From NCBI GenBank assembly GCA_021732605.1, contig JAKFUS010000015.1, forward strand, positions 62,001 to 126,000: a stretch of DNA of 64,000 nt, written 5' to 3'. The translations under genes were made by a program, and so were the position numbers. This document shows positions 1 through 64,000 of this stretch, piece after piece (position 1 is the first letter of the stretch; every line of letters begins with the position of its first letter). The notes beneath the pieces were generated by a model. The model ran no database searches and had not been told where the DNA came from. It was given only the letters and a program-made list of their open reading frames with translations. The stretch comes from Betaproteobacteria bacterium (GTDB taxonomy: Bacteria; Pseudomonadota; Gammaproteobacteria; Burkholderiales; SG8-41).

Positions 1-1
1 C

Positions 2-919
2 GGCGGCGTGACTGCGGAAGACTATCCGGTGCGCCCGGTGCGCCTGATCATTGGTTTCCCCCCCGGCGGCGCCACCGATCTGGTTGCGCGCATCATCGCG
101 CCCAAGCTGGGTGAGACGCTGAAACAGCAGGTGGTCATCGACAACCGGGCCGGCGCCAATGGCACCATCGGTGCGGAAATGGCGGCGAACGCGACCCCCG
201 ACGGATATAACCTGCACCTCGGCACACTGGGCGCTCTGGTGATCAGTCCGACCATCACCAAAGTGCCGTACGACCCGCTGAAGGATTTTTCAACAATTTC
301 CATGGCCGTGCAGTTGCAGAACATGTTCATCGTGCATCCGACGGTTGCCGCCAAGTCCATCCCCGAGCTGATCACGCTCGCCAAACTAAAGCCGGGAACG
401 CTGAATTACGCATCATCGGGACTCGGCAGTCCCGGACATCTCGCCGGCGAATTGTTCAAGACCATCGCCAAAATCGACATGGTGCATATTCCGTACAAGG
501 GCGGCGGTCCGGCGCTGACCGATCTGGTCGCAGGGCATACCCCGATTTTTGTTGCCGTCATTTCCACCGGCGTGCCGCCTGTGAAGGCCGGCCGCGCCGT
601 GGCGCTGGCGGTGACCGGCGCCAAACGCTCGCCGGCCTTGCCGGATGTGCCGACGGTCGCCGAAACCCCGGGCCTCAAAGGGTACGAAGCCAGCAACTGG
701 TACGGCATGCTCGCCCCGGCCGATACGCCGAAGCCGGTGATCGACAAGCTGAACAAGGATCTGGCCACAGTGCTGAAATCCGCTGACGTGCGCGACGCCC
801 TGCTCGCCCGCGGCATCGAGACCATGAGTTCGACACCGGATGAATTCACCGCCTACATCAAGTCTGAAACGGCGAAGTGGGACAAAGTCATCCGGGCGGC
901 GAATCTGAAGCCCAATTGA
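2..919 (+). CDS. Bug/TctC-family tripartite tricarboxylate transporter substrate-binding protein (5' partial)
   Basis: Periplasmic solute receptor of the Bug/TctC family, which binds small carboxylates and related solutes for TctAB-type permeases. The frame is open to the left edge (GGC GGC GTG...), so the start and signal peptide lie outside the window; the visible part begins around the mature N-terminus (YPVRPVRLIIGFPPGG). Family marks are the FPPGGATD loop, VIDNRAGANG, the TPDGY segment and HIPYKGGGPAL. It ends at TGA 917-919 followed by a strong terminator. The ligand cannot be predicted. No tctA or tctB lies next to it within the window. Confidence 0.93.
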   Translation, partial: GGVTAEDYPVRPVRLIIGFPPGGATDLVARIIAPKLGETLKQQVVIDNRAGANGTIGAEMAANATPDGYNLHLGTLGALVISPTITKVPYDPLKDFSTISMAVQLQNMFIVHPTVAAKSIPELITLAKLKPGTLNYASSGLGSPGHLAGELFKTIAKIDMVHIPYKGGGPALTDLVAGHTPIFVAVISTGVPPVKAGRAVALAVTGAKRSPALPDVPTVAETPGLKGYEASNWYGMLAPADTPKPVIDKLNKDLATVLKSADVRDALLARGIETMSSTPDEFTAYIKSETAKWDKVIRAANLKPN

Positions 920-941
920 TCGCAGCCGATCGTCCAAAAAC

Positions 942-972
942 AAACGGGCGGAAATTTCCGCCCGTTTTTTTA
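942..972. terminator. Bidirectional intrinsic terminator
   Basis: A near-perfect palindrome (AAACGGGCGG paired with CCGCCCGTTT) is followed by a T run on the plus strand and preceded by A residues, so it can also serve the minus strand. It lies between the converging Bug gene and the dehalogenase-like gene. Confidence 0.85.
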
Positions 973-991
973 TGCGCCCTGCCCGTGATCG

Positions 992-1876
992 TCAGTCCCG
1001 GAAGAACGTGCTGATCTCGTCGTAGACCATGTCCGGCACCTGCTCCGCCGGATAGTGACCGCAGGGCAGCGGCTTGATGCGCACAATGTTCGCTGCATAC
1101 TGCGGCCAGGCTTTGCGCGGATCGAAATGTTTTTCGGTGTGGCTTTTCTCACCCCAATACACCGCCGTCGGGCACTGGATCTTGCGCCCGGCGTTGAAGT
1201 CTTCGGTATCCATTGCCATGTCCACCGACACTGCGGCGCGATAGTCTTCGCACACGCCGTGGATGTTTTCGGCGGTGCAGACCCGCGCGTATTCCTTCAA
1301 TGTTTCTTCAGAGAAACCGCCCTTGCCGATGCCGAGCTTGGTCAGCTTCTGCTTGATGTAGTAATCGTACTTGCCCTCAATCAGTTTTTCCGGGATGTCA
1401 TAGGCTTGGGCCATGAAAAACCAGTGTGAGGAATTCAGCGCCCATTGCCAGGTGGCGTTGGTCAGCATGTGGTGCGTGGGCAGGATGTCGAAGCTGGCAA
1501 ATTTTTTGATCTTGTCCGGATGGTCCAGCGCCATGCGGAATGCGGTGCGCGCACCGCGGTCGTGGCCGGCGACACAGAATTGTTTGAAGCCCAGGTGCGC
1601 CATGACGTCGATCTGGTCCTGGCCCATGCGGCGGAAGGAATAGTTGCTGTGGTCAGGCAGTCCGCGCGGCTTGCCGCTGTCGCCGTAACCACGCAAATCG
1701 GTCACCACCACCGTAAAATCTTTCGCCAGTCGCGGCGCGACCAGATGCCAGTGCACATGGGTCAGCGGGTTGCCGTGCAGCAGCAGGATCGGCGGGCCAT
1801 TGCCGCCATAGCGCAGATTGATTTTGACTTCGGGATCGGTAGTCTGAACCTGGACATGCTTGAAACCTTCGAACAC
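992..1876 (-). CDS. Alpha/beta hydrolase, haloacetate (fluoroacetate) dehalogenase-like
   Basis: Alpha/beta-hydrolase fold protein of about 294 residues. The nucleophile elbow reads GHDRGAR, with Asp rather than Ser, as in haloacetate and epoxide hydrolase relatives. DRGAR...FRMALDHPD matches the fluoroacetate dehalogenase pattern, in which the two Arg after the Asp bind the carboxylate. The HW pair in NSSHWFF, the Tyr in EDYRA and the terminal His in PCGHYPAEQ also fit that active site. I place the start at a GTG (1876) because AGGAG sits 7 nt upstream; an ATG at 1891 and a longer frame reaching 1960 are possible but lack such a site. Reaction inferred: hydrolytic C-halogen cleavage of haloacetates; another small acid or ester is possible. 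Confidence 0.82.
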   Translation of the reverse strand: MFEGFKHVQVQTTDPEVKINLRYGGNGPPILLLHGNPLTHVHWHLVAPRLAKDFTVVVTDLRGYGDSGKPRGLPDHSNYSFRRMGQDQIDVMAHLGFKQFCVAGHDRGARTAFRMALDHPDKIKKFASFDILPTHHMLTNATWQWALNSSHWFFMAQAYDIPEKLIEGKYDYYIKQKLTKLGIGKGGFSEETLKEYARVCTAENIHGVCEDYRAAVSVDMAMDTEDFNAGRKIQCPTAVYWGEKSHTEKHFDPRKAWPQYAANIVRIKPLPCGHYPAEQVPDMVYDEISTFFRD

Positions 1877-2059
1877 GGCATTGCTCCTCATGAAGAAGGC
1901 AACGATGCTACCGCACCACGGGACTTCCTGTTCATCGCATGCCGCGATATGGACACGCAATACATCGCATCACGCGTGCTAACATCGCGCCGTTTCCTGC
2001 CATTGCAGGACACCAGCGGCGACTGAGCGATGTCCGCAATACGCATTTTGCCGCTATCT

Positions 2060-2094
2060 TAAAATATCAATAAAATCAAATATTTACATTAATA
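2060..2094 (+). repeat. AT-rich element, site A (core AAATATTTA)
   Basis: AT-rich stretch in a GC-rich setting, just upstream of the SMP-30 gene. It shares TTAAAATATCAATA and (A/T)CAAATA(C/T)TTA with the element at 55480-55507, and AATAAAATCAAATA with the one at 30133-30170. Core at 2078-2086, one substitution from AAATACTTA. It may also supply promoter sequence for the downstream gene. Confidence 0.55.
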
Positions 2095-2115
2095 TCCTAA
2101 AGGGATCATCGCGTC

Positions 2116-3045
2116 ATGTTCAATCCGTTCAAACCGCTGGAGCACATCCACGCCGAAGTCTTCACCTCGATGCCCGGAAAATTCCGCAAAAAAAGCCGCA
2201 GCAGCTGGTCGGATCCGAATCGCCAGAATGCGGAAGTGGAATGTTTCCTCGAAGCGCCCGCCTTTGACCGCGACGGCAATCTGTTTGTCTGTGACATTCC
2301 CTTCGGCCGCATTTTCCGCATCACGCCCAAGGGCGACTGGGATCTGGTGATCCAGTACGACGGCTGGCCCAATGGTATGAAGTTCCACAAAGATGGCCGT
2401 TTGTTCATCTGCGATTACAAGGAAGGCCTGCTCACGCTGGACGTCAAAACCGGAAAAATGGAAAACGTGCTGCGCACCGCCTACAGCGAAAGCTTCAAGG
2501 GTTTGAACGATTTGCATTTCGCGTCGAACGGTGACCTCTACTTCACCGACCAGGGCCAGACCGGCATCGCCGATCCGACTGGCAGGGTGTTCCGCCTCAA
2601 GGCCAACGGCGAATTGCGCCGGCTGCTCGAAAACGGCCCCAGCCCCAACGGCATCACACTGTCGACCACGGAAAAACATGTCTATGTCGGCATGACGCGC
2701 TCGAACTCGGTGTGGCGTTTGCCACTGATGGCTGATGGTTCGGTATCCAAAACCGGCCTCGCGATTCAGCTCTCCGGCGGCGTCGCCGGCCCCGACGGCA
2801 TCGAGATGGACGGTGAAAACGGTTTGCTGGTCTGTCAGCTCGGTGTCGGGATCTGGCGCTTTGACGCCAACATGCTGCCGACGCATCTGATTTCGTCGAA
2901 GAGTCATGACAAGCATCATCACCTCGACAACCTCGCCTTCGGCGGCCCCGACCACAAGCAGATTTACATCACCGAAGCGCTGTCCGGTGATGTATTGACC
3001 GCAAAAGTACCATTCGTCGGCAAGAAAATGTACGGCCACCAGTAA
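2116..3045 (+). CDS. SMP-30/gluconolactonase/LRE family protein
   Basis: Six-bladed beta-propeller lactonase family, 309 residues, no signal peptide. Visible family features are an early acidic residue in VECFLEAPAFDRDGNLFVCD, the repeated blade motif DRDGNLFVCD...ADGELR, GLNDLHFASNGDLYFTD (the Asn-Asp metal-binding region) and GPDGIEMDGENG. Such enzymes hydrolyse sugar or aromatic-derived lactones using one divalent metal. The neighbours are unrelated catabolic genes, so the substrate is unknown. Start at ATG 2116, with AAGGG 9 nt upstream. A terminator follows the stop. Confidence 0.88.
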   Translation: MFNPFKPLEHIHAEVFTSMPGKFRKKSRSSWSDPNRQNAEVECFLEAPAFDRDGNLFVCDIPFGRIFRITPKGDWDLVIQYDGWPNGMKFHKDGRLFICDYKEGLLTLDVKTGKMENVLRTAYSESFKGLNDLHFASNGDLYFTDQGQTGIADPTGRVFRLKANGELRRLLENGPSPNGITLSTTEKHVYVGMTRSNSVWRLPLMADGSVSKTGLAIQLSGGVAGPDGIEMDGENGLLVCQLGVGIWRFDANMLPTHLISSKSHDKHHHLDNLAFGGPDHKQIYITEALSGDVLTAKVPFVGKKMYGHQ

Positions 3046-3061
3046 GCGGGGCCGGCGGCAC

Positions 3062-3095
3062 ACGGCGCGTTCCGCAGGGAGCGCGCCGTTTTTAT
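3062..3095 (+). terminator. Intrinsic terminator after the SMP-30 gene
   Basis: GC-rich stem ACGGCGCG / CGCGCCGT followed by TTTTTATTT on the plus strand. It touches the end of the converging dadA gene. Confidence 0.8.
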
Positions 3096-4351
3096 TTCAA
3101 TCCCGTAAACGCAAAATCCACCTCGGGTTTCTTGCCGGAAACAATATCGGCAATCGCCCGCCCGGAACCGCAGCCGTGAGTCCAGCCCAGCGTGCCGTGG
3201 CCGGTATCGAGATAAAGGTTGGAATATTTCGTTTTGCCAATGTACGGCACGTTCGACGGCGTCGCCGGCCGCAGCCCCGTCCAGTAGCGCGCCTGCGTCA
3301 CGTCACCCGCTCCGGGAAACAGTGTTTCGGTGCGGCGGACGATGGCCTGGCAGCGCACGTCATTCAGCACGAGGTCATAACCATTCAGCTCGCAGGTGCC
3401 TGCTATGCGCAGACGGTCGCCGAGCCGCGAATACACCAGCTTGTATTCGTCGTCGGTCAGGCTGACATGATGGGCGCGTGCCACATCTGAAACCGGCAGG
3501 GTCACCGAATAACCCTTGGCCGGATAAATTGACAACCGGATGCCCAGCGGTGCCAGCAGCTGCGGACTATAGCTGCCCAGTGCAACCACATAGGCATCGC
3601 CGGTGATGGTCGAAGTGTGCCCCTCCGGTCCGGTGACACCAACTCCGCTGACGACGCCACCCGCGGTCGCGACACGGCTGACGGCATGGCCATACAAAAA
3701 CTGCACGCCGTTTTTTTCGCAGAGCAGCGCCAGTCGCTGCGTAAAGAGCTGTGCGTCACCGGATTCATCCGACGGCGTCAGGCTGCCGCCGACAATGCCC
3801 GCGCGGGCATGCGCCAGCGCCGGTTCTATCGCCACGCACTCCTCCCGCGTTTTCATGTCGAGTTCGCAACCGAACTCGCGCATGATGCGCGCCGGTTCCT
3901 GCGCAGAGTCGAAGGCTTGCTGGCTGGTGTAGAAATGCAAGATGCCGCGTTCAAGGTGGTCATACTCGATGCCGGTCTCGGTGCGCAGTGCTTGCAGCAG
4001 GCCCCGGCTGTAGAGTCCGAGATTGACCAACTGGATAATGTTGTGCCGGGTGCGGGCGGGTGTGCATTCGCGCAGGAATTCCAGGCACCACTGCCATTGC
4101 CGGAGATCGGCGCGCGGCCGGAACAGCAGCGGCGCGTCCTCTTTGAACATCCAGCGCAATGCCTGCAGCGGCGCACCCGGATGAGCCCAGGGTTCGGCAT
4201 GGCTGACGGAAATCTGTCCGCCGTTGGCGAAACTGGTTTCCAGCCCCGCTGCCGGCTGGCGTTCGATCACGGTGACTTGATGTCCCGCCCGGGCCAGAAA
4301 CCACGCGGCCGTGATGCCGACGACGCCGGCACCGAGTACGATGACTCTCAT
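3092..4351 (-). CDS. dadA: D-amino acid dehydrogenase (FAD-dependent, small subunit type)
   Basis: Membrane-associated FAD flavoprotein of 419 residues that oxidatively deaminates D-amino acids to 2-oxo acids. The N-terminal Rossmann motif GAGVVGITAAWFLARAG is followed by the acidic VIERQ end of beta2, the SFANGGQIS segment typical of DadA, and a C-terminal FAD-contacting stretch TGLRPATPSNVPYIG and TGHGTLGWTHGCGSG. Length matches the family. The start ATG has GAGAGG 5 nt upstream. The leader contains a tandem glycine riboswitch, so expression is expected to follow glycine. Glycine oxidation itself is possible but not shown by sequence. Confidence 0.93.
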   Translation of the reverse strand: MRVIVLGAGVVGITAAWFLARAGHQVTVIERQPAAGLETSFANGGQISVSHAEPWAHPGAPLQALRWMFKEDAPLLFRPRADLRQWQWCLEFLRECTPARTRHNIIQLVNLGLYSRGLLQALRTETGIEYDHLERGILHFYTSQQAFDSAQEPARIMREFGCELDMKTREECVAIEPALAHARAGIVGGSLTPSDESGDAQLFTQRLALLCEKNGVQFLYGHAVSRVATAGGVVSGVGVTGPEGHTSTITGDAYVVALGSYSPQLLAPLGIRLSIYPAKGYSVTLPVSDVARAHHVSLTDDEYKLVYSRLGDRLRIAGTCELNGYDLVLNDVRCQAIVRRTETLFPGAGDVTQARYWTGLRPATPSNVPYIGKTKYSNLYLDTGHGTLGWTHGCGSGRAIADIVSGKKPEVDFAFTGLK

Positions 4352-4352
4352 T

Positions 4353-4367
4353 TGAACCTCTCAGGTT
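4353..4367 (-). promoter_or_regulatory. dadA Shine-Dalgarno region with anti-aptamer complementarity
   Basis: On the minus strand the ribosome-binding region reads ACCTGAGAGG (4366 to 4357). ACCTGAGAG is an exact 9-nt complement of CTCTCAGGT (4431 to 4423) in the closing helix of the second glycine aptamer. It can also form a small local hairpin (AACCT-GAG-AGGTT). Both suggest that Shine-Dalgarno access is the controlled step. Confidence 0.6.
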
Positions 4368-4408
4368 GCGAAAAGACACAGAACGGAGCTGTTAAGCTCC
4401 GCGCCGCC

Positions 4409-4592
4409 CTCGCTGTCCATTTACCTGAGAGTTTTGCGAACCTGAGTTCGCGTGCCCCTTCGGTGGACCTTGCCGGTTTCCCGGTGGTCACTCTCCAGAT
4501 CGGCTGCTGCTGTCTGCAGTAAATGGGCCTGAGCGATCATGAGGGTTTACGCCTTCGGCGGGGATTACGGGAATCCCGCTCTCCTGCAGACG
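4409..4592 (-). promoter_or_regulatory. Tandem glycine riboswitch (two gcvT-type aptamers) upstream of dadA
   Basis: Read on the minus strand. Aptamer 1 (about 4588 to 4509) has GGAGAG, the core GCCGAAGGCGTAAA and the closing CGCTCAGGCCC. After a short linker, aptamer 2 (about 4498 to 4409) has GGAGAGTG, ACCGAAGGGGCA, and CTCTCAGGTAAATGGACAG. These are the hallmark conserved segments of the glycine riboswitch class, in the usual two-aptamer arrangement. The downstream gene in the same direction is dadA, starting about 58 nt after aptamer 2. An intervening stem (GGAGCT/AGCTCC, 4385-4400) lacks a real U run, so translational control is favoured over termination. Confidence 0.9.
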
Positions 4593-4648
4593 CTTGTCAT
4601 TCTAAACGCTGCAGTGCAGCACAACAAGGCTGTCGCCGCGTGCTGCCG

Positions 4649-5437
4649 CTAAATCAGCGTGACTTCGTCGCCGACCTGGATTTCGCCGCCGGCCCCGCGC
4701 GTCAGCATGCCGACGCCCAGCACGGGTTCTTTCTGCGCAAACGAACGCATCAACTGCTGCATCACCTGCAGGTCGCGTTCGCCGGTGACCGGGTTGGCGT
4801 GTGTCGCCAGACAGCGCACCTTGGACTTCACCACCTCGAACTCGACGCCGCCGATACGGATGCTGCGCCCGATCCAGGATTGTTCCGCCCAGGCCTCGAT
4901 GCCTTCAATCGCGATATTGGAACGGAAGCGGTGTTCACTCAGCTTCGGATCGCGCAGCGCAGCCGCCGCTGACGCAATGGTCTCACGGCTGTGCAGCGTC
5001 ACCTGTCCCGCTTCGTTGTCCTGGTAACGCGGCGTAACACCGTCACCGATCAGTTTCAGCGGCAGACGATCGGGATGGTTGCGCAGCGGATGCTCCCTGA
5101 GACCCAGCACATAAGCAGTCAGTGCTTCGACCAGGCGCCCGCGTCCTGCAGCATCCAGTTTTTCATCAGCAAGTATCTGGCTGCCCAATGCAATCTTCAG
5201 GCGCAGCTCGCGGTGGTCAAACTGCGTGCTGAGCCGCGCCAGCCCTGGCGTGTTCGCCAGCACGATGCCTTCATACTTGCGGCACCACTGGTCGTCGGCC
5301 ACCGGCGCGTTGGCAAAACGAAACGCGAGCACGCGGTCACCTGCGGCCCGGCCTTCGGGCAGCACGGTCAGTGTGGTGCAATGTTCGGGGGTAAAACCCT
5401 TGACGGGGTAACGGTAGAGGGCGACGACGCGCGGCAT
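4649..5437 (-). CDS. MOSC domain-containing protein (MOSC N-terminal beta-barrel plus MOSC)
   Basis: 262 residues with the MOSC_N opening (VVALYRYPVKGFTPE) and a C-terminal MOSC domain containing FRSNIAIEGIEAWAEQSWIG, KVRCLATHANPVTGERD and the conserved Cys in VKSKVRCLATHAN. MOSC proteins bind molybdenum or sulfur ligands; relatives include YcbX and mARC, which reduce N-hydroxylated compounds. There is no attached ferredoxin domain, so an electron donor would be separate. It is transcribed away from the neighbouring dehydrogenase gene at 5532. Substrate unknown. Confidence 0.85.
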   Translation of the reverse strand: MPRVVALYRYPVKGFTPEHCTTLTVLPEGRAAGDRVLAFRFANAPVADDQWCRKYEGIVLANTPGLARLSTQFDHRELRLKIALGSQILADEKLDAAGRGRLVEALTAYVLGLREHPLRNHPDRLPLKLIGDGVTPRYQDNEAGQVTLHSRETIASAAAALRDPKLSEHRFRSNIAIEGIEAWAEQSWIGRSIRIGGVEFEVVKSKVRCLATHANPVTGERDLQVMQQLMRSFAQKEPVLGVGMLTRGAGGEIQVGDEVTLI

Positions 5438-5531
5438 GTGGTGGACTTTGCTGGTTGATACGGGCCGGAAGGCATGCCGGGAGTTCCGGCGACACTGCTA
5501 CAATTCCCGACTCACAATAACAGGTATCGCA

Positions 5532-6587
5532 ATGAAAATCCTCGTCCTGCCCGGCGACGGCATCGGCCCCGAAATCACCGCGGCAACACTCGCCGTCCTC
5601 GACCGCGCCAGCGCAAAATTCAAACTCGGTCTCGAGTGGGATACCCGTGAAATCGGTTTCGGCGCGCTGAAAAAACACGGCTCGACCTTCCCCCTGGAAA
5701 TCCAGGAAGCCGCACGCCAGGCCCCCGGCATCATCCTCGGCCCGGTGTCACACCTCGATTACCCGGCAAAAGAGCAGGGCGGCATCAATCCCTCGGGTTG
5801 GCTGCGCGTGCAGCTCGACCTGTTTGCCAACATCCGCCCCGCGAAATCACGCATGGGCGTGGGCCTTACCGGAAAACCGATCGACCTGGTGATTTTCCGC
5901 GAGTGCACCGAGGGTTTCTACGGCGACCGCAACATGTTCATGGGCCGCGGCGAATTCATGCCGACCGAAGACGTGGCCATTGCCATCCGCAAGGTCACCG
6001 CCAAACAGTCGCGGCGCATCAGTGAGGTGGCCTTCGAGTGGGCGCGCAAGCGGCGCAAAAAAGTCACTGCCGTGCACAAGGCCAACGTGCTGCACATGTC
6101 GGACGGCCTGTTCCTGCGCGAGGTACGCGCTGTCGCCAAAAAATATCCTGATGTCGAACTCGATGAAAAAATTGTCGACGCCATGGCCGCACTGCTGGTG
6201 CGCAACCCGACGCAATTCGACTGCATCGTCACCGGCAACATGTTCGGTGACATCCTGTCGGACGAGGCTTCGGAAATTTCAGGTGGCCTGGGCATCGCCG
6301 GATCGACCATGGCCGGAGATGACGCCTGCTGCGCGCAGGCCCAGCACGGCTCAGCACCCGACATCGCCGGTCAGGACAAAGCCAACCCGGTGTCGCTGAT
6401 GCTGTCGGCCACGATGCTGCTGGAATGGCTGGCGACGAAACACCAACGCCCGGAATTCGACGCCGCTGCCAAAGCCATCGAAGCTGCGATCGACGCCGCG
6501 CTGCAATCGCCGGAGTCGCGCACCGTCGATCTCGGCGGCAAGCTGGGCACAAAGGCGTTTACCGCAAAGCTCCTCGCGGCGATCTGA
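5532..6587 (+). CDS. Isocitrate/isopropylmalate dehydrogenase family protein
   Basis: NAD(P)-dependent beta-decarboxylating dehydrogenase family, 351 residues. The start ATG 5532 begins MKILVLPGDGIGPEI, the canonical N-terminus; the frame upstream is not conserved-looking. Catalytic features: Arg in NIRPAKS, Arg and Tyr in FRECTEGFYGDRN, Lys in VHKANVLHMSDGLF, and the metal-binding Asp in GNMFGDILSDEAS. The spacing around FRECTEGFYG and the absence of leuC/leuD nearby argue against it being the biosynthetic LeuB. Substrate could be a substituted malate or tartrate. Confidence 0.87.
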   Translation: MKILVLPGDGIGPEITAATLAVLDRASAKFKLGLEWDTREIGFGALKKHGSTFPLEIQEAARQAPGIILGPVSHLDYPAKEQGGINPSGWLRVQLDLFANIRPAKSRMGVGLTGKPIDLVIFRECTEGFYGDRNMFMGRGEFMPTEDVAIAIRKVTAKQSRRISEVAFEWARKRRKKVTAVHKANVLHMSDGLFLREVRAVAKKYPDVELDEKIVDAMAALLVRNPTQFDCIVTGNMFGDILSDEASEISGGLGIAGSTMAGDDACCAQAQHGSAPDIAGQDKANPVSLMLSATMLLEWLATKHQRPEFDAAAKAIEAAIDAALQSPESRTVDLGGKLGTKAFTAKLLAAI

Positions 6588-6614
6588 GCCGCGCTCTAAG
6601 CCGCAACCGCACTG

Positions 6615-7046
6615 CTATTTTTGCTGACCCGCCGCCGGACGCGATTCCGGCGGCCCCTTCAGCTCCACCGTATTGCCTTCGGGATCGCTGATATAAACCG
6701 AAAGCCCGTGGCCGTCGGCACCGTAGCGGGATTTGATTTCACCCGGCACCACGCCATGGCGGATCAGTTGCGCGGTCAGCGCGCCCGGATCAAACGGTTC
6801 GATGCGCAAACACAGGTGCTCCATGTTGCGTCCCTCAGCACCGGGTGCCGCGCCACCCTTGCGGCCGATTGCACCATCCACCGCGACCAGGTCGATCAGC
6901 GAATTGCCCGCGCGCAATTGCGTCAGGCCGAGATCCGGCCGCTCGCGCTCCAGCGTGCAGCCCAGCACCTTGCAATAAAACTGCACCATGCGCGGCACAT
7001 TGGCTGCGCGCAGCACGACATGATCAAGGCCGAGGATGCTGAACAT
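6615..7046 (-). CDS. VOC (glyoxalase/bleomycin resistance) family protein
   Basis: Single-domain VOC protein of 143 residues: LGLDHVVLRAANVPRMVQFYCKVLGC opens the first beta-alpha-beta-beta-beta unit, MEHLCLRIEPFDP the second, and VYISDPEGNTVELKGP closes it. His in LDHVV, His in MEHLC and Glu in NTVELKG are candidate metal ligands. Substrate unknown. It lies downstream of the succinate-semialdehyde dehydrogenase gene on the same strand, with a terminator-like hairpin between them. Confidence 0.85.
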   Translation of the reverse strand: MFSILGLDHVVLRAANVPRMVQFYCKVLGCTLERERPDLGLTQLRAGNSLIDLVAVDGAIGRKGGAAPGAEGRNMEHLCLRIEPFDPGALTAQLIRHGVVPGEIKSRYGADGHGLSVYISDPEGNTVELKGPPESRPAAGQQK

Positions 7047-7058
7047 GAACCGGTCTCA

Positions 7059-7091
7059 CCAATAAAACCGCCGCAGCGGAGGCTGCGGCGG
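7059..7091 (-). terminator. Intrinsic terminator between gabD and the VOC gene
   Basis: Stem CCGCCGCAG / CTGCGGCGG (7068-7091), followed in the minus direction by TTTTATT. It sits only about 20 nt before the VOC start codon, so it could act as an attenuator. Confidence 0.65.
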
Positions 7092-7133
7092 TGTGACTCG
7101 CATTACAGATTGGCAAAATATTGCGAATTTATA

Positions 7134-7165
7134 TAAGTATATGATTTTAATGACTATTTATTAAT
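7134..7165 (-). repeat. AT-rich element, site B, overlapping the gabD stop codon
   Basis: Minus strand: AAATAGTCATTAAAATCA followed by TATACTTATATAAAT. The TAG is the gabD stop. It is very similar to the element at 45482-45515 across about 35 nt and related to 39454-39485. Confidence 0.6.
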
Positions 7166-8635
7166 GTCGCCCATACACAGGTATTTCACCTCGACGAACT
7201 CCTCAATGCCGTACTTGGAACCCTCGCGGCCGATACCCGACTCCTTGATGCCACCGAAGGGCGCGATTTCGTTGGAGATGATGCCGACGTTGATGCCGAC
7301 GATGCCGGACTCCAGGCCTTCCGCGACGCGCCAGATACGGCCGATGTCGCGGCTGTAGAAATACGAGGCCAGACCATATTCTGTGTCATTGGCCAGCTTG
7401 AGCAATTCTTCTTCGGTCTTGAAGCGATACAGCGGCGCCACCGGGCCAAAGGTTTCTTCATGGGTGACTTTCATCTCGGTGGTGACACCCGCCAGCACGG
7501 TGGGTTGGAAAAACTGCCCACCCTTCTCATGGCGTTTGCCGCCGGTGAGGATTTTTGCGCCCTTCTCCAGCGCGTCCGCGATATGTTCCTCGACCTTCTC
7601 GACGGCTTTCATGTCGATCAGCGGGCCCTGCAGGTTGCCGTCATCAAGACCGTCGCCGACTTTCATTGCACTGACTTTGTCCGACAGCATCTTCGCAAAT
7701 TTGTCGTAAACAGCATCCTGCACAAAAATGCGGTTGGCGCAGACACAGGTCTGGCCGGTGTTGCGGAACTTCGAGGCCATCGCACCTTCAACAGCCGAGG
7801 CCAGATCGGCATCGTCGAACACGATGAACGGCGCATTGCCGCCGAGTTCCAGCGATACTTTTTTGACCGTGGTCGCGCATTGTTGCATCAGCAGCTTGCC
7901 GATTTCAGTAGACCCGGTGAAGGTGAATTTGCGCACCAGCGGATTGGTCGTCAGCTCCTTGCCGATGGGGCTGGCGGAACCGGTCACCACCGACAGCACG
8001 CCTTTGGGAATGCCGGCACGTTCGGCCAGTTCGCACAGGGCGAGCGCCGAATACGGCGTCTGTGAAGCCGGTTTGATGACCATGGTGCAGCCGGCGGCCA
8101 GCGCCGGGCCGGCCTTGCGCGTGATCATCGCATTGGGGAAATTCCACGGCGTCACCGCAGCGCAAACACCGATCGGTTGTTTAATGACCACGATGCGCTT
8201 GTCCGAAGCGTGGGTCGGGATGGTGTCGCCGTAAATGCGCTTGCCTTCTTCGGCGAACCATTCGATGAACGATGCGCCATAGGCGATTTCACCGCGCGAC
8301 TCGGCGATCGGTTTGCCCTGCTCGACCGTCATCAGCATCGCCAGGTCTTCCTGGTTGGCCATCATCAGGTCAAACCATTTGCGCAAAATGATGGAACGTT
8401 CCTTGGCGGTTTTGGCGCGCCAGGCCGGCCAGGCGGCATTGGCCGCTTCAATTGCGCGACGGGTTTCAGTGACACCCATTTTCGGCACGGTGCCGACCTG
8501 CGCACCGGTGGCCGGGTTGTGCACGGCCAGCGTCGATTTGTCATCAGCATCCACCCAGACGCCATCGACATAACACTGCTGGCGAAACAGGCTCGGGTCT
8601 TTCAATTCAACGGCGGGTTTGGCTTTTTGCAGCAT
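7154..8635 (-). CDS. gabD: NAD(P)-dependent succinate-semialdehyde dehydrogenase
   Basis: Aldehyde dehydrogenase of 493 residues that oxidises succinate semialdehyde to succinate. Visible motifs: VTPWNFPNAMITRKAGPALAAG, FTGSTEIGK coenzyme loop, catalytic Glu in SLELGGNAPFIVFDDADL, catalytic Cys in NTGQTCVCANR, and the C-terminal GIKESGIGREGSKYGIEEF. The GQTCVCANR segment is characteristic of GabD. The start is placed at ATG 8635, with AGGAG about 8 nt upstream; an open extension to 8827 has no conserved content. The gene ends inside an AT-rich repeat, giving a short ...INK C-terminus. Confidence 0.92.
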   Translation of the reverse strand: MLQKAKPAVELKDPSLFRQQCYVDGVWVDADDKSTLAVHNPATGAQVGTVPKMGVTETRRAIEAANAAWPAWRAKTAKERSIILRKWFDLMMANQEDLAMLMTVEQGKPIAESRGEIAYGASFIEWFAEEGKRIYGDTIPTHASDKRIVVIKQPIGVCAAVTPWNFPNAMITRKAGPALAAGCTMVIKPASQTPYSALALCELAERAGIPKGVLSVVTGSASPIGKELTTNPLVRKFTFTGSTEIGKLLMQQCATTVKKVSLELGGNAPFIVFDDADLASAVEGAMASKFRNTGQTCVCANRIFVQDAVYDKFAKMLSDKVSAMKVGDGLDDGNLQGPLIDMKAVEKVEEHIADALEKGAKILTGGKRHEKGGQFFQPTVLAGVTTEMKVTHEETFGPVAPLYRFKTEEELLKLANDTEYGLASYFYSRDIGRIWRVAEGLESGIVGINVGIISNEIAPFGGIKESGIGREGSKYGIEEFVEVKYLCMGDINK

Positions 8636-8891
8636 GACTTCCACTCCTTGAGCTTGAAAATAAGACCGGAAAATGTGCCTTACTGCACACCTCCCGCACA
8701 CCGGATTGCGGTCGCAAAGTATAACAAAGGGCCTCCGACCAATCTCCGACCAATAACCATGCCCCGAATCGGGGCAGCCGCGAACACCAGCTTGCACTGG
8801 ACGAGACGCAAATCGCTGTCGATCCACAGCGAATCGGTAAACGGTTGTATATAATGCTGAAATGCCGCACCACCTCTATAAGGAACTGAAC

Positions 8892-9815
8892 ATGTTGCAC
8901 ACCGCCTCCCGTTTGCGATTGACCGCCGTCTGCGCAGTCATCAGCCTCGGCGTCCTCGGCGGTTGCGCCACGGCCAATGACCCCCGAGATCCACTGGAGT
9001 CGGTCAACCGCGGCATCTATCAGTTCAACGACGGCGTAGACCGAATGGTGCTGAAGCCCGTTGCCGAGGTCTATCAGGCGGTCATACCGCCGGTTGCGCG
9101 CACCGGCGTCAGCAACGTGTTTGCCAACCTGAATGACGTGGTTGTTGCGCTGAACAATCTGCTGCAGGGCAAAGTCAGCGAAGCGCTGTCGGATGTCGGT
9201 CGCGTGCTGATCAATACCACTGCCGGCCTGTTTGGTCTTTTCGATGTGGCAACGCCGGTCGGGCTGGAAAAACACGACGAGGACTTCGGTCAGACCCTCG
9301 GTTACTGGGGCATCGGCGACGGCCCGTATCTGGTACTGCCCTTGCTCGGACCGAGCAACCTGCGCGATACCGCAGGCCGCGTCGTCGACTACAACGCTGA
9401 TCCGGTCACTTATATCGACCCCACACGGGATCGCAACCAGGTGCAGGGCTTGCGCCTGATATCACGCCGCGCAGAGCTGCTGAGCGCCAGTCGGTTGTTG
9501 TCGGTAGCGGCCTTGGACGAATACGAGTTTGTGCGCGACGCCTATCTGCAGCGCCGCCGCAACCTGATTTACGACGGCAACCCGCCGCGCGAGAAAGACG
9601 TCGGCATCAACATCAAACCGCTGCTGGCGGCAGAACCGGCAAAAGTCGGGGACGCGAAAACAAATGAAGTATCAGGCTTCACCCTCGAGACTCCGGCCGA
9701 AGCGGAAACCGCGCATGAACAGCGGCCCGATGAGTTGTCGCAATCGGACAGTTCCGCCGCTCCTGCGGTCGTTGCCGCATCACCGGAACCGGTCGTCCGC
9801 GTCTGGCTGCATTAG
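8892..9815 (+). CDS. mlaA: MlaA (VacJ) family outer-membrane lipoprotein
   Basis: Outer-membrane component of the Mla phospholipid-trafficking pathway, 307 residues. It has a lipoprotein signal peptide with lipobox LGGC (Cys25) and the MlaA signature: DPLESVNRGIYQFND, VARTGVSNVFANLNDVVVALNNLLQGK, LFDVATPVGLEKHDEDFGQTLGYWGIGDGPYLVLPLLGPSNLRD. Start ATG 8892 has AAGGAA upstream. The C-terminal tail of about 60 residues is rich in Ala, Glu and Ser and not conserved. The other mla genes are not in the window. Confidence 0.93.
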   Translation: MLHTASRLRLTAVCAVISLGVLGGCATANDPRDPLESVNRGIYQFNDGVDRMVLKPVAEVYQAVIPPVARTGVSNVFANLNDVVVALNNLLQGKVSEALSDVGRVLINTTAGLFGLFDVATPVGLEKHDEDFGQTLGYWGIGDGPYLVLPLLGPSNLRDTAGRVVDYNADPVTYIDPTRDRNQVQGLRLISRRAELLSASRLLSVAALDEYEFVRDAYLQRRRNLIYDGNPPREKDVGINIKPLLAAEPAKVGDAKTNEVSGFTLETPAEAETAHEQRPDELSQSDSSAAPAVVAASPEPVVRVWLH

Positions 9816-9823
9816 TACCAAAC

Positions 9824-9857
9824 TTCGCACCGAAGTTCGTGCCGAACCTGGTGCGAA
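9824..9857. terminator. Possible hairpin between convergent mlaA and qmcA
   Basis: Inverted repeat TTCGCACC / GGTGCGAA with an 18-nt loop that itself contains a related copy (gaagttcg). There is no strong T run, so terminator function is uncertain. Confidence 0.4.
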
Positions 9858-9867
9858 ACTTATTACC

Positions 9868-10884
9868 TTAATCAGCCTTGGCCGGCGGCGTATTACCCGG
9901 ACCCGGCATCGTCTTTTTCACGTTATCCATCACGGCCATGGCCGAACTGACCAGTGTTGCCACATCGGCCACATTGGCCGGCACGATCAGCGTATTGTTG
10001 GTGCGCGCCAGATGCGCGAATGCATTCACATACTGCTTCGCCACATCCAGGCTCGCTGCCTGATTGCCGCCCGGGGCGTTCAGCGCGGCGGCCACCGAAC
10101 TGATCGCCGTTGCCGTCGCTTCGGCAATCAGCTGAATGCGCGCCGCTTCACCCTGTGCGCGGTTGATCGCCGCGGTTTTGTCACCCTCTGACTTCAACAC
10201 CGCAGCCTGTTTCTCGCCGTCGGCCAGATTGATTTCCTCCTGCCGCTGGCCTTCCGACTTGGCGATCAGCGCGCGTTTCTCACGCTCTGAGGTAATCTGC
10301 GCCTGCATCGCGCGCAGGATCGCTTCCGGCGGCGTCAGATTCTTGATTTCATAACGCAGCACCTTGACCCCCCAGGTGCGCCCGGCCTCGTCGAGCACCG
10401 CCACCACCTGGCGGTTGATTTCGTCGCGGCTTTCGAAGGTCTTGTCGAGTTCCATCTTGCCGATTTCCGAGCGCAGTGTGGTCTGCGCCAGTTGAGTGAC
10501 CGCCGAAACGTAATCGGAGGAACCGTAGGACGCGAGCTTCGGATCGGTGACCTGGTAATAAATGATGCCGTCCACGCCGAGCTGCGTGTTGTCGCGCGTA
10601 ATACACACCTGCTCCTGCACATCGAGCGAGGTTTCTTTCAGCGAATGCCGGTAGGCGACGCGGTCGAGGAAGGGCACGATCACATTCAACCCCGGCTCGA
10701 GCACGGAATGGTATTTACCCATCCGCTCCACCACCCAGGCCATCTGCTGCGGCACCTGGCGTATCGATTCAATGGCGACCACCACCCCCAGGGCCACCAC
10801 AAAAAACGGCACCGCAAACGAGCGCTGATCGAAGGCAATCAGCAGACCGGTCATGAACACCACGATGATCAGTTTCGGAAACAT
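9868..10884 (-). CDS. qmcA: SPFH/Band 7 domain membrane protein (stomatin-like, QmcA type)
   Basis: 338 residues with an N-terminal membrane segment (LIIVVFMTGLLIAF plus FFVVALGVVVAI), then an SPFH domain (QVPQQMAWVVERMGKYHSVLEPGLNVIVPFLDRV...RSEIGKMELDKTFESRDEIN) and an Ala/Glu-rich coiled coil (ITSEREKRALIAKSEGQRQEEINLADGEKQA). Such proteins oligomerise as membrane microdomain scaffolds. It is the second gene of a pair with the NfeD protein upstream, a widely conserved arrangement. Confidence 0.9.
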   Translation of the reverse strand: MFPKLIIVVFMTGLLIAFDQRSFAVPFFVVALGVVVAIESIRQVPQQMAWVVERMGKYHSVLEPGLNVIVPFLDRVAYRHSLKETSLDVQEQVCITRDNTQLGVDGIIYYQVTDPKLASYGSSDYVSAVTQLAQTTLRSEIGKMELDKTFESRDEINRQVVAVLDEAGRTWGVKVLRYEIKNLTPPEAILRAMQAQITSEREKRALIAKSEGQRQEEINLADGEKQAAVLKSEGDKTAAINRAQGEAARIQLIAEATATAISSVAAALNAPGGNQAASLDVAKQYVNAFAHLARTNNTLIVPANVADVATLVSSAMAVMDNVKKTMPGPGNTPPAKAD

Positions 10885-10922
10885 GGGAGCCCCCTCTGTT
10901 AATTTGGTTCAGTGCGGGTTCA

Positions 10923-11342
10923 TTACGGTCTGACTGCGGACACGCGCAAGGTGTTGCCGTCGACTGCATGGATATAGAACACCTTGCCGCCAGGAATGCG
11001 TTCTCCGGTGACCTGCGCTTCCCACTGCGCGTTGCGGTATTGGACCCGGGCCAGACCGTCAGCCTCGCTGATCCAGGCATCGAGCATCACGGTCTGGCCG
11101 ATATCGAGCGCCTGGTTTGACCCCGGCAGGGCTGTGCCGCGGAAGCGCTTGATGAGAATCACACCGATCACCGACACTGCGGCGATGACCACCGCCTGCA
11201 CCCAGAAAGACAGTCCGAGATAAGCCGCAGCGGCAGCAGCCAGTGCGGCAATCCCGATCACCAGCAGATAAAACGTGCCGGTCAGCATCTCGACAATGAT
11301 CAGCACGATGCCGGTCACCGCCCACCACAGATACATTTCCAT
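10923..11342 (-). CDS. nfeD: NfeD family membrane protein
   Basis: 139 residues: two or three closely spaced transmembrane helices (WAVTGIVLIIVEMLTGTFYLLVIGIAALAAAAAAYLG; WVQAVVIAAVSVIGVILI), then a soluble OB-fold domain (QTVMLDAWISEADGLARVQYRNAQWEAQVTGERIPGGKVFYIHAVDGNTLRVSAV). It lacks the N-terminal protease domain of long NfeD forms, so it is the short type that partners SPFH proteins. qmcA starts 38 nt downstream. Confidence 0.9.
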   Translation of the reverse strand: MEMYLWWAVTGIVLIIVEMLTGTFYLLVIGIAALAAAAAAYLGLSFWVQAVVIAAVSVIGVILIKRFRGTALPGSNQALDIGQTVMLDAWISEADGLARVQYRNAQWEAQVTGERIPGGKVFYIHAVDGNTLRVSAVRP

Positions 11343-11409
11343 TATCCCCCCTCAATGCGTCACGATGGGACTAGCATAACAAACCCCCACAACCCGTTCC
11401 CGCTGCTTA

Positions 11410-12285
11410 TCAGTTTAGCCGCGCCACCTTGGCCGCAAGATCGGCGATCTGGGCGCGCACGATTTCAGCGTCAGCTGCGCCGGGGGATTGCTTGAGATAG
11501 GTACCAAAATCGCCTAGTGCAGCACGGAAGCATTCCAGTTTCAGATAGATGCCGCCGCGGTCGCGGTATTCCTCGCCGGCGTCGTCGGGTGTCAGTGCAA
11601 TCAGCCGCTCACTCGCAGACAGCGCACGCAACCAATCATCCTGCTGACCGTAAACGCCTTTCAGGTTGCGCAGCATGCGCGCCAGCACCTCCTTGTTGGA
11701 GGCGGCGCTCAACAGGTGAGACAGGATGGCTTCGTCGACATCCGCATCACTCCCCGCCGCGCGCAGCCGCTGCTGCAGCTCATCGATGCCGAGAGACACG
11801 CCACCGCTGTACGGATCCAGCACCACCACACCATCACGCAATGCACACTTCACCAGGAAATGCCCGGGGAAAGACACGCCGTGCAGGACGAGGCCGATGC
11901 GGCGGCCGATTTCGATGTAGACCACGCCCAGAGTGATCGGGATACCGAGACGACGTTCAAGCACTTCGTTGAGAAAACTGTTGCGCGGGTCGTAATAATC
12001 GTCGCTGTTGCCGCTGAAGCCCAACTCGGAAAACAGGAAATGATTCAGCGCCAGCAGTTTTTCGGCAGTCGCTACGTCCGCGCGCAAGCGGCTGCGCAGT
12101 CTGGTCGCCATGTCATCCAGTCGCGCCAGATAGTCATCGACGGCAAGATCCGGGTATTCGCTGGCAGCAATCCACAGCGCGCCTTCCGCGAGCGACACAT
12201 CCTCGTCAGGCATTCGCGTAATGCGCCGCCATTGTTCGGCAGCCAGTGCCTCGGGCGAAAGCCCGTCAGCGATATCCCCGCTCAT
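11410..12285 (-). CDS. SirB1-family protein (transglutaminase-like domain plus TPR-like tail)
   Basis: 291 residues. The N-terminal half has the SirB1 signature: LLALNHFLFSELGFSGNSDDYYDPRNSFLNEVLERRLGIPITLGVVYIEIGRRIGL and VSFPGHFLVK. The C-terminal half has helical repeats (LRALSASERLIALTPDDAGEEYRDRGGIYLKL). Proteins of this family are widespread near core genes, but their biochemical role is not settled; the transglutaminase-like core lacks a visible Cys nucleophile in the expected loop. Its start overlaps the upstream DUF6352 stop by 4 nt (ATGA), so the two are co-translated. Confidence 0.85.
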   Translation of the reverse strand: MSGDIADGLSPEALAAEQWRRITRMPDEDVSLAEGALWIAASEYPDLAVDDYLARLDDMATRLRSRLRADVATAEKLLALNHFLFSELGFSGNSDDYYDPRNSFLNEVLERRLGIPITLGVVYIEIGRRIGLVLHGVSFPGHFLVKCALRDGVVVLDPYSGGVSLGIDELQQRLRAAGSDADVDEAILSHLLSAASNKEVLARMLRNLKGVYGQQDDWLRALSASERLIALTPDDAGEEYRDRGGIYLKLECFRAALGDFGTYLKQSPGAADAEIVRAQIADLAAKVARLN

Positions 12286-13289
12286 GCGCGCCTCGCCAGC
12301 GGCAGGTTCATCAGCAGATTCTGCGGTTTAAGACGCAGGTTGCCCTCTGGGGTCATCGCCATTCCGAGGAATACCGGCGCCCCGCGCATTTCCGCCTGCA
12401 GCGCGCCAGCATCGGCAAAATCCATGCGGAACAGACCGACCACCCGCCGCATGCGCTCTTCATCGACTTCACCGCCGGAATAAATATCGTTGAGCATCAT
12501 ACTGGCCTCGACATCGAGTCCGACATGCCACACCCACTCCTCATCGGGAATCTCACGGATCGGCGCGACCTTAACCTTTGTTCCGTGGAAATGTTCGACC
12601 CAGCGCGCCAGCAGTTCGCACAAGGCCAGCGAACCGGGCAAACCGGGATTGACCTGCAGCACGGTATCGCGGCGTTCGTCACGGCGGAAATATTCAGCAT
12701 GGTTGGACTCATCGAGCACATCGAGATCCATCGAGCGCAGCGGCGCGTTGACTTCCTTCAACATGCGGCCAAGGTTGCCGAGCCCGCCACTTTCCGCATG
12801 CAGATTGACGGTCTCTGCATCGGCCAGCATCACCGCACCATCCTTGACGCTGACCCGCTGCTGGCGGAAAAAGGTTTCCGCCGCACGTGCCAACAGGCCG
12901 TTGTCGTTGCCGTCAAGCATGCCGCGCAGGATGACCTCGGCGGTGTGGTAAATGAACGGTGGCGGCACCGCAACATCCTGCCGGAACAGGTTGAAATAGA
13001 AGGCTTCCAGCGTCGGTGCCGCCAGCAACTGGTCGCGGAAACGCCGCATCACCCGGTAATTTTCCTGCGCGTCGGGGTCTGCCAGTGCGGCGATTTCGGC
13101 ATCGCTGACGGCGCGACGCGGCGACTCCAGCAAGGCGGCATGCAGGCGCTTTTCGGCAGCACAGGATTCCGCCACTGGAGCCAGCTCTGGCCGCGCGTAA
13201 TAAAGCCTCAGGTAATCGTCGGTGACGAGCAGATGCCCGTCGGCAGCCCGCTCGAGCAATTGATAACCGCTGTGTTGCCAAAAATCCAT
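12282..13289 (-). CDS. DUF6352 family protein
   Basis: 335 residues starting at MDFWQHSGYQLL, the typical opening of this uncharacterised proteobacterial family. The open frame reaches 13346, but the ATG at 13289 fits the family start. There is no signal peptide or membrane segment. The central part (ENYRVMRRFRDQLLAAPTLEAFYFNLFRQ) and C-terminal part (EEWVWHVGLDVEASMMLNDIYSGGEVDEERMRRVVGLFRMDF) are acidic and helical. Overlaps SirB1 by ATGA. Function unknown. Confidence 0.82.
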   Translation of the reverse strand: MDFWQHSGYQLLERAADGHLLVTDDYLRLYYARPELAPVAESCAAEKRLHAALLESPRRAVSDAEIAALADPDAQENYRVMRRFRDQLLAAPTLEAFYFNLFRQDVAVPPPFIYHTAEVILRGMLDGNDNGLLARAAETFFRQQRVSVKDGAVMLADAETVNLHAESGGLGNLGRMLKEVNAPLRSMDLDVLDESNHAEYFRRDERRDTVLQVNPGLPGSLALCELLARWVEHFHGTKVKVAPIREIPDEEWVWHVGLDVEASMMLNDIYSGGEVDEERMRRVVGLFRMDFADAGALQAEMRGAPVFLGMAMTPEGNLRLKPQNLLMNLPLARRA

Positions 13290-13499
13290 AATGCATCCGA
13301 TCCCGAACTCATTATGCCACGGTGTTTGCATCCACTCTTCAGTCAAAATTACGGGAAAGCCCGACAGGATGATCCGGGACCATCAAGCTCGACGTTAGGC
13401 ATGCCAAAAATCGGCCTCGGAATGGCGCTTGCAAAGTTTTAGGCGTTGCCATAGATTGCCATCAAAGAAGATAGCCATAACAAGTTCAATGGAGGGGCC

Positions 13500-14456
13500 A
13501 TGAAAACCTGCGGGTTGATGACCGCGATTGTTGGACTTTCGCTTGTGGCGAATTGCGCGTATTCGCAGCAGAACTACCCAAGCAAATCGATCCGGCTGAT
13601 TGTGCCGTTCCCGCCTGGCGGCCAGACCGATGTCGTGGCACGCACACTGACACAGAAACTCTCCGAGACTTTCAAGCAAACGGTGGTGGTGGACAACCGG
13701 CCTGGCGCTGCAGGAAGCATCGGCACTGAAACGGCGGTGAGAGCGCCCGCCGATGGCTACACCATAGTTCTGGTATCGACCAGCTACACCGCCAACGTGG
13801 CGCTCTACAAGCTGTCGTACGATCCGGTCAATGACATCGTGCCCATCGTGATGATCGGCGAGATCGGCAACATGGTGACGATCAATCGATCGGGGCCATT
13901 CAATAACGTCAAGGAACTGATCGCGCACGCCAAGGCGAATCCCGGCAAGATCAACTATGCCTCCGGGGGCACCGGAAGCGGCAACCACCTTGCCACGGAG
14001 CACTTCGGCCTGATGGCCGGCATCAAGATGACGCACGTGCCGTACAAGGGTTCCACAGGTGGGGTGATCGACTTGATGAGCGGCGAAATTCAACTCATCT
14101 TCAGTGGACTGACTGGCATGATTCCGCACCACAAGGCCAATCGCGTGCGCGGCATCGCAGTGACCAGCGCCAAGCGCAACAGCGCCGTACCGGATCTCCC
14201 GACCGTGGGCGAAACCCTACCAGGCTATGAATCCGTCAGCTGGGCGGCCCTGCTGGGCCCCAAGGGACTGCCCAAGGAAATCGCCGTGCGCTGGAACGCG
14301 GAGATCAACCGGATCCTGCAACTCCCTGACGTCAAGGCGGGCATGGAGTCCAGCGGCCTGGAGCCCGTCGGCGGTACGCAGGCGCATCTGCGTGAAGTCC
14401 TGATACAGGACATTGCGAAATGGAAAGCCGTGGTCAAGGCCGCCAATATCCAGTAA
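13500..14456 (+). CDS. Bug/TctC-family substrate-binding protein
   Basis: 318 residues with a cleavable signal peptide (MKTCGLMTAIVGLSLVANCAYSQ) and mature start QNYPSKSIRLIVPFPPGGQTDVVAR. Family marks are VVDNRPGAAGSIG, the PADGYT segment, HVPYKGSTGGV and the SAKRNSAVPDLPTVGE segment. GGAGGGG lies just before ATG 13500. It is alone, flanked by unrelated genes on the other strand, so it is an orphan receptor with unknown ligand. Confidence 0.93.
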   Translation: MKTCGLMTAIVGLSLVANCAYSQQNYPSKSIRLIVPFPPGGQTDVVARTLTQKLSETFKQTVVVDNRPGAAGSIGTETAVRAPADGYTIVLVSTSYTANVALYKLSYDPVNDIVPIVMIGEIGNMVTINRSGPFNNVKELIAHAKANPGKINYASGGTGSGNHLATEHFGLMAGIKMTHVPYKGSTGGVIDLMSGEIQLIFSGLTGMIPHHKANRVRGIAVTSAKRNSAVPDLPTVGETLPGYESVSWAALLGPKGLPKEIAVRWNAEINRILQLPDVKAGMESSGLEPVGGTQAHLREVLIQDIAKWKAVVKAANIQ

Positions 14457-14580
14457 TCAGAACTGGATCGGTCGTTGATCGACATCGGTCGTTTGGCGGC
14501 TTGCCATGCGCGCAAAGAAAAAAAGGGGGGCAAACATCATCCCTCCGCCTCTGCTGCCCATCTGAAATGCCGCGGTTCTG

Positions 14581-15126
14581 CTACCAGGTCGGTGGCTTCG
14601 GGTTATCCCGCGACTTTTCCAGGCTGTCGAATTTGGCGGGACTCCTCGGACGGGAAGGCTGATCCGGTCCGAGTTGATCCATGTCGCAGTAGACCTCCAG
14701 GTGATAGCCGTCCGGATCAAGGAACTCGACGCTGGTGTGACCGCCCATCGCACGCCTTCCATCCCAGACAATGGGAACACCGCGCTCCTTGAGATAGTCG
14801 CGGATATCAAACAACTCCTCCACGGAACCTACCAGCATGGCAAAGTGATGCAGCCGGATTGCGCCCTTGGAAGGTACCTCAGCGTTTTCACCGTCCGAAG
14901 GAAAAAGGCCGATCGTGTGATGGTCGCCTACAGCCGTGAGGAACACCCCGCCGCTGGTCGCGTCATCCGAGACGCGAAAGTTCAACACTTCGGTGTAAAA
15001 GCGCACCGAGCGCTGAAGGTCACGCACCTGAATAACCACGTGACCCAGCTTCTTGATATGGATTGGACTGTTGCGCGCGACAGGCTGAGCAGAGATCGGC
15101 GTCTCCGCTGATTGTGTCGGTGTCAT
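14581..15126 (-). CDS. VOC-family protein, extradiol dioxygenase-like
   Basis: 181 residues with a two-module VOC fold: HIKKLGHVVIQVRDLQRSVRFYTEVLNF, then IRLHHFAMLVGSVEELFDIRDYLKE and HTSVEFLDPDGYHLEVYCDMDQLG. His in LGHVV, His in RLHHFAM and Glu in HLEVYCD form a plausible 2-His-1-Glu iron site as in catechol 2,3-dioxygenases. The length is half that of full extradiol enzymes, so other VOC reactions are possible. N- and C-terminal tails of about 25 residues are non-conserved. Confidence 0.84.
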   Translation of the reverse strand: MTPTQSAETPISAQPVARNSPIHIKKLGHVVIQVRDLQRSVRFYTEVLNFRVSDDATSGGVFLTAVGDHHTIGLFPSDGENAEVPSKGAIRLHHFAMLVGSVEELFDIRDYLKERGVPIVWDGRRAMGGHTSVEFLDPDGYHLEVYCDMDQLGPDQPSRPRSPAKFDSLEKSRDNPKPPTW

Positions 15127-15469
15127 ACAGTATTCCTCCTCATTGGGTGTGAAGCTGCCATCAGTTCGACGCTAGAATAGTCCCGCACATTGCGGCAAGC
15201 AAGAAACCCATTATCTTGAAAAATTAACGTGCGTGCTCTCTCGTCGCATAGTCCACATCAAGCGTCTTGCCGCAGGTCTTGCGCTTGAAAAGCTTACCTC
15301 ACACATTGCAAAGTTTTGCCGCAAGATTGCCCTAATTGGTATTTTCAATATTTGCTGGATCGAATATAAAACTTTTTATAATCAATTGTTTATAGCGTAT
15401 AAGAAACAGTATGATCCTCCGAAGTGTCTTTTAGCGAGCGTTACAATCAATGCTGATCCTGGTATCTCT
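15127..15469 (+). promoter_or_regulatory. AT-rich intergenic region with possible sigma70 promoter for the SemiSWEET operon
   Basis: No gene is convincing here. The stretch 15341-15415 is strikingly AT-rich. It contains TATAAT (15377-15382) without a good -35, and TTGTTT (15386-15391) spaced 18 nt from TATGAT (15410-15415), a plausible sigma70 promoter. An open frame from 15233 into the SemiSWEET gene exists but its first 79 codons look non-coding. Confidence 0.35.
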
Positions 15470-15736
15470 ATGACATCAATATCGTTCTCTCCCACATGGA
15501 TCGGCATGGTTGCCGCCCTGCTGACCACCGCCGCTTACGCACCGCAAGCCATCAAGGTCTGGCGCTCCCGCTCAACGAAGGACATATCGCTGGCGATGTT
15601 CACCATGATGGTGACCGGCATCACGCTGTGGCTGATTTACGGCATCCTGATCAATGACATTCCGCTGATCCTGGCCAACGCGGTCACGCTGATATTCGCC
15701 AGCGCCATTCTGGTCGCCAAAATCCGCTTTCGTTAG
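15470..15736 (+). CDS. SemiSWEET-family (PQ-loop) sugar transporter
   Basis: 88-residue protein with three transmembrane helices: SPTWIGMVAALLTTAAYAPQAIKVWRS, SLAMFTMMVTGITLWLIYGILIND, and IPLILANAVTLIFASAILVAKI. The PQ motif (AYAPQ) and LWLIYGI in helix 2 are the SemiSWEET marks. These proteins dimerise to form a bidirectional facilitator for small sugars. Followed 37 nt later by a ribbon-helix-helix gene, probably the same transcript. Confidence 0.88.
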   Translation: MTSISFSPTWIGMVAALLTTAAYAPQAIKVWRSRSTKDISLAMFTMMVTGITLWLIYGILINDIPLILANAVTLIFASAILVAKIRFR

Positions 15737-15773
15737 ATCAGTAATCACCCCTTCCCTTACCGGAGATACCACA

Positions 15774-16025
15774 GTGGCCAAAAAGAAAAACAAACAGCTT
15801 GCCGGACAACCAGCCCTGGGTTTTGGCAACAAGGTGGAAAAGCTGGTGATTTCCCTGGATCCGTCAATACTTGCAGAACTGAAGCGTCGTCACGAGGAAA
15901 CCGGCGCCACGATGGCCGAGCTGGTGCGCAGGGCCGTCAAATTCTGGATTGCAGGTACCAAGGCAGCGGCACTTGAGGTTGATGACGCAAGATTCCTGCA
16001 TTTGAAAGGGCGGCGGGGCAATTAG
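15774..16025 (+). CDS. Small ribbon-helix-helix domain protein
   Basis: 83 residues, GTG start with CGGAGA upstream. A lysine-rich N-terminus precedes VEKLVISLDPSILAELKRRHEETGATMAELVRRAVKFWI, which fits a beta strand and two helices of the RHH/CopG DNA-binding fold. No toxin gene is adjacent, so an antitoxin role is not supported. It may autoregulate the SemiSWEET transcript, but that is inference. Confidence 0.65.
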   Translation: MAKKKNKQLAGQPALGFGNKVEKLVISLDPSILAELKRRHEETGATMAELVRRAVKFWIAGTKAAALEVDDARFLHLKGRRGN

Positions 16026-16088
16026 AACGTGGCGGTATCACGCCCCGACGACCAATTGAACAACGCACGGGCGCTATAATCCGCGCTG

Positions 16089-16164
16089 GCCCCGGTAGCT
16101 CAGTGGATAGAGCAGTCCCCTCCTAAGGGACAGGTCGGACGTTCGATTCGTCTTCGGGGCGCCA
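16089..16164 (+). tRNA. tRNA-Arg (anticodon CCT)
   Basis: Full cloverleaf: acceptor GCCCCGG / TCGGGGC, D stem GCTC/GAGC, anticodon stem GTCCC/GGGAC with loop CTCCTAA (anticodon CCT, decoding AGG), T loop TTCGATT, discriminator G and encoded CCA at 16162-16164. 76 nt. No integrase or duplicated 3' end was seen near it. Confidence 0.96.
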
Positions 16165-16188
16165 ACCACTCCCTGCCACGGATCACAC

Positions 16189-17445
16189 ATGCTGCTCGGC
16201 TGCATCGCGGATGACTTTACCGGCGGAACTGACCTCGCCAGCATGCTGGCGACCGGCGGCATGCGCACGGTCCAGACCATCGGCGTGCCCGAGGGCAGGA
16301 TCGACAGCGCCGACGCCGTGGTGGTTGCGCTCAAATCACGCACCGCGCCTCCGACACAGGCGGTTGCCGAATCCCTCGCCGCGCTGCGCTGGCTGCAGGC
16401 GCAGGGTTGCCGGCAGTTCTTTTTCAAATACTGCTCGACCTTTGATTCCACGCCGGCCGGCAACATCGGCCCGGTTATCGATGCGCTGATGGACGCGCTC
16501 GGACTTTCGTTCACCATCGCCTGCCCCGCTTATCCGGATAACGGGCGCACGGTGTATCGCGGCCACCTGTTCGTCGGCAGCCAGTTGCTGTCGGACTCCG
16601 GCATGAAAGACCATCCGCTGACCCCCATGACCGATGCCAACCTGGTGCGCGTGTTGCAGGCGCAGACCCGGCAGCGCGTCGGATTGATTGGCCATGACAC
16701 TGTCGTCACTGGTGCTGCCGGCATTCTCGATGCGTGCAAGGCTGCAGCCACCACCGGCATCGGCATCACCATTGTCGATGCGTTGTCCACTGCCGATCTG
16801 CATGCCATCGGCAGGGCCTGCGCGGAACTGCCGCTGCTGACCGGCGGTTCCGGCATCGCCCTCGGCCTGCCTGACAATTTTCGTCGCAGCGGCGAACTGC
16901 CGGATCGCGCCGCCGCCGGCGCGCTGCCGCGTATCGATGGTGCCGCGGCGATCATCGCCGGCAGTTGTTCGACGGCGACCAATGCCCAGGTCGCGCGCTG
17001 GCTGCAAACACGGCCGGGATTCCGCGTCGATGTACGCCGCCTGCTCGCCGGCGCCGATATTGTTGGCGAAGCGCTGGACTGGCAAAGCCGGCAGGCGCGG
17101 CGTGATCCGGTGCTGGTCTACGCCACCAGCACGCCGGAGGAAGTGCGTGCAGTGCAATCAGAAGCCGGCGCGGAACAGACCGGGCAACGAGTTGAAACCG
17201 CGCTGGCGGAAATTGCCGCCGGCCTGGCACAGACCGGTACCCGAAAATTTGTCATCGCCGGTGGTGAAACTTCGGGCGCAGTCGTCAAACGCCTGGGCAT
17301 CCGCGCGCTGCGTATCGGCCCGGCCATTGATCCGGGCGTGCCCTGGACCTGCAGCGTCGCCACGCAGCCGCTGGCACTGGCGCTGAAGTCCGGCAACTTC
17401 GGCAGCGTCGATTTTTTTGAAAAAGCATTAAATAGACTGCAATGA
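16189..17445 (+). CDS. otnK: 3-oxo-tetronate kinase (four-carbon acid sugar kinase, DUF1537 family)
   Basis: 418 residues. N-terminal domain starts LLGCIADDFTGGTDLASML, the OtnK substrate-binding motif (DDFTG); FKYCSTFDSTPAGNIGPV and ACPAYPDNGRTVYRGHLFVG are also typical. The C-terminal nucleotide-binding domain has FVIAGGETSGAVVKRLGI and RIGPAIDPGVPWTC. It phosphorylates 3-oxo-tetronate (from erythronate or threonate) at O4. The gene begins 25 nt after the tRNA and is followed by otnC, the enzyme for the next step. Confidence 0.92.
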   Translation: MLLGCIADDFTGGTDLASMLATGGMRTVQTIGVPEGRIDSADAVVVALKSRTAPPTQAVAESLAALRWLQAQGCRQFFFKYCSTFDSTPAGNIGPVIDALMDALGLSFTIACPAYPDNGRTVYRGHLFVGSQLLSDSGMKDHPLTPMTDANLVRVLQAQTRQRVGLIGHDTVVTGAAGILDACKAAATTGIGITIVDALSTADLHAIGRACAELPLLTGGSGIALGLPDNFRRSGELPDRAAAGALPRIDGAAAIIAGSCSTATNAQVARWLQTRPGFRVDVRRLLAGADIVGEALDWQSRQARRDPVLVYATSTPEEVRAVQSEAGAEQTGQRVETALAEIAAGLAQTGTRKFVIAGGETSGAVVKRLGIRALRIGPAIDPGVPWTCSVATQPLALALKSGNFGSVDFFEKALNRLQ

Positions 17446-17483
17446 GCAGGCTGCAATAAACGGGTAGTAATGAGGAAATCAGA

Positions 17484-18116
17484 ATGAACGAAAACCAGTT
17501 GCGCGAAGAGATTGCCGAACTCGGCCGCTCGATTTACGACCGCGGCCTGACCCACGGCAGCACCGGCAACATCAGCGCATGCTGCAGCGACGGCTGGCTG
17601 CTGACGCCCACCGGCTCGAATCTCGGCCGCCTCGACCCGGCGCGCATTTCCAAACTCGACTGGAACGGCAAGCTGCTGTCCGGCGATGCGCCGTCCAAGG
17701 AAAATTTCCTGCACCTCGCGATGTACCAGGAGCGTCCGCAAAACGGCGCCGTGGTGCATCTGCACAGCACACATTCGGTGGCCGTGTCGGTACTGGCCGA
17801 TACCAATGCCGAAAACGCGCTGCCGCCGCTGACTGCGTATTACGTGATGCGCATCGGCTCGCTGCCGATGGTGCCCTACTACGCGCCGGGCGACATGGCG
17901 CTTGCAGACGCGGTGCGAAAACTGGCATCAAAGCATCATGCGCTGCTGCTGGCCAATCACGGCCCCGTGGTCGGCGGCAGCACGCTGGCTGCTGCTGCTG
18001 ACGCCATCGAAGAACTGGAAGCCACGGCCCGGCTGCATCTGCTGTTGCGCGGCGAAAAAATCCGCCCGCTGGATGCAGCGCAGGTCGCGGAACTCAGGAG
18101 GCGTTTTCCTGTCTGA
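17484..18116 (+). CDS. otnC: 3-oxo-tetronate 4-phosphate decarboxylase (class II aldolase family)
   Basis: 210 residues of the AraD/FucA class II aldolase fold. GLTHGSTGNISA is the phosphate-binding loop, LSGDAPSKE carries the acidic residue, and VVHLHSTHSVAV (HxH) with the later LLLANHGPVVGG His supplies the metal ligands. Order and partner (otnK) indicate decarboxylation of 3-oxo-tetronate 4-phosphate to dihydroxyacetone phosphate. No otnI or dehydrogenase gene adjoins, so the upstream steps are encoded elsewhere. Confidence 0.9.
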   Translation: MNENQLREEIAELGRSIYDRGLTHGSTGNISACCSDGWLLTPTGSNLGRLDPARISKLDWNGKLLSGDAPSKENFLHLAMYQERPQNGAVVHLHSTHSVAVSVLADTNAENALPPLTAYYVMRIGSLPMVPYYAPGDMALADAVRKLASKHHALLLANHGPVVGGSTLAAAADAIEELEATARLHLLLRGEKIRPLDAAQVAELRRRFPV

Positions 18117-18266
18117 TCTTACGGTATCGGTCCGGCCGCCTGCGATCACCCGGGCGGGAATAGATTTTCCGGAGTATTGTTTGCATGGACAGACTAGGAA
18201 TGATCAGCAGCAGCAACTCATCTGCTTGTCGCATCATCCGGTCAATGGTCAAAAGGAGTGGACATT

Positions 18267-18755
18267 ATGCACTTGGTCTTCCGCCTGTTCGTCATCATGC
18301 TGGCCGGCGTTCTCGCCGGTTGCGCTGCCCCGTCAGCCATCAAACCCGGCGCCAGCGCCGATGAACTGACACAAAAACTCGGCAAACCCACCGTGGTCCG
18401 GCCCGGCGCTGGTGGCGGCGAATCCTGGGATTACGCCTACGGCCCGGAAGGTGTCCAGACCTGGCGCTTTGATCTCGATCGTGGCCGCACGGTGCGCGCT
18501 TCCACGCAACTGCTGACCGACGAACGGCTGTTTCGCGTCATGCCCGGCGTCACCACTGAAGCCGGGGTCATCGCATTGCTCGGCGAACCGCGGGAAATCG
18601 TCAAATACCGCGAGGAAGTCGCGTGGGAGTGGCGTGTAGCCCTCGGGCCCGAATATGGCATATTCGTGGTCCGGTTCGGTCCCGATGGCAAGGCTACCGG
18701 CATTAACGTGCTGAAGGATTTCAAGTCCGACGACCGGGGGGGGGACGGCCCCTGA
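18267..18755 (+). CDS. Small lipoprotein, BamE/SmpA-like fold
   Basis: 162 residues with a lipoprotein signal (FVIMLAGVLAGC, lipid Cys19). Two SmpA/BamE-like repeats follow: GASADELTQKLGKPTVVR and GVTTEAGVIALLGEPREIVKYR, each the helix plus LG-P turn seen in BamE-type domains. Start ATG 18267 has AGGAG 8 nt upstream. Not necessarily BamE itself, because of the duplicated unit and the context. Confidence 0.72.
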   Translation: MHLVFRLFVIMLAGVLAGCAAPSAIKPGASADELTQKLGKPTVVRPGAGGGESWDYAYGPEGVQTWRFDLDRGRTVRASTQLLTDERLFRVMPGVTTEAGVIALLGEPREIVKYREEVAWEWRVALGPEYGIFVVRFGPDGKATGINVLKDFKSDDRGGDGP

Positions 18756-18767
18756 CACTGCCCGCTG

Positions 18768-20054
18768 TCAGATCCCGGCGAGTTTGGAATTCGCCGCCGC
18801 GAGGCGTTCCACCAGAATGCGCAGATAGGTCCGGTCGAAATTGAGCCTGCAGATTTCCGATGCATGCTGCAGCGCCTTGATGCTGATCTTGATCATGCGT
18901 ACGTCGGTCGCCGCCACCACATCGGCGGAGCGTTTGCCGCCCGCCTCTCCCAGATAAGCCATTTCACCGATCGACTCGCCGGCCTTGAGCAGGCTCAGCA
19001 GCAGCCGCCGCTTGCGCAGCACCCGCGCCTCGCCTGACACCAGAATGCAGAAAAAATCGCCTGGATCACCCTCGTTCATGATGACTTCGTCTTTGGCAAT
19101 GTCCACCCACTCCGAGAAACGCAGCACTTCCCACAATTCGACGTCGCCAAAGGATTTGAAAAAGGACAGCGTGCGCAGGATGTTGAATTTCTCGGTATCG
19201 AGCACGCCGTGTTTGGGCAGCGGCGCACCGGAAGCAATTGCGGCCAGGTCATTGGCAAACTGCTCCCAGGTCATGTAACGCACGGCCTGGTCGCGCGCCA
19301 TCGCGCGGCTCACCACCAGGTCGATATCTGTGGCCACGTCCTGACGGAATTCCGAAGGCAACGGCGGATCGTCATTGAGGACCTGGTTTGCAAGGCCGGC
19401 GATATTGGTGGCGCTGAACGGCAGCCGCCCGGTGAGCAGCTGGAACATCACCACGCCCAGCGCATAAATGTCGGTCTGCAGATTGATCGGCTTGTTCAGG
19501 TGCTGCTCCGGCGACATGTAAGCAGGGGTGCCGATGCCGTCAACGACGGTACGCTCAGTCAGCAGCAGCGCCGCGGAGCCGAAATCCGTGACCTTGATGT
19601 CGGTGTTGTTGTGGACCAGGATGTTGGCGGGCTTGATGTCGCGGTGGATCACACCAAGCCTTGAGGCAAAATCCAGCGCCTTGGCACATTTGAACACCAC
19701 TTCGATGACGTCTCCCAGCGCCAGCAGGTTGTCGCCACGCGTAAAACGCTGCAGCGTGCCCCCAGACACATACTCCATGACGATGTAGGCATTGTCCTCG
19801 TCGGCCACTGCGTCGTAGATCTCGACAATATGCGGATGGGTCAGCTTGCCGGCCAGCGAGGCTTCGGTGAGGAACAGGTGATGCAGCAACTGGCCACGGG
19901 TCTCGTCTTTCAGCGCGCCCTGGGACACCAGTTTGATCGCCACTTCGCGGGAATTGAAGGCATCGCGCGCCAGGAACACTACGCTGGTCGCACCATCGCC
20001 GAGCTTCTTGACGATGTCGTACTTGCCGATCTTGTTGATGATCGATTCCGCCAT
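18768..20054 (-). CDS. Serine/threonine protein kinase with C-terminal cyclic-nucleotide-binding domain
   Basis: 428 residues. Hanks-type kinase domain about 10-275: Gly loop GDGATSVV (19-26), Lys41, catalytic HRDIKPAN (137-144), DFG (157-159), [10 protein letters not shown] and the [19 protein letters not shown] helix. All catalytic residues are present. Then a CNB/Crp-like sensor (about 300-420): [60 protein letters not shown]. The GEMAYLG..KRSADV loop fits the phosphate-binding cassette. No transmembrane segment. It probably couples nucleotide or redox sensing to phosphorylation; targets are unknown. Confidence 0.9.
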
Positions 20055-20228
20055 GAACTGCCGCCTTTTTTGTTTGTTTTATGCGCATCGGGCGCAGTCC
20101 GGCACGTCTTGCATGCTGCTGCACGCAAGCTGCGATTAAAACCCGCCACCAGTCGAGCGTCAACCTGCCGATGCGCTATGCTGTGTCCTCCACTGCGCTA
20201 TTCTGTGTCCTTCATCGATACCGCCCGC

Positions 20229-23897
<3,669 letters not shown>

Positions 23898-23931
23898 TCC
23901 AAACAACAAATTAATTCTCAACAGGTTACCC

Positions 23932-24465
23932 ATGGCCCGTGTACCGCTGATCGGCGAGGAGCGCAGCGACCTCGCCCCGTTCATAACGCGCGTCAAAAAA
24001 GAGCGCGGCAAGCTGATCAATCTCTATCGCGTACTGATGAACAGCCCGGCCATTGCCGCCGGCTGGCTCGATTTCAACAGTGTCGTGCGTTACAAGACCA
24101 CACTGGATCCGGCTCTGCGCGAAATGATCATCCTGCGCGTGTCCATCCTCAACGGCGCCGAATACCAGGCGCGCATCCACGGCGCCAGCCATGCGCTGGA
24201 GGCGGGATTGACCCGGGAACAGATCGAAGCTTTGGGCGACTGGGTGAAGAGCGACCTGTTCAGCAAGCCGCAGCGTGCCGCCCTCGCCTGGACCGATGCG
24301 ATGACCCAGCAGATCAACGTGCCCGACACACTGCACAATGAACTGCAACGTCATTTCGACGATCAGGCCGTGGTTGAAATCACCGTGCTCGCCGGCGCCT
24401 ACAACATGCACACACGGGTGGCACGCGCGTTGCGCATCGAATCCGAAATCCCGGGCAAGGCCTGA
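23932..24465 (+). CDS. Carboxymuconolactone decarboxylase-family protein lacking the CxxC pair
   Basis: 177 residues of the CMD/AhpD-like fold: YRVLMNSPAIAAGWLDFNSVVRYKTTLDPALREMIILRVSILNGAEYQARIHGASHALEAGLT. The usual CxxCxxxH redox motif is here A-EY-Q-ARI-H: the His is kept but both Cys are lost, so peroxidase-type disulfide chemistry is unlikely. It could be a decarboxylase, isomerase or tautomerase-like member. The next gene begins 2 nt after its stop. Confidence 0.83.
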   Translation: MARVPLIGEERSDLAPFITRVKKERGKLINLYRVLMNSPAIAAGWLDFNSVVRYKTTLDPALREMIILRVSILNGAEYQARIHGASHALEAGLTREQIEALGDWVKSDLFSKPQRAALAWTDAMTQQINVPDTLHNELQRHFDDQAVVEITVLAGAYNMHTRVARALRIESEIPGKA

Positions 24466-24467
24466 TC

Positions 24468-25547
24468 ATGGCAAAACCTGTCCTGGTTGTTGAGGAAGAT
24501 CCCTTCCTGCGCCTGATCGGCGTCACGCTGGATCCCGCCACCAGCACGGAACGCATCGCCGCCTTCGCCGATTTTTTTGCCCACGACCTGCCGGACTTCG
24601 CCGGATGGCTGCAGCAATTGCGCGGCCGCCTGCCGCGGCTGTTTCCAGCAGAAGTCCGGCTGGTCAACAGCAGCGAAGCGTTGCGCAGTGCATTGGGTGA
24701 TGCCGATTTTTCCGTACTCGAATCTTTGCCTTTCGGCGCCGCCGAACTGGCCGCAGCGCCACGCCTGCGTGCCGTGCAGAAATACGGCGCCATCCCCGGC
24801 AACATCGACTCGGCTGCGTGTGCTGCACGCGGGGTCGCAGTGCTGACGCTGCGCCGCCGCGCCAATATCGCCTGCGCCGAACACAGCATTGCGCTGATGC
24901 TCGCTCTGTCGCGCCAGTTGCAGCGGACGATCAATCGCATCAGCATCAGTTCCCTGCAGGCCGCGGGGTTTACGCCACGCACCTATGACCGCCAGCATAC
25001 GGCGAACTCCAACTGGGCCAGAGTCCCCGGCATCCGTCTGCTGCACGAAACAACCTTGGGCATCGTCGGTCTGGGCGAAATCGGCCGCGAGGTCGCAACC
25101 CGCGCCGCGGCCTTCGGCATGAACATTCTTTATCATCAGCGCACGCCTCTGCCCGATGCCGTGGCTGCCGCACACCATGCTCATTACGCCGACTTCGACA
25201 CGCTGCTCGAATCCAGCGACTGGGTAGTGATCTGCCTGCCCGGCAATGCCAACACCCGTCACCTGTTCAACGCCATGCGCCTCGCCCGGATGAAACCCGG
25301 CGCACGGCTGATCAACATCTCACGCCCTGAAATCGTTGATCGTGATGCGCTGATCGCCGCGCTGCGCTCCGGGCACCTCGGCGGTTTCGCGCTCGACCCC
25401 TTGTATGAAGCGCCGGGCCGCGATGATGACGAGCTGCTGCAATTCACCAACGTGTTGATCACGCCGCACATCGCCGCCCAGCCGCGCTTCAACGCACTGG
25501 ACGACATCGCCGATCTAATCACCGGTCTGGAGGAAAAATGGTCATGA
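24468..25547 (+). CDS. D-isomer 2-hydroxyacid dehydrogenase family protein
   Basis: 359 residues. NAD-binding motif GLGEIGREVATRAAAFGM; catalytic triad visible as Arg in NISRPEIVDRDAL, Glu in PLYEAPG and His in TPHIAAQ. The N-terminal ~60 residues (DLPDFAGWLQQLRGRLPRLF) extend the usual catalytic domain. It probably reduces a 2-oxo acid or oxidises the hydroxy acid from the preceding enzymes. The last codons overlap the Bug gene. Confidence 0.86.
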   Translation: MAKPVLVVEEDPFLRLIGVTLDPATSTERIAAFADFFAHDLPDFAGWLQQLRGRLPRLFPAEVRLVNSSEALRSALGDADFSVLESLPFGAAELAAAPRLRAVQKYGAIPGNIDSAACAARGVAVLTLRRRANIACAEHSIALMLALSRQLQRTINRISISSLQAAGFTPRTYDRQHTANSNWARVPGIRLLHETTLGIVGLGEIGREVATRAAAFGMNILYHQRTPLPDAVAAAHHAHYADFDTLLESSDWVVICLPGNANTRHLFNAMRLARMKPGARLINISRPEIVDRDALIAALRSGHLGGFALDPLYEAPGRDDDELLQFTNVLITPHIAAQPRFNALDDIADLITGLEEKWS

Positions 25548-26518
25548 ACAAAACATCGCTCATCATTGCGGCGGCCGCCTTGCTCGCCGGCAATGCATTT
25601 TCAGTGCTGGCCGCCGACACCTGGCCCAGCCGCCCGATCCGGCTGGTCGCACCGTTCCCCGCCGGCAGTTCGGTGGACGCTGCCGTGCGGGTGATCACGC
25701 CACGGGTCAGCGAGTCGCTCGGCCAGTCTATCGTCATCGACAATCGTGCCGGCGCCAGCGGCTCGATCGGCGCGGAAGTAGGTGCCCGCGCTGCACCTGA
25801 CGGATACACGCTGGCCGGCGGCACCACCAGCACTCATGCACTGGCAAAGGCGCTGAATCCGCACCTGAGTTATGACCCGCAGCGCGATTTTGTGCCGATC
25901 ACACTGATCGGCCATCTGCCGTACATCCTGGCCGTACATCCAGGCGTCGCCGCCAACACCCTGCAGGAGCTGATCACACTGGCGCGCGCCAAACCGGGTG
26001 GGATTCGTTACACGACGGTCGGCGATGCGAGCATGGCGCGCCTCGGCGGCGAACTGCTGTCCAACCTGACCGGCATCCAGATCACACCGATTGCCTACAA
26101 GAGTTCGGCGCAATCGGTGGTCGACACCATTGCCGGACGCATTGAATTGCAGTTCGGCACCATGGCCCCCGTGCTGCCGCATGTGCGCGCGGGCCGGCTG
26201 CGGGCGCTGGCCGTCACCAGCAGCAAACGCGCACCGGCGCTGCCGGATGTGCCCACGGTGCAGGAATCAGGTGTCAAAAACTTCGAAGTCACGCTATGGT
26301 TTGGAGTATTCGCCCCGGCACAAACTCCTCGCGCCATCGTCGAACGCCTGAACAAGGTATTTACCACCGCCATCAGCACGCCCCAGGTACGCGATGCCTT
26401 ATTGATTCAAGGCCTGCAGCCGGAAACCACGACCTCCGCGGAATTCGCCAAATACCTGGATAGCGAAATCAGCAAATGGCGCGAGGTTGCGCGAAAGGCG
26501 AATCTGAAGCCGGAGTAA
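25538..26518 (+). CDS. Bug/TctC-family substrate-binding protein
   Basis: 326 residues with a signal peptide (NKTSLIIAAAALLAGNAFSVLA) and mature start DTWPSRPIRLVAPFPAGSSVDAAVR. VIDNRAGASGSIG, APDGYT and RAPALPDVPTVQE are family marks; the usual PPGG loop is PAGS. Translation may begin at ATG 25538 or 25544; GGAGG lies upstream of both. It overlaps the dehydrogenase end, so it is the operon's uptake receptor, but no tctAB genes accompany it. Confidence 0.92.
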   Translation: MVMNKTSLIIAAAALLAGNAFSVLAADTWPSRPIRLVAPFPAGSSVDAAVRVITPRVSESLGQSIVIDNRAGASGSIGAEVGARAAPDGYTLAGGTTSTHALAKALNPHLSYDPQRDFVPITLIGHLPYILAVHPGVAANTLQELITLARAKPGGIRYTTVGDASMARLGGELLSNLTGIQITPIAYKSSAQSVVDTIAGRIELQFGTMAPVLPHVRAGRLRALAVTSSKRAPALPDVPTVQESGVKNFEVTLWFGVFAPAQTPRAIVERLNKVFTTAISTPQVRDALLIQGLQPETTTSAEFAKYLDSEISKWREVARKANLKPE

Positions 26519-26548
26519 ATTGAGAACAACTTCTCATTGAGGCACTGA

Positions 26549-26956
26549 ATGCCGACGAACAATACCCCGCAGATGCCAATAGGAGAGCGCTTGCGGTTGA
26601 CCGTCCTATTAGTCGCACCATTATTAATCTACATATTTTTGGTGCTCAGCAACGCATGGTCTCACAAAATGTCCGGTCATTTTTTCTCCGCGATGAACAC
26701 AGTTAGTTTTCATGAATGCGCGAAAAAATACCACTTAAGGGAAAACCCCGGCAGTGATCTGAATTTATGGCTATTTGACGATTACGAAGAAATCACCTTC
26801 AACCTCACCATTCTTTCGGATTCTGAATGCATGGGAAAACTGATTGCCTTGGGAAACCAATTTATCGAGAACAATCCCAAACGACATCAAATTGTCATTC
26901 GGCTAATGGAACCGGCGACCATGAGCATCCGATCGAGAGTCATTATCAAACCCTAA
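26549..26956 (+). CDS. Hypothetical protein with one N-terminal membrane helix
   Basis: 135 residues, not recognised. One hydrophobic helix (LTVLLVAPLLIYIFLVLSNAW) anchors a small soluble part with two Cys (FHECAKKYH; SDSECMGKL) that could form a disulfide outside the cytoplasm. Codon choice is much more AT-rich than the neighbours, suggesting recent acquisition. TGAGG lies 6 nt before ATG 26549. It converges on the small membrane gene at 26961. Confidence 0.55.
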   Translation: MPTNNTPQMPIGERLRLTVLLVAPLLIYIFLVLSNAWSHKMSGHFFSAMNTVSFHECAKKYHLRENPGSDLNLWLFDDYEEITFNLTILSDSECMGKLIALGNQFIENNPKRHQIVIRLMEPATMSIRSRVIIKP

Positions 26957-26960
26957 GGAG

Positions 26961-27212
26961 TCAGGTTGGCGGATCCTGCTTGCGCGCAACCGCCGCTCCC
27001 GGATCCAGCCCCATCAGCCGCAACGACCAGGCCGACAAAAGTCCGATCACCAGCGGCCACCAGGCATGGAGCAACAAGGCCAGCGCGGCGGCCATGGCAT
27101 AAGTCGCGGCCAGCAACAGGGCACCGGGATGGCGGCGCTGCCACCAGGTAAATACCAGAGCGGCGGCGAGCAGGAAAAAAACCGCAGAAAATACGTAAAT
27201 AATGATGGTCAT
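26961..27212 (-). CDS. Small membrane protein
   Basis: 83 residues, mostly hydrophobic: MTIIIYVFSAVFFLLAAALVFTWW, then HPGALLLAATYAMAAALALLLHAWWPLVIGLLSAWSL, giving about three helices, and a charged tail. Not recognised. The ATG at 27212 is preferred; the longer frame to 27386 adds a Cys-rich stretch that is unlikely to be translated. It converges on the hypothetical gene at 26549. Confidence 0.5.
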   Translation of the reverse strand: MTIIIYVFSAVFFLLAAALVFTWWQRRHPGALLLAATYAMAAALALLLHAWWPLVIGLLSAWSLRLMGLDPGAAVARKQDPPT

Positions 27213-27337
27213 GATCAATGCGGCATTCAAAACGCTGATTTTATTGCAATAAGCCGGCGAGGTCGCAGTTGCAGCCTGTGCCCCGCCCCGGTTGTGGCAT
27301 CCTAGGCACCATAAACAACAAAAAAACACGCTAGCCC

Positions 27338-28546
27338 TTGAGGACATCCAGCCCCAAACGTGCACTGACCGCCTGCTGTGCAACACACGCTCTGCACGAC
27401 GGACTGTCCGACCTCAGCTATGTGCTACTGCCCCTGCTGGCGCAGACTTTCGGCCTGTCACTGGCACAGGTCGGCATGATACGCGCAGCACACCGTACTG
27501 CGATGGCGGCATTCCAGATTCCGGCGGGTCTGGTCGCCGAACGTTTTGGTGAGCGCAATTTGCTGGCTGCCGGCACTTTCGTCGCAGGCGCGGCGTTTGT
27601 TGCCCTTGCGTTTATTGACGTGAATCATGTTTCCGCTTTCTGGATGATTCTGGTAGCGCTGTTTATCGCTGGTGTCGGTTCAGCCGTGCAACACCCCTTG
27701 TCCTCGACCATCATTTCCAATGCTTATCCGGATGCTGGTCGTCGCACTGCGCTCGGCACCTACAACCTGTTCGGCGATGTCGGCAAGTTTGCCTTTGGCG
27801 GACTGCTGAGCCTGCTGTTGCTGAGCGGCCTGTCGTGGCAGGGTCCGGTGGTGTTCTACGGCGTCGCCGGCATGTTGACGGCCGCAGCCATTCTGTTCTG
27901 GGTCGCGGGCAACAGCGCAACCTCAGGTGCCACAACTCACGCCACCGATGCCACGCCCTCGGGCGGCGGCTGGGGCATCCGCAACAAGCGCGGTTTCGGC
28001 GCACTGTGCCTGATCGAAATCATCGACAGCAGCACCCGCACCGGTTTCCTGACGCTGATCGCGTTTTTGATGATCGACAAAGGCCTGTCCAACGGCTGGG
28101 CGGCGCTGTCGGTACCGTTGATTCTCGTCGGCGGCATGGCCGGTAAATACGCCTGCGGCCTGCTCGCCGAACGCGTCGGCATCATCCGCACCATCTTACT
28201 CACTGAAGTCGCCACTGGCGTCGGCATCCTATGCGCCGTGGCGCTGCCTGGTGCCGCAGCATTCCTGCTGTTGCCGCTGATCGGCATTGCGCTGCAGGGC
28301 ACCTCATCCGTGCTCTACGCCACCATCGGCGACCTGGTCGAGCAGCCGCGGCTGCCGCGCACCTTCGGCCTCTTTTACACGCTGGGTTCCCTCTGCGGCA
28401 TTGCCGCGCCGCTGGGTTATGGCCTGGCCGGCGACCATATCGGCGTTGCCAATGCTGTGGCGCTGATGGGTATCGCGATATTGTTTGTGCTGCCGCTGTG
28501 CGCAGTGCTGAAACCCGCAATCAGCTCGGAGCCGGTCAGCATCTGA
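27338..28546 (+). CDS. Major facilitator superfamily transporter
   Basis: 402 residues with about 12 hydrophobic helices in two halves. The loop 2-3 motif appears as GLVAERFGERNLLAAG, and a central loop (SATSGATTHATDATPSGGG) divides the halves; GLLAERVGIIRTILL is the second-half equivalent. An in-frame TAG lies 6 nt before the likely TTG start, and no upstream ATG exists, so the start is uncertain. Substrate unknown; downstream CMD and SDR genes suggest uptake of a catabolic substrate. Confidence 0.85.
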   Translation: MRTSSPKRALTACCATHALHDGLSDLSYVLLPLLAQTFGLSLAQVGMIRAAHRTAMAAFQIPAGLVAERFGERNLLAAGTFVAGAAFVALAFIDVNHVSAFWMILVALFIAGVGSAVQHPLSSTIISNAYPDAGRRTALGTYNLFGDVGKFAFGGLLSLLLLSGLSWQGPVVFYGVAGMLTAAAILFWVAGNSATSGATTHATDATPSGGGWGIRNKRGFGALCLIEIIDSSTRTGFLTLIAFLMIDKGLSNGWAALSVPLILVGGMAGKYACGLLAERVGIIRTILLTEVATGVGILCAVALPGAAAFLLLPLIGIALQGTSSVLYATIGDLVEQPRLPRTFGLFYTLGSLCGIAAPLGYGLAGDHIGVANAVALMGIAILFVLPLCAVLKPAISSEPVSI

Positions 28547-28579
28547 TCCGGGGTAACATCCCTCACGGAGGAAATACAA

Positions 28580-29227
28580 ATGAACAAACAACGCATCAGC
28601 TATATCCCGCTGGACCAGATGACACCCGAAATGCGCGCCGAGATGGAGCGCTGCGCGCGCGAAGGCACTCCACGCCCCGAAAGCACAGCCGTTCGCGCTC
28701 ACGTGCCATCCTGTTTCTGGTTTTTCGCGAATTCGTGGAACGATGTGTTTCGCAACGGCATTCTCGACCACGCGATCAAGGAGGTCTGCCGCATTTATGT
28801 TTCACGCTCGGTGGTCTGCGAATTCTGCGGCAACCAGCGCTCGATCAAAGGCCAGCAGGCGGGAATCAATGAAGGCCAGGTCGATGAACTGATGGATTTC
28901 GAGAAATCGGTCAATTACAACGAACGACACAAAGCCGCCTTGGCCTATGCCGAAGCCATCGTCTGGCGCACCGACACCGACGATGCGTTCTGGCAGCGCA
29001 TGTACAAACACTTCACTGAGCCGGAGCTGGTGGAACTGGGCTGCGCCATCGGCCTGACGCTGGGCCAGCAGAGCTGGCTGCGCCTGCTCAACATCGACCA
29101 CCATCAGGTCATGGCCGGCACCACAGCCTCAATGGCGCCGGGCTTCGAGACGGCCGAAGCTCTGGCCAAAACCAAGGCTGCACCGGATTACTGGGCGAAA
29201 AAGGCTCCGGTCAAAAATACGGCTTGA
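28580..29227 (+). CDS. Carboxymuconolactone decarboxylase/AhpD-like family protein
   Basis: 215 residues. A CMD-like core is visible: SCFWFFANSWNDVFRNGILDHAIKEVCRIYVSRSVVCEFCGNQRS, with a CxxC pair (CEFC) but Arg where the proton-relay His is usual. AALAYAEAIVWRTDTDDAFW and LVELGCAIGLTLGQQSWLRLL are typical of the second half. CxxC members can act in thiol redox or as decarboxylases. GGAGG lies 9 nt upstream. The SDR gene follows 49 nt after its stop. Confidence 0.85.
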   Translation: MNKQRISYIPLDQMTPEMRAEMERCAREGTPRPESTAVRAHVPSCFWFFANSWNDVFRNGILDHAIKEVCRIYVSRSVVCEFCGNQRSIKGQQAGINEGQVDELMDFEKSVNYNERHKAALAYAEAIVWRTDTDDAFWQRMYKHFTEPELVELGCAIGLTLGQQSWLRLLNIDHHQVMAGTTASMAPGFETAEALAKTKAAPDYWAKKAPVKNTA

Positions 29228-29276
29228 GCTCCCCCCTAATCCCGGCGCCCAGCAAAGCGCTCAAAAAGGAAACTGC

Positions 29277-30083
29277 ATGCTGAGTCTCAAAGGCAAGGTC
29301 GCATTTGTCACCGGCGCAGGCAGTATCGGCGCGGGCTGGGGCAATGGGAAGGCCACCGCCGTGCTGCTGGCACGCCAGGGCGCGCAGGTGTTCGGCACCG
29401 ATCTCAACGCAGCAGCGGTGGAGGCCACGCGCGCGATTATCGCCAAGGAAGGCGGCGACTGCAGCACTTACATCTGCAACATGACGGATTCGGATTCAGT
29501 CAAAGCTGCAGTCGATGCCTGCATCAAAAAATACGGCCGCATCGACATTCTGATCAACAACGTCGGCGGCTCGGCCCCCGGCGATCCGGTGAGCATGAGC
29601 GAAGAAGTCTGGGACAGCCAGGTCGACCACAACCTGAAGACCGCCTTCCTCGGCTGCAAACACGTGTTGCCGGTGATGGAAAAACAAGGCAGCGGTGCCA
29701 TCGTCAATGTTTCATCGGTGGCAGGCTTTGCCCATCAGGTCGACGGCCGCGTGCACATCGCCTACAGCGCCACAAAATCCGGACTGCTCGGCTTCACCCG
29801 CGCCACCGCCATCGCCTATGTCAAAAAAGGCATCCGCTGCAATATGGTCGTGCTCGGCACCATGCACACGCCACTGGTCGAAGAACGTCTGATGAAACAA
29901 CTGGGACCCGAAGCCGCCGCAGATCTGGTGGCCAAGCGCCACGCTGCGGTACCCATCGGTCGTATGGGCGACGCCTGGGATAGCGCGCACGCCATATTGT
30001 TCCTGGCCTCCGATGAAGCGCGTTACATCACTGCCACCCAGCTGGTAGTGGATGGCGGGCTCACCGCGGCACGGCCTGGCTGA
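29277..30083 (+). CDS. Short-chain dehydrogenase/reductase
   Basis: 268-residue SDR. The coenzyme loop is unusual (TGAGSIGAGWGNGKATA, longer than TGxxxGxG). NVG in INNVGG, Ser in NVSSVAGF and the YSATK catalytic motif are intact. The C-terminus (DEARYITATQLVVDGGLTA) is standard. Probably oxidises a hydroxy intermediate in the pathway with the upstream CMD and MFS genes. A strong terminator follows. Confidence 0.9.
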   Translation: MLSLKGKVAFVTGAGSIGAGWGNGKATAVLLARQGAQVFGTDLNAAAVEATRAIIAKEGGDCSTYICNMTDSDSVKAAVDACIKKYGRIDILINNVGGSAPGDPVSMSEEVWDSQVDHNLKTAFLGCKHVLPVMEKQGSGAIVNVSSVAGFAHQVDGRVHIAYSATKSGLLGFTRATAIAYVKKGIRCNMVVLGTMHTPLVEERLMKQLGPEAAADLVAKRHAAVPIGRMGDAWDSAHAILFLASDEARYITATQLVVDGGLTAARPG

Positions 30084-30108
30084 GCCACTCATCAGTAACT
30101 GCAAAAAC

Positions 30109-30132
30109 AATGGGCGCCTGCGGGCGCCCATT
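30109..30132. terminator. Bidirectional terminator between SDR and prpF
   Basis: Perfect stem AATGGGCGCC / GGCGCCCATT. Left flank CAAAAACAA gives a U run for the minus strand; right flank TTAAGTATTTT gives a weak one for the plus strand. Confidence 0.75.
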
Positions 30133-30170
30133 TAAGTATTTTATATAAGTATTTGATTTTATTTGTAATT
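30133..30170 (-). repeat. AT-rich element, site D, two exact cores downstream of prpF
   Basis: Minus strand: AAATAAAATCAAATACTTA (30164 to 30146), then TATA and a second AAATACTTA (30141 to 30133), 13 bp apart. It lies within the terminator region after prpF. Confidence 0.7.
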
Positions 30171-30183
30171 TTATGCGGCCGAT

Positions 30184-31374
30184 TTACGCCACTTTAAGTT
30201 TGCCGGCAGCCATCATGCCCGGCACATGCGACGCCCGCACCAGCACCTGACCCTCGAACATGCGGCGCTGCGTGCGATAAAACGCACCCTGCTCCGCATG
30301 CCATTTTCCGTCTTTCTGTTTAACGGTGGCAGCCACGGTCAGGATGCCAGAGGGCATGCCGATGCGGATCGGCGCTTCTGCAGCAGTACCCTGGCGCAAC
30401 ACTTCATTGACAACACCACCTTCGAGGCGCGCCGCAACCGCCATACACAGCGACACCGTCAGCGGCAGCGCACGATGCGGTTGACCGTTGGAAATCACGC
30501 GACCGGTGAGATCGATGTCCTGCGCGGTGATCGCCGCGCCTGAGAGCATTTTTGCATCCTGTGCCGCAGAGACAAAACCGATGAAGGGCACAGATTTGTT
30601 TTTTGCCGCATCTTCGACACTCTTCGTAATGCACATCGCCACCGAAGCAGCCCGGCGGATCGCTTCGAGTTTTGACATCACTGCCGCATTGGCTTCCAGC
30701 GCTTCCGGCAGTTCAATACCGGTCAGGCCGAGATCCTTGGCGTTGACCCACACCGTGGCATTCGCCGCGTCGACCATCGATGCGCGAATCTTGCCGACGC
30801 CAGGCACGTCGAGGGTGTCGATCACATTGCCGGTGGGCAGCAGTTGGCCGGTGGTGGCACCACCCGGATCGCGGAACTCGAGTTTCACCGGTGAGCCGGT
30901 GCCCGACACGCCCGGTATCGCCAGATCACCATCAACCGCCGCCAACCCGTCGTCGAGACTGAACAGTGCGTGAATGATTTTTTTGGTGTTGGTGTTGTGG
31001 ATACGGACCAGCGCTTCGCGACCAGACACCTTGACGATGCCCTCGTCCACCGCAAACGGGCCCATCGCCGAGGACATGTTGCCGCAGTTCGCGCCGTAAT
31101 CAACTTTGGCTTCTTTCACCTGCACCTGGGCAAAGGTGTAATCGATATCGGCATCGGGCCGCGTCGGCGGTCCGACCACGCAGACTTTCGACAGTGAAGA
31201 CACGCCACCGCCCATGCCGTCGAGCTGGCGGCCGTTGGGATCGGGGCTGCCAATCGCGGCGAGGAAAATCTCATCCCACAAGGCCTTGTCCTGCGGCAGG
31301 TCACGCTGGTTGAACACCACTGCGTTGCTGGTGCCGCCGCGCATGAACACTGCGGGCAGTTTGAATTGTTTCAT
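30184..31374 (-). CDS. PrpF-family isomerase (4-oxalomesaconate tautomerase / aconitate isomerase type)
   Basis: 396 residues of the PrpF family (diaminopimelate-epimerase fold). FMRGGTSNAVVFNQRDLP, DGMGGGVSSLSKVCVVGPP and DYGANCGNMSSAMGPFAVDEG carry the typical active-site Cys and the GNMSSA segment. PTGNVIDTLDVPGVGKIRASMVDAANATVWVNA is also family-typical. Members catalyse cis-trans or double-bond isomerisation of aconitate-like acids (methylaconitate, oxalomesaconate). No prpB/C/D or gal genes are nearby, so a specific substrate is not assigned. It is divergent from the class II aldolase gene at 31576. Confidence 0.88.
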   Translation of the reverse strand: MKQFKLPAVFMRGGTSNAVVFNQRDLPQDKALWDEIFLAAIGSPDPNGRQLDGMGGGVSSLSKVCVVGPPTRPDADIDYTFAQVQVKEAKVDYGANCGNMSSAMGPFAVDEGIVKVSGREALVRIHNTNTKKIIHALFSLDDGLAAVDGDLAIPGVSGTGSPVKLEFRDPGGATTGQLLPTGNVIDTLDVPGVGKIRASMVDAANATVWVNAKDLGLTGIELPEALEANAAVMSKLEAIRRAASVAMCITKSVEDAAKNKSVPFIGFVSAAQDAKMLSGAAITAQDIDLTGRVISNGQPHRALPLTVSLCMAVAARLEGGVVNEVLRQGTAAEAPIRIGMPSGILTVAATVKQKDGKWHAEQGAFYRTQRRMFEGQVLVRASHVPGMMAAGKLKVA

Positions 31375-31575
31375 GGAGCCTCCTGTGCATCTGCTGAGTC
31401 AGTTGCGAGCGTGTTCACGATATGGATTTCCGGCAATACAAAGCACACTGAAACACTGGTTGTCGTTCATCCTCGGTGCCGGACTGCGGTATTCTAATGG
31501 CAATTACACACCAAAGCCCGGGCGGCTGCCGCGTAAATCCGGATCACGCCACTCGCTATTACAGGTATCCATCAT
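31375..31575. other. Divergent intergenic region
   Basis: About 200 bp between prpF and the aldolase gene. It must hold promoters for both; I see no confident -35/-10 pair or operator, apart from a TATTCT near 31490 that could be a plus-strand -10. Confidence 0.3.
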
Positions 31576-32460
31576 ATGAAAAGACGTGCTGCCACCACTG
31601 CCAAACACCGCCCCGCCGCCTCGCGCAAACGCGCTGCGAAGCAAGTCCCCTTGGGGGGCGCTGCGCGCTGTGCAACAAGTCCCCTCGGGGGAAAGCAAGT
31701 CCCCTTGGGGGGCAACATCAATACAGCGGAATGGCAGGCCCGCGTCGAACTCGCCGCCGCGTACCGGCTGACTGCGATGATGGGCTGGACCGACATGCTG
31801 GGCACACACATCTCCTGCCGCGTGCCGGGCACCCACGACCAGTTCCTGATCAACCCCTACGGCCTGCTGTTCGAGGAAATGACCGCCTCCGACCTGATCA
31901 AATGCGACATCGAAGGCCGCAAGCTTTCGGACTCGCCCTACGAAGTGAACTCGGCCGGATTCACCATCCACAGCGCGATCCATATGGGCAATCACGATGC
32001 CGAGGCCGTGATGCATTGCCATACCCAGTACGGCGTCGCCGTGGCCTCGCAGAAACAGGGGCTGCTGCCGCTGACGCAGATGGCGCTGACTGCCCTCTCG
32101 CAGGTGCGTTACCACGACTTCGAGGGCGTGGCCGAAGACCACAACGAGCGTGAACGCCTGGTGCGTGATCTCGGCGACGGCAGCATGCTGATCCTGCGCA
32201 ACCACGGCACGCTGACCGTGGGCTCCAGCGTCGGCGAAATGTTCGCGCGCATGTTCCGCCTGGAACGCGCCTGCAAATTCCAGATCACTGCAATGACCGG
32301 TGGCGCAGAACTGAACCGTATCCCGAATGAAATCATCAACCACACCCTGGAGCAGGGCGGGATGATTTATGGCAAAAGCGGTCGTGGTGCCGGCGGCAAG
32401 CTGATGTGGGACGCACTCAAGCGCAAGCTCGACAAGGAAGCCCCCGGTTACGCCCGCTGA
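31576..32460 (+). CDS. Class II aldolase/adducin family protein with repeat-derived N-terminus
   Basis: 294 residues. Recognisable aldolase domain from about residue 48: AEWQARVELAAAYRLTAMMGWTDMLGTHISCRVPG, FEEMTASDLIKCD, FTIHSAIHMGN, MHCHTQYGVAVASQ (HxH metal site) and LILRNHGTLTVG. The first ~47 residues (RRAATTAKHR...KQVPLGG) are basic and low-complexity, and residues about 22-46 are encoded by GC-rich palindromic repeats, so the native start may lie further in. Aldol cleavage or decarboxylation of a sugar acid or hydroxy-keto acid is likely, probably linked to the divergent isomerase. Confidence 0.85.
   Translation: MKRRAATTAKHRPAASRKRAAKQVPLGGAARCATSPLGGKQVPLGGNINTAEWQARVELAAAYRLTAMMGWTDMLGTHISCRVPGTHDQFLINPYGLLFEEMTASDLIKCDIEGRKLSDSPYEVNSAGFTIHSAIHMGNHDAEAVMHCHTQYGVAVASQKQGLLPLTQMALTALSQVRYHDFEGVAEDHNERERLVRDLGDGSMLILRNHGTLTVGSSVGEMFARMFRLERACKFQITAMTGGAELNRIPNEIINHTLEQGGMIYGKSGRGAGGKLMWDALKRKLDKEAPGYAR
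31642..31712 (+). repeat. Three palindromic CAAGTCCCC(T/C)(T/C)GGGGG repeats inside the aldolase 5' end
   Basis: Copies at 31642-31658, 31676-31692 and 31696-31712, each a small palindrome (CCCC-T(T/C)-GGGG). They are translated in frame, two of them as KQVPLGG. Likely small intergenic-type hairpin repeats captured by the coding frame. Confidence 0.75.
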
Positions 32461-32517
32461 AACACTGACGCCCAAACTTCCGCGACGCTGCCGTAACCAC
32501 CGACAGCGCCGCTTTTT

Positions 32518-32568
32518 ACGCCACCGTTTTTTGCGCCACCGTTTTTTGCGCCACCGTTTTTTGCGCCA
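32518..32568 (+). repeat. 15-bp tandem repeat (CGCCACCGTTTTTTG unit, about 3.5 copies)
   Basis: Units at 32518-32532, 32533-32547 and 32548-32562, then a partial copy. It lies between the aldolase stop and the MFS start and would encode an in-frame APPFF repeat if translation began further upstream, but no start codon is available there. Copy number may vary. Confidence 0.8.
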
Positions 32569-32577
32569 CATATCACC

Positions 32578-33714
32578 TTGAAACCGATCACCGTTGTCAC
32601 GCTGCTGACGCTCGCCATGCAGGGCGGCCACATGGGCAGCCGCGTCGTGGCCTCCCTGCTCGCCCTGAACCTGGGCGCCGGCCCGCTGCTGATCGGCATC
32701 CTGATCGCCTCCTACTCGATATTCCAGCTCGGTTTCGCGCTGATTGTCGGCCGCATCTCAGACCGTTACGGTTCGCGCTGGCCGATGCTCGGCGGCGCCA
32801 TCACTTTCGGCGCGGGGCTGATCATCCCTGCCGTGTGGCCGACGCTGCCGGCGCTGTTCATCTCAGCACCCTTGATCGGCGGCGGCTTTGTATTCTTCAA
32901 CGTTGCCGTGCAGAGCCTCGCCGGCACGCTGGGCACGGCGGCAGAGCGCACGCGTAATTTCTCGACGCTGAGCCTGGGCTACTCCAGCGGCCACATGGTC
33001 GGCCCGGTCATCGCCGGCGTGATGATCGACCGTTTCGGATTCGGCTCCGCCTACATTGCGTTTGCCGTCCTCGTGCTGTGTCCGATACTCACCCTGGCCC
33101 TGTCGCCACGACTGGGCGCCAATGGCACCCGCAGCGAGCCGCAAAAGAGCAGCGCTTTCGAATTGATGCGCCTGCCTTCCCTGCGCCGGATGATCATCGT
33201 CAGCGGGCTGGTCACCACCGGCTGGGATCTGTATACGTTTTATGTACCGATTTACGGCCATTCCATCGGCCTGTCGGCATCGACCATCGGCGCCATCCTT
33301 GGTGCCTTCGCCGCGGCGAGCTTCATCGTGCGTGTCGCCCTGCCGGTATTGACCCGGCGTTTCAGCGTGGAAACCGTACTCGCCGCGGCCATGGGTATCG
33401 CCGCACTGCTGTTCATCCCGTTCGCCTTCATAGAATACGTGCCGGCGCTGATGGCACTGTCGTTCGGTATTGGCCTGACCCTCGGCGTCAGTCAGCCGCT
33501 GACCCTCAACCTGACCTACAACCGCTCTCCTGCGGGCCGTTCGGGAGAAGTCACCGGACTGCGGCTGACCATCAACAACATCACCCATATCGGCGTCCCG
33601 CTGGCCGCCGGTTCGGTCGGCGCACTGCTCGGCATCGTGCCGGTGTTCTGGGCCAGCGCCCTGATCCTGCTGGTCAGCGGATGGATGTCCCACACCGACC
33701 GACAAAGCCAATAA
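32578..33714 (+). CDS. Major facilitator superfamily transporter
   Basis: 378 residues, about 11-12 transmembrane helices. The A motif (GRISDRYGSRWPMLGG) after helix 2 and the second-half region (RRFSVETVLAAAMGIAALLFIPF) are clear. The start is TTG 32578, because helix 1 (TVVTLLTLAMQGGHMGSRVVASLLAL) begins immediately; no ATG lies upstream before a stop at 32494. The leader contains the 15-bp tandem repeat. Possibly exports or imports a product of the upstream aldolase. Confidence 0.85.
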   Translation: MKPITVVTLLTLAMQGGHMGSRVVASLLALNLGAGPLLIGILIASYSIFQLGFALIVGRISDRYGSRWPMLGGAITFGAGLIIPAVWPTLPALFISAPLIGGGFVFFNVAVQSLAGTLGTAAERTRNFSTLSLGYSSGHMVGPVIAGVMIDRFGFGSAYIAFAVLVLCPILTLALSPRLGANGTRSEPQKSSAFELMRLPSLRRMIIVSGLVTTGWDLYTFYVPIYGHSIGLSASTIGAILGAFAAASFIVRVALPVLTRRFSVETVLAAAMGIAALLFIPFAFIEYVPALMALSFGIGLTLGVSQPLTLNLTYNRSPAGRSGEVTGLRLTINNITHIGVPLAAGSVGALLGIVPVFWASALILLVSGWMSHTDRQSQ

Positions 33715-33746
33715 AAACGCCGCCGCGGTTGCCCGCAGACGGCGTT
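33713..33746 (-). terminator. Intrinsic terminator after tctC
   Basis: Minus strand: stem AACGCCG / CGGCGTT with a GC-rich loop, followed by TTTTTATT. It overlaps the stop of the converging MFS gene. Confidence 0.7.
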
Positions 33747-33786
33747 GAAATGACTTGCCGCGGCAAAAATTCGCCGCCAGGCTATT

Positions 33787-34788
33787 TTATTTAAGCACGA
33801 TACCGGCGGCTTTGATTACCTTGCCATACTTGTCGAGCTCGGATTTCATCAGCGCCATCATTTCCGCCGGGGTATTGGTCAAAGAACTGGCACCATTTTT
33901 CTCGAACTGCGCGCCCATTTCCGGCGAATTGGCAATTGCCGTCAGTTCTGTCTGCAGTCTGGTCAATACCGGTTTCGGTGTGCCCTTGGGCGCAAAAAAT
34001 CCCAACCACAGCGATACCTCGAAACCGGGATAACCCGACTCCGCAACTGTCGGCACATTGGGCAATGCTGGCGAACGTTTGGAGGTTCCCACCGCAATCG
34101 GCCGCAGGCGGCCGGCCTGGGCATGCGGCAACACCGCCGGCATGCTGCCGAACAATGCCTGCACCTGACCGCCAAGCGCGGCCGCGCCGGCCGGGCCGTT
34201 GCCGCCATAAGGGATGTGCACGATGTCCATGCCAGCGGCACGATTGAGCATCTCCATCGCCAGTTGCGTGGTCGAACCGGTGCCGGCTGAGGCATAGTTC
34301 AGTTTGCCCGGCTGCGACTTGGCGAGCGCGACGAACTCCTTGAGGTTGTTCGCCTTGACCCCGGGGTGGAGCACCAGCAGATAGGGCGTGGAGGCGACCA
34401 GCGTGATGGGTTCGAAATCCTTGACCGGATCGTAATTCACTTTCGCGTACGCTGCCGGTGCGATGACGTGGGTGCTGGTCGTGCCCATGGTCAGCGTATG
34501 GCCGTCGGGTGTTGCCTTGGCGGCGATTTCGGTGCCGATGGTGCCGCCGGCGCCGCCGCGGTTGTCGACGATGACCTGCTGCCCGAGTTTTTCACCCAGC
34601 CGCTGCGCCACCAGACGGGCGATGATATCGGTGGATCCGCCGGCCGGAAACGCCACGATCAAGCGCACCGGCTTGGTCGGATAAGTTTGCGCAATACTGG
34701 TCTGCGCAAAGCCAGACGCCGGAATGACGCCGGCGGCAACCAGCAGCGATCCTGCCACTACACCTGCAATTTTATTGTTGATTCGCAC
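33787..34788 (-). CDS. tctC: TctC substrate-binding protein of the tctBAC transporter
   Basis: 333 residues, GTG start with GAGGAG upstream. Signal peptide NKIAGVVAGSLLVAAGVIPASGFAQ; mature TYPTKPVRLIVAFPAGGSTDIIARL. VIVDNRGGAGGTIG, ATPDGHT and HIPYGGNGPAG are family marks. This is the only Bug gene in the window next to permease genes, so it is the cognate receptor of the TctAB system. A strong intrinsic terminator lies between it and tctA, probably setting its relative expression. Confidence 0.93.
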   Translation of the reverse strand: MRINNKIAGVVAGSLLVAAGVIPASGFAQTSIAQTYPTKPVRLIVAFPAGGSTDIIARLVAQRLGEKLGQQVIVDNRGGAGGTIGTEIAAKATPDGHTLTMGTTSTHVIAPAAYAKVNYDPVKDFEPITLVASTPYLLVLHPGVKANNLKEFVALAKSQPGKLNYASAGTGSTTQLAMEMLNRAAGMDIVHIPYGGNGPAGAAALGGQVQALFGSMPAVLPHAQAGRLRPIAVGTSKRSPALPNVPTVAESGYPGFEVSLWLGFFAPKGTPKPVLTRLQTELTAIANSPEMGAQFEKNGASSLTNTPAEMMALMKSELDKYGKVIKAAGIVLK

Positions 34789-34802
34789 TATCGTCTCCTC
34801 AC

Positions 34803-34831
34803 AAAAAAAACACGCGGCAAGATGCCGCGTG
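34803..34831 (-). terminator. Intercistronic intrinsic terminator between tctA and tctC
   Basis: Minus strand: perfect 9-bp stem CACGCGGCA / TGCCGCGTG, loop TCT, then eight T. Located 15 nt before the tctC start, inside an otherwise co-directional operon. Confidence 0.85.
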
Positions 34832-34869
34832 CTTAGTTATTACGACACGTTGGCCGTTGCTGCAGATTA

Positions 34870-36396
34870 TTACAACACAGCCGACTCGGCCACAGCTTCC
34901 TCGCGCTTTTTGCGGAAGGACGGCACAATCATGAACGCCAGCAAGAGTGCTGTCGCCACCAGGAATGCCGCACTGATCGGGCGCGTAATGAATACCGTTG
35001 GATCGCCACGCGAGATCAGCAGTGCACGGCGCAGGTTTTCTTCCATCAGCGGTCCCAGCACGAACGCCAGAATCAGCGGCGCAGGCTCGCATTTGAGCTT
35101 CATGAAGATGTAACCCAGCACACCGAACAGGATCGTCATGTAGATGTCGAGATCCAGGTTGTTCACGCTGTAAACGCCGATGGCCATGAACACCATGATT
35201 GCCGGGTACAGGAAACGGTACGGCACCTTCAGCAGCTTGATCCACAGGCCGACCAGCGGCAGGTTCAGGATCACCAGCATGGCGTTACCGATCCACATGC
35301 TCGCGATCAGCCCCCAGAACAGGTCGGGACGCTGGGTCATCACCTGCGGACCCGGGGCGATACCCTGAATCGTCAGCGCACCCAGCAGCAGCGCCATCGT
35401 CGCGCCGTGGGGGATACCCAGGGTCAGCGTGGTGATGAACGCGCACTGCACGGCCGAATTGTTGGCCGATTCAGGGGCCGCAACACCGCGAATGTCGCCC
35501 TTGCCGAAGTTCTCCGGATTCTTGGCCAGCTTCTTCTCCACCGCATAGGCCGAGAATGCGCTGATCGTCGGACCGCCGCCAGGCAGCGTACCGAAGAACG
35601 CGCCGATCGCCGTGCCGCGCAGGATCGCGCCAAAGGAATCCTTCATGTCTTTCGCGGTCGGCATCAGGCCGGTGATTTTCTGGTTCAGAATGTCCCGGCT
35701 CGCGGTATCGGCCTTGTCCTGCAGGTTGCTCAGGATTTCGGCAAAACCGAACAGACCCATCGCCACCACGACAAAGCTCAGTCCGTCAGCCAAGCCTGAT
35801 GCGCCAAAAGTGAAGCGAGACATGCCGGAATTGACGTCAGTGCCGACAATACCAACCAGCAGTCCGAGCACGATCATGCAAATCGTTTTCAGCATCCCGC
35901 CATGAGCCAGCACAGCCGCAGCAATCAGCGCCATGACCATCAGCGAGAAATACTCGGGTGCGCCGAATTTCAGTGCGATTTCGGCAAGCGGCGGTCCAAC
36001 CAGTGCGACCAGAATGGTGCCAACGGTGCCGGCGAAGAATGAACCGATGGCAGCAATCGCCAGTGCCGGTCCCGCACGCCCCTGCCGCGCCATCGCGTAA
36101 CCGTCCATACAGGTAACCACCGAGGCCGATTCGCCGGGCAGGTTAACCAGAATGGCTGTTGTAGAACCACCATACTGCGTGCCGTAGTAAATGCCCGACA
36201 GCATGATGATGGCGCCTACCGCATCAAGATTAAAGGTCAGCGGCAGGAGCATCGCCACCGCAGCCACCGGACCGATGCCGGGCAGCACGCCGATCAGCGT
36301 ACCAACGAGTACGCCGATAAAGCAGTAGAACAGGTTGATTGGTGAAACCGCTGTCGAAAACCCCAGCGCCAGATTCGAAATGATGTCAGTTTCCAT
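34870..36396 (-). CDS. tctA: TctA large permease subunit of the tripartite tricarboxylate transporter
   Basis: 508 residues, about 10-12 transmembrane helices. The conserved GVLVGTLIGVLPGIGPVAAVAMLLPLTF motif, IYYGTQYGGSTTAILVNLPGESASVVTCMDGY and the second GTAIGAFFGTLPGGGPTISAFSAY repeat identify TctA. With TctB it forms the cation-coupled inner-membrane channel fed by TctC. It starts 1 nt after the tctB stop, with GGAG in the tctB end, so the two are translationally coupled. Confidence 0.95.
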   Translation of the reverse strand: METDIISNLALGFSTAVSPINLFYCFIGVLVGTLIGVLPGIGPVAAVAMLLPLTFNLDAVGAIIMLSGIYYGTQYGGSTTAILVNLPGESASVVTCMDGYAMARQGRAGPALAIAAIGSFFAGTVGTILVALVGPPLAEIALKFGAPEYFSLMVMALIAAAVLAHGGMLKTICMIVLGLLVGIVGTDVNSGMSRFTFGASGLADGLSFVVVAMGLFGFAEILSNLQDKADTASRDILNQKITGLMPTAKDMKDSFGAILRGTAIGAFFGTLPGGGPTISAFSAYAVEKKLAKNPENFGKGDIRGVAAPESANNSAVQCAFITTLTLGIPHGATMALLLGALTIQGIAPGPQVMTQRPDLFWGLIASMWIGNAMLVILNLPLVGLWIKLLKVPYRFLYPAIMVFMAIGVYSVNNLDLDIYMTILFGVLGYIFMKLKCEPAPLILAFVLGPLMEENLRRALLISRGDPTVFITRPISAAFLVATALLLAFMIVPSFRKKREEAVAESAVL

Positions 36397-36397
36397 G

Positions 36398-36844
36398 CTA
36401 TCTCCACCAGAACAGCGGGAACGGCAGTTCGATGCCGTAAATGAAAATGCCGACCGCGCCCGCGATCAGCACCACGGTCATGATCAGCACTTCAACGATC
36501 TTGAACGTCTGGCCGGCAGCTGCGGTAATCACCGACAGCAGGAACAGCGCCGGAATGAAGCCGATGTGATCAACGCCCCAGCCGAAGGCCAGAAAGCCCA
36601 CGCTCAGCATGATCATCGGTTTCCATGCGAACGGTGTGACTTTCGGACCTTCCGTTTTCAACGCCATTACCGCCACGATGGCACCGAGCAGCAGCATGAT
36701 CCCGCCCAGCCAGGTGGGGAAATATCCCGGTCCCATGCGGCTCGCCGTACCCATGGGGTAATCGGTCGATAACCAGATGGCCAAGGCTCCGAAGCTGGCG
36801 AACATCATGCCGGCCCAGAAATCTTCCTGATTCTTGATTTTCAA
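36398..36844 (-). CDS. tctB: TctB small membrane subunit of the tripartite tricarboxylate transporter
   Basis: 148 residues with four hydrophobic segments, starting with IKNQEDFWAGMMFASFGALAIWLSTDYPMGTASRMGPGYFP, the typical TctB opening. The start codon is TTG, supported by a perfect AGGAGG 8 nt upstream. First gene of tctBAC; the promoter should lie in the 540-bp region upstream. Confidence 0.92.
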   Translation of the reverse strand: MKIKNQEDFWAGMMFASFGALAIWLSTDYPMGTASRMGPGYFPTWLGGIMLLLGAIVAVMALKTEGPKVTPFAWKPMIMLSVGFLAFGWGVDHIGFIPALFLLSVITAAAGQTFKIVEVLIMTVVLIAGAVGIFIYGIELPFPLFWWR

Positions 36845-37387
36845 CTGAACATCCTCCTGATTTCAAAAACAAGATACTGGAACGAACCACACTTCCAGTC
36901 CGGTGTGCCGCACAACTAAGCACACAATGTTGATATGCCTGCGACGGTCGATCTTTGGCGCTTCTTTGATGCTTCTTTTTTAAACCCCTGCATTATCATG
37001 CAGACTTCTGCTTACACATTACGGAATCGGACTTTACACGAAGCCCTTACTCAAACAAAGCTTTTTTGCCTCTGCCATGGTGCGACGCACAACGCATTTC
37101 CAGTCGTAGATCAACTCAATTGCACCACTCAGGATTTGATTGCGGAAACCGCAAATCGGGAAGTCTTTATAGGCCGCGCCACTTACGCAAGACTTACGCG
37201 GGCATGTGCGGCGATGAATAAAAGCGCCAGGACAAATTTGCACGCCTGCGGTGCATCCGCCCGTTATCAAAAGCGCAATCCTTGGATACCCGGTTTGTTG
37301 GGGCATGACCGCGCTCAAATGGTGCATGCGCAAACAGGCTGCGTAACAATGCATCAGTTGCCTCGCGCATACCGCCCCCGCAGGGCA
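36845..37387. other. 540-bp intergenic region without a convincing gene
   Basis: Lies between tctB and the next Bug gene, both on the minus strand. Open frames here have no recognisable domain. It shows lower GC, a short direct repeat (CTTACGCAAGA / CTTACGCGGGC near 37186-37202) and no clear terminator. It may hold the tctBAC promoter, a degraded gene or a small RNA; I cannot decide. Confidence 0.4.
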
Positions 37388-38392
37388 CTAATCCATCATC
37401 TCCACGCGCTTGGTCTTGATCAACATCGACAATTTATCGGCTTCATTCTTGATGAATACGCCAAACTCTTCCGGCGTGCCGCCGGCTTTGACCAGACCCA
37501 GCTGATCCAGCCGCGCCTGAACATCAGGCATCTGCAGGACGCGGTTCATCTCGGCATTCAGTTTATTGATGATGGGGCGCGGTGTTTTCGCCGACACCTG
37601 CACGCCAAACCACACCGTCGCCTCGGCATTTTTGATGCCCTCCTCCAGCAGTGTCGGTACGTTGGGCAACACCGCCTGGCGTGTGGGGGCCGCCACGGCC
37701 AGCACCTTGACACGCCCCGCCTTGATCTGCGCATCGGCGCTGACCACTGTCGTATGCATCACATCAACGCGACCGCTCATGACATCGGTCAATGCGGGTA
37801 CCGAACCTTTGTACGGCACATGGACGAAATCAAGACCGGTCGCCGCGGCAAACAAGGCAAGACCGATGTGCAGACTGCTGCCGTTGCCCGACGAAGCCCA
37901 GGTCAGTTTGCCGGGATTGGCTTTGGCATATGCAACCAGTTCACGCCCGTTATTGGCGACGAATTTGGGATTGGCCAGGATCAGCAGCGGCGAGTAACCG
38001 ATGAACATCACCGGAGCGAAATCGTTGAGCTGGTACGGTGACTTGCGCCGCATGATGACGTTGTTGACGCTGGGGCCCGGATTGGCGTGCAGCAGCGTGT
38101 GGCCGTCGGGCGTGGCCTCTGCCGCCAGTTGCGCGCCGATCGAACCGCCGGCCCCCGGCCGGTTGTCGATGACGAACTGCTGGCTCATGGATTCGGACAT
38201 CTTGTGCGCAAACAGGCGCGCCGTAATGTCGTTGGACGCGCCCGGCGGAAACGGCACGATCCAGCGCACCGGTTTGTTCGGATAGGCCGCAGCTGAATTC
38301 TGTGTCACCGTTTTTTGCGCGACCGCAACCGGGGCATACGCACCCGCCAGACCGATTGCGATGGCGAGCAGGGTCAGTTTTGTTTTCATCAT
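37388..38392 (-). CDS. Bug/TctC-family substrate-binding protein
   Basis: 334 residues with GGAGGA before ATG and a signal peptide (KTKLTLLAIAIGLAGAYAPVAVAQ). Mature AYPNKPVRWIVPFPPGASNDITARLF, VIDNRPGAGGSIG, ATPDGHT and HVPYKGSVPAL mark the family. Last gene of the minus-strand operon that starts with the hydrolase at 44017; an orphan receptor serving that pathway. Confidence 0.92.
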   Translation of the reverse strand: MMKTKLTLLAIAIGLAGAYAPVAVAQKTVTQNSAAAYPNKPVRWIVPFPPGASNDITARLFAHKMSESMSQQFVIDNRPGAGGSIGAQLAAEATPDGHTLLHANPGPSVNNVIMRRKSPYQLNDFAPVMFIGYSPLLILANPKFVANNGRELVAYAKANPGKLTWASSGNGSSLHIGLALFAAATGLDFVHVPYKGSVPALTDVMSGRVDVMHTTVVSADAQIKAGRVKVLAVAAPTRQAVLPNVPTLLEEGIKNAEATVWFGVQVSAKTPRPIINKLNAEMNRVLQMPDVQARLDQLGLVKAGGTPEEFGVFIKNEADKLSMLIKTKRVEMMD

Positions 38393-38438
38393 TCCTCCTC
38401 CGTTTATATGGGAACAATGCTACATCAAGAGCCGCTGC

Positions 38439-39419
38439 TCAGGCCTGCCCCGTCAACGCCTCCGGATTCACCATGTTCACCGGTTTCCCGGCGGCATAGG
38501 CCAGGATCTGATCGAAAATGCTGCTGAAAATCCGCTCGTAACCGCCGCGCTCGACATAGCCGATATGCGGTGTGCACACCGCATTGTCGAGCGCCAGCAG
38601 CGGATGGCTCGCACCCAGAACGGGCTCATCCTCAAACACATCGACCGCGGCCATGCCCGGCCGTCCGAGTTTGAGCGCTTGCTCCAAGGCACCGGCTTCG
38701 ATCAGCCCGGCGCGGCTGGTATTGACCATCAGCGCTGTCGGCTTCATGCGTGCCAGATCTGCCGACGAGACAATGCCGCGGGTCGCATCGATCAGGCGCA
38801 GGTGCAGTGTGATGACATCGCTCTCCTCGAAAAAGACCTCCTTGCTGCGCGCCGTGGCGTAACCGTCGGCACGCGCCCGCTCCAGCGAGGCCTCTCGCGC
38901 CCACACCAGCACCTTCATGCCGAAGGCCTTGCCGTAACCAGCCACCACCGCGCCGATGCGGCCATAACCATAAATACCCAGCGTCTTGCCGCGCAAGCCG
39001 TACCCCACACTCGACTGCCAGCGTCCCGCCTTCAACGCAGCCACTTCCTGCGGAATCCGGCGCATCGCAGCGATGATCAAACCCCAGGTCAGTTCTGCAG
39101 TCGCGTGCGAGGGCTGGCCCGGATGCAGGTTGCTGCACAACAGGATGCCCTGTCTGGTCAGCGCATCGACATCGACATGGGGATACACGCTGTGGTGGCT
39201 GAGCAGTTTCAGTTTAGTCAGGCGCGCGATCAGCGGCGCACGGATCGGCGTGCGTTCACGAATCATCACCAGCGCTTCGGTGTCCTGAAGGCGTTTGGCC
39301 AGCGTATCGACGTCCTTGGTGTGGTCGTTCCATACCGTTACTTCGTGGCCCTGCAATTTTTTGAAACAGTCGAGTGTGCGCACGACATCCTGATAGTCAT
39401 CGAGTATTGCGATTTTCAT
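38439..39419 (-). CDS. D-isomer 2-hydroxyacid dehydrogenase family protein
   Basis: 326 residues. Catalytic-domain start [16 protein letters not shown]-binding [18 protein letters not shown], Arg in NTSRAGLIE, Glu in DVFEDEP and His in [13 protein letters not shown]. The DDYQDV opening and ERGGYE end match a branch found beside organic-acid catabolic genes, rather than SerA or LdhA. The AT-rich element E lies between it and the upstream lyase. Confidence 0.88.
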
Positions 39420-39453
39420 GGTGCTTTATTCCCGTTTATTCCCGAAAGTTACA

Positions 39454-39485
39454 TAAGTATTTGTTTTAATTAACTATTTTAACCA
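39454..39485 (-). repeat. AT-rich element, site E, overlapping the lyase stop codon
   Basis: Minus strand: AAATAGTTAATTAAAAC, then AAATACTTATGTAAC. The TAG is the stop of the lyase gene. It shares AAAACAAATACTTATGTA exactly with site H inside the Bug gene at 61381, and the leading AAATAGTTAATTAAA with site F. Confidence 0.7.
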
Positions 39486-40838
39486 ACCGCTGGCGCGCTG
39501 TGCCTGCACCACTTCATCGACAATCTCCGGCGCGCGGCCGACATAGGTGGTTGGATCGAGCGCCGCCTTCAGTTCATCCGCAGACAGTGCCGCCTTGACC
39601 TGCGCGTTCTGCATCAACGCGCTCTCGAAGGACACGCCATTCTCGATGCCGTGCATCGAGGCCTCGTACACCAGGTCATGCGCCGTCTGTTTGCCGACCT
39701 TGTCCGAGAGCACGAACATCACGCGCTCCGACAGCAGGAAGCCGCCGAGCAGACCAAGGTTGTGGCGCATCTGCTTCGCATCGACATGCAGGTCGCTCAG
39801 CACGTATTTCATCATCGCCAGCAGGCCGCCGGCCATCAGGCAGGATTCGGGAATCGCCTTCCATTCGCCGCGCCAGCCCGAGCCGTCGCGCTCGTGTTCG
39901 GTGACCATGCACTCGAGCATGAACGACGCGTTGTAACGCAACGCACGGCTGACACCGACCACGGCTTCGCAGGTCGACGGATTACGCTTGTGCGGCATGG
40001 TCGATGAACCGACCTTGCCGGCACTGAACGGCTCGTAGAGCTCACCGATTTCGGTGTGCTCCAGATTGACGATCTCGTTGGCGATTTTGCCCAGCGTCGC
40101 GCTGATCAGGCCCAGCACATTGATGTATTCGGCAAAACGGTCGCGTGCCGGCTGCCAGTTGATGTCGGCGACGCCGAGACCCAGGCGTTTCATCAGCCTT
40201 TTTTCCAGTTCCTTCGCCTGCGGTCCGAACGAGGCCTGGGTGCCCACCGCACCGACCATGCCGCCGACAAACATCCGCGGCTCGAGCTGGCGCAGGCGCT
40301 CGTAATGCCGCCCCACTTCCGACAGCCAGATCGCAGCCTTGTGGCCGAAGGTGATCGGCAAGGCCTGCACACCGTGCGAACGACCGACCATCGGTGTTGC
40401 GCGGTGCTGCTCGCACAATTTAACCAGCGCATTGCCGATGGCCTTGATATCGCGCAGGTAAATCACATGCGCGTCCCTGATCTGCATCATGGTTGCGGTG
40501 TCGAGCACGTCCTGCGTGGTCGGCCCGAAATGGATGTACTCGCCATGTTCGGGTTTGCACAGGTTCTGCACCGCTTTCACCGCAGGCACCAGCGGATGTT
40601 TGATGCGACGAATTTCGGCTGCCACCGCGGCGATGTCGATTTTCGAAATCTTGCAGTTGGCTGCGATTTCCTCGGCCGCGGCCCCGGGAATGATGCCCAG
40701 CGCCGCCTGCTCCAGCGCCAATGCCCCCTCGAAATCCAGCCATTTCTGCACGCGGTTGTGGTCGTTGAAAATTCCCCGCAGCTCCTCGGTGCTCCACAGG
40801 TGCTGGATCAGTATGTCGTCAAATACTCCGGATGCCAT
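39474..40838 (-). CDS. Adenylosuccinate lyase / cycloisomerase family protein (fumarase-aspartase superfamily)
   Basis: 454 residues from ATG 40838 (AAGGAA upstream); an open extension to 40925 is not family-like. Superfamily signature GSSTMPHKRNPSTCE is complete, with HFGPTTQDVLDTA and GRSHGVQALPITFGHK forming the other active-site regions. It resembles the PurB/3-carboxymuconate cycloisomerase branch, but its place in a catabolic operon with hydroxyacid dehydrogenase and Bug genes argues against purine synthesis. Likely catalyses beta-elimination or addition on a carboxylic acid. Confidence 0.87.
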   Translation of the reverse strand: MASGVFDDILIQHLWSTEELRGIFNDHNRVQKWLDFEGALALEQAALGIIPGAAAEEIAANCKISKIDIAAVAAEIRRIKHPLVPAVKAVQNLCKPEHGEYIHFGPTTQDVLDTATMMQIRDAHVIYLRDIKAIGNALVKLCEQHRATPMVGRSHGVQALPITFGHKAAIWLSEVGRHYERLRQLEPRMFVGGMVGAVGTQASFGPQAKELEKRLMKRLGLGVADINWQPARDRFAEYINVLGLISATLGKIANEIVNLEHTEIGELYEPFSAGKVGSSTMPHKRNPSTCEAVVGVSRALRYNASFMLECMVTEHERDGSGWRGEWKAIPESCLMAGGLLAMMKYVLSDLHVDAKQMRHNLGLLGGFLLSERVMFVLSDKVGKQTAHDLVYEASMHGIENGVSFESALMQNAQVKAALSADELKAALDPTTYVGRAPEIVDEVVQAQRASGWLK

Positions 40839-40857
40839 GGTGTTTCCTTTTTTTCGA

Positions 40858-42090
40858 TCAAATACGTTCAAGGATATGCAGGCCGCGGACGCGGTCGAGC
40901 AGGTACAGCAAGCCGCGGTCGTCAACGGTCACGTCGTTGCTCTGCACCCGATCCGAGCCCGGTGGCACATCGGGCACAAAGTAAGCCACCTCTTTCATCG
41001 CGTGCGGATTGGCGATGTCGACGATGCGCAGGCCGTGGGCGAACCAGGCCACCGGAATTTCGGTGCCGGTGACTTTTTCGCAGGGCTGATGACAGCCAGT
41101 CGCGTACGGCTGCTGCTCCGGCGGAATATCCTCGAGCTGGAAGCTCGACACCACCGCGGGATGTTTCTCATCGGTAATGTCGACCATCCACAGGAAGGCC
41201 GAGTTGTGCGGTGGACAGTCGGGCAGCCGCACCACGTCCTCATCGGACACCACGAGGAAATCGCGATTTTTGATCTTGAACGGGATACGCAGTGCGGTGT
41301 GGGTCGGCCACGGGAACGGCGGACTCCAGTCCAAGCCCGACACAAATTTAGGCTTGCTCATGTCGTCGATATCGAGAATGACGAAGCCACCATGCCAATA
41401 GCTGGTGTAGAGCCGGTTGCCGTAACGCAGCGGATGATGGCACTTGTGCGCCGAGCCGCGCCAGGTCGGCTTCTCACCGCCGGCGGTGTGCTGGCCAGGC
41501 ATCCACCAGCGCCCGACCTCCTGCGGCTTCGCCGGATCCTTGAGATCGAGGATCATCACGATGTTGCCGAGATAACCGTCCATGGTCGGCGAGATGTAGG
41601 CGTAGCGGCCGTCAAAATCAAAGCGGTGCACGCCGCGCGCGTAATCAACACCGGGTTTGTCGTCGGTCTGCCACAAGGTGATCAGTTTGGGTTTGGCCGG
41701 ATTCGAGACATCGTAAATGCCGAGGCCGCCGTGAAAATCATCCGGCGCCACCTCACCTTTTGCATTCTTCGTCGACAGCACTTCGCGGTTGGTCAGCATG
41801 ATGTCGCCGGACACGCGCACCTTGTGCGAATGCGTGCCCTTGGGCATGTTGATTTCCGACAGGAACCTGGGATGCCTGGGATCCTTGACGTCGAATATCA
41901 GCGTGCCGTGCGGATTGCGCATGTTGCCGACGTAGGCAATGTTGCGCTCGACCACCACCTGGCCGCCACCGGCGCAATCGGTAAACGACACTGGCTGCAT
42001 GCCGGCGCTGCAATTGTGCTGGTGCCCGTCGCCGCCACCGGCACGAACATCGACGTAGGCTACTTCACGGATACCCTTGGACTTGCTCAT
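40858..42090 (-). CDS. LVIVD-repeat (beta-propeller) protein
   Basis: 410 residues from ATG 42090 (TGAGGAAAA upstream). Several propeller-type repeats are visible: GTLIFDVKDPRHPRFLSEI, GLGIYDVSNPAKPKLITL, VMILDLKDPAKPQEVGRW, FVILDIDDMSKPKFVSGL, FLWMVDITDEKHPAVVSSF and GLRIVDIANPHAMKEVAYF, i.e. the LVIVD class. The His-rich segments GGDGHQHNCSAG and SAHKCHHPLRY could bind metal. No signal peptide. Function unknown; the next gene starts 19 nt downstream, so it belongs to the pathway operon. Confidence 0.82.
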   Translation of the reverse strand: MSKSKGIREVAYVDVRAGGGDGHQHNCSAGMQPVSFTDCAGGGQVVVERNIAYVGNMRNPHGTLIFDVKDPRHPRFLSEINMPKGTHSHKVRVSGDIMLTNREVLSTKNAKGEVAPDDFHGGLGIYDVSNPAKPKLITLWQTDDKPGVDYARGVHRFDFDGRYAYISPTMDGYLGNIVMILDLKDPAKPQEVGRWWMPGQHTAGGEKPTWRGSAHKCHHPLRYGNRLYTSYWHGGFVILDIDDMSKPKFVSGLDWSPPFPWPTHTALRIPFKIKNRDFLVVSDEDVVRLPDCPPHNSAFLWMVDITDEKHPAVVSSFQLEDIPPEQQPYATGCHQPCEKVTGTEIPVAWFAHGLRIVDIANPHAMKEVAYFVPDVPPGSDRVQSNDVTVDDRGLLYLLDRVRGLHILERI

Positions 42091-42113
42091 GTCTGCGTTT
42101 TCCTCAGCTGGTG

Positions 42114-43076
42114 TTATTCGATTTCGATTTTGGCGGCCTTGATGACCTTGCCCCACTTCTCGTACTCGCTGCGAATGAAGCGCGCGAAGTCCTCGGGCTT
42201 GTCGCCCACCGGGACCGTGGCCAGACTGAGCAGCCGGTCCTTGACCTCCGGGATGGCCAATGATTTGACGAGTTCTTTGTTCAGGCGGTCAACGATAACT
42301 TTGGGCGTGCCCGCCGGAGCCAGCCAGCCGAACCAGCCGATGACTTCGAATCCGGGATAACCCGATTCAGCCACCGTCGGCAGTTCCGGTGCCACCGGCG
42401 AGCGCTGGGCGCTGGTGATCGCCAGTGCGCGCACCCTGCCGGCCTTGATCTGCGGCGTTGCGGCGAGCGCGATGCTGAACAGCGCCTGCACCTGGCCGGC
42501 AACGGTTTCCTGCAAGGCCGGCCCGCCGCCTTTATAAGGAACATGCACAAAGGACGTGCCCGAAGTCAGGCGGAACAATTCCAGCGCAAGGTGTCCCGAG
42601 GTGCCGTTGCCGGCGGAGGCAAAGGTGAAGCCGCCCTGCCTGGCCTTGACCGCGGCCACCAGTTCCTGCACCGACTTCACCGGCAGCGAAGGGTGGACAA
42701 CCAGAATATTGGGCACCGTGATGCCCAGCGTAATCGGCGCGAAATCCTTGATCGGGTGGTACGACACCTTGCGGTAGAGACTGGGATTGATCGCCACACC
42801 CGCGGCAACCAGCACAAAGGTATAACCGTCGGGTACGGCACGCGCCGTGGTTTCGTAAGCAATGCCGCCGTTGGCGCCGGGCCGGTTGTCGATGACGACG
42901 GTCTGCACCAGCGCCGTGCTGAGGTGCGGGCTGACCAGACGCGCCAGCGTGTCCGCCGGACCGCCGGGCGGTACCGCCACCAGCATGCGTATCGGCTTGC
43001 TCGGATAAACCTGTGCGTGTGAGACACCGCTCGCAACCAACAGACAGCCGATTGCGCAACTGATGATTCTGTTCAT
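42114..43076 (-). CDS. Bug/TctC-family substrate-binding protein
   Basis: 320 residues. Signal peptide NRIISCAIGCLLVASGVSHAQ, mature VYPSKPIRMLVAVPPGGPADTLARL. VIDNRPGANGGIA, VPDGYT and HVPYKGGGPAL are family marks. ATG 43076 is preferred over the TTG 6 nt upstream because AAGGAGG is then about 9 nt away. Second gene of the minus-strand operon. Confidence 0.92.
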   Translation of the reverse strand: MNRIISCAIGCLLVASGVSHAQVYPSKPIRMLVAVPPGGPADTLARLVSPHLSTALVQTVVIDNRPGANGGIAYETTARAVPDGYTFVLVAAGVAINPSLYRKVSYHPIKDFAPITLGITVPNILVVHPSLPVKSVQELVAAVKARQGGFTFASAGNGTSGHLALELFRLTSGTSFVHVPYKGGGPALQETVAGQVQALFSIALAATPQIKAGRVRALAITSAQRSPVAPELPTVAESGYPGFEVIGWFGWLAPAGTPKVIVDRLNKELVKSLAIPEVKDRLLSLATVPVGDKPEDFARFIRSEYEKWGKVIKAAKIEIE

Positions 43077-43111
43077 GGACAAGCCCCTCCTTGTTTTATT
43101 TTTTTAAATCC

Positions 43112-44017
43112 TCAGGCCGCCAGCGCACGATTCTCCGGCACATTCATGAACGATTCCATCGCATGCCAGAACTTGTGGCGGTTGACGCCCAGCGTTGCGG
43201 CATGGGCCAGCCCCGACACGAATACGAACTGCTTGTCTTTGCCCGGCAGTTTGCCGAAAAAATTCAACAGGTCGGGCTCGGCGGCAATGCCATCAAATTC
43301 GCCGCGGATGATGCACACTGGACAGGTAATTTTCAGCGGATCAATCACCGGCAGGTGCGCGCACATGTCGAGATAGGTTCCGGTCGGCACGGAGTCGCCC
43401 AGCGGCAGTTCGGCATCCGCAAGCGCATCGGCGGCGATCATTTCCGAAGTGCCCGGCTTGTCGCGGGTGAACATGCTGTGGATGAAGGCACGGTCGACCT
43501 TGCGCCGCGGGCTGGCGCGGTATTCCTCGACCTTCTCCTTACGTTTTGCCAGCGTCGGCGATCCCTCCCCGGTGTAGACCAGCGCCGACACCATCAGCCG
43601 TTTGACCCGCCCCGGATTCTGCTGCGCATACAGGGCCGCGCGCAGCGCGCCCGACGAGCCGCCGTACATGTACACCTCGCGCGCGCCGCTTTCGCGCTCG
43701 ACAATCTGCATCGCCGCGGCCAGATCCTGCGCGCCGGACGGGATATCGGAATTGCTTTCAGTGCGGTCCGAGCGACCGTAACCCTCGTGGTCCACCGTCC
43801 ATACGTCGTAACCCTGGCCGGCAAAGTGATCCATCAGCGAATAGTCATTACGCCCCGGCACGCTGAGATCGAAACTCGAACGACCCGAAGCCGATGAGCC
43901 GTGCACCAGGAACAGTACCGGCGCGCCTTTCGCCGCAGTCGCAGCACGCTTGCGGTACACATAAAGTTTTACATTGCCCTTCTGCGCCCAATATTCCGCG
44001 GCTGTAATCTGCGTCAT
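43112..44017 (-). CDS. Alpha/beta hydrolase
   Basis: 301 residues. LFLVHGSSASGRSSFDLSVPGRNDYSLMDHFAGQGYDVWTVDHEGYGRSD is the oxyanion and strand region; nucleophile Ser in YGGSSGALRAALYA, Asp in IRGEFDGIA, His in GLAHAATLG. The nucleophile elbow (GGSSG) is a variant of GxSxG. Start ATG 44017 with GGAG upstream. First gene of the six-gene minus-strand operon; probably cleaves an ester or lactone in that pathway. Confidence 0.87.
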   Translation of the reverse strand: MTQITAAEYWAQKGNVKLYVYRKRAATAAKGAPVLFLVHGSSASGRSSFDLSVPGRNDYSLMDHFAGQGYDVWTVDHEGYGRSDRTESNSDIPSGAQDLAAAMQIVERESGAREVYMYGGSSGALRAALYAQQNPGRVKRLMVSALVYTGEGSPTLAKRKEKVEEYRASPRRKVDRAFIHSMFTRDKPGTSEMIAADALADAELPLGDSVPTGTYLDMCAHLPVIDPLKITCPVCIIRGEFDGIAAEPDLLNFFGKLPGKDKQFVFVSGLAHAATLGVNRHKFWHAMESFMNVPENRALAA

Positions 44018-44164
44018 GCGCTGCTCCACTGGATGAAATGAGCGGCGATTATCGCACCGCGGCACCACGCGGCACAGTGCAGTCCGAATACTGGTCACGG
44101 GGTGAAATCAACGGGATAAAAGCCCGGGTGTAAACTTTCGCCAACCACCGCTCCGGAGCGCCCC

Positions 44165-44989
44165 ATGGCCGCCACCCCATCCAAGATCATCAGTCTCGCT
44201 GCACTCGCACAGCGCATCCCCGATGGCGCCGCGCTGGGACTCGGCGGCGTATTCCTGCACCGCGGGCCGTTCGCACTGGTGCGCGAGCTGGCGCGACAGC
44301 AACGCAAGAACCTCGAAATCATCAAGCCCTCCCCCGGTTACGACCTCGATCTGCTGTGCCGCGCCGGTGCCGTCGCCAAAGTACGCGCCGGCATCGTCGC
44401 GATGGAAGGCAATTTCGGCATGGCGCGCTGGTATCGCAAAGCCATTGAGCGCAAGGAAGCACGGCTCGAAGAACATGCCTGAATGACCCTGGTCGCGGGG
44501 CTGCGTGCAGCCTCCTACGGGATTCCCTTCCAGCCGGTCGCCGGTGTACATGGCAGCGAACTCGCGCGCATCAACCACTGGCAGACCCTGCGCGACCCGT
44601 ACGGCTCCGGACGCGATGTCTACGTGGTGCCTGCAGTACATCCGGATATCGCAGTGATCCACGCCGCCGAAGTCGATGCCGAAGGCAATGCCCGCGTCTA
44701 CGGTTCGCCGTTCTGGGACCATCCGCTGAGTCGCGCGGCGAAACGCGTGCTGATTACCGCGGAAAAACTGGTGCCCACCGACCGGCTGCGCGAACAACCG
44801 GAACTGACCCTGGTTCCGGGATTCATGGTCGAAGCCGTCGCCATCACAGCCCAAGGTGCATGGCCCGGTTCCATGCATCCGTATTACGACATCGATTACC
44901 CGGCGGTGGAACGTTATATGGAGGATGCCGACGGTGTACTGGAAAAACATCTGGCGGAAGCACCGGAAACCCGCGGTGGAATAACGTGA
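44165..44989 (+). pseudogene. Class I CoA-transferase alpha subunit interrupted by an in-frame TGA
   Basis: One continuous CoA-transferase alpha frame is broken by TGA at 44480-44482. The first part (105 residues) has ALAQRIPDGAALGLGGVFLHRGPFALVRELARQQ and RAGIVAMEGNFGMARWYRKAIERKEARLEEHA. The second part starts with ATG directly after the TGA in the same frame: TLVAGLRAASYGIPFQPVAGVHGS, VYVVPAVHPDIAVIHAAEVDAEGNARVYG. Joined, the length (about 274) suits the family. The stop may be a real mutation, a sequence error (TGC or TGG) or tolerated by reinitiation, since the TGAATG junction would allow two polypeptides. The beta gene at 45510 is intact. Confidence 0.8.
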
Positions 44990-45492
44990 TGCTGATCCAC
45001 AGTTTTCCGCCGGTCGCCGATGCGTCAGCGCGCCTGCTGATCCTCGGCAGCATGCCGGGCAAGAAATCCCTGGATGAAAAACAGTACTACGCAAATCCGA
45101 ACAATGCATTCTGGAAACTGATGGGCGATTTTTTTGGCGCTGGCCCGGAATTGCCGTACGAGCAGCGGAAGCAGCAGTTGAAAAAATCTGGCGTTGCGCT
45201 GTGGGACGTGATGGCCTCCTGCGAGCGCGAAGGCAGCTTGGATTCCGCAATTGCCCCGGATTTCACCCCAAACGATTTCCAGAGCTTCTTCGCGAATCAC
45301 CGCAACATCACCCGGGTATTTTTCAACGGTACTAAAGCCGAACACAGTTTCCTGAAACATGTATTGCCGACACTGACCGCGCAACCGCTGCAATACACGC
45401 GTCTGCCATCCACCAGTCCGGCGCACGCCACGCGCAGTTATACACAAAAACTGACGGCATGGCGGGCCGTGACGAACCATAAAAATAGTTAA
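44989..45492 (+). CDS. DNA-deoxyinosine glycosylase (uracil-DNA glycosylase superfamily, family 6)
   Basis: 167 residues. The N-terminal motif GSMPGKKSLDEKQYYANPNNAFWKLMGD is the hallmark of hypoxanthine-DNA glycosylases, with the catalytic Asn in the PNNAFW segment; VFFNGTKAEHSF and LPSTSPAHA are the later motifs. It removes hypoxanthine (deaminated adenine) from DNA. Its start overlaps the CoA-transferase alpha stop (TGATG), so it is translationally coupled and lies between alpha and beta, an unexpected place for a repair enzyme. Length is normal. Confidence 0.9.
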   Translation: MLIHSFPPVADASARLLILGSMPGKKSLDEKQYYANPNNAFWKLMGDFFGAGPELPYEQRKQQLKKSGVALWDVMASCEREGSLDSAIAPDFTPNDFQSFFANHRNITRVFFNGTKAEHSFLKHVLPTLTAQPLQYTRLPSTSPAHATRSYTQKLTAWRAVTNHKNS

Positions 45493-45515
45493 TTAAATCA
45501 TATATTTATATGAAT
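45482..45515 (+). repeat. AT-rich element, site F, between the glycosylase and CoA-transferase beta
   Basis: AAATAGTTAATTAAATCA followed by TATATTTATATGAAT spans the glycosylase stop and the ATG of the beta gene. Nearly identical to site B over about 35 nt; core ATATATTTA at 45500-45508 is a two-change variant. Confidence 0.6.
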
Positions 45516-46247
45516 ATCGCAGACTGGACGCCGTTCTCCTTCATCGTCGTCAACCTTGCCCGCCAGATCCACGCCGGCGAAATCACCTTCAGCGGCGTCA
45601 ACTCCACGTTGCCGATGCTCGCCTGCCTGCTCGCCAAACGCGCCTACGATTTCCCCTTCACCTATATCAATGTAGCCGGTGGCGTCGAGCCGCAACCCAT
45701 CACGATTCCGCAATCGAGCAGCGACCCGGCGATCGTGCATGGTTCGCCGGCGATATTCGCCAACCAGGATTTCTACGACCTGTGCGCGCGCGGCGGCCTC
45801 GATCTGGTTTATCTCGGTTGCGCGCAGATCGACGCCGAAGGCCGCACCAACGTATCGGCGATCGGCTCCTGGGAAAATCCCAAGGTGCGACTGCCCGGCG
45901 GTGGCGGCGCAGCCGTGATGCTGCCGACGGCAAAACGCGTCGTGACCTGGCGCACGGATCACAGCACGCGCGCGCTCGTCGACAAACTTGATTTCGTCAC
46001 TGCTGCCGGCAACATGACCGCGCTGGTGACACCGCTGGCCGTGTTTACACGCGATGCGCGCGCAGGATCACGATTTATTCTCGAGTCCTATCAACCGAAA
46101 ACCACCATCGCTCACATCACGGCGCATACCGGATTTCAATTCGATACTGCACAAGCACAGCCGGCAGCACCAATGACCGTACGTGAACGCGATGCACTGA
46201 ACGCACTGGATGCCGGGGAACAATTCTCCGCTGCAGTGAACCACTGA
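45510..46247 (+). CDS. Class I CoA-transferase beta subunit
   Basis: 245 residues: SFIVVNLARQIHAGEITFSGVNSTLPMLACLLAKRAYDFPFTYINVAGGVEPQP and DLVYLGCAQIDAEGRTNVSAIGSWENPKVRLPGGGGAAVMLPTAKRVV, the glycine-rich C-terminal half of family I enzymes. The catalytic Glu usual in beta subunits is not obvious (FSGVNST in place of an EN-type segment). The start lies in the AT-rich element F without a clear ribosome-binding site. It should pair with the interrupted alpha subunit to move CoA between acids. Confidence 0.86.
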   Translation: MNIADWTPFSFIVVNLARQIHAGEITFSGVNSTLPMLACLLAKRAYDFPFTYINVAGGVEPQPITIPQSSSDPAIVHGSPAIFANQDFYDLCARGGLDLVYLGCAQIDAEGRTNVSAIGSWENPKVRLPGGGGAAVMLPTAKRVVTWRTDHSTRALVDKLDFVTAAGNMTALVTPLAVFTRDARAGSRFILESYQPKTTIAHITAHTGFQFDTAQAQPAAPMTVRERDALNALDAGEQFSAAVNH

Positions 46248-46293
46248 TGGTGCCGTGCTAGCATCACGGCCTCACAAAGTCCCCAGCCCCCAT

Positions 46294-47478
46294 ATGCTTC
46301 CGTTACAAGGCATCCGCGTCGTCGAGTTCTGCCAGGTTCTGGCCGGTCCCTTTGCGGGTTGCCTGCTCGCCGACATGGGCGCCGATGTGATCAAGGTCGA
46401 ATCACCCGAAGGCGACCTGATGCGGCAATGGCCGCCAATCCTCGATGGCTACAGCCAGTATTTCGCATCGGTGAATCGTAACAAGCGCTCAGTAGTAATG
46501 GATCTGAAGGCCGATACCGATCGCGCCGCGGCACGCAAGCTGGCACTGAGCGCCGACATCCTGCTCGAAAATTTCCGCCCCGGCGTGATGGCGAAATTCG
46601 GTCTTGATTACGCATCTCTCGCGAAAGATCACCCCGCGCTCGTTTACTGTTCGGTCTCCGCCTTTGGCCAGACCGGGCCGCGCGCCGGCGAAGGCGGCTT
46701 TGACATGACAGTGCAGGCAATGAGCGGTGTGATGAGCGTCACCGGCGACCCTGACGGCCGTCCCGCAAAATGCGGCATTCCGATCGCCGATTTTTCTGCG
46801 GGCCTCTACGCAGCGTTCAGTGCTGCGGCGGCACTGCACAAGGCACGCAGCACCGGCCACGGCGACCATGTCGATGTATCGATGCTCGGAGCCATGCTCG
46901 GCATCGCCAACCTGCAGACCAGCGAACTGTTCGGCACCGGCCGCGACCCGGTGCGCCTGGGTTCGGCGCACCCGATGAATGCACCGTACGCCGCGTTCTG
47001 CTGCCGCGATGGTTATTTTGCGCTGGCCGCCGGGACCAACAAACTGTGGGAAGCCGCCTGTGCAGTCATCAGCCGCAGTGACCTGCCCAAGGACCCGCGC
47101 TTTGCAACGCCTACCCTGCGCGCGCAGCATCAGGATGCGCTGCGCGAAGTGTTGGAGACTGAGTTCGTCAAATATGATGCGAACGATTTGCTCTCACGCA
47201 TGAACGCGCGTGGCGTACCCTGCGCACCGCTGTACAATTATTCGCAGGTGCTGGCCGACCCGCAGGTCAAACACATGGAATGGGTGCAGGATATGGCGCT
47301 GCCTAACGGAGTGGCCAGCAAAACCGTCATTTCGCCGCAGCGCGTGTCCGGCCAGCGTCTGGATGTACGCCATGGACCACCGGCACTGGGCGCACACACC
47401 GCGGAAATTCTCGCCGAATTTAAAGACATGAACGTGAAGGATATGAAAGCAGGAAATTCAGCAGGAGCTTCAAAATGA
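46294..47478 (+). CDS. CaiB/BaiF family (class III) CoA-transferase
   Basis: 394 residues. LPLQGIRVVEFCQVLAGPFAGCLLADMGADVIKVESPEGDLMRQ, NRNKRSVVMDLKADTDR, LLENFRPGVMAKFGLDY, YCSVSAFGQTGPRAGEGGFDMTVQAMSGVMSVTGDPDGRPAKCGIPIADFSAGLYA. The catalytic Asp (in GFDM) is present. It transfers CoA between carboxylic acids. Start at ATG 46294; no good ribosome-binding site is visible. Overlaps the next gene by ATGA. Confidence 0.93.
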   Translation: MLPLQGIRVVEFCQVLAGPFAGCLLADMGADVIKVESPEGDLMRQWPPILDGYSQYFASVNRNKRSVVMDLKADTDRAAARKLALSADILLENFRPGVMAKFGLDYASLAKDHPALVYCSVSAFGQTGPRAGEGGFDMTVQAMSGVMSVTGDPDGRPAKCGIPIADFSAGLYAAFSAAAALHKARSTGHGDHVDVSMLGAMLGIANLQTSELFGTGRDPVRLGSAHPMNAPYAAFCCRDGYFALAAGTNKLWEAACAVISRSDLPKDPRFATPTLRAQHQDALREVLETEFVKYDANDLLSRMNARGVPCAPLYNYSQVLADPQVKHMEWVQDMALPNGVASKTVISPQRVSGQRLDVRHGPPALGAHTAEILAEFKDMNVKDMKAGNSAGASK

Positions 47479-48089
47479 AAAACACCGCACGCTTCCGTCA
47501 CTTCGTCGCCGAGTTCACCCGCCTTGCCGAGAAAAACGGCAGCAACGAAACAACCATGCTCGATGCCGGCGGAAAACTGCTCGGCGATCTGATCAAGCAT
47601 GACGACTGGCTGCCCGATGAATGCGCGCAGCCGCATCCGCAGTTCTACCAGCAGTACCTGCTCTACTGCGATCCGCTGGAACGCTTCTCGGTAGTCAGTT
47701 TTGTCTGGGGTCCGGGACAGAAAACGCCGGTGCATGACCACATGGTCTGGGGCATGGTCGGCATGATGCGCGGCGCCGAGTCCTGCCGCCGTTTTGAACG
47801 CTCCGCCCTCGGCAAGCCGATGGCCGCCAGTGAAACGGCGCGGCTACTGCCGGGCGAGGTCGACAGGGTATCGCCCACCGTCGGCGACATCCATGAAGTG
47901 GCCAATGCCTATGATGACCGGGTATCTATCAGCATTCACGTCTACGGTGCCAACATCGGTGCGGTCAAACGTCATGTCTTCGATGCCTCCACCGGTATCG
48001 ACAAACCCTTTGTCTCCGGTTATTCAAGCCCGCAGATGCCGAACATCTGGGACCGCTCTGCCGAAGTACGCGCAAGCCTGCAAAACTAA
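47475..48089 (+). CDS. Cysteine dioxygenase-family cupin (thiol dioxygenase-like)
   Basis: 204 residues. Cupin motif 1 PGQKTPVHDHMVWGMVGMMRG gives the HxH of the Fe ligands, and SISIHVYGANIGAVKRHVF supplies the third His; this three-His pattern is that of cysteine and 3-mercaptopropionate dioxygenases. CDP and DDRVSISIH spacing also agree. Substrate may be a thiol acid such as 3-mercaptopropionate, which would suit the acyl-CoA operon, but this is inference. The start overlaps the CaiB stop by 4 nt. Confidence 0.83.
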   Translation: MKNTARFRHFVAEFTRLAEKNGSNETTMLDAGGKLLGDLIKHDDWLPDECAQPHPQFYQQYLLYCDPLERFSVVSFVWGPGQKTPVHDHMVWGMVGMMRGAESCRRFERSALGKPMAASETARLLPGEVDRVSPTVGDIHEVANAYDDRVSISIHVYGANIGAVKRHVFDASTGIDKPFVSGYSSPQMPNIWDRSAEVRASLQN

Positions 48090-48097
48090 AAAAGCAG

Positions 48098-48192
48098 CCA
48101 CAGAGAACAGAGTTCACAGAGAACCCCTGCCCGGACAAACAAATGCAACTCTCGATTTTGTATTTCTCCGTGTTCTCTGTGCCCTCTGTGGC
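48098..48192. repeat. Imperfect inverted repeat of CACAGAG units in the cupin-hydratase gap
   Basis: Left arm CCACAGAGAACAGAGTTCAC (from 48098) and right arm TTCTCTGTGCCCTCTGTGG (48174-48192) with internal GTGTTCTCTG form a long imperfect hairpin. CACAGAG-type inverted repeats of this kind are dispersed intergenic elements in many proteobacteria; mobility here is not shown. Confidence 0.6.
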
Positions 48193-48213
48193 CAAGGTTT
48201 TAAAGGCATCCCC

Positions 48214-48939
48214 ATGAGCGACGAACTGCTGCGCAAGCACGAGAACCATGTCACGCGACTGACGCTGAACCGGCCGCAGAAAGCCAACGCGCTGTCGGCT
48301 TCGCTGGTCGAAGCGCTGATCGATGCCGTTGAATACGCCGCCACTGACGGCACGCGATTGCTGATCCTCGACGGCGCAGGTTCGCATTTCTGTGCCGGCT
48401 TTGACTTCACCGATGCGCAGGCACAAAGTGAAGGCGACCTCGCACTGCGTTTCATCCGCATCGAGACCCTGCTGCAGACGCTGTATCACGCGCCTTATGA
48501 AACACTGGCCCTGGCTCATGGCCGCGTATTCGGCGCCGGTGCCGATATCGTCGCCGGTTGCGGCATGCGCATTGCCGCTGCCGGCACCACTTTCCGCATG
48601 CCCGGGCTGCGCTTCGGCGTGGTGCTCGGCACCCGCAGGTTGATGCATCGCATCGGCGCCGACAAGGCTCGGGAAATCCTGTCGACGTCGCGCAGCTTCG
48701 ATGCTGCGGAAGCGCTAGCCGCGAGATTTCTGACAGGAATCGCCTCTCAGGAAGAATGGCCCGCACAGCTTACGGCTGCACAACAAACCGCCGAGACCCT
48801 GACCCCTGCTGCAGCCGCCGCATTGCATCGTCGCACCGTGATCGACAGTCGCGCCGAAGACATGGCCGAGCTGGCGCGCTCCGTGAGCACTCCGGGACTG
48901 AAAGAACGCATCCGCAAATACCGCGAAACCACCAAGTAA
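48214..48939 (+). CDS. Enoyl-CoA hydratase/isomerase family protein
   Basis: 241 residues of the crotonase fold: VTRLTLNRPQKANALSASLVEALIDAV, oxyanion region GSHFCAGFDFTDA and the second oxyanion loop GRVFGAGADIVAGCGMRIAAAGTTFRMPGLRFGVV. One of the two catalytic Glu typical of hydratases is not apparent (GADIV; LRFGVV), so isomerase, hydrolase or decarboxylase activity is possible. The start is placed after the CACAGAG repeat. A quinone oxidoreductase gene follows 16 nt later. Confidence 0.86.
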   Translation: MSDELLRKHENHVTRLTLNRPQKANALSASLVEALIDAVEYAATDGTRLLILDGAGSHFCAGFDFTDAQAQSEGDLALRFIRIETLLQTLYHAPYETLALAHGRVFGAGADIVAGCGMRIAAAGTTFRMPGLRFGVVLGTRRLMHRIGADKAREILSTSRSFDAAEALAARFLTGIASQEEWPAQLTAAQQTAETLTPAAAAALHRRTVIDSRAEDMAELARSVSTPGLKERIRKYRETTK

Positions 48940-48955
48940 AAAACCAAGGAACATC

Positions 48956-49951
48956 ATGAGTAATACCCTGCCCGCCACCATGCGCGCCACAGAAATCTCT
49001 ACCCCCGGTGGTCCCGAAGTATTGAAACCGACAGAGCGTCCGCTGCCGGTGCCCCAAGCCCATGAAGTACTGATCAAGGTTGTTGCCGCCGGCATCAATG
49101 GTCCCGACATCATGCAGCGCAAGGGGCTCTATCCGGCGCCCAAAGGCGCATCGGATCTGCCGGGCCTGGAAGTCTCGGGCGAAATCGTCGCCAAAGGCGG
49201 AAGCGTGCAGCGCTGGGCAATCGGTGACAGGGTTGTTGCGCTGACCAACGGCGGCGGTTATGCCGAATATGTCGCGGTCGATGCAGAACACTGCCTGACC
49301 GTGCCCACAGGCATCAGCATGGTCGACGCCGCCGGCCTGCCCGAAACTTTTTTCACCGTATGGAGCAATGTGTTCATCGGCGCCGGCCTCAAGGCCGGCG
49401 AAACCTTCCTGGTGCATGGCGGCGCCGGCGGCATCGGCACCACCTGCATCCAGCTCGGCAAGGCTTTCGGCGCCAAAGTCATCGCCACCGACAGTCCGGA
49501 AGCCCGCTGCAAGGTGTGCAAGGATCTGGGTGCCGACCGCGTCATCGATTACCGCACGGAAGATTTTGTCGAGGTAGTACGCGCCGAAGGCGGCGCCAAC
49601 GTGATCCTCGACATCGTCGGCGGCGCGAACATCGAAAAAAATCTCAAGGCGGCCAGTCCCGACGCACGCATCATCCAGCTCGCCTTCGGAGCCGGATCAA
49701 AGGTGGAAATCAATCTGATGCCGGTGATGCTGAAGCGCCTGACCTATACCGGCTCCACGCTGCGCACCCGTCCCGACGCGTTCAAGGCACGCATCGCGCG
49801 TGAGCTCGAAGCGCAGGTGTGGCCGCATATCGCCAGCGGAAAAATCAAAGTAGTCACGCACAGTGTGCTGCCGCTGCAGGAGGCGGCAAAGGCGCATGTG
49901 CTGATGGAAGCCAGCCAGCACACGGGAAAAATACTGTTGAAGGCGTCCTGA
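48956..49951 (+). CDS. NAD(P)H quinone oxidoreductase, PIG3-type zinc-independent MDR family
   Basis: 331 residues of the medium-chain dehydrogenase fold: MRATEISTPGGPEVLKPTERPLPVPQAHEVLIKVVAAGINGPDIMQRKGLYPAP, GLEVSGEIVAKGG, VHGGAGGIGTTCIQLGKAFGAKVIATDSPEA. It has no Cys/His zinc ligands, as in quinone oxidoreductases. It may reduce a quinone or an enone intermediate from the acyl-CoA operon. GGAA precedes ATG 48956. Last gene of the plus-strand cluster. Confidence 0.9.
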   Translation: MSNTLPATMRATEISTPGGPEVLKPTERPLPVPQAHEVLIKVVAAGINGPDIMQRKGLYPAPKGASDLPGLEVSGEIVAKGGSVQRWAIGDRVVALTNGGGYAEYVAVDAEHCLTVPTGISMVDAAGLPETFFTVWSNVFIGAGLKAGETFLVHGGAGGIGTTCIQLGKAFGAKVIATDSPEARCKVCKDLGADRVIDYRTEDFVEVVRAEGGANVILDIVGGANIEKNLKAASPDARIIQLAFGAGSKVEINLMPVMLKRLTYTGSTLRTRPDAFKARIARELEAQVWPHIASGKIKVVTHSVLPLQEAAKAHVLMEASQHTGKILLKAS

Positions 49952-49988
49952 ACGCGGAACCAGGCGCGAGAAACAGCGACCGGCTGGG

Positions 49989-50981
49989 TTATGCCGCTTC
50001 CTGGAGGCTGCTGTCCGGCAATTTGCGGCGCAGCAGGGATACGTCCTGCGTCTCGGAAATTGTGCGCGCGTAATCGACATTCTTGCGCACCACCGAGTAA
50101 TAAAGATTTTCGCCCTTGAAGTGGCTGTCTGCGTAAAGATAGACGCCGCCAAGGTCCTGCTCCAGGCGCTTGTGGGCACCGGCAAAAAAGCCGGGGGTCT
50201 TGAAAATCAGATCGGCCGGCGAGGCAAAAATGACTTTCTCCTGACCCTGGGCGTCGATCTGGCGGGCAATCCCGCCGAGCACAAACTCCGGATACAGGCG
50301 ATCGCGGCATTTCTCCAGATAATAGCGATCCGCCATCTGCGCGAGAATATCAGCGGTGCCGAGCAGGTTGCCGACCATCCGGTATTGCGGTTCGATCTGT
50401 ATGTTGCTCACCTGCACTTCGTAACCGGTGAAATGCACAATGCGCGCGGCGGGATCAGCCAGATCGTCCAGTCCGATCTCCGGCAGATACCAGGATATGA
50501 ATTCGGCGCCACGACCGACGTGAGTGCGGGTGTATTCAGCACCGTGCTTCTTTTCGGTGTCGTCAAGCCGGCGCAGATAGCCGATATCGTGGAACAACGC
50601 GCTGACGGTGCCGAGCTGGAACAGGCGTTCGTCCATGATCCGCGTGCTGGTCACCTGCACGCAGCCATCCATCAGCCGCGACATGGCCAGTGTCACCTCA
50701 AGGATGTGCTGGACGTCGTGATAATCGGTTTCGCAGGGGTGATAACCGGGGAATTCACCGCGGTACAAGCGGCCGATATCGGCAAACACCCGCAACATGC
50801 TCGATGGAAACTCGCGCCGGTAGAGCCGCTCGTAAATTTGCGCGACCTCGAAGGAAACCGACACCGGATCCATGGTATCGACCTGATTCGTGACATCCAG
50901 CGTCGAACGGCGGCTGTCTGGAGAATCCGGTGCGTCTGGTGAGTCTGGTGAATGTTGCAATTGCGGATCCATTCGCATCAT
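49989..50981 (-). CDS. HD-domain metal-dependent phosphohydrolase
   Basis: About 330 residues. Conserved HD pattern: TDYHDVQHILEVTLAM (His and an upstream DVQH), SALFHDIGYLRR (HD), then KHGAEYTRTHVGRGAEF and GTADILAQMADRYYLEK (second acidic site). These belong to the HD superfamily, often cyclic-nucleotide or (p)ppGpp hydrolases. The N-terminal ~35 residues are Pro/Ser/Asp-rich (SPDSPDAPDSPDS), so the real start may be a downstream ATG (50873). Divergent from the coiled-coil/AsmA gene, sharing a 150-bp control region. Confidence 0.82.
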   Translation of the reverse strand: MMRMDPQLQHSPDSPDAPDSPDSRRSTLDVTNQVDTMDPVSVSFEVAQIYERLYRREFPSSMLRVFADIGRLYRGEFPGYHPCETDYHDVQHILEVTLAMSRLMDGCVQVTSTRIMDERLFQLGTVSALFHDIGYLRRLDDTEKKHGAEYTRTHVGRGAEFISWYLPEIGLDDLADPAARIVHFTGYEVQVSNIQIEPQYRMVGNLLGTADILAQMADRYYLEKCRDRLYPEFVLGGIARQIDAQGQEKVIFASPADLIFKTPGFFAGAHKRLEQDLGGVYLYADSHFKGENLYYSVVRKNVDYARTISETQDVSLLRRKLPDSSLQEAA

Positions 50982-51131
50982 TTTGTTGTATCCAGATATA
51001 GTAACTATAATGACCCGGCACATGCAATGCCGGCACTGCCAATGGCCCCTCGCAGCTCCGGCGGGGACCAAGGGATCGGGGCGCCGGCCGAGCCACCGCA
51101 AAACTGTCCAATAAATCACGGTGTTAATACC

Positions 51132-54100
51132 ATGCACCCGCAAACTGTCTACGCCAAGACCTCCAAGGGTGTTCTTGATTTCAAGAACAAAACCGTCAAG
51201 CTCGATCGCAATGCCGGCAATATTTTCCTGTCGGTGGACGGCAAATCGACATTTGCCGAAGTGGTGGCAAAAAGCAAACTGGAGCCAAAAGATGTCGAAG
51301 GCATACTGAACGAGCTGACCAAAGCCGGTTACGTCAAGATTTTCTCATCGCCGGCTGCCGCTCCAGCCGCCAAACCCGCCGCAGCCCCGGCAGCACCCGG
51401 CCGCGCACCAGCACCGGCAGCTGATGACGGCGAAATGGATCTCGACTTCACCTCCCCGGAGGCAGTAGCCCAGGTCAATGCCGAAGCCGAAGCCCGGAAA
51501 GAGAAGGAAGCCCAGGCCAAGGCTCGCGCACAGGCTGCCGCCAAAGCCGCTATGGAAGCCAAAGCCCGGCAGCAGGCTGAAGCACTGGCCCGCGCCGCCG
51601 CTGACGCCCGCGCCAAAGTGGAAGCGGAAGCCAAGGCCAAGGCTGACGCCGCCGCCCGTGTAGCAGCCGAAGCACGAGCCAAAGCTGAAGCCGAGTCCAA
51701 GGCTGCGGCAGACACCCAGGCCAAAGCCGCCGCAGAAATCCGCCTGAAGGCGGCGCAGGAGGCTTCCACCAAAGCCGAAGCCGAAGCCCGTGCACGCGCG
51801 CAGTCCGAAGCCCGCGCCAAGGCCGACGCGGTAGCCAAAGCAACTTCCGAAGCCAAAGCCCGCGTTGAAGCTGAAACCCAGGCCAAAGCCGAGGTTGAAG
51901 CCAATGCTCATGCTGCAGCCGAAACCAAGGCGCGCGAAGCACTGGAAGCACAGATGAAGGCGATGGGAGAAGCTCTTGCCCGCGCCCAGGATTCCGTGAA
52001 ACGCGAGGCTGAAGCCCGCGTCCGCATGGAAGCCGACATCAAGGCCCGGCTTGAGGCCGAGCGCAAGGCGCTGGTAGAAGCCGAAGCGCGCGCCAAGGCC
52101 GCCGAAGACGCGGTTGCGCAGGCGCGCCAGATGGCGGAAGAAGCAGCACGCGCCAAAGCGGCCGCTGAAGTCCGCGCCGCCACGCAGGGCTCGGACCCGG
52201 AATCGATGGCCAAAGCCGTGGCGGCAATGCAAGCCCTGGAAGAAGCCAAAGCCCGGGCACGGGCTGAAGCCGAAGCCCGAGTCGCTGCAGAAGCCCGCGC
52301 CAAGTCTGAAGCCGAAACCCGCGCGCGCGAGGAAGAGCAGCGCAGACTTGCCGCAGAGGCAGAACAAAAAGCACGCGCCGAAATCGATGCCAAGGCGAAC
52401 GCCGAACTGAAAGCACTGCGCGAACAAGCGCGACAGGCATCGGTGGAAGCGGAAACCCGTGCCGAAGAGGAAAAGCGGACTCGCGAGGAAATGGAAGGCC
52501 GGCTCGCCACCGAGCGGCGCGCCCGTGAGGAAGCCGAAGCCAAAGTTACCGCCGAGCGCGGACTGCGGGAAGAGGCGATCCGCAAGGTGCAGGTCGAGGC
52601 TGAAGCCAAAGCGCGCGCCGAGGTTGAGGCGGTGATGGAGGTCGAGCGCCGCAAACGCGAGGAAGCCGAGAAAAAATCGCAGGCTGAAATCGCCGCGCGT
52701 ACTGTGGCCGAACGCAAAGCGCGGGAAGAAGCCGATCGCCAGCTCGAAATCGCGCATAAAGCGCGGGAAGATGCTGAACGTCTGGCACGCACTGCGGGCT
52801 CCGGCGAAAGCGCGGAAGGCAAAAAAGCCCGCGAAGATGCCGAATACCGCGCCCAGATGGCCGAAGCCGCCGTCGCCAAGGCCAAGGCGCAGATGGAGGT
52901 CGAGCGCCAGGCACGCGCCCAGGCTGAAGAACGCGCCAAAACCGAAGCCGTCGCCCGCGTGGTGCACGAACAGGAGTTGCGCGATAGCGCGGAAAAAAAC
53001 GTCAAGTCACGGGTAGACGAAGAATTGCGCGCCCGCGCCCGCGCCGAAGTAGAGGCCGATGCGCGCTACCGTGCCGAGGCGCAGGAACGCGCCAATGCTG
53101 CGGCCGCCGACCGCAAATTGCGCATGGAATCCGAAGCGCGCGACGCCGCGTCGTCCTTCCGCGCCGACAAAAAACCGCGCAGCAAGGTGGCGATGGGCGG
53201 GATCGTCCTGCTGGTTCTGGTCGTCGGCGTCCTGGCCTCCCTGCAACTGATACCGCTGGGCAGCCATGTGCCGGCGGTACAGGAGCTGGTGTCGCAACGC
53301 TTCAAGCAGCCGGTACGCATCGCCAACATGCGCTACACGGTTTATCCGGAGCAGATGCTCCGCCTCGAACAGGTCAGCATCGGCGGCGCACAGCAGATCA
53401 AGGCGGATACGGTCAGCATCCCGATGATGCCCTGGAGCCTGCTGCTGGGTGTGCGCGAGTTCGATACCATCAGCGCCAACGCAATCACCATCGAACCCGC
53501 TGGCATCGACCTGCTGCCGGCGATGGCCAAAGCAGCGGACGGTGCCGCACTGCAAATCAGCCAGTTGCGGCTGACTGCGGTCAAGGTCAACGGTCTTCCC
53601 GTCGACGTGCCGCAATTCGAAGCCTTCGTCAATTTCAGCCGCAGCGGCTCCTTGCAGAAAATGCGCCTGAGCGACGGCAAAATGACTGTCAATGCAACGC
53701 CGAAGGACAACGGGCTCGCATTGGCCATCTCGGCGGGCGAATGGCAGCCACCGGTGGGACCGGCACTGAACTTCAGTGACCTCTCGGTCACGGCACAGGT
53801 GGATCAGCAGCAACTCACGGTAAGCGCGTTCGAAGGCCGTCTCGGTGGCGGCCGCGTCAAGGGCGCACTGAAAGCCACCTGGGCCGGAGCCATCACGGTC
53901 GAAGGCGAATTCAATCTGGAAAACGGCCGGTTGCAGGAGTTGATGCCCGCCTTTACCCGCGATTTTTCGGCGAATGGCGCACTGACCGCAAACGGCAGTT
54001 ACGCCTTGCAGGGAAAAACCCTGAAAACGCTGTTCGATGCCAGCGCCGCAGAAGCGTCATTCACCATCAGCACCGGCGAACTGATCAATATCGATATGGT

Positions 54101-54377
54101 GCGCGCCATCCAGGCGCCGACGGCGAGTGGCACCCGCGGCGGCAAAACCCGTTTTGATACGCTGAGCGGCGGACTCAGCATCAGCGGCGGCCGCTACAAC
54201 TACAAGCAGTTGCAACTGGCCTCCGGACCGTTGAATGCCAGCGGCGCCCTTGCAATCGGTGACGGCGGCGCATTGTCCGGGCGCATCAGTGCGGAGCTGG
54301 GCAGCAAGGGCCTGCTGGTCGCCCGTGGCAACCTGTCAGTGACCGGAGCCGTGCGCGATCCGCTGTTGCGGCCCTGA
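51132..54377 (+). CDS. Large membrane-anchored coiled-coil protein with AsmA-like C-terminal domain
   Basis: 1081 residues. N-terminal small domain (1-75): VYAKTSKGVLDFKNKTVKLDR...SVDGKSTFAEVV...GILNELTKAGYVKIF, related to the start of the response regulator at 56713. An Ala/Pro linker follows, then a long Ala/Glu/Lys/Arg coiled coil from about 110 to 680 (AEAEARKEKEAQAKARAQAAAKA...). One membrane helix at about 685-708 (VAMGGIVLLVLVVGVLASLQ). The C-terminal region (about 712-1081) looks like an AsmA domain (TISANAITIEPAGIDLLPAM, LGGGRVKGALKATWAGAITVEGEFNLENGRLQELMPAF). Topology: coiled coil in the cytoplasm, AsmA part in the periplasm. Role unknown; may link envelope lipid transport to intracellular signalling. 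Confidence 0.8.
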   Translation: MHPQTVYAKTSKGVLDFKNKTVKLDRNAGNIFLSVDGKSTFAEVVAKSKLEPKDVEGILNELTKAGYVKIFSSPAAAPAAKPAAAPAAPGRAPAPAADDGEMDLDFTSPEAVAQVNAEAEARKEKEAQAKARAQAAAKAAMEAKARQQAEALARAAADARAKVEAEAKAKADAAARVAAEARAKAEAESKAAADTQAKAAAEIRLKAAQEASTKAEAEARARAQSEARAKADAVAKATSEAKARVEAETQAKAEVEANAHAAAETKAREALEAQMKAMGEALARAQDSVKREAEARVRMEADIKARLEAERKALVEAEARAKAAEDAVAQARQMAEEAARAKAAAEVRAATQGSDPESMAKAVAAMQALEEAKARARAEAEARVAAEARAKSEAETRAREEEQRRLAAEAEQKARAEIDAKANAELKALREQARQASVEAETRAEEEKRTREEMEGRLATERRAREEAEAKVTAERGLREEAIRKVQVEAEAKARAEVEAVMEVERRKREEAEKKSQAEIAARTVAERKAREEADRQLEIAHKAREDAERLARTAGSGESAEGKKAREDAEYRAQMAEAAVAKAKAQMEVERQARAQAEERAKTEAVARVVHEQELRDSAEKNVKSRVDEELRARARAEVEADARYRAEAQERANAAAADRKLRMESEARDAASSFRADKKPRSKVAMGGIVLLVLVVGVLASLQLIPLGSHVPAVQELVSQRFKQPVRIANMRYTVYPEQMLRLEQVSIGGAQQIKADTVSIPMMPWSLLLGVREFDTISANAITIEPAGIDLLPAMAKAADGAALQISQLRLTAVKVNGLPVDVPQFEAFVNFSRSGSLQKMRLSDGKMTVNATPKDNGLALAISAGEWQPPVGPALNFSDLSVTAQVDQQQLTVSAFEGRLGGGRVKGALKATWAGAITVEGEFNLENGRLQELMPAFTRDFSANGALTANGSYALQGKTLKTLFDASAAEASFTISTGELINIDMVRAIQAPTASGTRGGKTRFDTLSGGLSISGGRYNYKQLQLASGPLNASGALAIGDGGALSGRISAELGSKGLLVARGNLSVTGAVRDPLLRP

Positions 54378-54395
54378 TCACGACCGCAGGACGCA

Positions 54396-54426
54396 AAAAA
54401 GCCCGCGCTGAGCAGCGCGGGCTTTT
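54396..54426. terminator. Bidirectional intrinsic terminator between the AsmA-like gene and htpX
   Basis: AAAAAGCCCGCGCT / AGCGCGGGCTTTTT palindrome: a strong GC stem with A and T runs on both sides. Confidence 0.85.
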
Positions 54427-54446
54427 TCATTGCTGAATGAAGCGCT

Positions 54447-54502
54447 TGTCCTGCCGCTTATGTCCTGCCGCTTATGTCCTGCCGCTTATGTCCTGCCGCT
54501 TA
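54447..54502 (-). repeat. 14-bp tandem repeat (four exact copies) ending at the htpX stop codon
   Basis: Unit TGTCCTGCCGCTTA on the plus strand at 54447-54460, 54461-54474, 54475-54488 and 54489-54502. The last TTA is the htpX TAA stop read on the minus strand, so htpX ends exactly in the first unit as transcribed. Likely variable in copy number. Confidence 0.85.
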
Positions 54503-55387
54503 TTGCGCCCCTGACTGTGCGGCACGCAGGGCGGCAATCCGCACATCCAGCGGCGGATGTGACATGAACAGCGCCATCATTCCGCCGCCGCCCGAAATAC
54601 CGAAAGCCGACATCTGCGCGGGCAGCGCCGTTTGCTCGTGGTTCATTTTCAGGCGCTCCAGCGCAGCGATCATTTTGTGCCGGCCGGCCAGTTCGGCACC
54701 GCCGGCATCGGCACGGTATTCGCGCTGGCGACTGACCCAGGCCACCACCATGCTCGCCAGAACGCCGAGCACCATTTGCGCAACAAAGGTGGCGACAAAA
54801 AATCCTATCCCCTGACCACGCTCGTTTTTCAGCAACACACGGTCCACGAAAAACCCGACCACGCGCGAGAAGAAAATCACGAATGTATTCACCACGCCCT
54901 GCACCAGCGTCAGCGTCACCATATCACCGTTGGCGACATGGCTGATTTCATGACCAAGAACCGCTTCTGCTTCATCCTGCGACATGTTGTTGAGCAGGCC
55001 GGTGCTGACGGCGACCAGCGCATCGTTGCGGTTCCAGCCGGTGGCGAAGGCATTGATGTCCGGGGCGTCATAAATCGCCACTTCCGGCATACCGATGCCG
55101 GCGCGTTCAGCCTGGCGCTTGACGGTATCCACCAGCCAGCGCTCGGTGGTATTGGCGGGCACTTCGATCACCTGGGCGCCCGTCGCCCGCTTCGCCATCC
55201 ACTTCGAGATCAGCAGAGAAATGAATGCGCCGCCGAAGCCGAAGATCGCCGCGAACACCAGCAGGCCTTGTAGATTGAGTCCGGTCTCGTTTTCCAGCGC
55301 AGCGTCGATGCCGAGCAACTGCATGGTCACACTGAGTACCGCGAGTATCGCGAAGTTGGTGACAATCAGCAGAAAGACACGTTTCAT
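54500..55387 (-). CDS. htpX: Membrane zinc metalloprotease HtpX
   Basis: 295 residues. Two N-terminal helices ([23 protein letters not shown] and [19 protein letters not shown]), catalytic HEISH in [15 protein letters not shown], two further helices, and the downstream zinc ligand Glu in [14 protein letters not shown]. The family ending [12 protein letters not shown] is present. It degrades misfolded inner-membrane proteins. The gene ends within a 14-bp tandem repeat. Confidence 0.96.
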
Positions 55388-55608
55388 AAGTTTTCAAACC
55401 CCCGATGGTTGAACACGGAACATTAGATAGGGGCGAAGCGCGCAAGTTCAAGATGCGGCACGCCCTCAGACATTCATTTTAAGTATTTGTTTCTATTGAT
55501 ATTTTTAAAGAACCCGGATACCAAGCCTGATGTTGCGATTCTACCTCAGGCACCGGATCACACCGTCGATGACCACCCGTGCCACGCTGGCCCGTTGCAG
55601 CACGGCAA
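55388..55608. other. Intergenic region between htpX and the DUF3025 gene
   Basis: About 220 bp. It contains the AT-rich element G (55480-55507) and otherwise GC-rich unassigned sequence. The htpX promoter should lie within it; no confident -35/-10 pair was found. Confidence 0.3.
55480..55507 (-). repeat. AT-rich element, site G
   Basis: Minus strand: TTAAAAATATCAATAGAAAC, then AAATACTTA (55488 to 55480). It lies upstream of htpX and downstream of the DUF3025 gene, both minus-strand. Closest relative is site A. Confidence 0.68.
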
Positions 55609-56457
55609 TCAGCAGATTTCCTTCTCAATGACAGCGCTACCGGCGACAGGTGATGGCAAGCGACCCACCCTGCCCGGGCGAAAGTGATCACGATCATCGT
55701 AATAAGCCGGTTGTTCATTATCGGCGCACCAGCCGGGCACACCGAGCACCGGAAGCGGCGCAAGATCGTGCGGATGCCGCAATGCCTGAGGGTCGGCAAT
55801 CAGTTGCGCCAGTCGGCGGTCGATTTGTGTCCGGCGTTCCGTCGGCGGATGCACGAGGAAATCCCGGTCAACCTCAAGCAACAATGCGCGTCCGGTGATG
55901 CCCTTGTACGGCGCGAGCGCCTTTTCACACAACGCGTGCCCAAACGGCAGGAATTCCATGCCCGCGACCACGGCATCGCGACGCTCGCAGAACAGCGGCT
56001 TCCAGCGGAATTCCCGAATCAAGCGTAACAGCCCGCCATCCACCGACAACACCACGACGCCGCTCTCGTCGAACAGGGTCAAGGCGTCCCGCACCGGCCC
56101 GCGACCTCCTGCTTGAGCTGCGGGTGGCGCGGCATGGTGCCGCGCATTCAGCGCGGCCTTGGACTGCGGAAACGTCAGCCACACCAGAATATTGAACAGG
56201 TCGTGCCAGTTACGCTCGCGGAATTCCAGTTCACCCCGCGCGTAGAGTCGTTGCTCATACGATTCGGTCATGCCCGTTGTGACTGGCGGCACCAACTGCA
56301 GCGGCAACCCGGATGCGGTGCGTACGCCAGCGCGCGCGATGACTTCCTGCAATCGCGGCAAGGCGGGCCAATCGCCGCCCGCTACCTGCCGCGCTGCCGC
56401 GCGCAGCGTCATCAGTAGCGGCGACTGTTCCGCAAATGCCTCGTTCCATACGTCCAT
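55609..56457 (-). CDS. DUF3025 family protein
   Basis: 282 residues. Family mark: ESYEQRLYARGELEFRERNWHDLFNILVWLTFPQSKAALNARHH, with LTLFDESGVVVLS, FCERRDAVVAGMEFLPFGHALCEKAL and GWCADNEQPAYYDDRDHFRPGR also typical. Cytosolic; no signal peptide. Proteins of this family are of unknown function. The next gene remnant lies just upstream of its start. Confidence 0.85.
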   Translation of the reverse strand: MDVWNEAFAEQSPLLMTLRAAARQVAGGDWPALPRLQEVIARAGVRTASGLPLQLVPPVTTGMTESYEQRLYARGELEFRERNWHDLFNILVWLTFPQSKAALNARHHAAPPAAQAGGRGPVRDALTLFDESGVVVLSVDGGLLRLIREFRWKPLFCERRDAVVAGMEFLPFGHALCEKALAPYKGITGRALLLEVDRDFLVHPPTERRTQIDRRLAQLIADPQALRHPHDLAPLPVLGVPGWCADNEQPAYYDDRDHFRPGRVGRLPSPVAGSAVIEKEIC

Positions 56458-56509
56458 GTGCCAAGTGTACGACGCGCCAGTGTTTTCAAGTAAACTTGCG
56501 AGTTCCTCC

Positions 56510-56703
56510 GGCCCCCGTGATCACGGCATGGCGGAACTATTGAGCATTTCATAAATAATGACAAAAACATGCCTCTGGTGAGGCTGTCATGTTTTTGGAA
56601 AAACTCAATAGTGACGGAACTAGTCAACCTGTTGGGCATCGAATCACCGGGACTGACATCATCACTTGCCATTGATGATCACGTTGCCGAAATGCTGGTA
56701 TAA
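56510..56703 (+). pseudogene. C-terminal remnant of an LhgO-type FAD oxidoreductase, interrupted by a small insertion
   Basis: Left part (56510-56539) reads GPRDHGMAEL. The right part, in frame after removing the insertion and one repeat copy (56623-56703), reads VNLLGIESPGLTSSLAIDDH and ends AEMLV before TAA. Joined, it resembles the conserved end of L-2-hydroxyglutarate-oxidase-like flavoproteins (G..LVNLFGIESPGLT.SLAI). No other part of the gene is present; the start of the DUF3025 gene occupies the place where the rest would have been. The remnant ends 9 nt before the response-regulator start. Confidence 0.75.
56540..56614. mobile_element. 75-bp MITE-like hairpin element with 8-bp direct repeats
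   Basis: CGGAACTA occurs at 56532-56539 and 56615-56622, directly flanking an AT-rich 75-bp segment; removing the segment and one copy restores the LhgO-like reading frame. Inside are nested inverted repeats: ACTATTGAG/CTCAATAGT at the edges (the left arm borrows ACTA from the repeat) and CAAAAACATG/CATGTTTTTG around CCTC-TGGT-GAGG. Size and 8-bp duplication would suit a derivative of an 8-bp-duplicating family such as ISL3, IS256 or IS1595. Confidence 0.72.
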
Positions 56704-56712
56704 AGAATCGCC

Positions 56713-57489
56713 ATGACTGATAAAAATACTTACCGCACCACCGCCAAAGGCCTTGCTGAAGTCGCGGCGCGCCCCGGCACGCTGAAACCCGGCATCAAAG
56801 GGCTGCTGGCCGCGGTCGGTGAGCGGGCCAACGCGGTAAATCTGCGGGAAAAGTTTCCGCGTGCCGGCGACATCAGCGCGGCACTGGAGGCGCTGACCAA
56901 CGAGGGTTACATCGAAATCGTGCCGGCAACGGCCCCCCAATCCAAATCCGCGATTGACGACCTAGAAAGTTTCCTCAATGAACGCCCGAAAGAGCCGACG
57001 CTGCAGCAGCGACGCCAGGCCGAGGGCACGATTTCCGGCGCGCGCAGGCTGAAAGCCGGTTACCAGATCAGCATCCTCAACCGCCCGGGCAAACCGATAC
57101 CGTCGCGTGGCGGCGGCAAACACGTCATTCTGATCATCGACAGTCACGAGGCGGAGGCACTGACAGCCGCGCGCAGCCTGATGCAGGGTGGATTCGACAT
57201 CCGCGGCGCCGCCAACCGCAGCGAAATCGCAGCCGCACTGGGCAAACAGCCACTGCCCGACCTGATCATCATCGATGTGGAAATGCGCGATACCGTCGGT
57301 CTGGATGTACTCGGCAAACTGCACGAACACCCGGAATTCAAATCGACACCGATCATCGTCGTCACTGCCCGCGCCGAACGCGACGATATCGTCGCCGCGC
57401 TGGCCTACGGCGCATCGGGTTACCTCAACAAACCCGTCAAGCCGGAGACCCTGTTGCGCAACGCCAAGGACGCGCTCGGCCTGCCCTGA
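56713..57489 (+). CDS. Response regulator receiver protein with an N-terminal accessory domain
   Basis: 258 residues. Residues 1-75 (TYRTTAKGLAEVAARPGTLKPG...ALTNEGYIEIV) match the N-terminal domain of the AsmA-like protein at 51132. A linker rich in charged residues follows. Receiver domain about 136-258: VILIIDSHEAEAL (Asp143), phospho-acceptor Asp188 in IIIDVEM, Thr218 in VVTAR, Lys240 in LNKPV. No DNA-binding output domain, so it acts by protein contact. The kinase is not adjacent. Codons 4-7 overlap an AT-rich core (56724-56732). Confidence 0.88.
   Translation: MTDKNTYRTTAKGLAEVAARPGTLKPGIKGLLAAVGERANAVNLREKFPRAGDISAALEALTNEGYIEIVPATAPQSKSAIDDLESFLNERPKEPTLQQRRQAEGTISGARRLKAGYQISILNRPGKPIPSRGGGKHVILIIDSHEAEALTAARSLMQGGFDIRGAANRSEIAAALGKQPLPDLIIIDVEMRDTVGLDVLGKLHEHPEFKSTPIIVVTARAERDDIVAALAYGASGYLNKPVKPETLLRNAKDALGLP
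56722..56732 (+). repeat. AT-rich core, site I, in the response-regulator start
   Basis: AAATACTTA exact at 56724-56732, preceded by AA. Unlike the other sites, the AT-rich flank is short. It lies in frame near codons 4-7 of the response-regulator gene. Confidence 0.45.
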
Positions 57490-57523
57490 ACTGCCACCTG
57501 CGGCTGCCTGGCCTGCGAGCGCA

Positions 57524-58366
57524 TTATTGTCGAGGTTTGGCGCCGTGTTGCAGAAAACCGGTTACCGCCTGCACCCACTCAGGACGCCCGAACAGGAAAG
57601 CCTCGTTGTGCCCGCCACGCATTTCGAGCGATGACGCGGCGCCGGCTGCAGCCTCATACAGGCGTTCGCCATGTGCAAACGGCACGATTTCATCATCCCG
57701 GCTGTGTGCGATCAGCACCGGGCCGCGAAAATTGCGCAGATGTGCCAGCGTGTTATAGCGGTAGCGGCTGATCAAACGCACCGGTAGCCAGGGATAAATT
57801 TCGCTGCCAAGATCCGGCAGCGAGGTGAACGTGGATATCAAGACCAGCGCACGCGGTTGCATGCGCGCAGCCAATTCCGCCGCTACGGCCCCGCCCAGCG
57901 ATTCGCCGACCACCGTAATGTCATTGGTTTTGAAACCGCGCTCCGCCGTCAGCCAGCGCCAGGCGGCCTCTGCATCCGCATAAGTACCGAACTCCGATGG
58001 CTTGCCGGTGCTCGCACCATAGCCGCGGTAGTCAACCAGCAGCACCGCGTATCCCATCGCATGGAAATGCGGAAGGTAGTCGATGCGGTCGGCAATACTG
58101 CCGGCATTACCGTGCAGAAGCAGCACTGCGCCGCGCATTGGTATGGCGGGCACCCACCACGCGGCCAGCGCTTCACCGTCCGTCGTGGTGATACGCACAT
58201 CTTCAAAAGACAATTTAACCTGGGCCGGCGTCGACCTTGCGACACCACCGATATGCGGAAAATAAATCAGGCGATCCTGCGTCAGCCATGTAAAAAGAAC
58301 CACTATGCCGTAGACCGCAGCGCTTGCCGCCAGAAACTGCAACATGATGCGTTTCAACGCCGCCAT
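57524..58366 (-). CDS. Alpha/beta hydrolase, membrane-anchored (Bem46/ABHD13-like)
   Basis: 280 residues. N-terminal membrane helix (LQFLAASAAVYGIVVLFTWL), then FPHIGG, GAVLLLHGNAGSIADRIDYLPHFHAMGYAVLLVDYRGYGASTGKPSE, nucleophile Ser in VVGESLGGAVAAELA, Asp in AHSRDDEIVPF and His in RGGHNEAFLF. The substrate is unknown. Its start overlaps the srkA end by 13 nt, so it is co-translated with srkA. Confidence 0.9.
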   Translation of the reverse strand: MAALKRIMLQFLAASAAVYGIVVLFTWLTQDRLIYFPHIGGVARSTPAQVKLSFEDVRITTTDGEALAAWWVPAIPMRGAVLLLHGNAGSIADRIDYLPHFHAMGYAVLLVDYRGYGASTGKPSEFGTYADAEAAWRWLTAERGFKTNDITVVGESLGGAVAAELAARMQPRALVLISTFTSLPDLGSEIYPWLPVRLISRYRYNTLAHLRNFRGPVLIAHSRDDEIVPFAHGERLYEAAAGAASSLEMRGGHNEAFLFGRPEWVQAVTGFLQHGAKPRQ

Positions 58367-59331
58367 TGCAACGGCGGCTCATCCAGCGCCGCCGCCTGTT
58401 CGCGCAGCGCCAGCACGTGATCCTGCCAGTAGCGCTGGGTGTTGAAAAAGGGAAAACTTGCCGGGAAGGCCGGGTCGTCCCAGCGTCGCGCCAGCCAGCC
58501 CGCGTACTGCACGATGCGCAGCGTGCGCAACGCCTCAATCAGCATCAGCTCCGCCGCATCGAACTCGCGGAATTCGCAGTAACCCCCGAGCAGGTGCAAC
58601 AACTGCGCCTGCTGTGCCTTACGGTCGCCCGACAAACACATCCACAAGTCCTGCACGGCCGGCCCCATACGCGCATCGTCGAGATCGACAAAATGCGGCC
58701 CCTCGTCGGTCCACAACACGTTGCCGGCATGGCAGTCGCCGTGCAACCGAATATTGCGAACTGCGCCGGCAGCGACCCAGCGCCGCTCGACCCGTTCGAC
58801 CACGTCCTCGACGACACTCGCATAGGTGTCGTAGAGGTCATCCGGCACAAATTCGCTGTCGAGCACGAACTGCACCGGCTCGTAGGCAAAGGATTCGATG
58901 TCCAGCGTCGGGCGGTGTTCAAAAGGTTTGGTCTGCCCCACCGCATGGATGCGCGCGATGAAGCGCCCCATCCACTGCAGCGTGTCCGGATCATCCAGTT
59001 CCGGCGTACGCCCGCCGCGGCGCGGCGTGATCGCGAACTGGAAACCGCCATGCTCGTGCAGCGTGCGTCCGTTGAACAGCAGCGGCGCCACCACCGGCAG
59101 CTCGCGCGCCACGAGTTCCGCGGCAAAATCGTGTTCCTCCTGGATTGCCGCGCTGCTCCAGCGCTGCGGGCGGTAGAACTTGGCGACAACCGACGCGCCG
59201 TCTTCCAGACCCACCTGGTAGACACGGTTTTCGTAACTGTTCAGCGCCTGCAGCCGTCCGTCGCAGCGCAGGCCGCAGGACTCGACGGCATCAAGCAATG
59301 TCTCAGGAGTCAGTGCTGCATACGGCGCCAT
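58354..59331 (-). CDS. srkA: Stress response kinase A (SrkA/YihE family)
   Basis: 325 residues. Aminoglycoside-phosphotransferase-like kinase: ALNSYENRVYQVGLEDGASVVAKFYRP (Lys), catalytic LHGDCHAGNVLW and the DFG-equivalent VDLDDARMGP. SrkA phosphorylates proteins in the envelope and oxidative stress response. The ATG at 59331 overlaps the upstream gene's TGA (TGATG). The tail (PFFNTQRYWQDHVLALREQ) is typical of the family. Confidence 0.92.
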   Translation of the reverse strand: MAPYAALTPETLLDAVESCGLRCDGRLQALNSYENRVYQVGLEDGASVVAKFYRPQRWSSAAIQEEHDFAAELVARELPVVAPLLFNGRTLHEHGGFQFAITPRRGGRTPELDDPDTLQWMGRFIARIHAVGQTKPFEHRPTLDIESFAYEPVQFVLDSEFVPDDLYDTYASVVEDVVERVERRWVAAGAVRNIRLHGDCHAGNVLWTDEGPHFVDLDDARMGPAVQDLWMCLSGDRKAQQAQLLHLLGGYCEFREFDAAELMLIEALRTLRIVQYAGWLARRWDDPAFPASFPFFNTQRYWQDHVLALREQAAALDEPPLQWRR

Positions 59332-60401
59332 CAATGCCTTGCCGCTGTCGCCGCGCGTTGTGCAGGCACATAACGCAGGCCACGTTCCAGTACGTCGGGC
59401 AGCACTTCACTCCGCCACTCCACACTGGAAATCCGGAAATCGTTCAAAGCCTGCGCAAAAATCAGCTGCACATCATGCACTTCATCCAGCGGATGCAGCG
59501 GCCAGCAGAATCCTTCGAGCATCGACTCATCAAACGGCGAACTGAGGCTCAGGCGCAGCTCGCCGGCACCCGCCGCCAGCGCATGCGCAGACAACACGGC
59601 TTCGGGGTCGCCGACGCTCATCCGGAAATGCCGTACGGTATTGCTGAGGAAAAGGTTAAGTGCAGCTTCAAGTTGCGCGCAACGACCGAGGTAAGCCGCT
59701 TTCAGCAACGGTTGCGGCGGCCGCGGCATCGGCAGCACTTCCAGCCCTGCTTGCGCCAACTGACGCGTCAGCTCACGTGTCAGCGGCGTGCCCCAGGTAC
59801 CAATATTGGATGCCGACTCGAGAAACGACGGCAGATGTTGCGGCGTCACGCCGGCACCGATCAGGAAACGCAGGTGTACCTGCTCACGACCGGGGCCCAC
59901 GACGACCGGCTCAGGGATCAGCGTTTCAACAACAGCGCGCTCTGCGGGATCACGAACGGCGCGCCATAACGCGCAGGGTGACAAGACCTCCAGTGCCGCG
60001 GCGCTGCACAAGGCATTACCCAGGCCGAAATTGCGCGTCGCGCCGACGGCGCCGTGCCGTTCCAGCAGCGCGGTGATCTTGTCGGTTTCAGGCAATGCGC
60101 CCGGCAATGTCAGTTGCATACGCGCCCCGGCGACGATGACCAGTGGAATCGCGAAGAGCTGCAGACTGATGCCATCACCGCCGCCATCAATCGCCGCAGC
60201 CAGCGCCTGCCACACGCGGCGCACAACCGCCGGTGGTCCGCCCTGCAAGGCGGCACGAATCACCGCGTCATCACCCGCTGTCAATGCAGCTGCCAGATCG
60301 GCTGTCAGTCCTGCGCCATCATCCTGCACCGCTGCACGGAGCAGCGGGTTCGCCGATACCGCGGCAATGCGCGGTTCCGGCAATGATTCGATTACATTCA
60401 T
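59331..60401 (-). CDS. Uncharacterised protein, about 356 residues
   Basis: Not recognised. ATG 60401 overlaps the Bug stop by 4 nt (ATGA). The protein is Ala/Leu-rich, without signal peptide or membrane helix. Features: VVRRVWQALAAAI, SLQLFAIPLVIVAGA, LLERHGAVGATRNFGLGNALCSAAAL, GTPLTRELTRQLAQAGLEVLPMPRPP and LLKAAYLGRCAQLEAALNLFLSN. It may bind a small ligand or be an enzyme of unknown class. It is tightly coupled with a Bug receptor before it and srkA after it. Confidence 0.7.
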   Translation of the reverse strand: MNVIESLPEPRIAAVSANPLLRAAVQDDGAGLTADLAAALTAGDDAVIRAALQGGPPAVVRRVWQALAAAIDGGGDGISLQLFAIPLVIVAGARMQLTLPGALPETDKITALLERHGAVGATRNFGLGNALCSAAALEVLSPCALWRAVRDPAERAVVETLIPEPVVVGPGREQVHLRFLIGAGVTPQHLPSFLESASNIGTWGTPLTRELTRQLAQAGLEVLPMPRPPQPLLKAAYLGRCAQLEAALNLFLSNTVRHFRMSVGDPEAVLSAHALAAGAGELRLSLSSPFDESMLEGFCWPLHPLDEVHDVQLIFAQALNDFRISSVEWRSEVLPDVLERGLRYVPAQRAATAARH

Positions 60402-61381
60402 TCCGCTTTTGCGCCCGAGGCCTTGACGGCCAGGCCCCATTTCACCAGCTCGGTTTTGATGTACGCGGTGTATTGCTCCGGCGTGTCGCCGACGAACTCG
60501 GCGCCCTCGGCCATCATCCGGTCGCGCAGATCCGGCGCGAGCAGTGCCTTGGTTGATTCAGCGTGCAGCTTGGCAATGATGGCTGCCGGAGTTCCGGTCG
60601 GAACTGCCATGCCGAACCAGGATCCGGTTTCAAATCCTTTCAGCCCCTGCTCGTCCAGCGTCGGTACATCCTTCGCGGCAGCCACACGCTTCAGGCTGGT
60701 CACGCCCAGCGCACGCAGGCGGCCGCTGCGCGCATGCGGGATGGTCGATACCATCGCTCCGAAATACACCTCGATATGTCCGGCGATACTGTCGGCAATG
60801 GCCGGTGTCGCACCTTTGTACGGCACATGCACCATTTTCACACCGGCCATGGTTTTGAAAATTTCACCGGCGAGATGATGCGGGCTGCCGATGCCGGTGG
60901 AACCATGGCGCAAGGAATTCGGATTGGCTTTGGCAATCGCGATCAGGTCTTTGGCATTTTTTGCCGGCAGTGACGGATGCACGACGACTATGCCCGGTAC
61001 CTTGGCAAAATTGGTGATGTAGGCAAAGTCTTTCAGCATGTCGTAATTGAGTTTCGGATACAGCGTCGGATTGATCGCATTGGCCACTGTCGGCATGAAC
61101 AGCGTGTAACCATCGGGCGGCGCTTTCACGCCCAGTTCAGTGCCGATGTTGGTGCCGGCGCCGGGACGGTTGTCGACGATCACCTGCTGGCCCCAAACCG
61201 CCGTCAGTTTCTGACCGACTGCGCGCGCCAGCATGTCTGCCGTGCCGCCCGGCGTATAACCGACGATGTAGCGGATGGTGCGCGAGGGGTAGCCGGCGGC
61301 ATCCTGCGCCAGTGCTAAACCCGCTGTGCCCAGCATCGCCAGTGCACCGATAAAAATACATAAGTATTTGTTTTTAAACAT
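60398..61381 (-). CDS. Bug/TctC-family substrate-binding protein with repeat-derived signal peptide
   Basis: 327 residues. Mature part GYPSRTIRYIVGYTPGGTADMLARAV, VIVDNRPGAGTNIG, APPDGYT and HVPYKGATPAI mark the family. The signal peptide starts MFKNKYLCIFIGALAMLGTAG; its first codons are the AT-rich element H, so the basic N-region of the signal is encoded by the repeat. Followed with ATGA overlap by the unknown gene. Confidence 0.92.
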   Translation of the reverse strand: MFKNKYLCIFIGALAMLGTAGLALAQDAAGYPSRTIRYIVGYTPGGTADMLARAVGQKLTAVWGQQVIVDNRPGAGTNIGTELGVKAPPDGYTLFMPTVANAINPTLYPKLNYDMLKDFAYITNFAKVPGIVVVHPSLPAKNAKDLIAIAKANPNSLRHGSTGIGSPHHLAGEIFKTMAGVKMVHVPYKGATPAIADSIAGHIEVYFGAMVSTIPHARSGRLRALGVTSLKRVAAAKDVPTLDEQGLKGFETGSWFGMAVPTGTPAAIIAKLHAESTKALLAPDLRDRMMAEGAEFVGDTPEQYTAYIKTELVKWGLAVKASGAKAE

Positions 61382-61382
61382 T
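61358..61382 (-). repeat. AT-rich element, site H, at the start of a Bug gene
   Basis: Minus strand: ATGTTTAAAAAC, then AAATACTTATGTA. Shares AAAACAAATACTTATGTA exactly with site E. The ATG is the gene's start codon, so the element encodes residues 2-7. Confidence 0.7.
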
Positions 61383-61439
61383 TTTTCTCCATGCAGCTTT
61401 TATAATTAACTGCTGGACTTCAGACCGAAGCGCCAACCA

Positions 61440-62408
61440 TCAATCGACTTGCGCACCCGACTCCTTCACCACCTTGGCCCACTTCGCATAATCAGCCCTG
61501 ACCACGCGCGCAAATGCTTCGGCACTGCCACCGACGGCATCCGCGCCCTGCGCATTCAAACGTTTGACCAGCTCCGCTGAAGCCAATGCGGTATTCAATT
61601 CTGCATTGACGCGCTTGACGATGTCGGCGGGCGTTCCTGCCGGCGCAAAAATACCGAACCAGTTGACGACCTCATAGCCGGGAACCGTCTCGGCAATCGC
61701 CGGCAATTCCGGGAAAGCCGCGGAACGCTTCGGGCTGGTCACCGCCAGGCCGCGCAGCTTGCCGGTCTTGACCTGCGGCGACAGAGGCACCGCGCTCGAA
61801 ATCGTCAGCGCGATCTGGCCACCCAGCATGTCGGTCACCAGCGGTCCCACGCCCTTATACGGAATATGCTCCATGCGAATGCCGGTCATCGACTTGAACA
61901 GTTCCATCGCGAGATGGCTAGACGAGCCGCTGCCGCCCGAACCGTAGTTGACCTTGCCCGGATTCGCCTTTGAATACGCGATCAGTTCGGCGACGGTTTT
62001 TGCGGGAAAGCTGTTGCCACTCGCCATCATCAGCGGCACGGCGACGAACTGCACCAGCGGCGTGAAATCCTTGATCGCGTCATAAGACACTTTTTTATAC
62101 AAATGCGGATTGATGACATGCGGGATCGATGAAAACAGCAGCGTGTAGCCGTCAGCATTGGCCCGCGCTGAGATTTCCGTCGCAATCAATCCGCCGGCGC
62201 CGCCGCGATTGTCCACCACCACCTGCTGCCCAAGGCGGTCGCTTAATTGCTGGGCCGCGACGCGGCCGAGGATGTCAGCCGCACCACCCGGCGGAAAACC
62301 CACCACGAGGCGCACCGGGCGGTCAGGATACGCACTTGCGCTGGCGGCAAACACCAGCGGAGAGCATGCGGCTGCGAATATGGCAAAAATTGCGTAAGGG
62401 ATGTTCAT
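61440..62408 (-). CDS. Bug/TctC-family substrate-binding protein
   Basis: 322 residues from ATG 62408 (AAGGAA upstream). Signal peptide NIPYAIFAIFAAACSPLVFAASASA; mature AYPDRPVRLVVGFPPGGAADILGRVA. VVVDNRGGAGGLIA, NADGYT and HIPYKGVGPLV are family marks. An extension to 62495 adds an unlikely N-terminus. It lies just downstream of the gamma-glutamyltransferase-like gene, so it may be its receptor partner. Confidence 0.92.
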   Translation of the reverse strand: MNIPYAIFAIFAAACSPLVFAASASAYPDRPVRLVVGFPPGGAADILGRVAAQQLSDRLGQQVVVDNRGGAGGLIATEISARANADGYTLLFSSIPHVINPHLYKKVSYDAIKDFTPLVQFVAVPLMMASGNSFPAKTVAELIAYSKANPGKVNYGSGGSGSSSHLAMELFKSMTGIRMEHIPYKGVGPLVTDMLGGQIALTISSAVPLSPQVKTGKLRGLAVTSPKRSAAFPELPAIAETVPGYEVVNWFGIFAPAGTPADIVKRVNAELNTALASAELVKRLNAQGADAVGGSAEAFARVVRADYAKWAKVVKESGAQVD

Positions 62409-62505
62409 GCGGATTCCTTGTGATCGTCGAGAGTAGATGACGGGGCTGATTACTGCCAAAAACCATAGCAGCAATCGTGCCACCGCTGTCGTCACCAGCC
62501 CCTAA

Positions 62506-63999
62506 TTACCATCCGAGCACATAGGCCGGACGGCGTGGATCCGCGCCGCCGTGCAGCACGCCGTGGGCATGATCGTTGATGATGGTGCACACCGAACCCG
62601 CGAGCCAGGTCATGTCATCCCACCAGTAGGTTTTATGACCCATCGCCGCCAGTGCTTCGCCGGTCTTCCTCTCAATTCGTGACTCCAGGTACAGGCGTCC
62701 AGGGAAATAGGCATGCGGTTCAAAAGAACCCGGATAACTGTAGCCGGCAAAACGCGGCGCTTCGACCGCATCCTGCACGCCCATGCCGAATACATTGACG
62801 TTGAGGAAGACCTGGATCATGGCCTGGATCTGCACGTCGCCACCCGGCGTGCCGAAGGGCATGTACGCCTTGCCGTTTTTCAGCGCCAGCGCCGGATTCG
62901 GCGTCAGCCGCGGGCGTTTGCCCGGCGCGACCGATGACGGATGTGAAGGATCGGCCCAGGACTGCGTGCCGCGACCCGAACAAACGATGCCCACGCCAGG
63001 AACAATCGGCGTCTTGTCCGAACCGTCCGAAGGCGTCGCAGAAAACGCATTTCCATGGCGGTCGATCACGCACAGGTAAGAGGTGTCTCCAGGACCCGGT
63101 GATTCCTCGGATTGCGGTTCCGGCATGCACATGTTCTGCAGCGCGGTCAGCGATTTCGGGTTTCCTGCCGGCGGCATCCCCGGCCAGGCCTGGGTGTCGC
63201 GAATCAACGTTCGCCGCCACGCCGCATATTTTTCCGACAGCAATCCGGCCAGCGGCACTTTAACGAATTTGGGATCGCCAAAGTGATGATGGCGATCGGC
63301 AAATGCCAGTTTCAGTGCTTCGGTAACGACGTGGATATATTGCGGCGTGTTGTGTCCCAGCGCCTTCAGGTCGTAACCCTTGAGGATATTCAGCGCCATC
63401 GGCAGCGCAGGGCCCTGCGACCAAGGCCCGCAGGCGTGCACCTCGATATTGCCGAACTTCGATTTCACCGTCGGCTCGAAATTGACCTTGAAGTCGGCAA
63501 AATCCTCGTAACGCATCAGGCCGCCCTGCTGCGTGATCCATTTCGTCACATCACGCGCAATATCGCCCTTGTAGAAGGCGTCGCGTGCCGCCTGCAGGCC
63601 GGCCTTGCGGCCCTTGCGGCTGGCACGGCGCTCCTGATCCACCATGTACTGCAACGTGCGGCCAAGGTCGGCCTGCACGAATACCTTGCCCGGCACCGGC
63701 GGTTTACCGCCTGGCATGAATACTTTTTTGCTCGACGGCCAGCGGCCGTAATTGTCGGCGTTGTCGGCGATGAACTCGGCCATCAGCGGATACATCGGAA
63801 AACCCTTGCTGGCAAAACGCAGCGCCGCAGACGCAACTTCGCCGAAACTCATGGTGCCGAATCTCGACAGCGCAGTGATCCAGGCATCCGGTGCCGCCGG
63901 CACCACGCAGCGCTCCACGCCGGGCGGAATCTTGCCGCCGTGTTTTTTCAGGAAATAATCCGGGGTCACTGCCCGCGGCCACACGCCGAGCCCGTCGAT
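62506..63999 (-). CDS. Gamma-glutamyltransferase family protein (N-terminus cut by window edge)
   Basis: About 498 residues visible of a Ntn-hydrolase GGT. The frame is open to the right edge, so the N-terminal domain start and any signal are missing. GGLMRYEDFADFKVNFEPTVKSKFG, QGPALPMALNILKGYDLKALGHN, and the processing/active-site region DTSYLCVIDRHGNAFSATPSDG, in which Thr becomes the new N-terminus of the small subunit. Oxyanion GG in PFGTPGGDVQIQAM; ends VCTIINDHAHGVLHGGADPRRPAYVLGW. It may act on a gamma-glutamyl or cephalosporin-type amide; substrate unknown. Confidence 0.9.
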   Translation of the reverse strand: MDGLGVWPRAVTPDYFLKKHGGKIPPGVERCVVPAAPDAWITALSRFGTMSFGEVASAALRFASKGFPMYPLMAEFIADNADNYGRWPSSKKVFMPGGKPPVPGKVFVQADLGRTLQYMVDQERRASRKGRKAGLQAARDAFYKGDIARDVTKWITQQGGLMRYEDFADFKVNFEPTVKSKFGNIEVHACGPWSQGPALPMALNILKGYDLKALGHNTPQYIHVVTEALKLAFADRHHHFGDPKFVKVPLAGLLSEKYAAWRRTLIRDTQAWPGMPPAGNPKSLTALQNMCMPEPQSEESPGPGDTSYLCVIDRHGNAFSATPSDGSDKTPIVPGVGIVCSGRGTQSWADPSHPSSVAPGKRPRLTPNPALALKNGKAYMPFGTPGGDVQIQAMIQVFLNVNVFGMGVQDAVEAPRFAGYSYPGSFEPHAYFPGRLYLESRIERKTGEALAAMGHKTYWWDDMTWLAGSVCTIINDHAHGVLHGGADPRRPAYVLGW

Positions 64000-64000
64000 G

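Follow-up and report, generated by a model that had tools for sequence, protein, structure and literature searches.

A tandem glycine riboswitch upstream of dadA as a probable translational ON switch, and its association with missing glycine cleavage genes in Burkholderiales

A tandem glycine riboswitch is located directly upstream of dadA, encoding an FAD-dependent D-amino acid dehydrogenase, in a betaproteobacterial genome in which our searches revealed no glycine cleavage genes. We consider it probable that this riboswitch activates the translation of dadA when glycine is high, serving glycine disposal. What we observed directly comprises the parts of the riboswitch, the complementarity between its second aptamer and the dadA ribosome-binding site (RBS), the conservation of this complementarity among close relatives, the failure of the searches to reveal gcvP or gcvT, and the association across genomes. 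The region analyzed, referred to as the window, is a stretch of 64,000 nucleotides. The features at the dadA locus are as follows:

4599..4604 (-), candidate -10 element TAGAAT, which would put the transcript start beside aptamer 1
4507..4596 (-), aptamer 1, glycine riboswitch (RF00504, 56.3 bits, E 6.3e-9; P3a is GCG/CGC, three G-C pairs)
4413..4500 (-), aptamer 2, diverged glycine riboswitch (core motifs and P3/P3a pairs; P3a is GGG/CUC, two G-C pairs and one G-U)
4423..4431 (-), CTCTCAGGT, which makes up the entire 3' strand of P3/P3a in aptamer 2 and is the proposed anti-Shine-Dalgarno; identical in all 11 leaders of an alignment
4399..4412 (-), conserved tract CGAGGGCGGCGCGG immediately 3' of aptamer 2, with GAGGG at 4407-4411
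4383..4402 (-), linker hairpin CGGAGC-TTAACA-GCTCCG in the interval from aptamer 2 to the RBS, with a weakly terminator-like tail
4358..4366 (-), ACCTGAGAG, which is exactly complementary to 4423-4431 and overlaps the dadA RBS (duplex -16.7 kcal/mol)
4357..4362 (-), Shine-Dalgarno (SD) GAGAGG, 5 nt upstream of the ATG, read from the sequence
4351-4349 (-), dadA start codon ATG
3092..4351 (-), dadA, FAD-dependent D-amino acid dehydrogenase of the PRK00711 subfamily, 419 aa (NCBIfam match)

A sequence-only reading had placed a tandem glycine riboswitch controlling dadA at 4353-4592, a span that fits the leader to within a few bases, and had suggested a covariance-model search as a check. In this search (cmscan), aptamer 1 clearly exceeded the RF00504 gathering score of 32 bits; aptamer 2 gave no match at the gathering level and stayed below every Rfam cut-off. 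The tandem arrangement nevertheless stands, with aptamer 2 recognized by its core motifs. The elements GGAGAG, P2 GACC/GGTC, CCGAAGG, P3b, CTCTCAGG and GGACAG follow each other in the canonical order, and all eight P3/P3a pairs are possible, one of them as G-U. The core GGAGAG / CCGAAGG / CTCTCAGG is present in order in both aptamers, aptamer 1 having CGCTCAGG. Moreover, second aptamers like aptamer 2 in the relatives G001 and G003 exceed the RF00504 cut-off. A permissive scan listed only the clan relative RF03166 at aptamer 2 (4498-4413, 23.8 bits, a partial match to positions 15-99 of 177), where clan competition would hide any lower RF00504 score. The glycine-GGAnGA variant class that RF03166 represents was ruled out for aptamer 2, as its cut-off is 110 bits. 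Elsewhere in the window, a tRNA gene is present at 16089-16161 (RF00005, 61.1 bits). The proposed target was upheld as well, the open reading frame matching PRK00711 with 519.5 bits against a cut-off of 383. The candidate TAGAAT element occurs at the matching place in seven of the nine riboswitch-dadA leaders of the host genus; it is absent in G001, and the G003 leader ends at a contig edge. A promoter scan of the window called no promoter at this element.

The same reading had noted an exact 9-nt complement between aptamer 2 and the region upstream of dadA, and its coordinates proved right: CTCTCAGGT and ACCTGAGAG can form nine exact base pairs that cover five of the six bases of the SD, that is, part of the RBS. 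The ACCTGAGAG 9-mer has no other copy in the window except for the complement of the aptamer segment itself. Among 684 other start contexts in the window (ATG, GTG or TTG with an SD-like core; contexts, not annotated genes), a single one has a more favourable pairing energy with this segment of aptamer 2 (-17.7 versus -16.7 kcal/mol). CUCUC belongs to the conserved aptamer core and is partly complementary to any purine-rich SD, and therefore the ACCT half carries most of the information in the match.

Pairing energies were compared between groups of leaders. The 34 riboswitch-dadA leaders, in which the dadA starts lie 38 to 115 nt downstream of the aptamer-2 CTCTCAGG, had a mean of -10.5 kcal/mol. 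The 74 dadA starts that lack a riboswitch, mostly from Marinobacter, had a mean of -6.7 and a lowest value of -13.1 kcal/mol, and the 129 gcvT riboswitch leaders (those among 180 gcvT loci where the script could set the start) a mean of -7.3 and a lowest value of -13.5 kcal/mol. The pairing of the host leader thus exceeds all members of both control groups. Eight of the 34 leaders are at or below -12 kcal/mol, namely those of the host genome, of G004, G005, G007, G016, G017 and G019 of the host genus, and of G043 of a neighbouring genus. At least nine contiguous pairs are found in just seven of the 34 (six of the host genus and G043), and in the remaining riboswitch-dadA leaders the anti-SD pairing is weaker or absent. 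Six riboswitch-dadA loci (L100, L101 and L171-L174) lie outside the set of 34; pairing in L100 and L101 is weak (-5.6). In the window, the P3b loop offers a further anti-SD (CTCAGGTT versus AACCTGAG), which was rejected because relatives, G005 and G007 among them, do not keep it intact.

Across 11 aligned leaders, the 9-bp helix comprises 99 cells, of which 89 are paired and 10 unpaired. All departures are on the SD side, where seven altered cells still pair as G-U, and two-sided changes were found at none of the nine positions. With an aptamer strand that is constant throughout, covariation provides evidence neither for nor against the anti-SD helix. By comparison, three of the six pairs of the linker hairpin (4402-4383) show two-sided changes among the same leaders. 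The tract that follows aptamer 2 reads GAGGG in 9 of the 11 leaders and GGGAG in the other 2, and an invariant CGGCG follows it; the tract is a possible P5 pseudoknot partner or a rival partner of CTCTC.

Taken together, these features would explain a switch as follows. When glycine is absent, CTCTCAGGT would pair with ACCTGAGAG over the dadA RBS, and the site would be blocked. Binding of glycine, probably led by the better-conserved aptamer 1, would lock the P3/P3a strand inside aptamer 2, which would free the RBS and turn translation ON. The purpose would be glycine disposal, with DadA oxidizing glycine to glyoxylate and ammonia, or otherwise relieving an excess of glycine. Glycine binding, the switch itself and glycine as a DadA substrate are the elements that we infer.

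Folding of the segment from aptamer 2 to codon 10 in the host and 17 other leaders is consistent with the anti-SD helix: its mean probability is 0.99 in the host and at least 0.66 in 11 of the 17 others; the values are 0.47 in G076, 0.38 in G003 and 0 in L100, L101, G090 and G147. An unconstrained fold of the full leader of the host genome gave a probability of 0.0 for this helix. As a test of the switch, full-leader folding was judged uninformative and given little weight, because aptamer 1 is likewise lost in this global fold. The modelled accessibility of positions -14 to +3 barely shifts between the two states, from a mean of 0.42 to 0.48. RNAalifold favours a pairing of CTCTC with GAGGG at 4407-4411 (GGGAG in two) in all 11 leaders. 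The translational ON switch that the sequence-only reading had predicted is therefore upheld in part: the pairing beats the controls, is largely kept in close relatives and has a precedent in Neisseria gonorrhoeae (available excerpt of PMC13104608), but neither the full-leader fold nor RNAalifold returns the anti-SD helix. On balance, we regard a translational ON switch at dadA as well supported, though unproven.

Three other readings of the leader were weighed. One is that the key alternative pairing is local, between CTCTC and the GAGGG right after aptamer 2, and that the SD is controlled indirectly or via a P5 pseudoknot. This agrees with the choice of RNAalifold, with the survival of that pairing through one-sided changes in 11 of 11 leaders and with the stronger conservation of the tract than of the SD side in these leaders; a poly-G tract after aptamer 2 forms a P5 pseudoknot in many aminomethyltransferase riboswitches (excerpt of PMC13104608). 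However, the local pairing is short and includes a G-U, P5 explains the G tract equally, and the 9-bp SD complement is longer, so that we regard this reading as improbable. Equally unlikely, in our view, is a genuine ON riboswitch that acts on transcription, by intrinsic or Rho-dependent termination in 4383-4402, with the SD match as a by-product of CUCUC. The B. subtilis glycine riboswitch acts by termination; strong hairpins followed by U runs are seen by eye 3' of aptamer 2 in G076 and G147, and a scan of the window detected one terminator-like site, 4402-4383, where 0.4 are expected in shuffled sequences. Yet the U tail of this site is broken, none of the 129 gcvT leaders measured reaches the SD pairing of the host, and terminator-like matches occur in just 2 of the 34 leaders, although the scan also misses the G076 and G147 hairpins and is thus not sensitive. 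The third reading, which we hold to be a real though minor possibility, is that aptamer 2 has drifted too far and that aptamer 1 alone binds glycine, with aptamer 2 as a scaffold or expression platform. The score of 23.8 bits is in line with this, as is the single RF00504 match, under strict filters, in seven of the nine riboswitch-dadA genomes of the genus. Against it, CCGAAGG and CTCTCAGG are intact, and the aptamer 2 of N. gonorrhoeae takes part in switching despite its low score (excerpt of PMC13104608). Translational control through the anti-SD helix remains the reading that we prefer.

The genomic setting bears on what such a switch would be for. The host genome, which is 96.5% complete, contains exactly one glycine riboswitch, no gcvP match and no gcvT over the cut-off (the best match scored 21.5 bits against 235.85). 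Given that the host is without a detectable glycine cleavage system, control of dadA by glycine is sensible rather than odd. Among 149 relatives including the host, gcvP is present in 82 and a riboswitch in 60. In 16 of these 60, the riboswitch is located directly on a close DadA (defined as at least 50% identical), and 15 of the 16 lack gcvP, the exception being G027. A DadA-like match was obtained in 96 of 100 relatives, so that what differs between genomes is not whether dadA is present.

From the order, 399 genomes were drawn evenly; 234 of them had a riboswitch and 282 had gcvP. Removal of the 45 riboswitch genomes that had already been used to form the idea left 189 as a test set. In these new genomes, the riboswitch is on a close DadA in 14 of 23 gcvP-less genomes versus at least 4 of 166 gcvP-bearing ones (Fisher p 4e-12, ignoring shared descent). 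For all 249 riboswitch genomes the counts are 29 of 42 versus at least 5 of 207 (Fisher p 8e-23, ignoring shared descent), the 5 being a lower bound as some second riboswitches of gcvP-bearing genomes lie outside the count. When only gcvP-less genomes that are at least 90% complete are considered, 18 of 28 have the riboswitch on a close DadA (Fisher p 9e-16, again ignoring shared descent); the genomes compared are not phylogenetically independent. The gcvP-bearing loci sampled at first mostly belonged to riboswitches with top scores, so that dadA cases might have been overlooked. To correct for this bias, 60 genomes with previously unlisted places were examined and further loci added, after which the new set included 4 gcvP-bearing genomes with riboswitch-dadA, compared with 0 before. 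Six further second riboswitches in gcvP-bearing genomes had no close DadA behind them, and one of these six preceded a DadA6-like gene. The label "gcvT" refers here to a gcvT within the fetched stretch, with the distance to the riboswitch measured for part of the loci. In a tree of 52 rows, riboswitch-dadA needs eight label changes, at least four of which are forced by well-supported branches, with the bootstrap unsettled. The tree does not bear out a single origin, and repeated gain and repeated loss are indistinguishable on it.

The contrast is also seen among close relatives. In genus g38, G147, G431 and G455 have riboswitch-dadA and no gcvP (G431 is 79% and G455 64% complete), whereas G189, G227, G262, G292, G321 and G406 have riboswitch-gcvT together with gcvP. 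In family f18, G090 and G283 have riboswitch-dadA without gcvP, and G136, G253 and G312 have gcvP and no close DadA in the fetched stretches; family f4 provides a contrast between G076 and G125. Within the host genus, neither of the two gcvP-bearing genomes, G002 and G011, shows a riboswitch. Outside the order, four loci, L171-L174, have a glycine riboswitch ahead of a DadA that shares 52 to 53% identity with that of the window; the record names are Pseudorhodoplanes (L171), Xanthobacteraceae (L172) and Proteobacteria (L173 and L174). The L172 protein belongs to PRK00711, and gcvP was found in none of these four genomes.

There are exceptions in both directions. Riboswitch-dadA together with gcvP occurs in G027 and in the MOLA814 lineage (L100 and L101, one lineage), and the gcvP-bearing genomes G196, G203, G267 and G413 carry a riboswitch on dadA and a separate one with gcvT. 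Conversely, 13 of the 42 gcvP-less riboswitch genomes have no close DadA behind the riboswitch. Five of these have a distant DadA (G018, G048, G179, G398 and G456), G388 (87% complete) has its riboswitch with gcvT, and the rest have other genes or are unplaced (G124, at a contig end, G148, G245, G293, G334, G384 and G432). In addition, no riboswitch was seen in at least nine members of the host genus that lack gcvP (G006, G008, G009, G010, G012-G015 and G020). Among these, G020 encodes an 86% identical DadA; at this locus (L067 / L096) the upstream MOSC-type gene stops about 25 nt before dadA, as judged by eye, and the leader was probably lost by a natural deletion. The Methylobacterium bullatum DadA (49% identical, L383) gave no riboswitch match.

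Several other glycine riboswitches were observed in the course of these comparisons. A second tandem type precedes a distant DadA (34-40% identical) at L002, L003, L004, L024 and L061; its aptamer 1 is strong and its aptamer 2 unusual, with GAAGAG for GGAGAG in all five and CCGCAGG for CCGAAGG in three of five. In gcvP-less genomes, glycine riboswitches are located upstream of transporter- or channel-like genes at L202, L228 (G334) and L210 (G245), which we take to resemble a sodium:alanine symporter and a TRIC-type channel, and upstream of an oxidoreductase-like gene at L208 (G384). Three gcvP-less genomes of about 2 Mb retain a tandem glycine riboswitch (L025, L203 and L204, in G148, G293 and G432), and the script detected no ORF of at least 70 aa starting close behind it.

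As for the protein, a sequence comparison gave glycine oxidases as the solved structures nearest to the window DadA, with low similarity (best E 7.8e-20). A comparison of 39 riboswitch-linked with 84 unlinked DadA sequences, the latter mostly from Marinobacter, gave no residue that splits the two groups cleanly; at the best separating position, 345, all 39 linked proteins have F, but so do 24 of the 84 unlinked ones. E. coli DadA is very poor on glycine, with a KM above 500 mM and a kcat/KM of 0.275 per M per s (available excerpt of PMC9436414).

A parallel is offered by dadA6 of Cupriavidus necator. This gene was termed "glycine oxidase", and its deletion gave no gain in growth or yield on formate (excerpt of PMC11879842). 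According to the available part of a further article, dadA6 contributes substantially in engineered C. necator, and ThiO has no such role in P. putida (PMC12421819). We found RF00504 upstream of DadA6-like genes in C. metallidurans CH34, C. oxalaticus, Comamonas testosteroni and Paraburkholderia caribensis; the proteins of CH34 and G379 were tested and fall in the PRK12409 subfamily. The DadA of G228 is 92% identical to a Cupriavidus protein, and G379 is of the same genus as G228. In G379, a site for one of the published dadA6 check primers, with a single mismatch, lies about 1.17 kb upstream of the gene linked to the riboswitch, and the other check primer was not found. The riboswitch-linked PRK12409 DadA is thus likely dadA6, an identity based on one primer site. 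The G379 protein is just 39% identical to the window DadA, for which glycine oxidation is therefore an extrapolation. Two side observations concern the surroundings of these genes. In C. oxalaticus and Comamonas testosteroni (L380, L381), the riboswitch and the DadA6-like gene are located on plasmids, with an integrase following them in one and an IS5-family transposase nearby in the other; the unit may be mobile. In G379, a C4 antisense RNA match (RF01695, 49.7 bits; L377:2350-2442, (-)) lies just 3' of the dadA6-like gene, suggesting that prophage sequence adjoins it.

By analogy, riboswitch-linked DadA would oxidize glycine where glycine cleavage is missing. The competing reading is that DadA is an ordinary D-alanine dehydrogenase and that glycine merely signals a surplus of small amino acids or the cell-wall stress that glycine provokes. 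PRK00711 proteins carry the annotation D-amino acid dehydrogenase, the E. coli enzyme scarcely uses glycine (excerpt of PMC9436414), and our crude comparison yielded no residue unique to riboswitch-linked DadA. This reading, which we consider doubtful without dismissing it, leaves unexplained why the link occurs mostly where gcvP is missing, and also the dadA6 parallel. The large genomic association and this parallel instead suggest that a riboswitch-controlled DadA replaces glycine cleavage. A broader proposal, which we see as evenly poised, is that DadA proteins behind glycine riboswitches are glycine dehydrogenases, forming a replacement glycine sink in many Burkholderiales and some Alphaproteobacteria without glycine cleavage, for which at least two DadA subfamilies and several expression platforms were recruited. 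If true, this would assign a function to the many proteins whose only name so far is D-amino acid dehydrogenase. Glycine is produced with every one-carbon unit taken from serine, and the proposal, if true, would show how bacteria without glycine cleavage could handle the glycine that results from a serine-derived one-carbon supply.

The riboswitch class and the translational mechanism are already known; dadA as a glycine riboswitch target, concentrated in gcvP-less genomes, was not found in the literature searched, in which the twelve riboswitch-regulated glycine-metabolism genes of PMC3766115 (available part) are named just in its supplement. The mechanism is the known one of N. gonorrhoeae gcvT applied to a new gene. 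In the available excerpt of PMC13104608, the gcvT tandem glycine riboswitch of N. gonorrhoeae is a translational ON switch in which nucleotides of aptamer-2 P3a/P3/P1 pair just upstream of gcvT, and mutations on either side derepress. Like the window leader, it is a betaproteobacterial tandem ON switch with a conserved aptamer 1 and a diverged aptamer 2, of which the P3a/P3 strand pairs directly upstream of the start codon; the complementarity of the aptamer-2 P3/P3a 3' strand to the RBS was found at dadA as well. It differs in that its target is gcvT and not dadA, glycine cleavage is present and an sRNA also acts (PMC13104608, excerpt). The RF00504 riboswitches of the glycine-catabolism (ON) type share with the window the tandem aptamers, the three G-C pairs in aptamer-1 P3a and the two in aptamer 2 (excerpt of PMC13104608), whereas the window aptamer 2 is below the Rfam cut-off and the window target is dadA. 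Cupriavidus dadA6 is alike in encoding a DadA-type flavoenzyme with, probably, a glycine riboswitch immediately upstream; in contrast, it belongs to PRK12409, is about 39% identical, and G228 and G379 also have gcvP. Finally, the riboswitch of malate synthase glcB in Pelagibacter-like metagenome fragments is another example in Proteobacteria of a glycine riboswitch target outside the glycine cleavage system, although it concerns another enzyme and another step (excerpt of PMC2211319).
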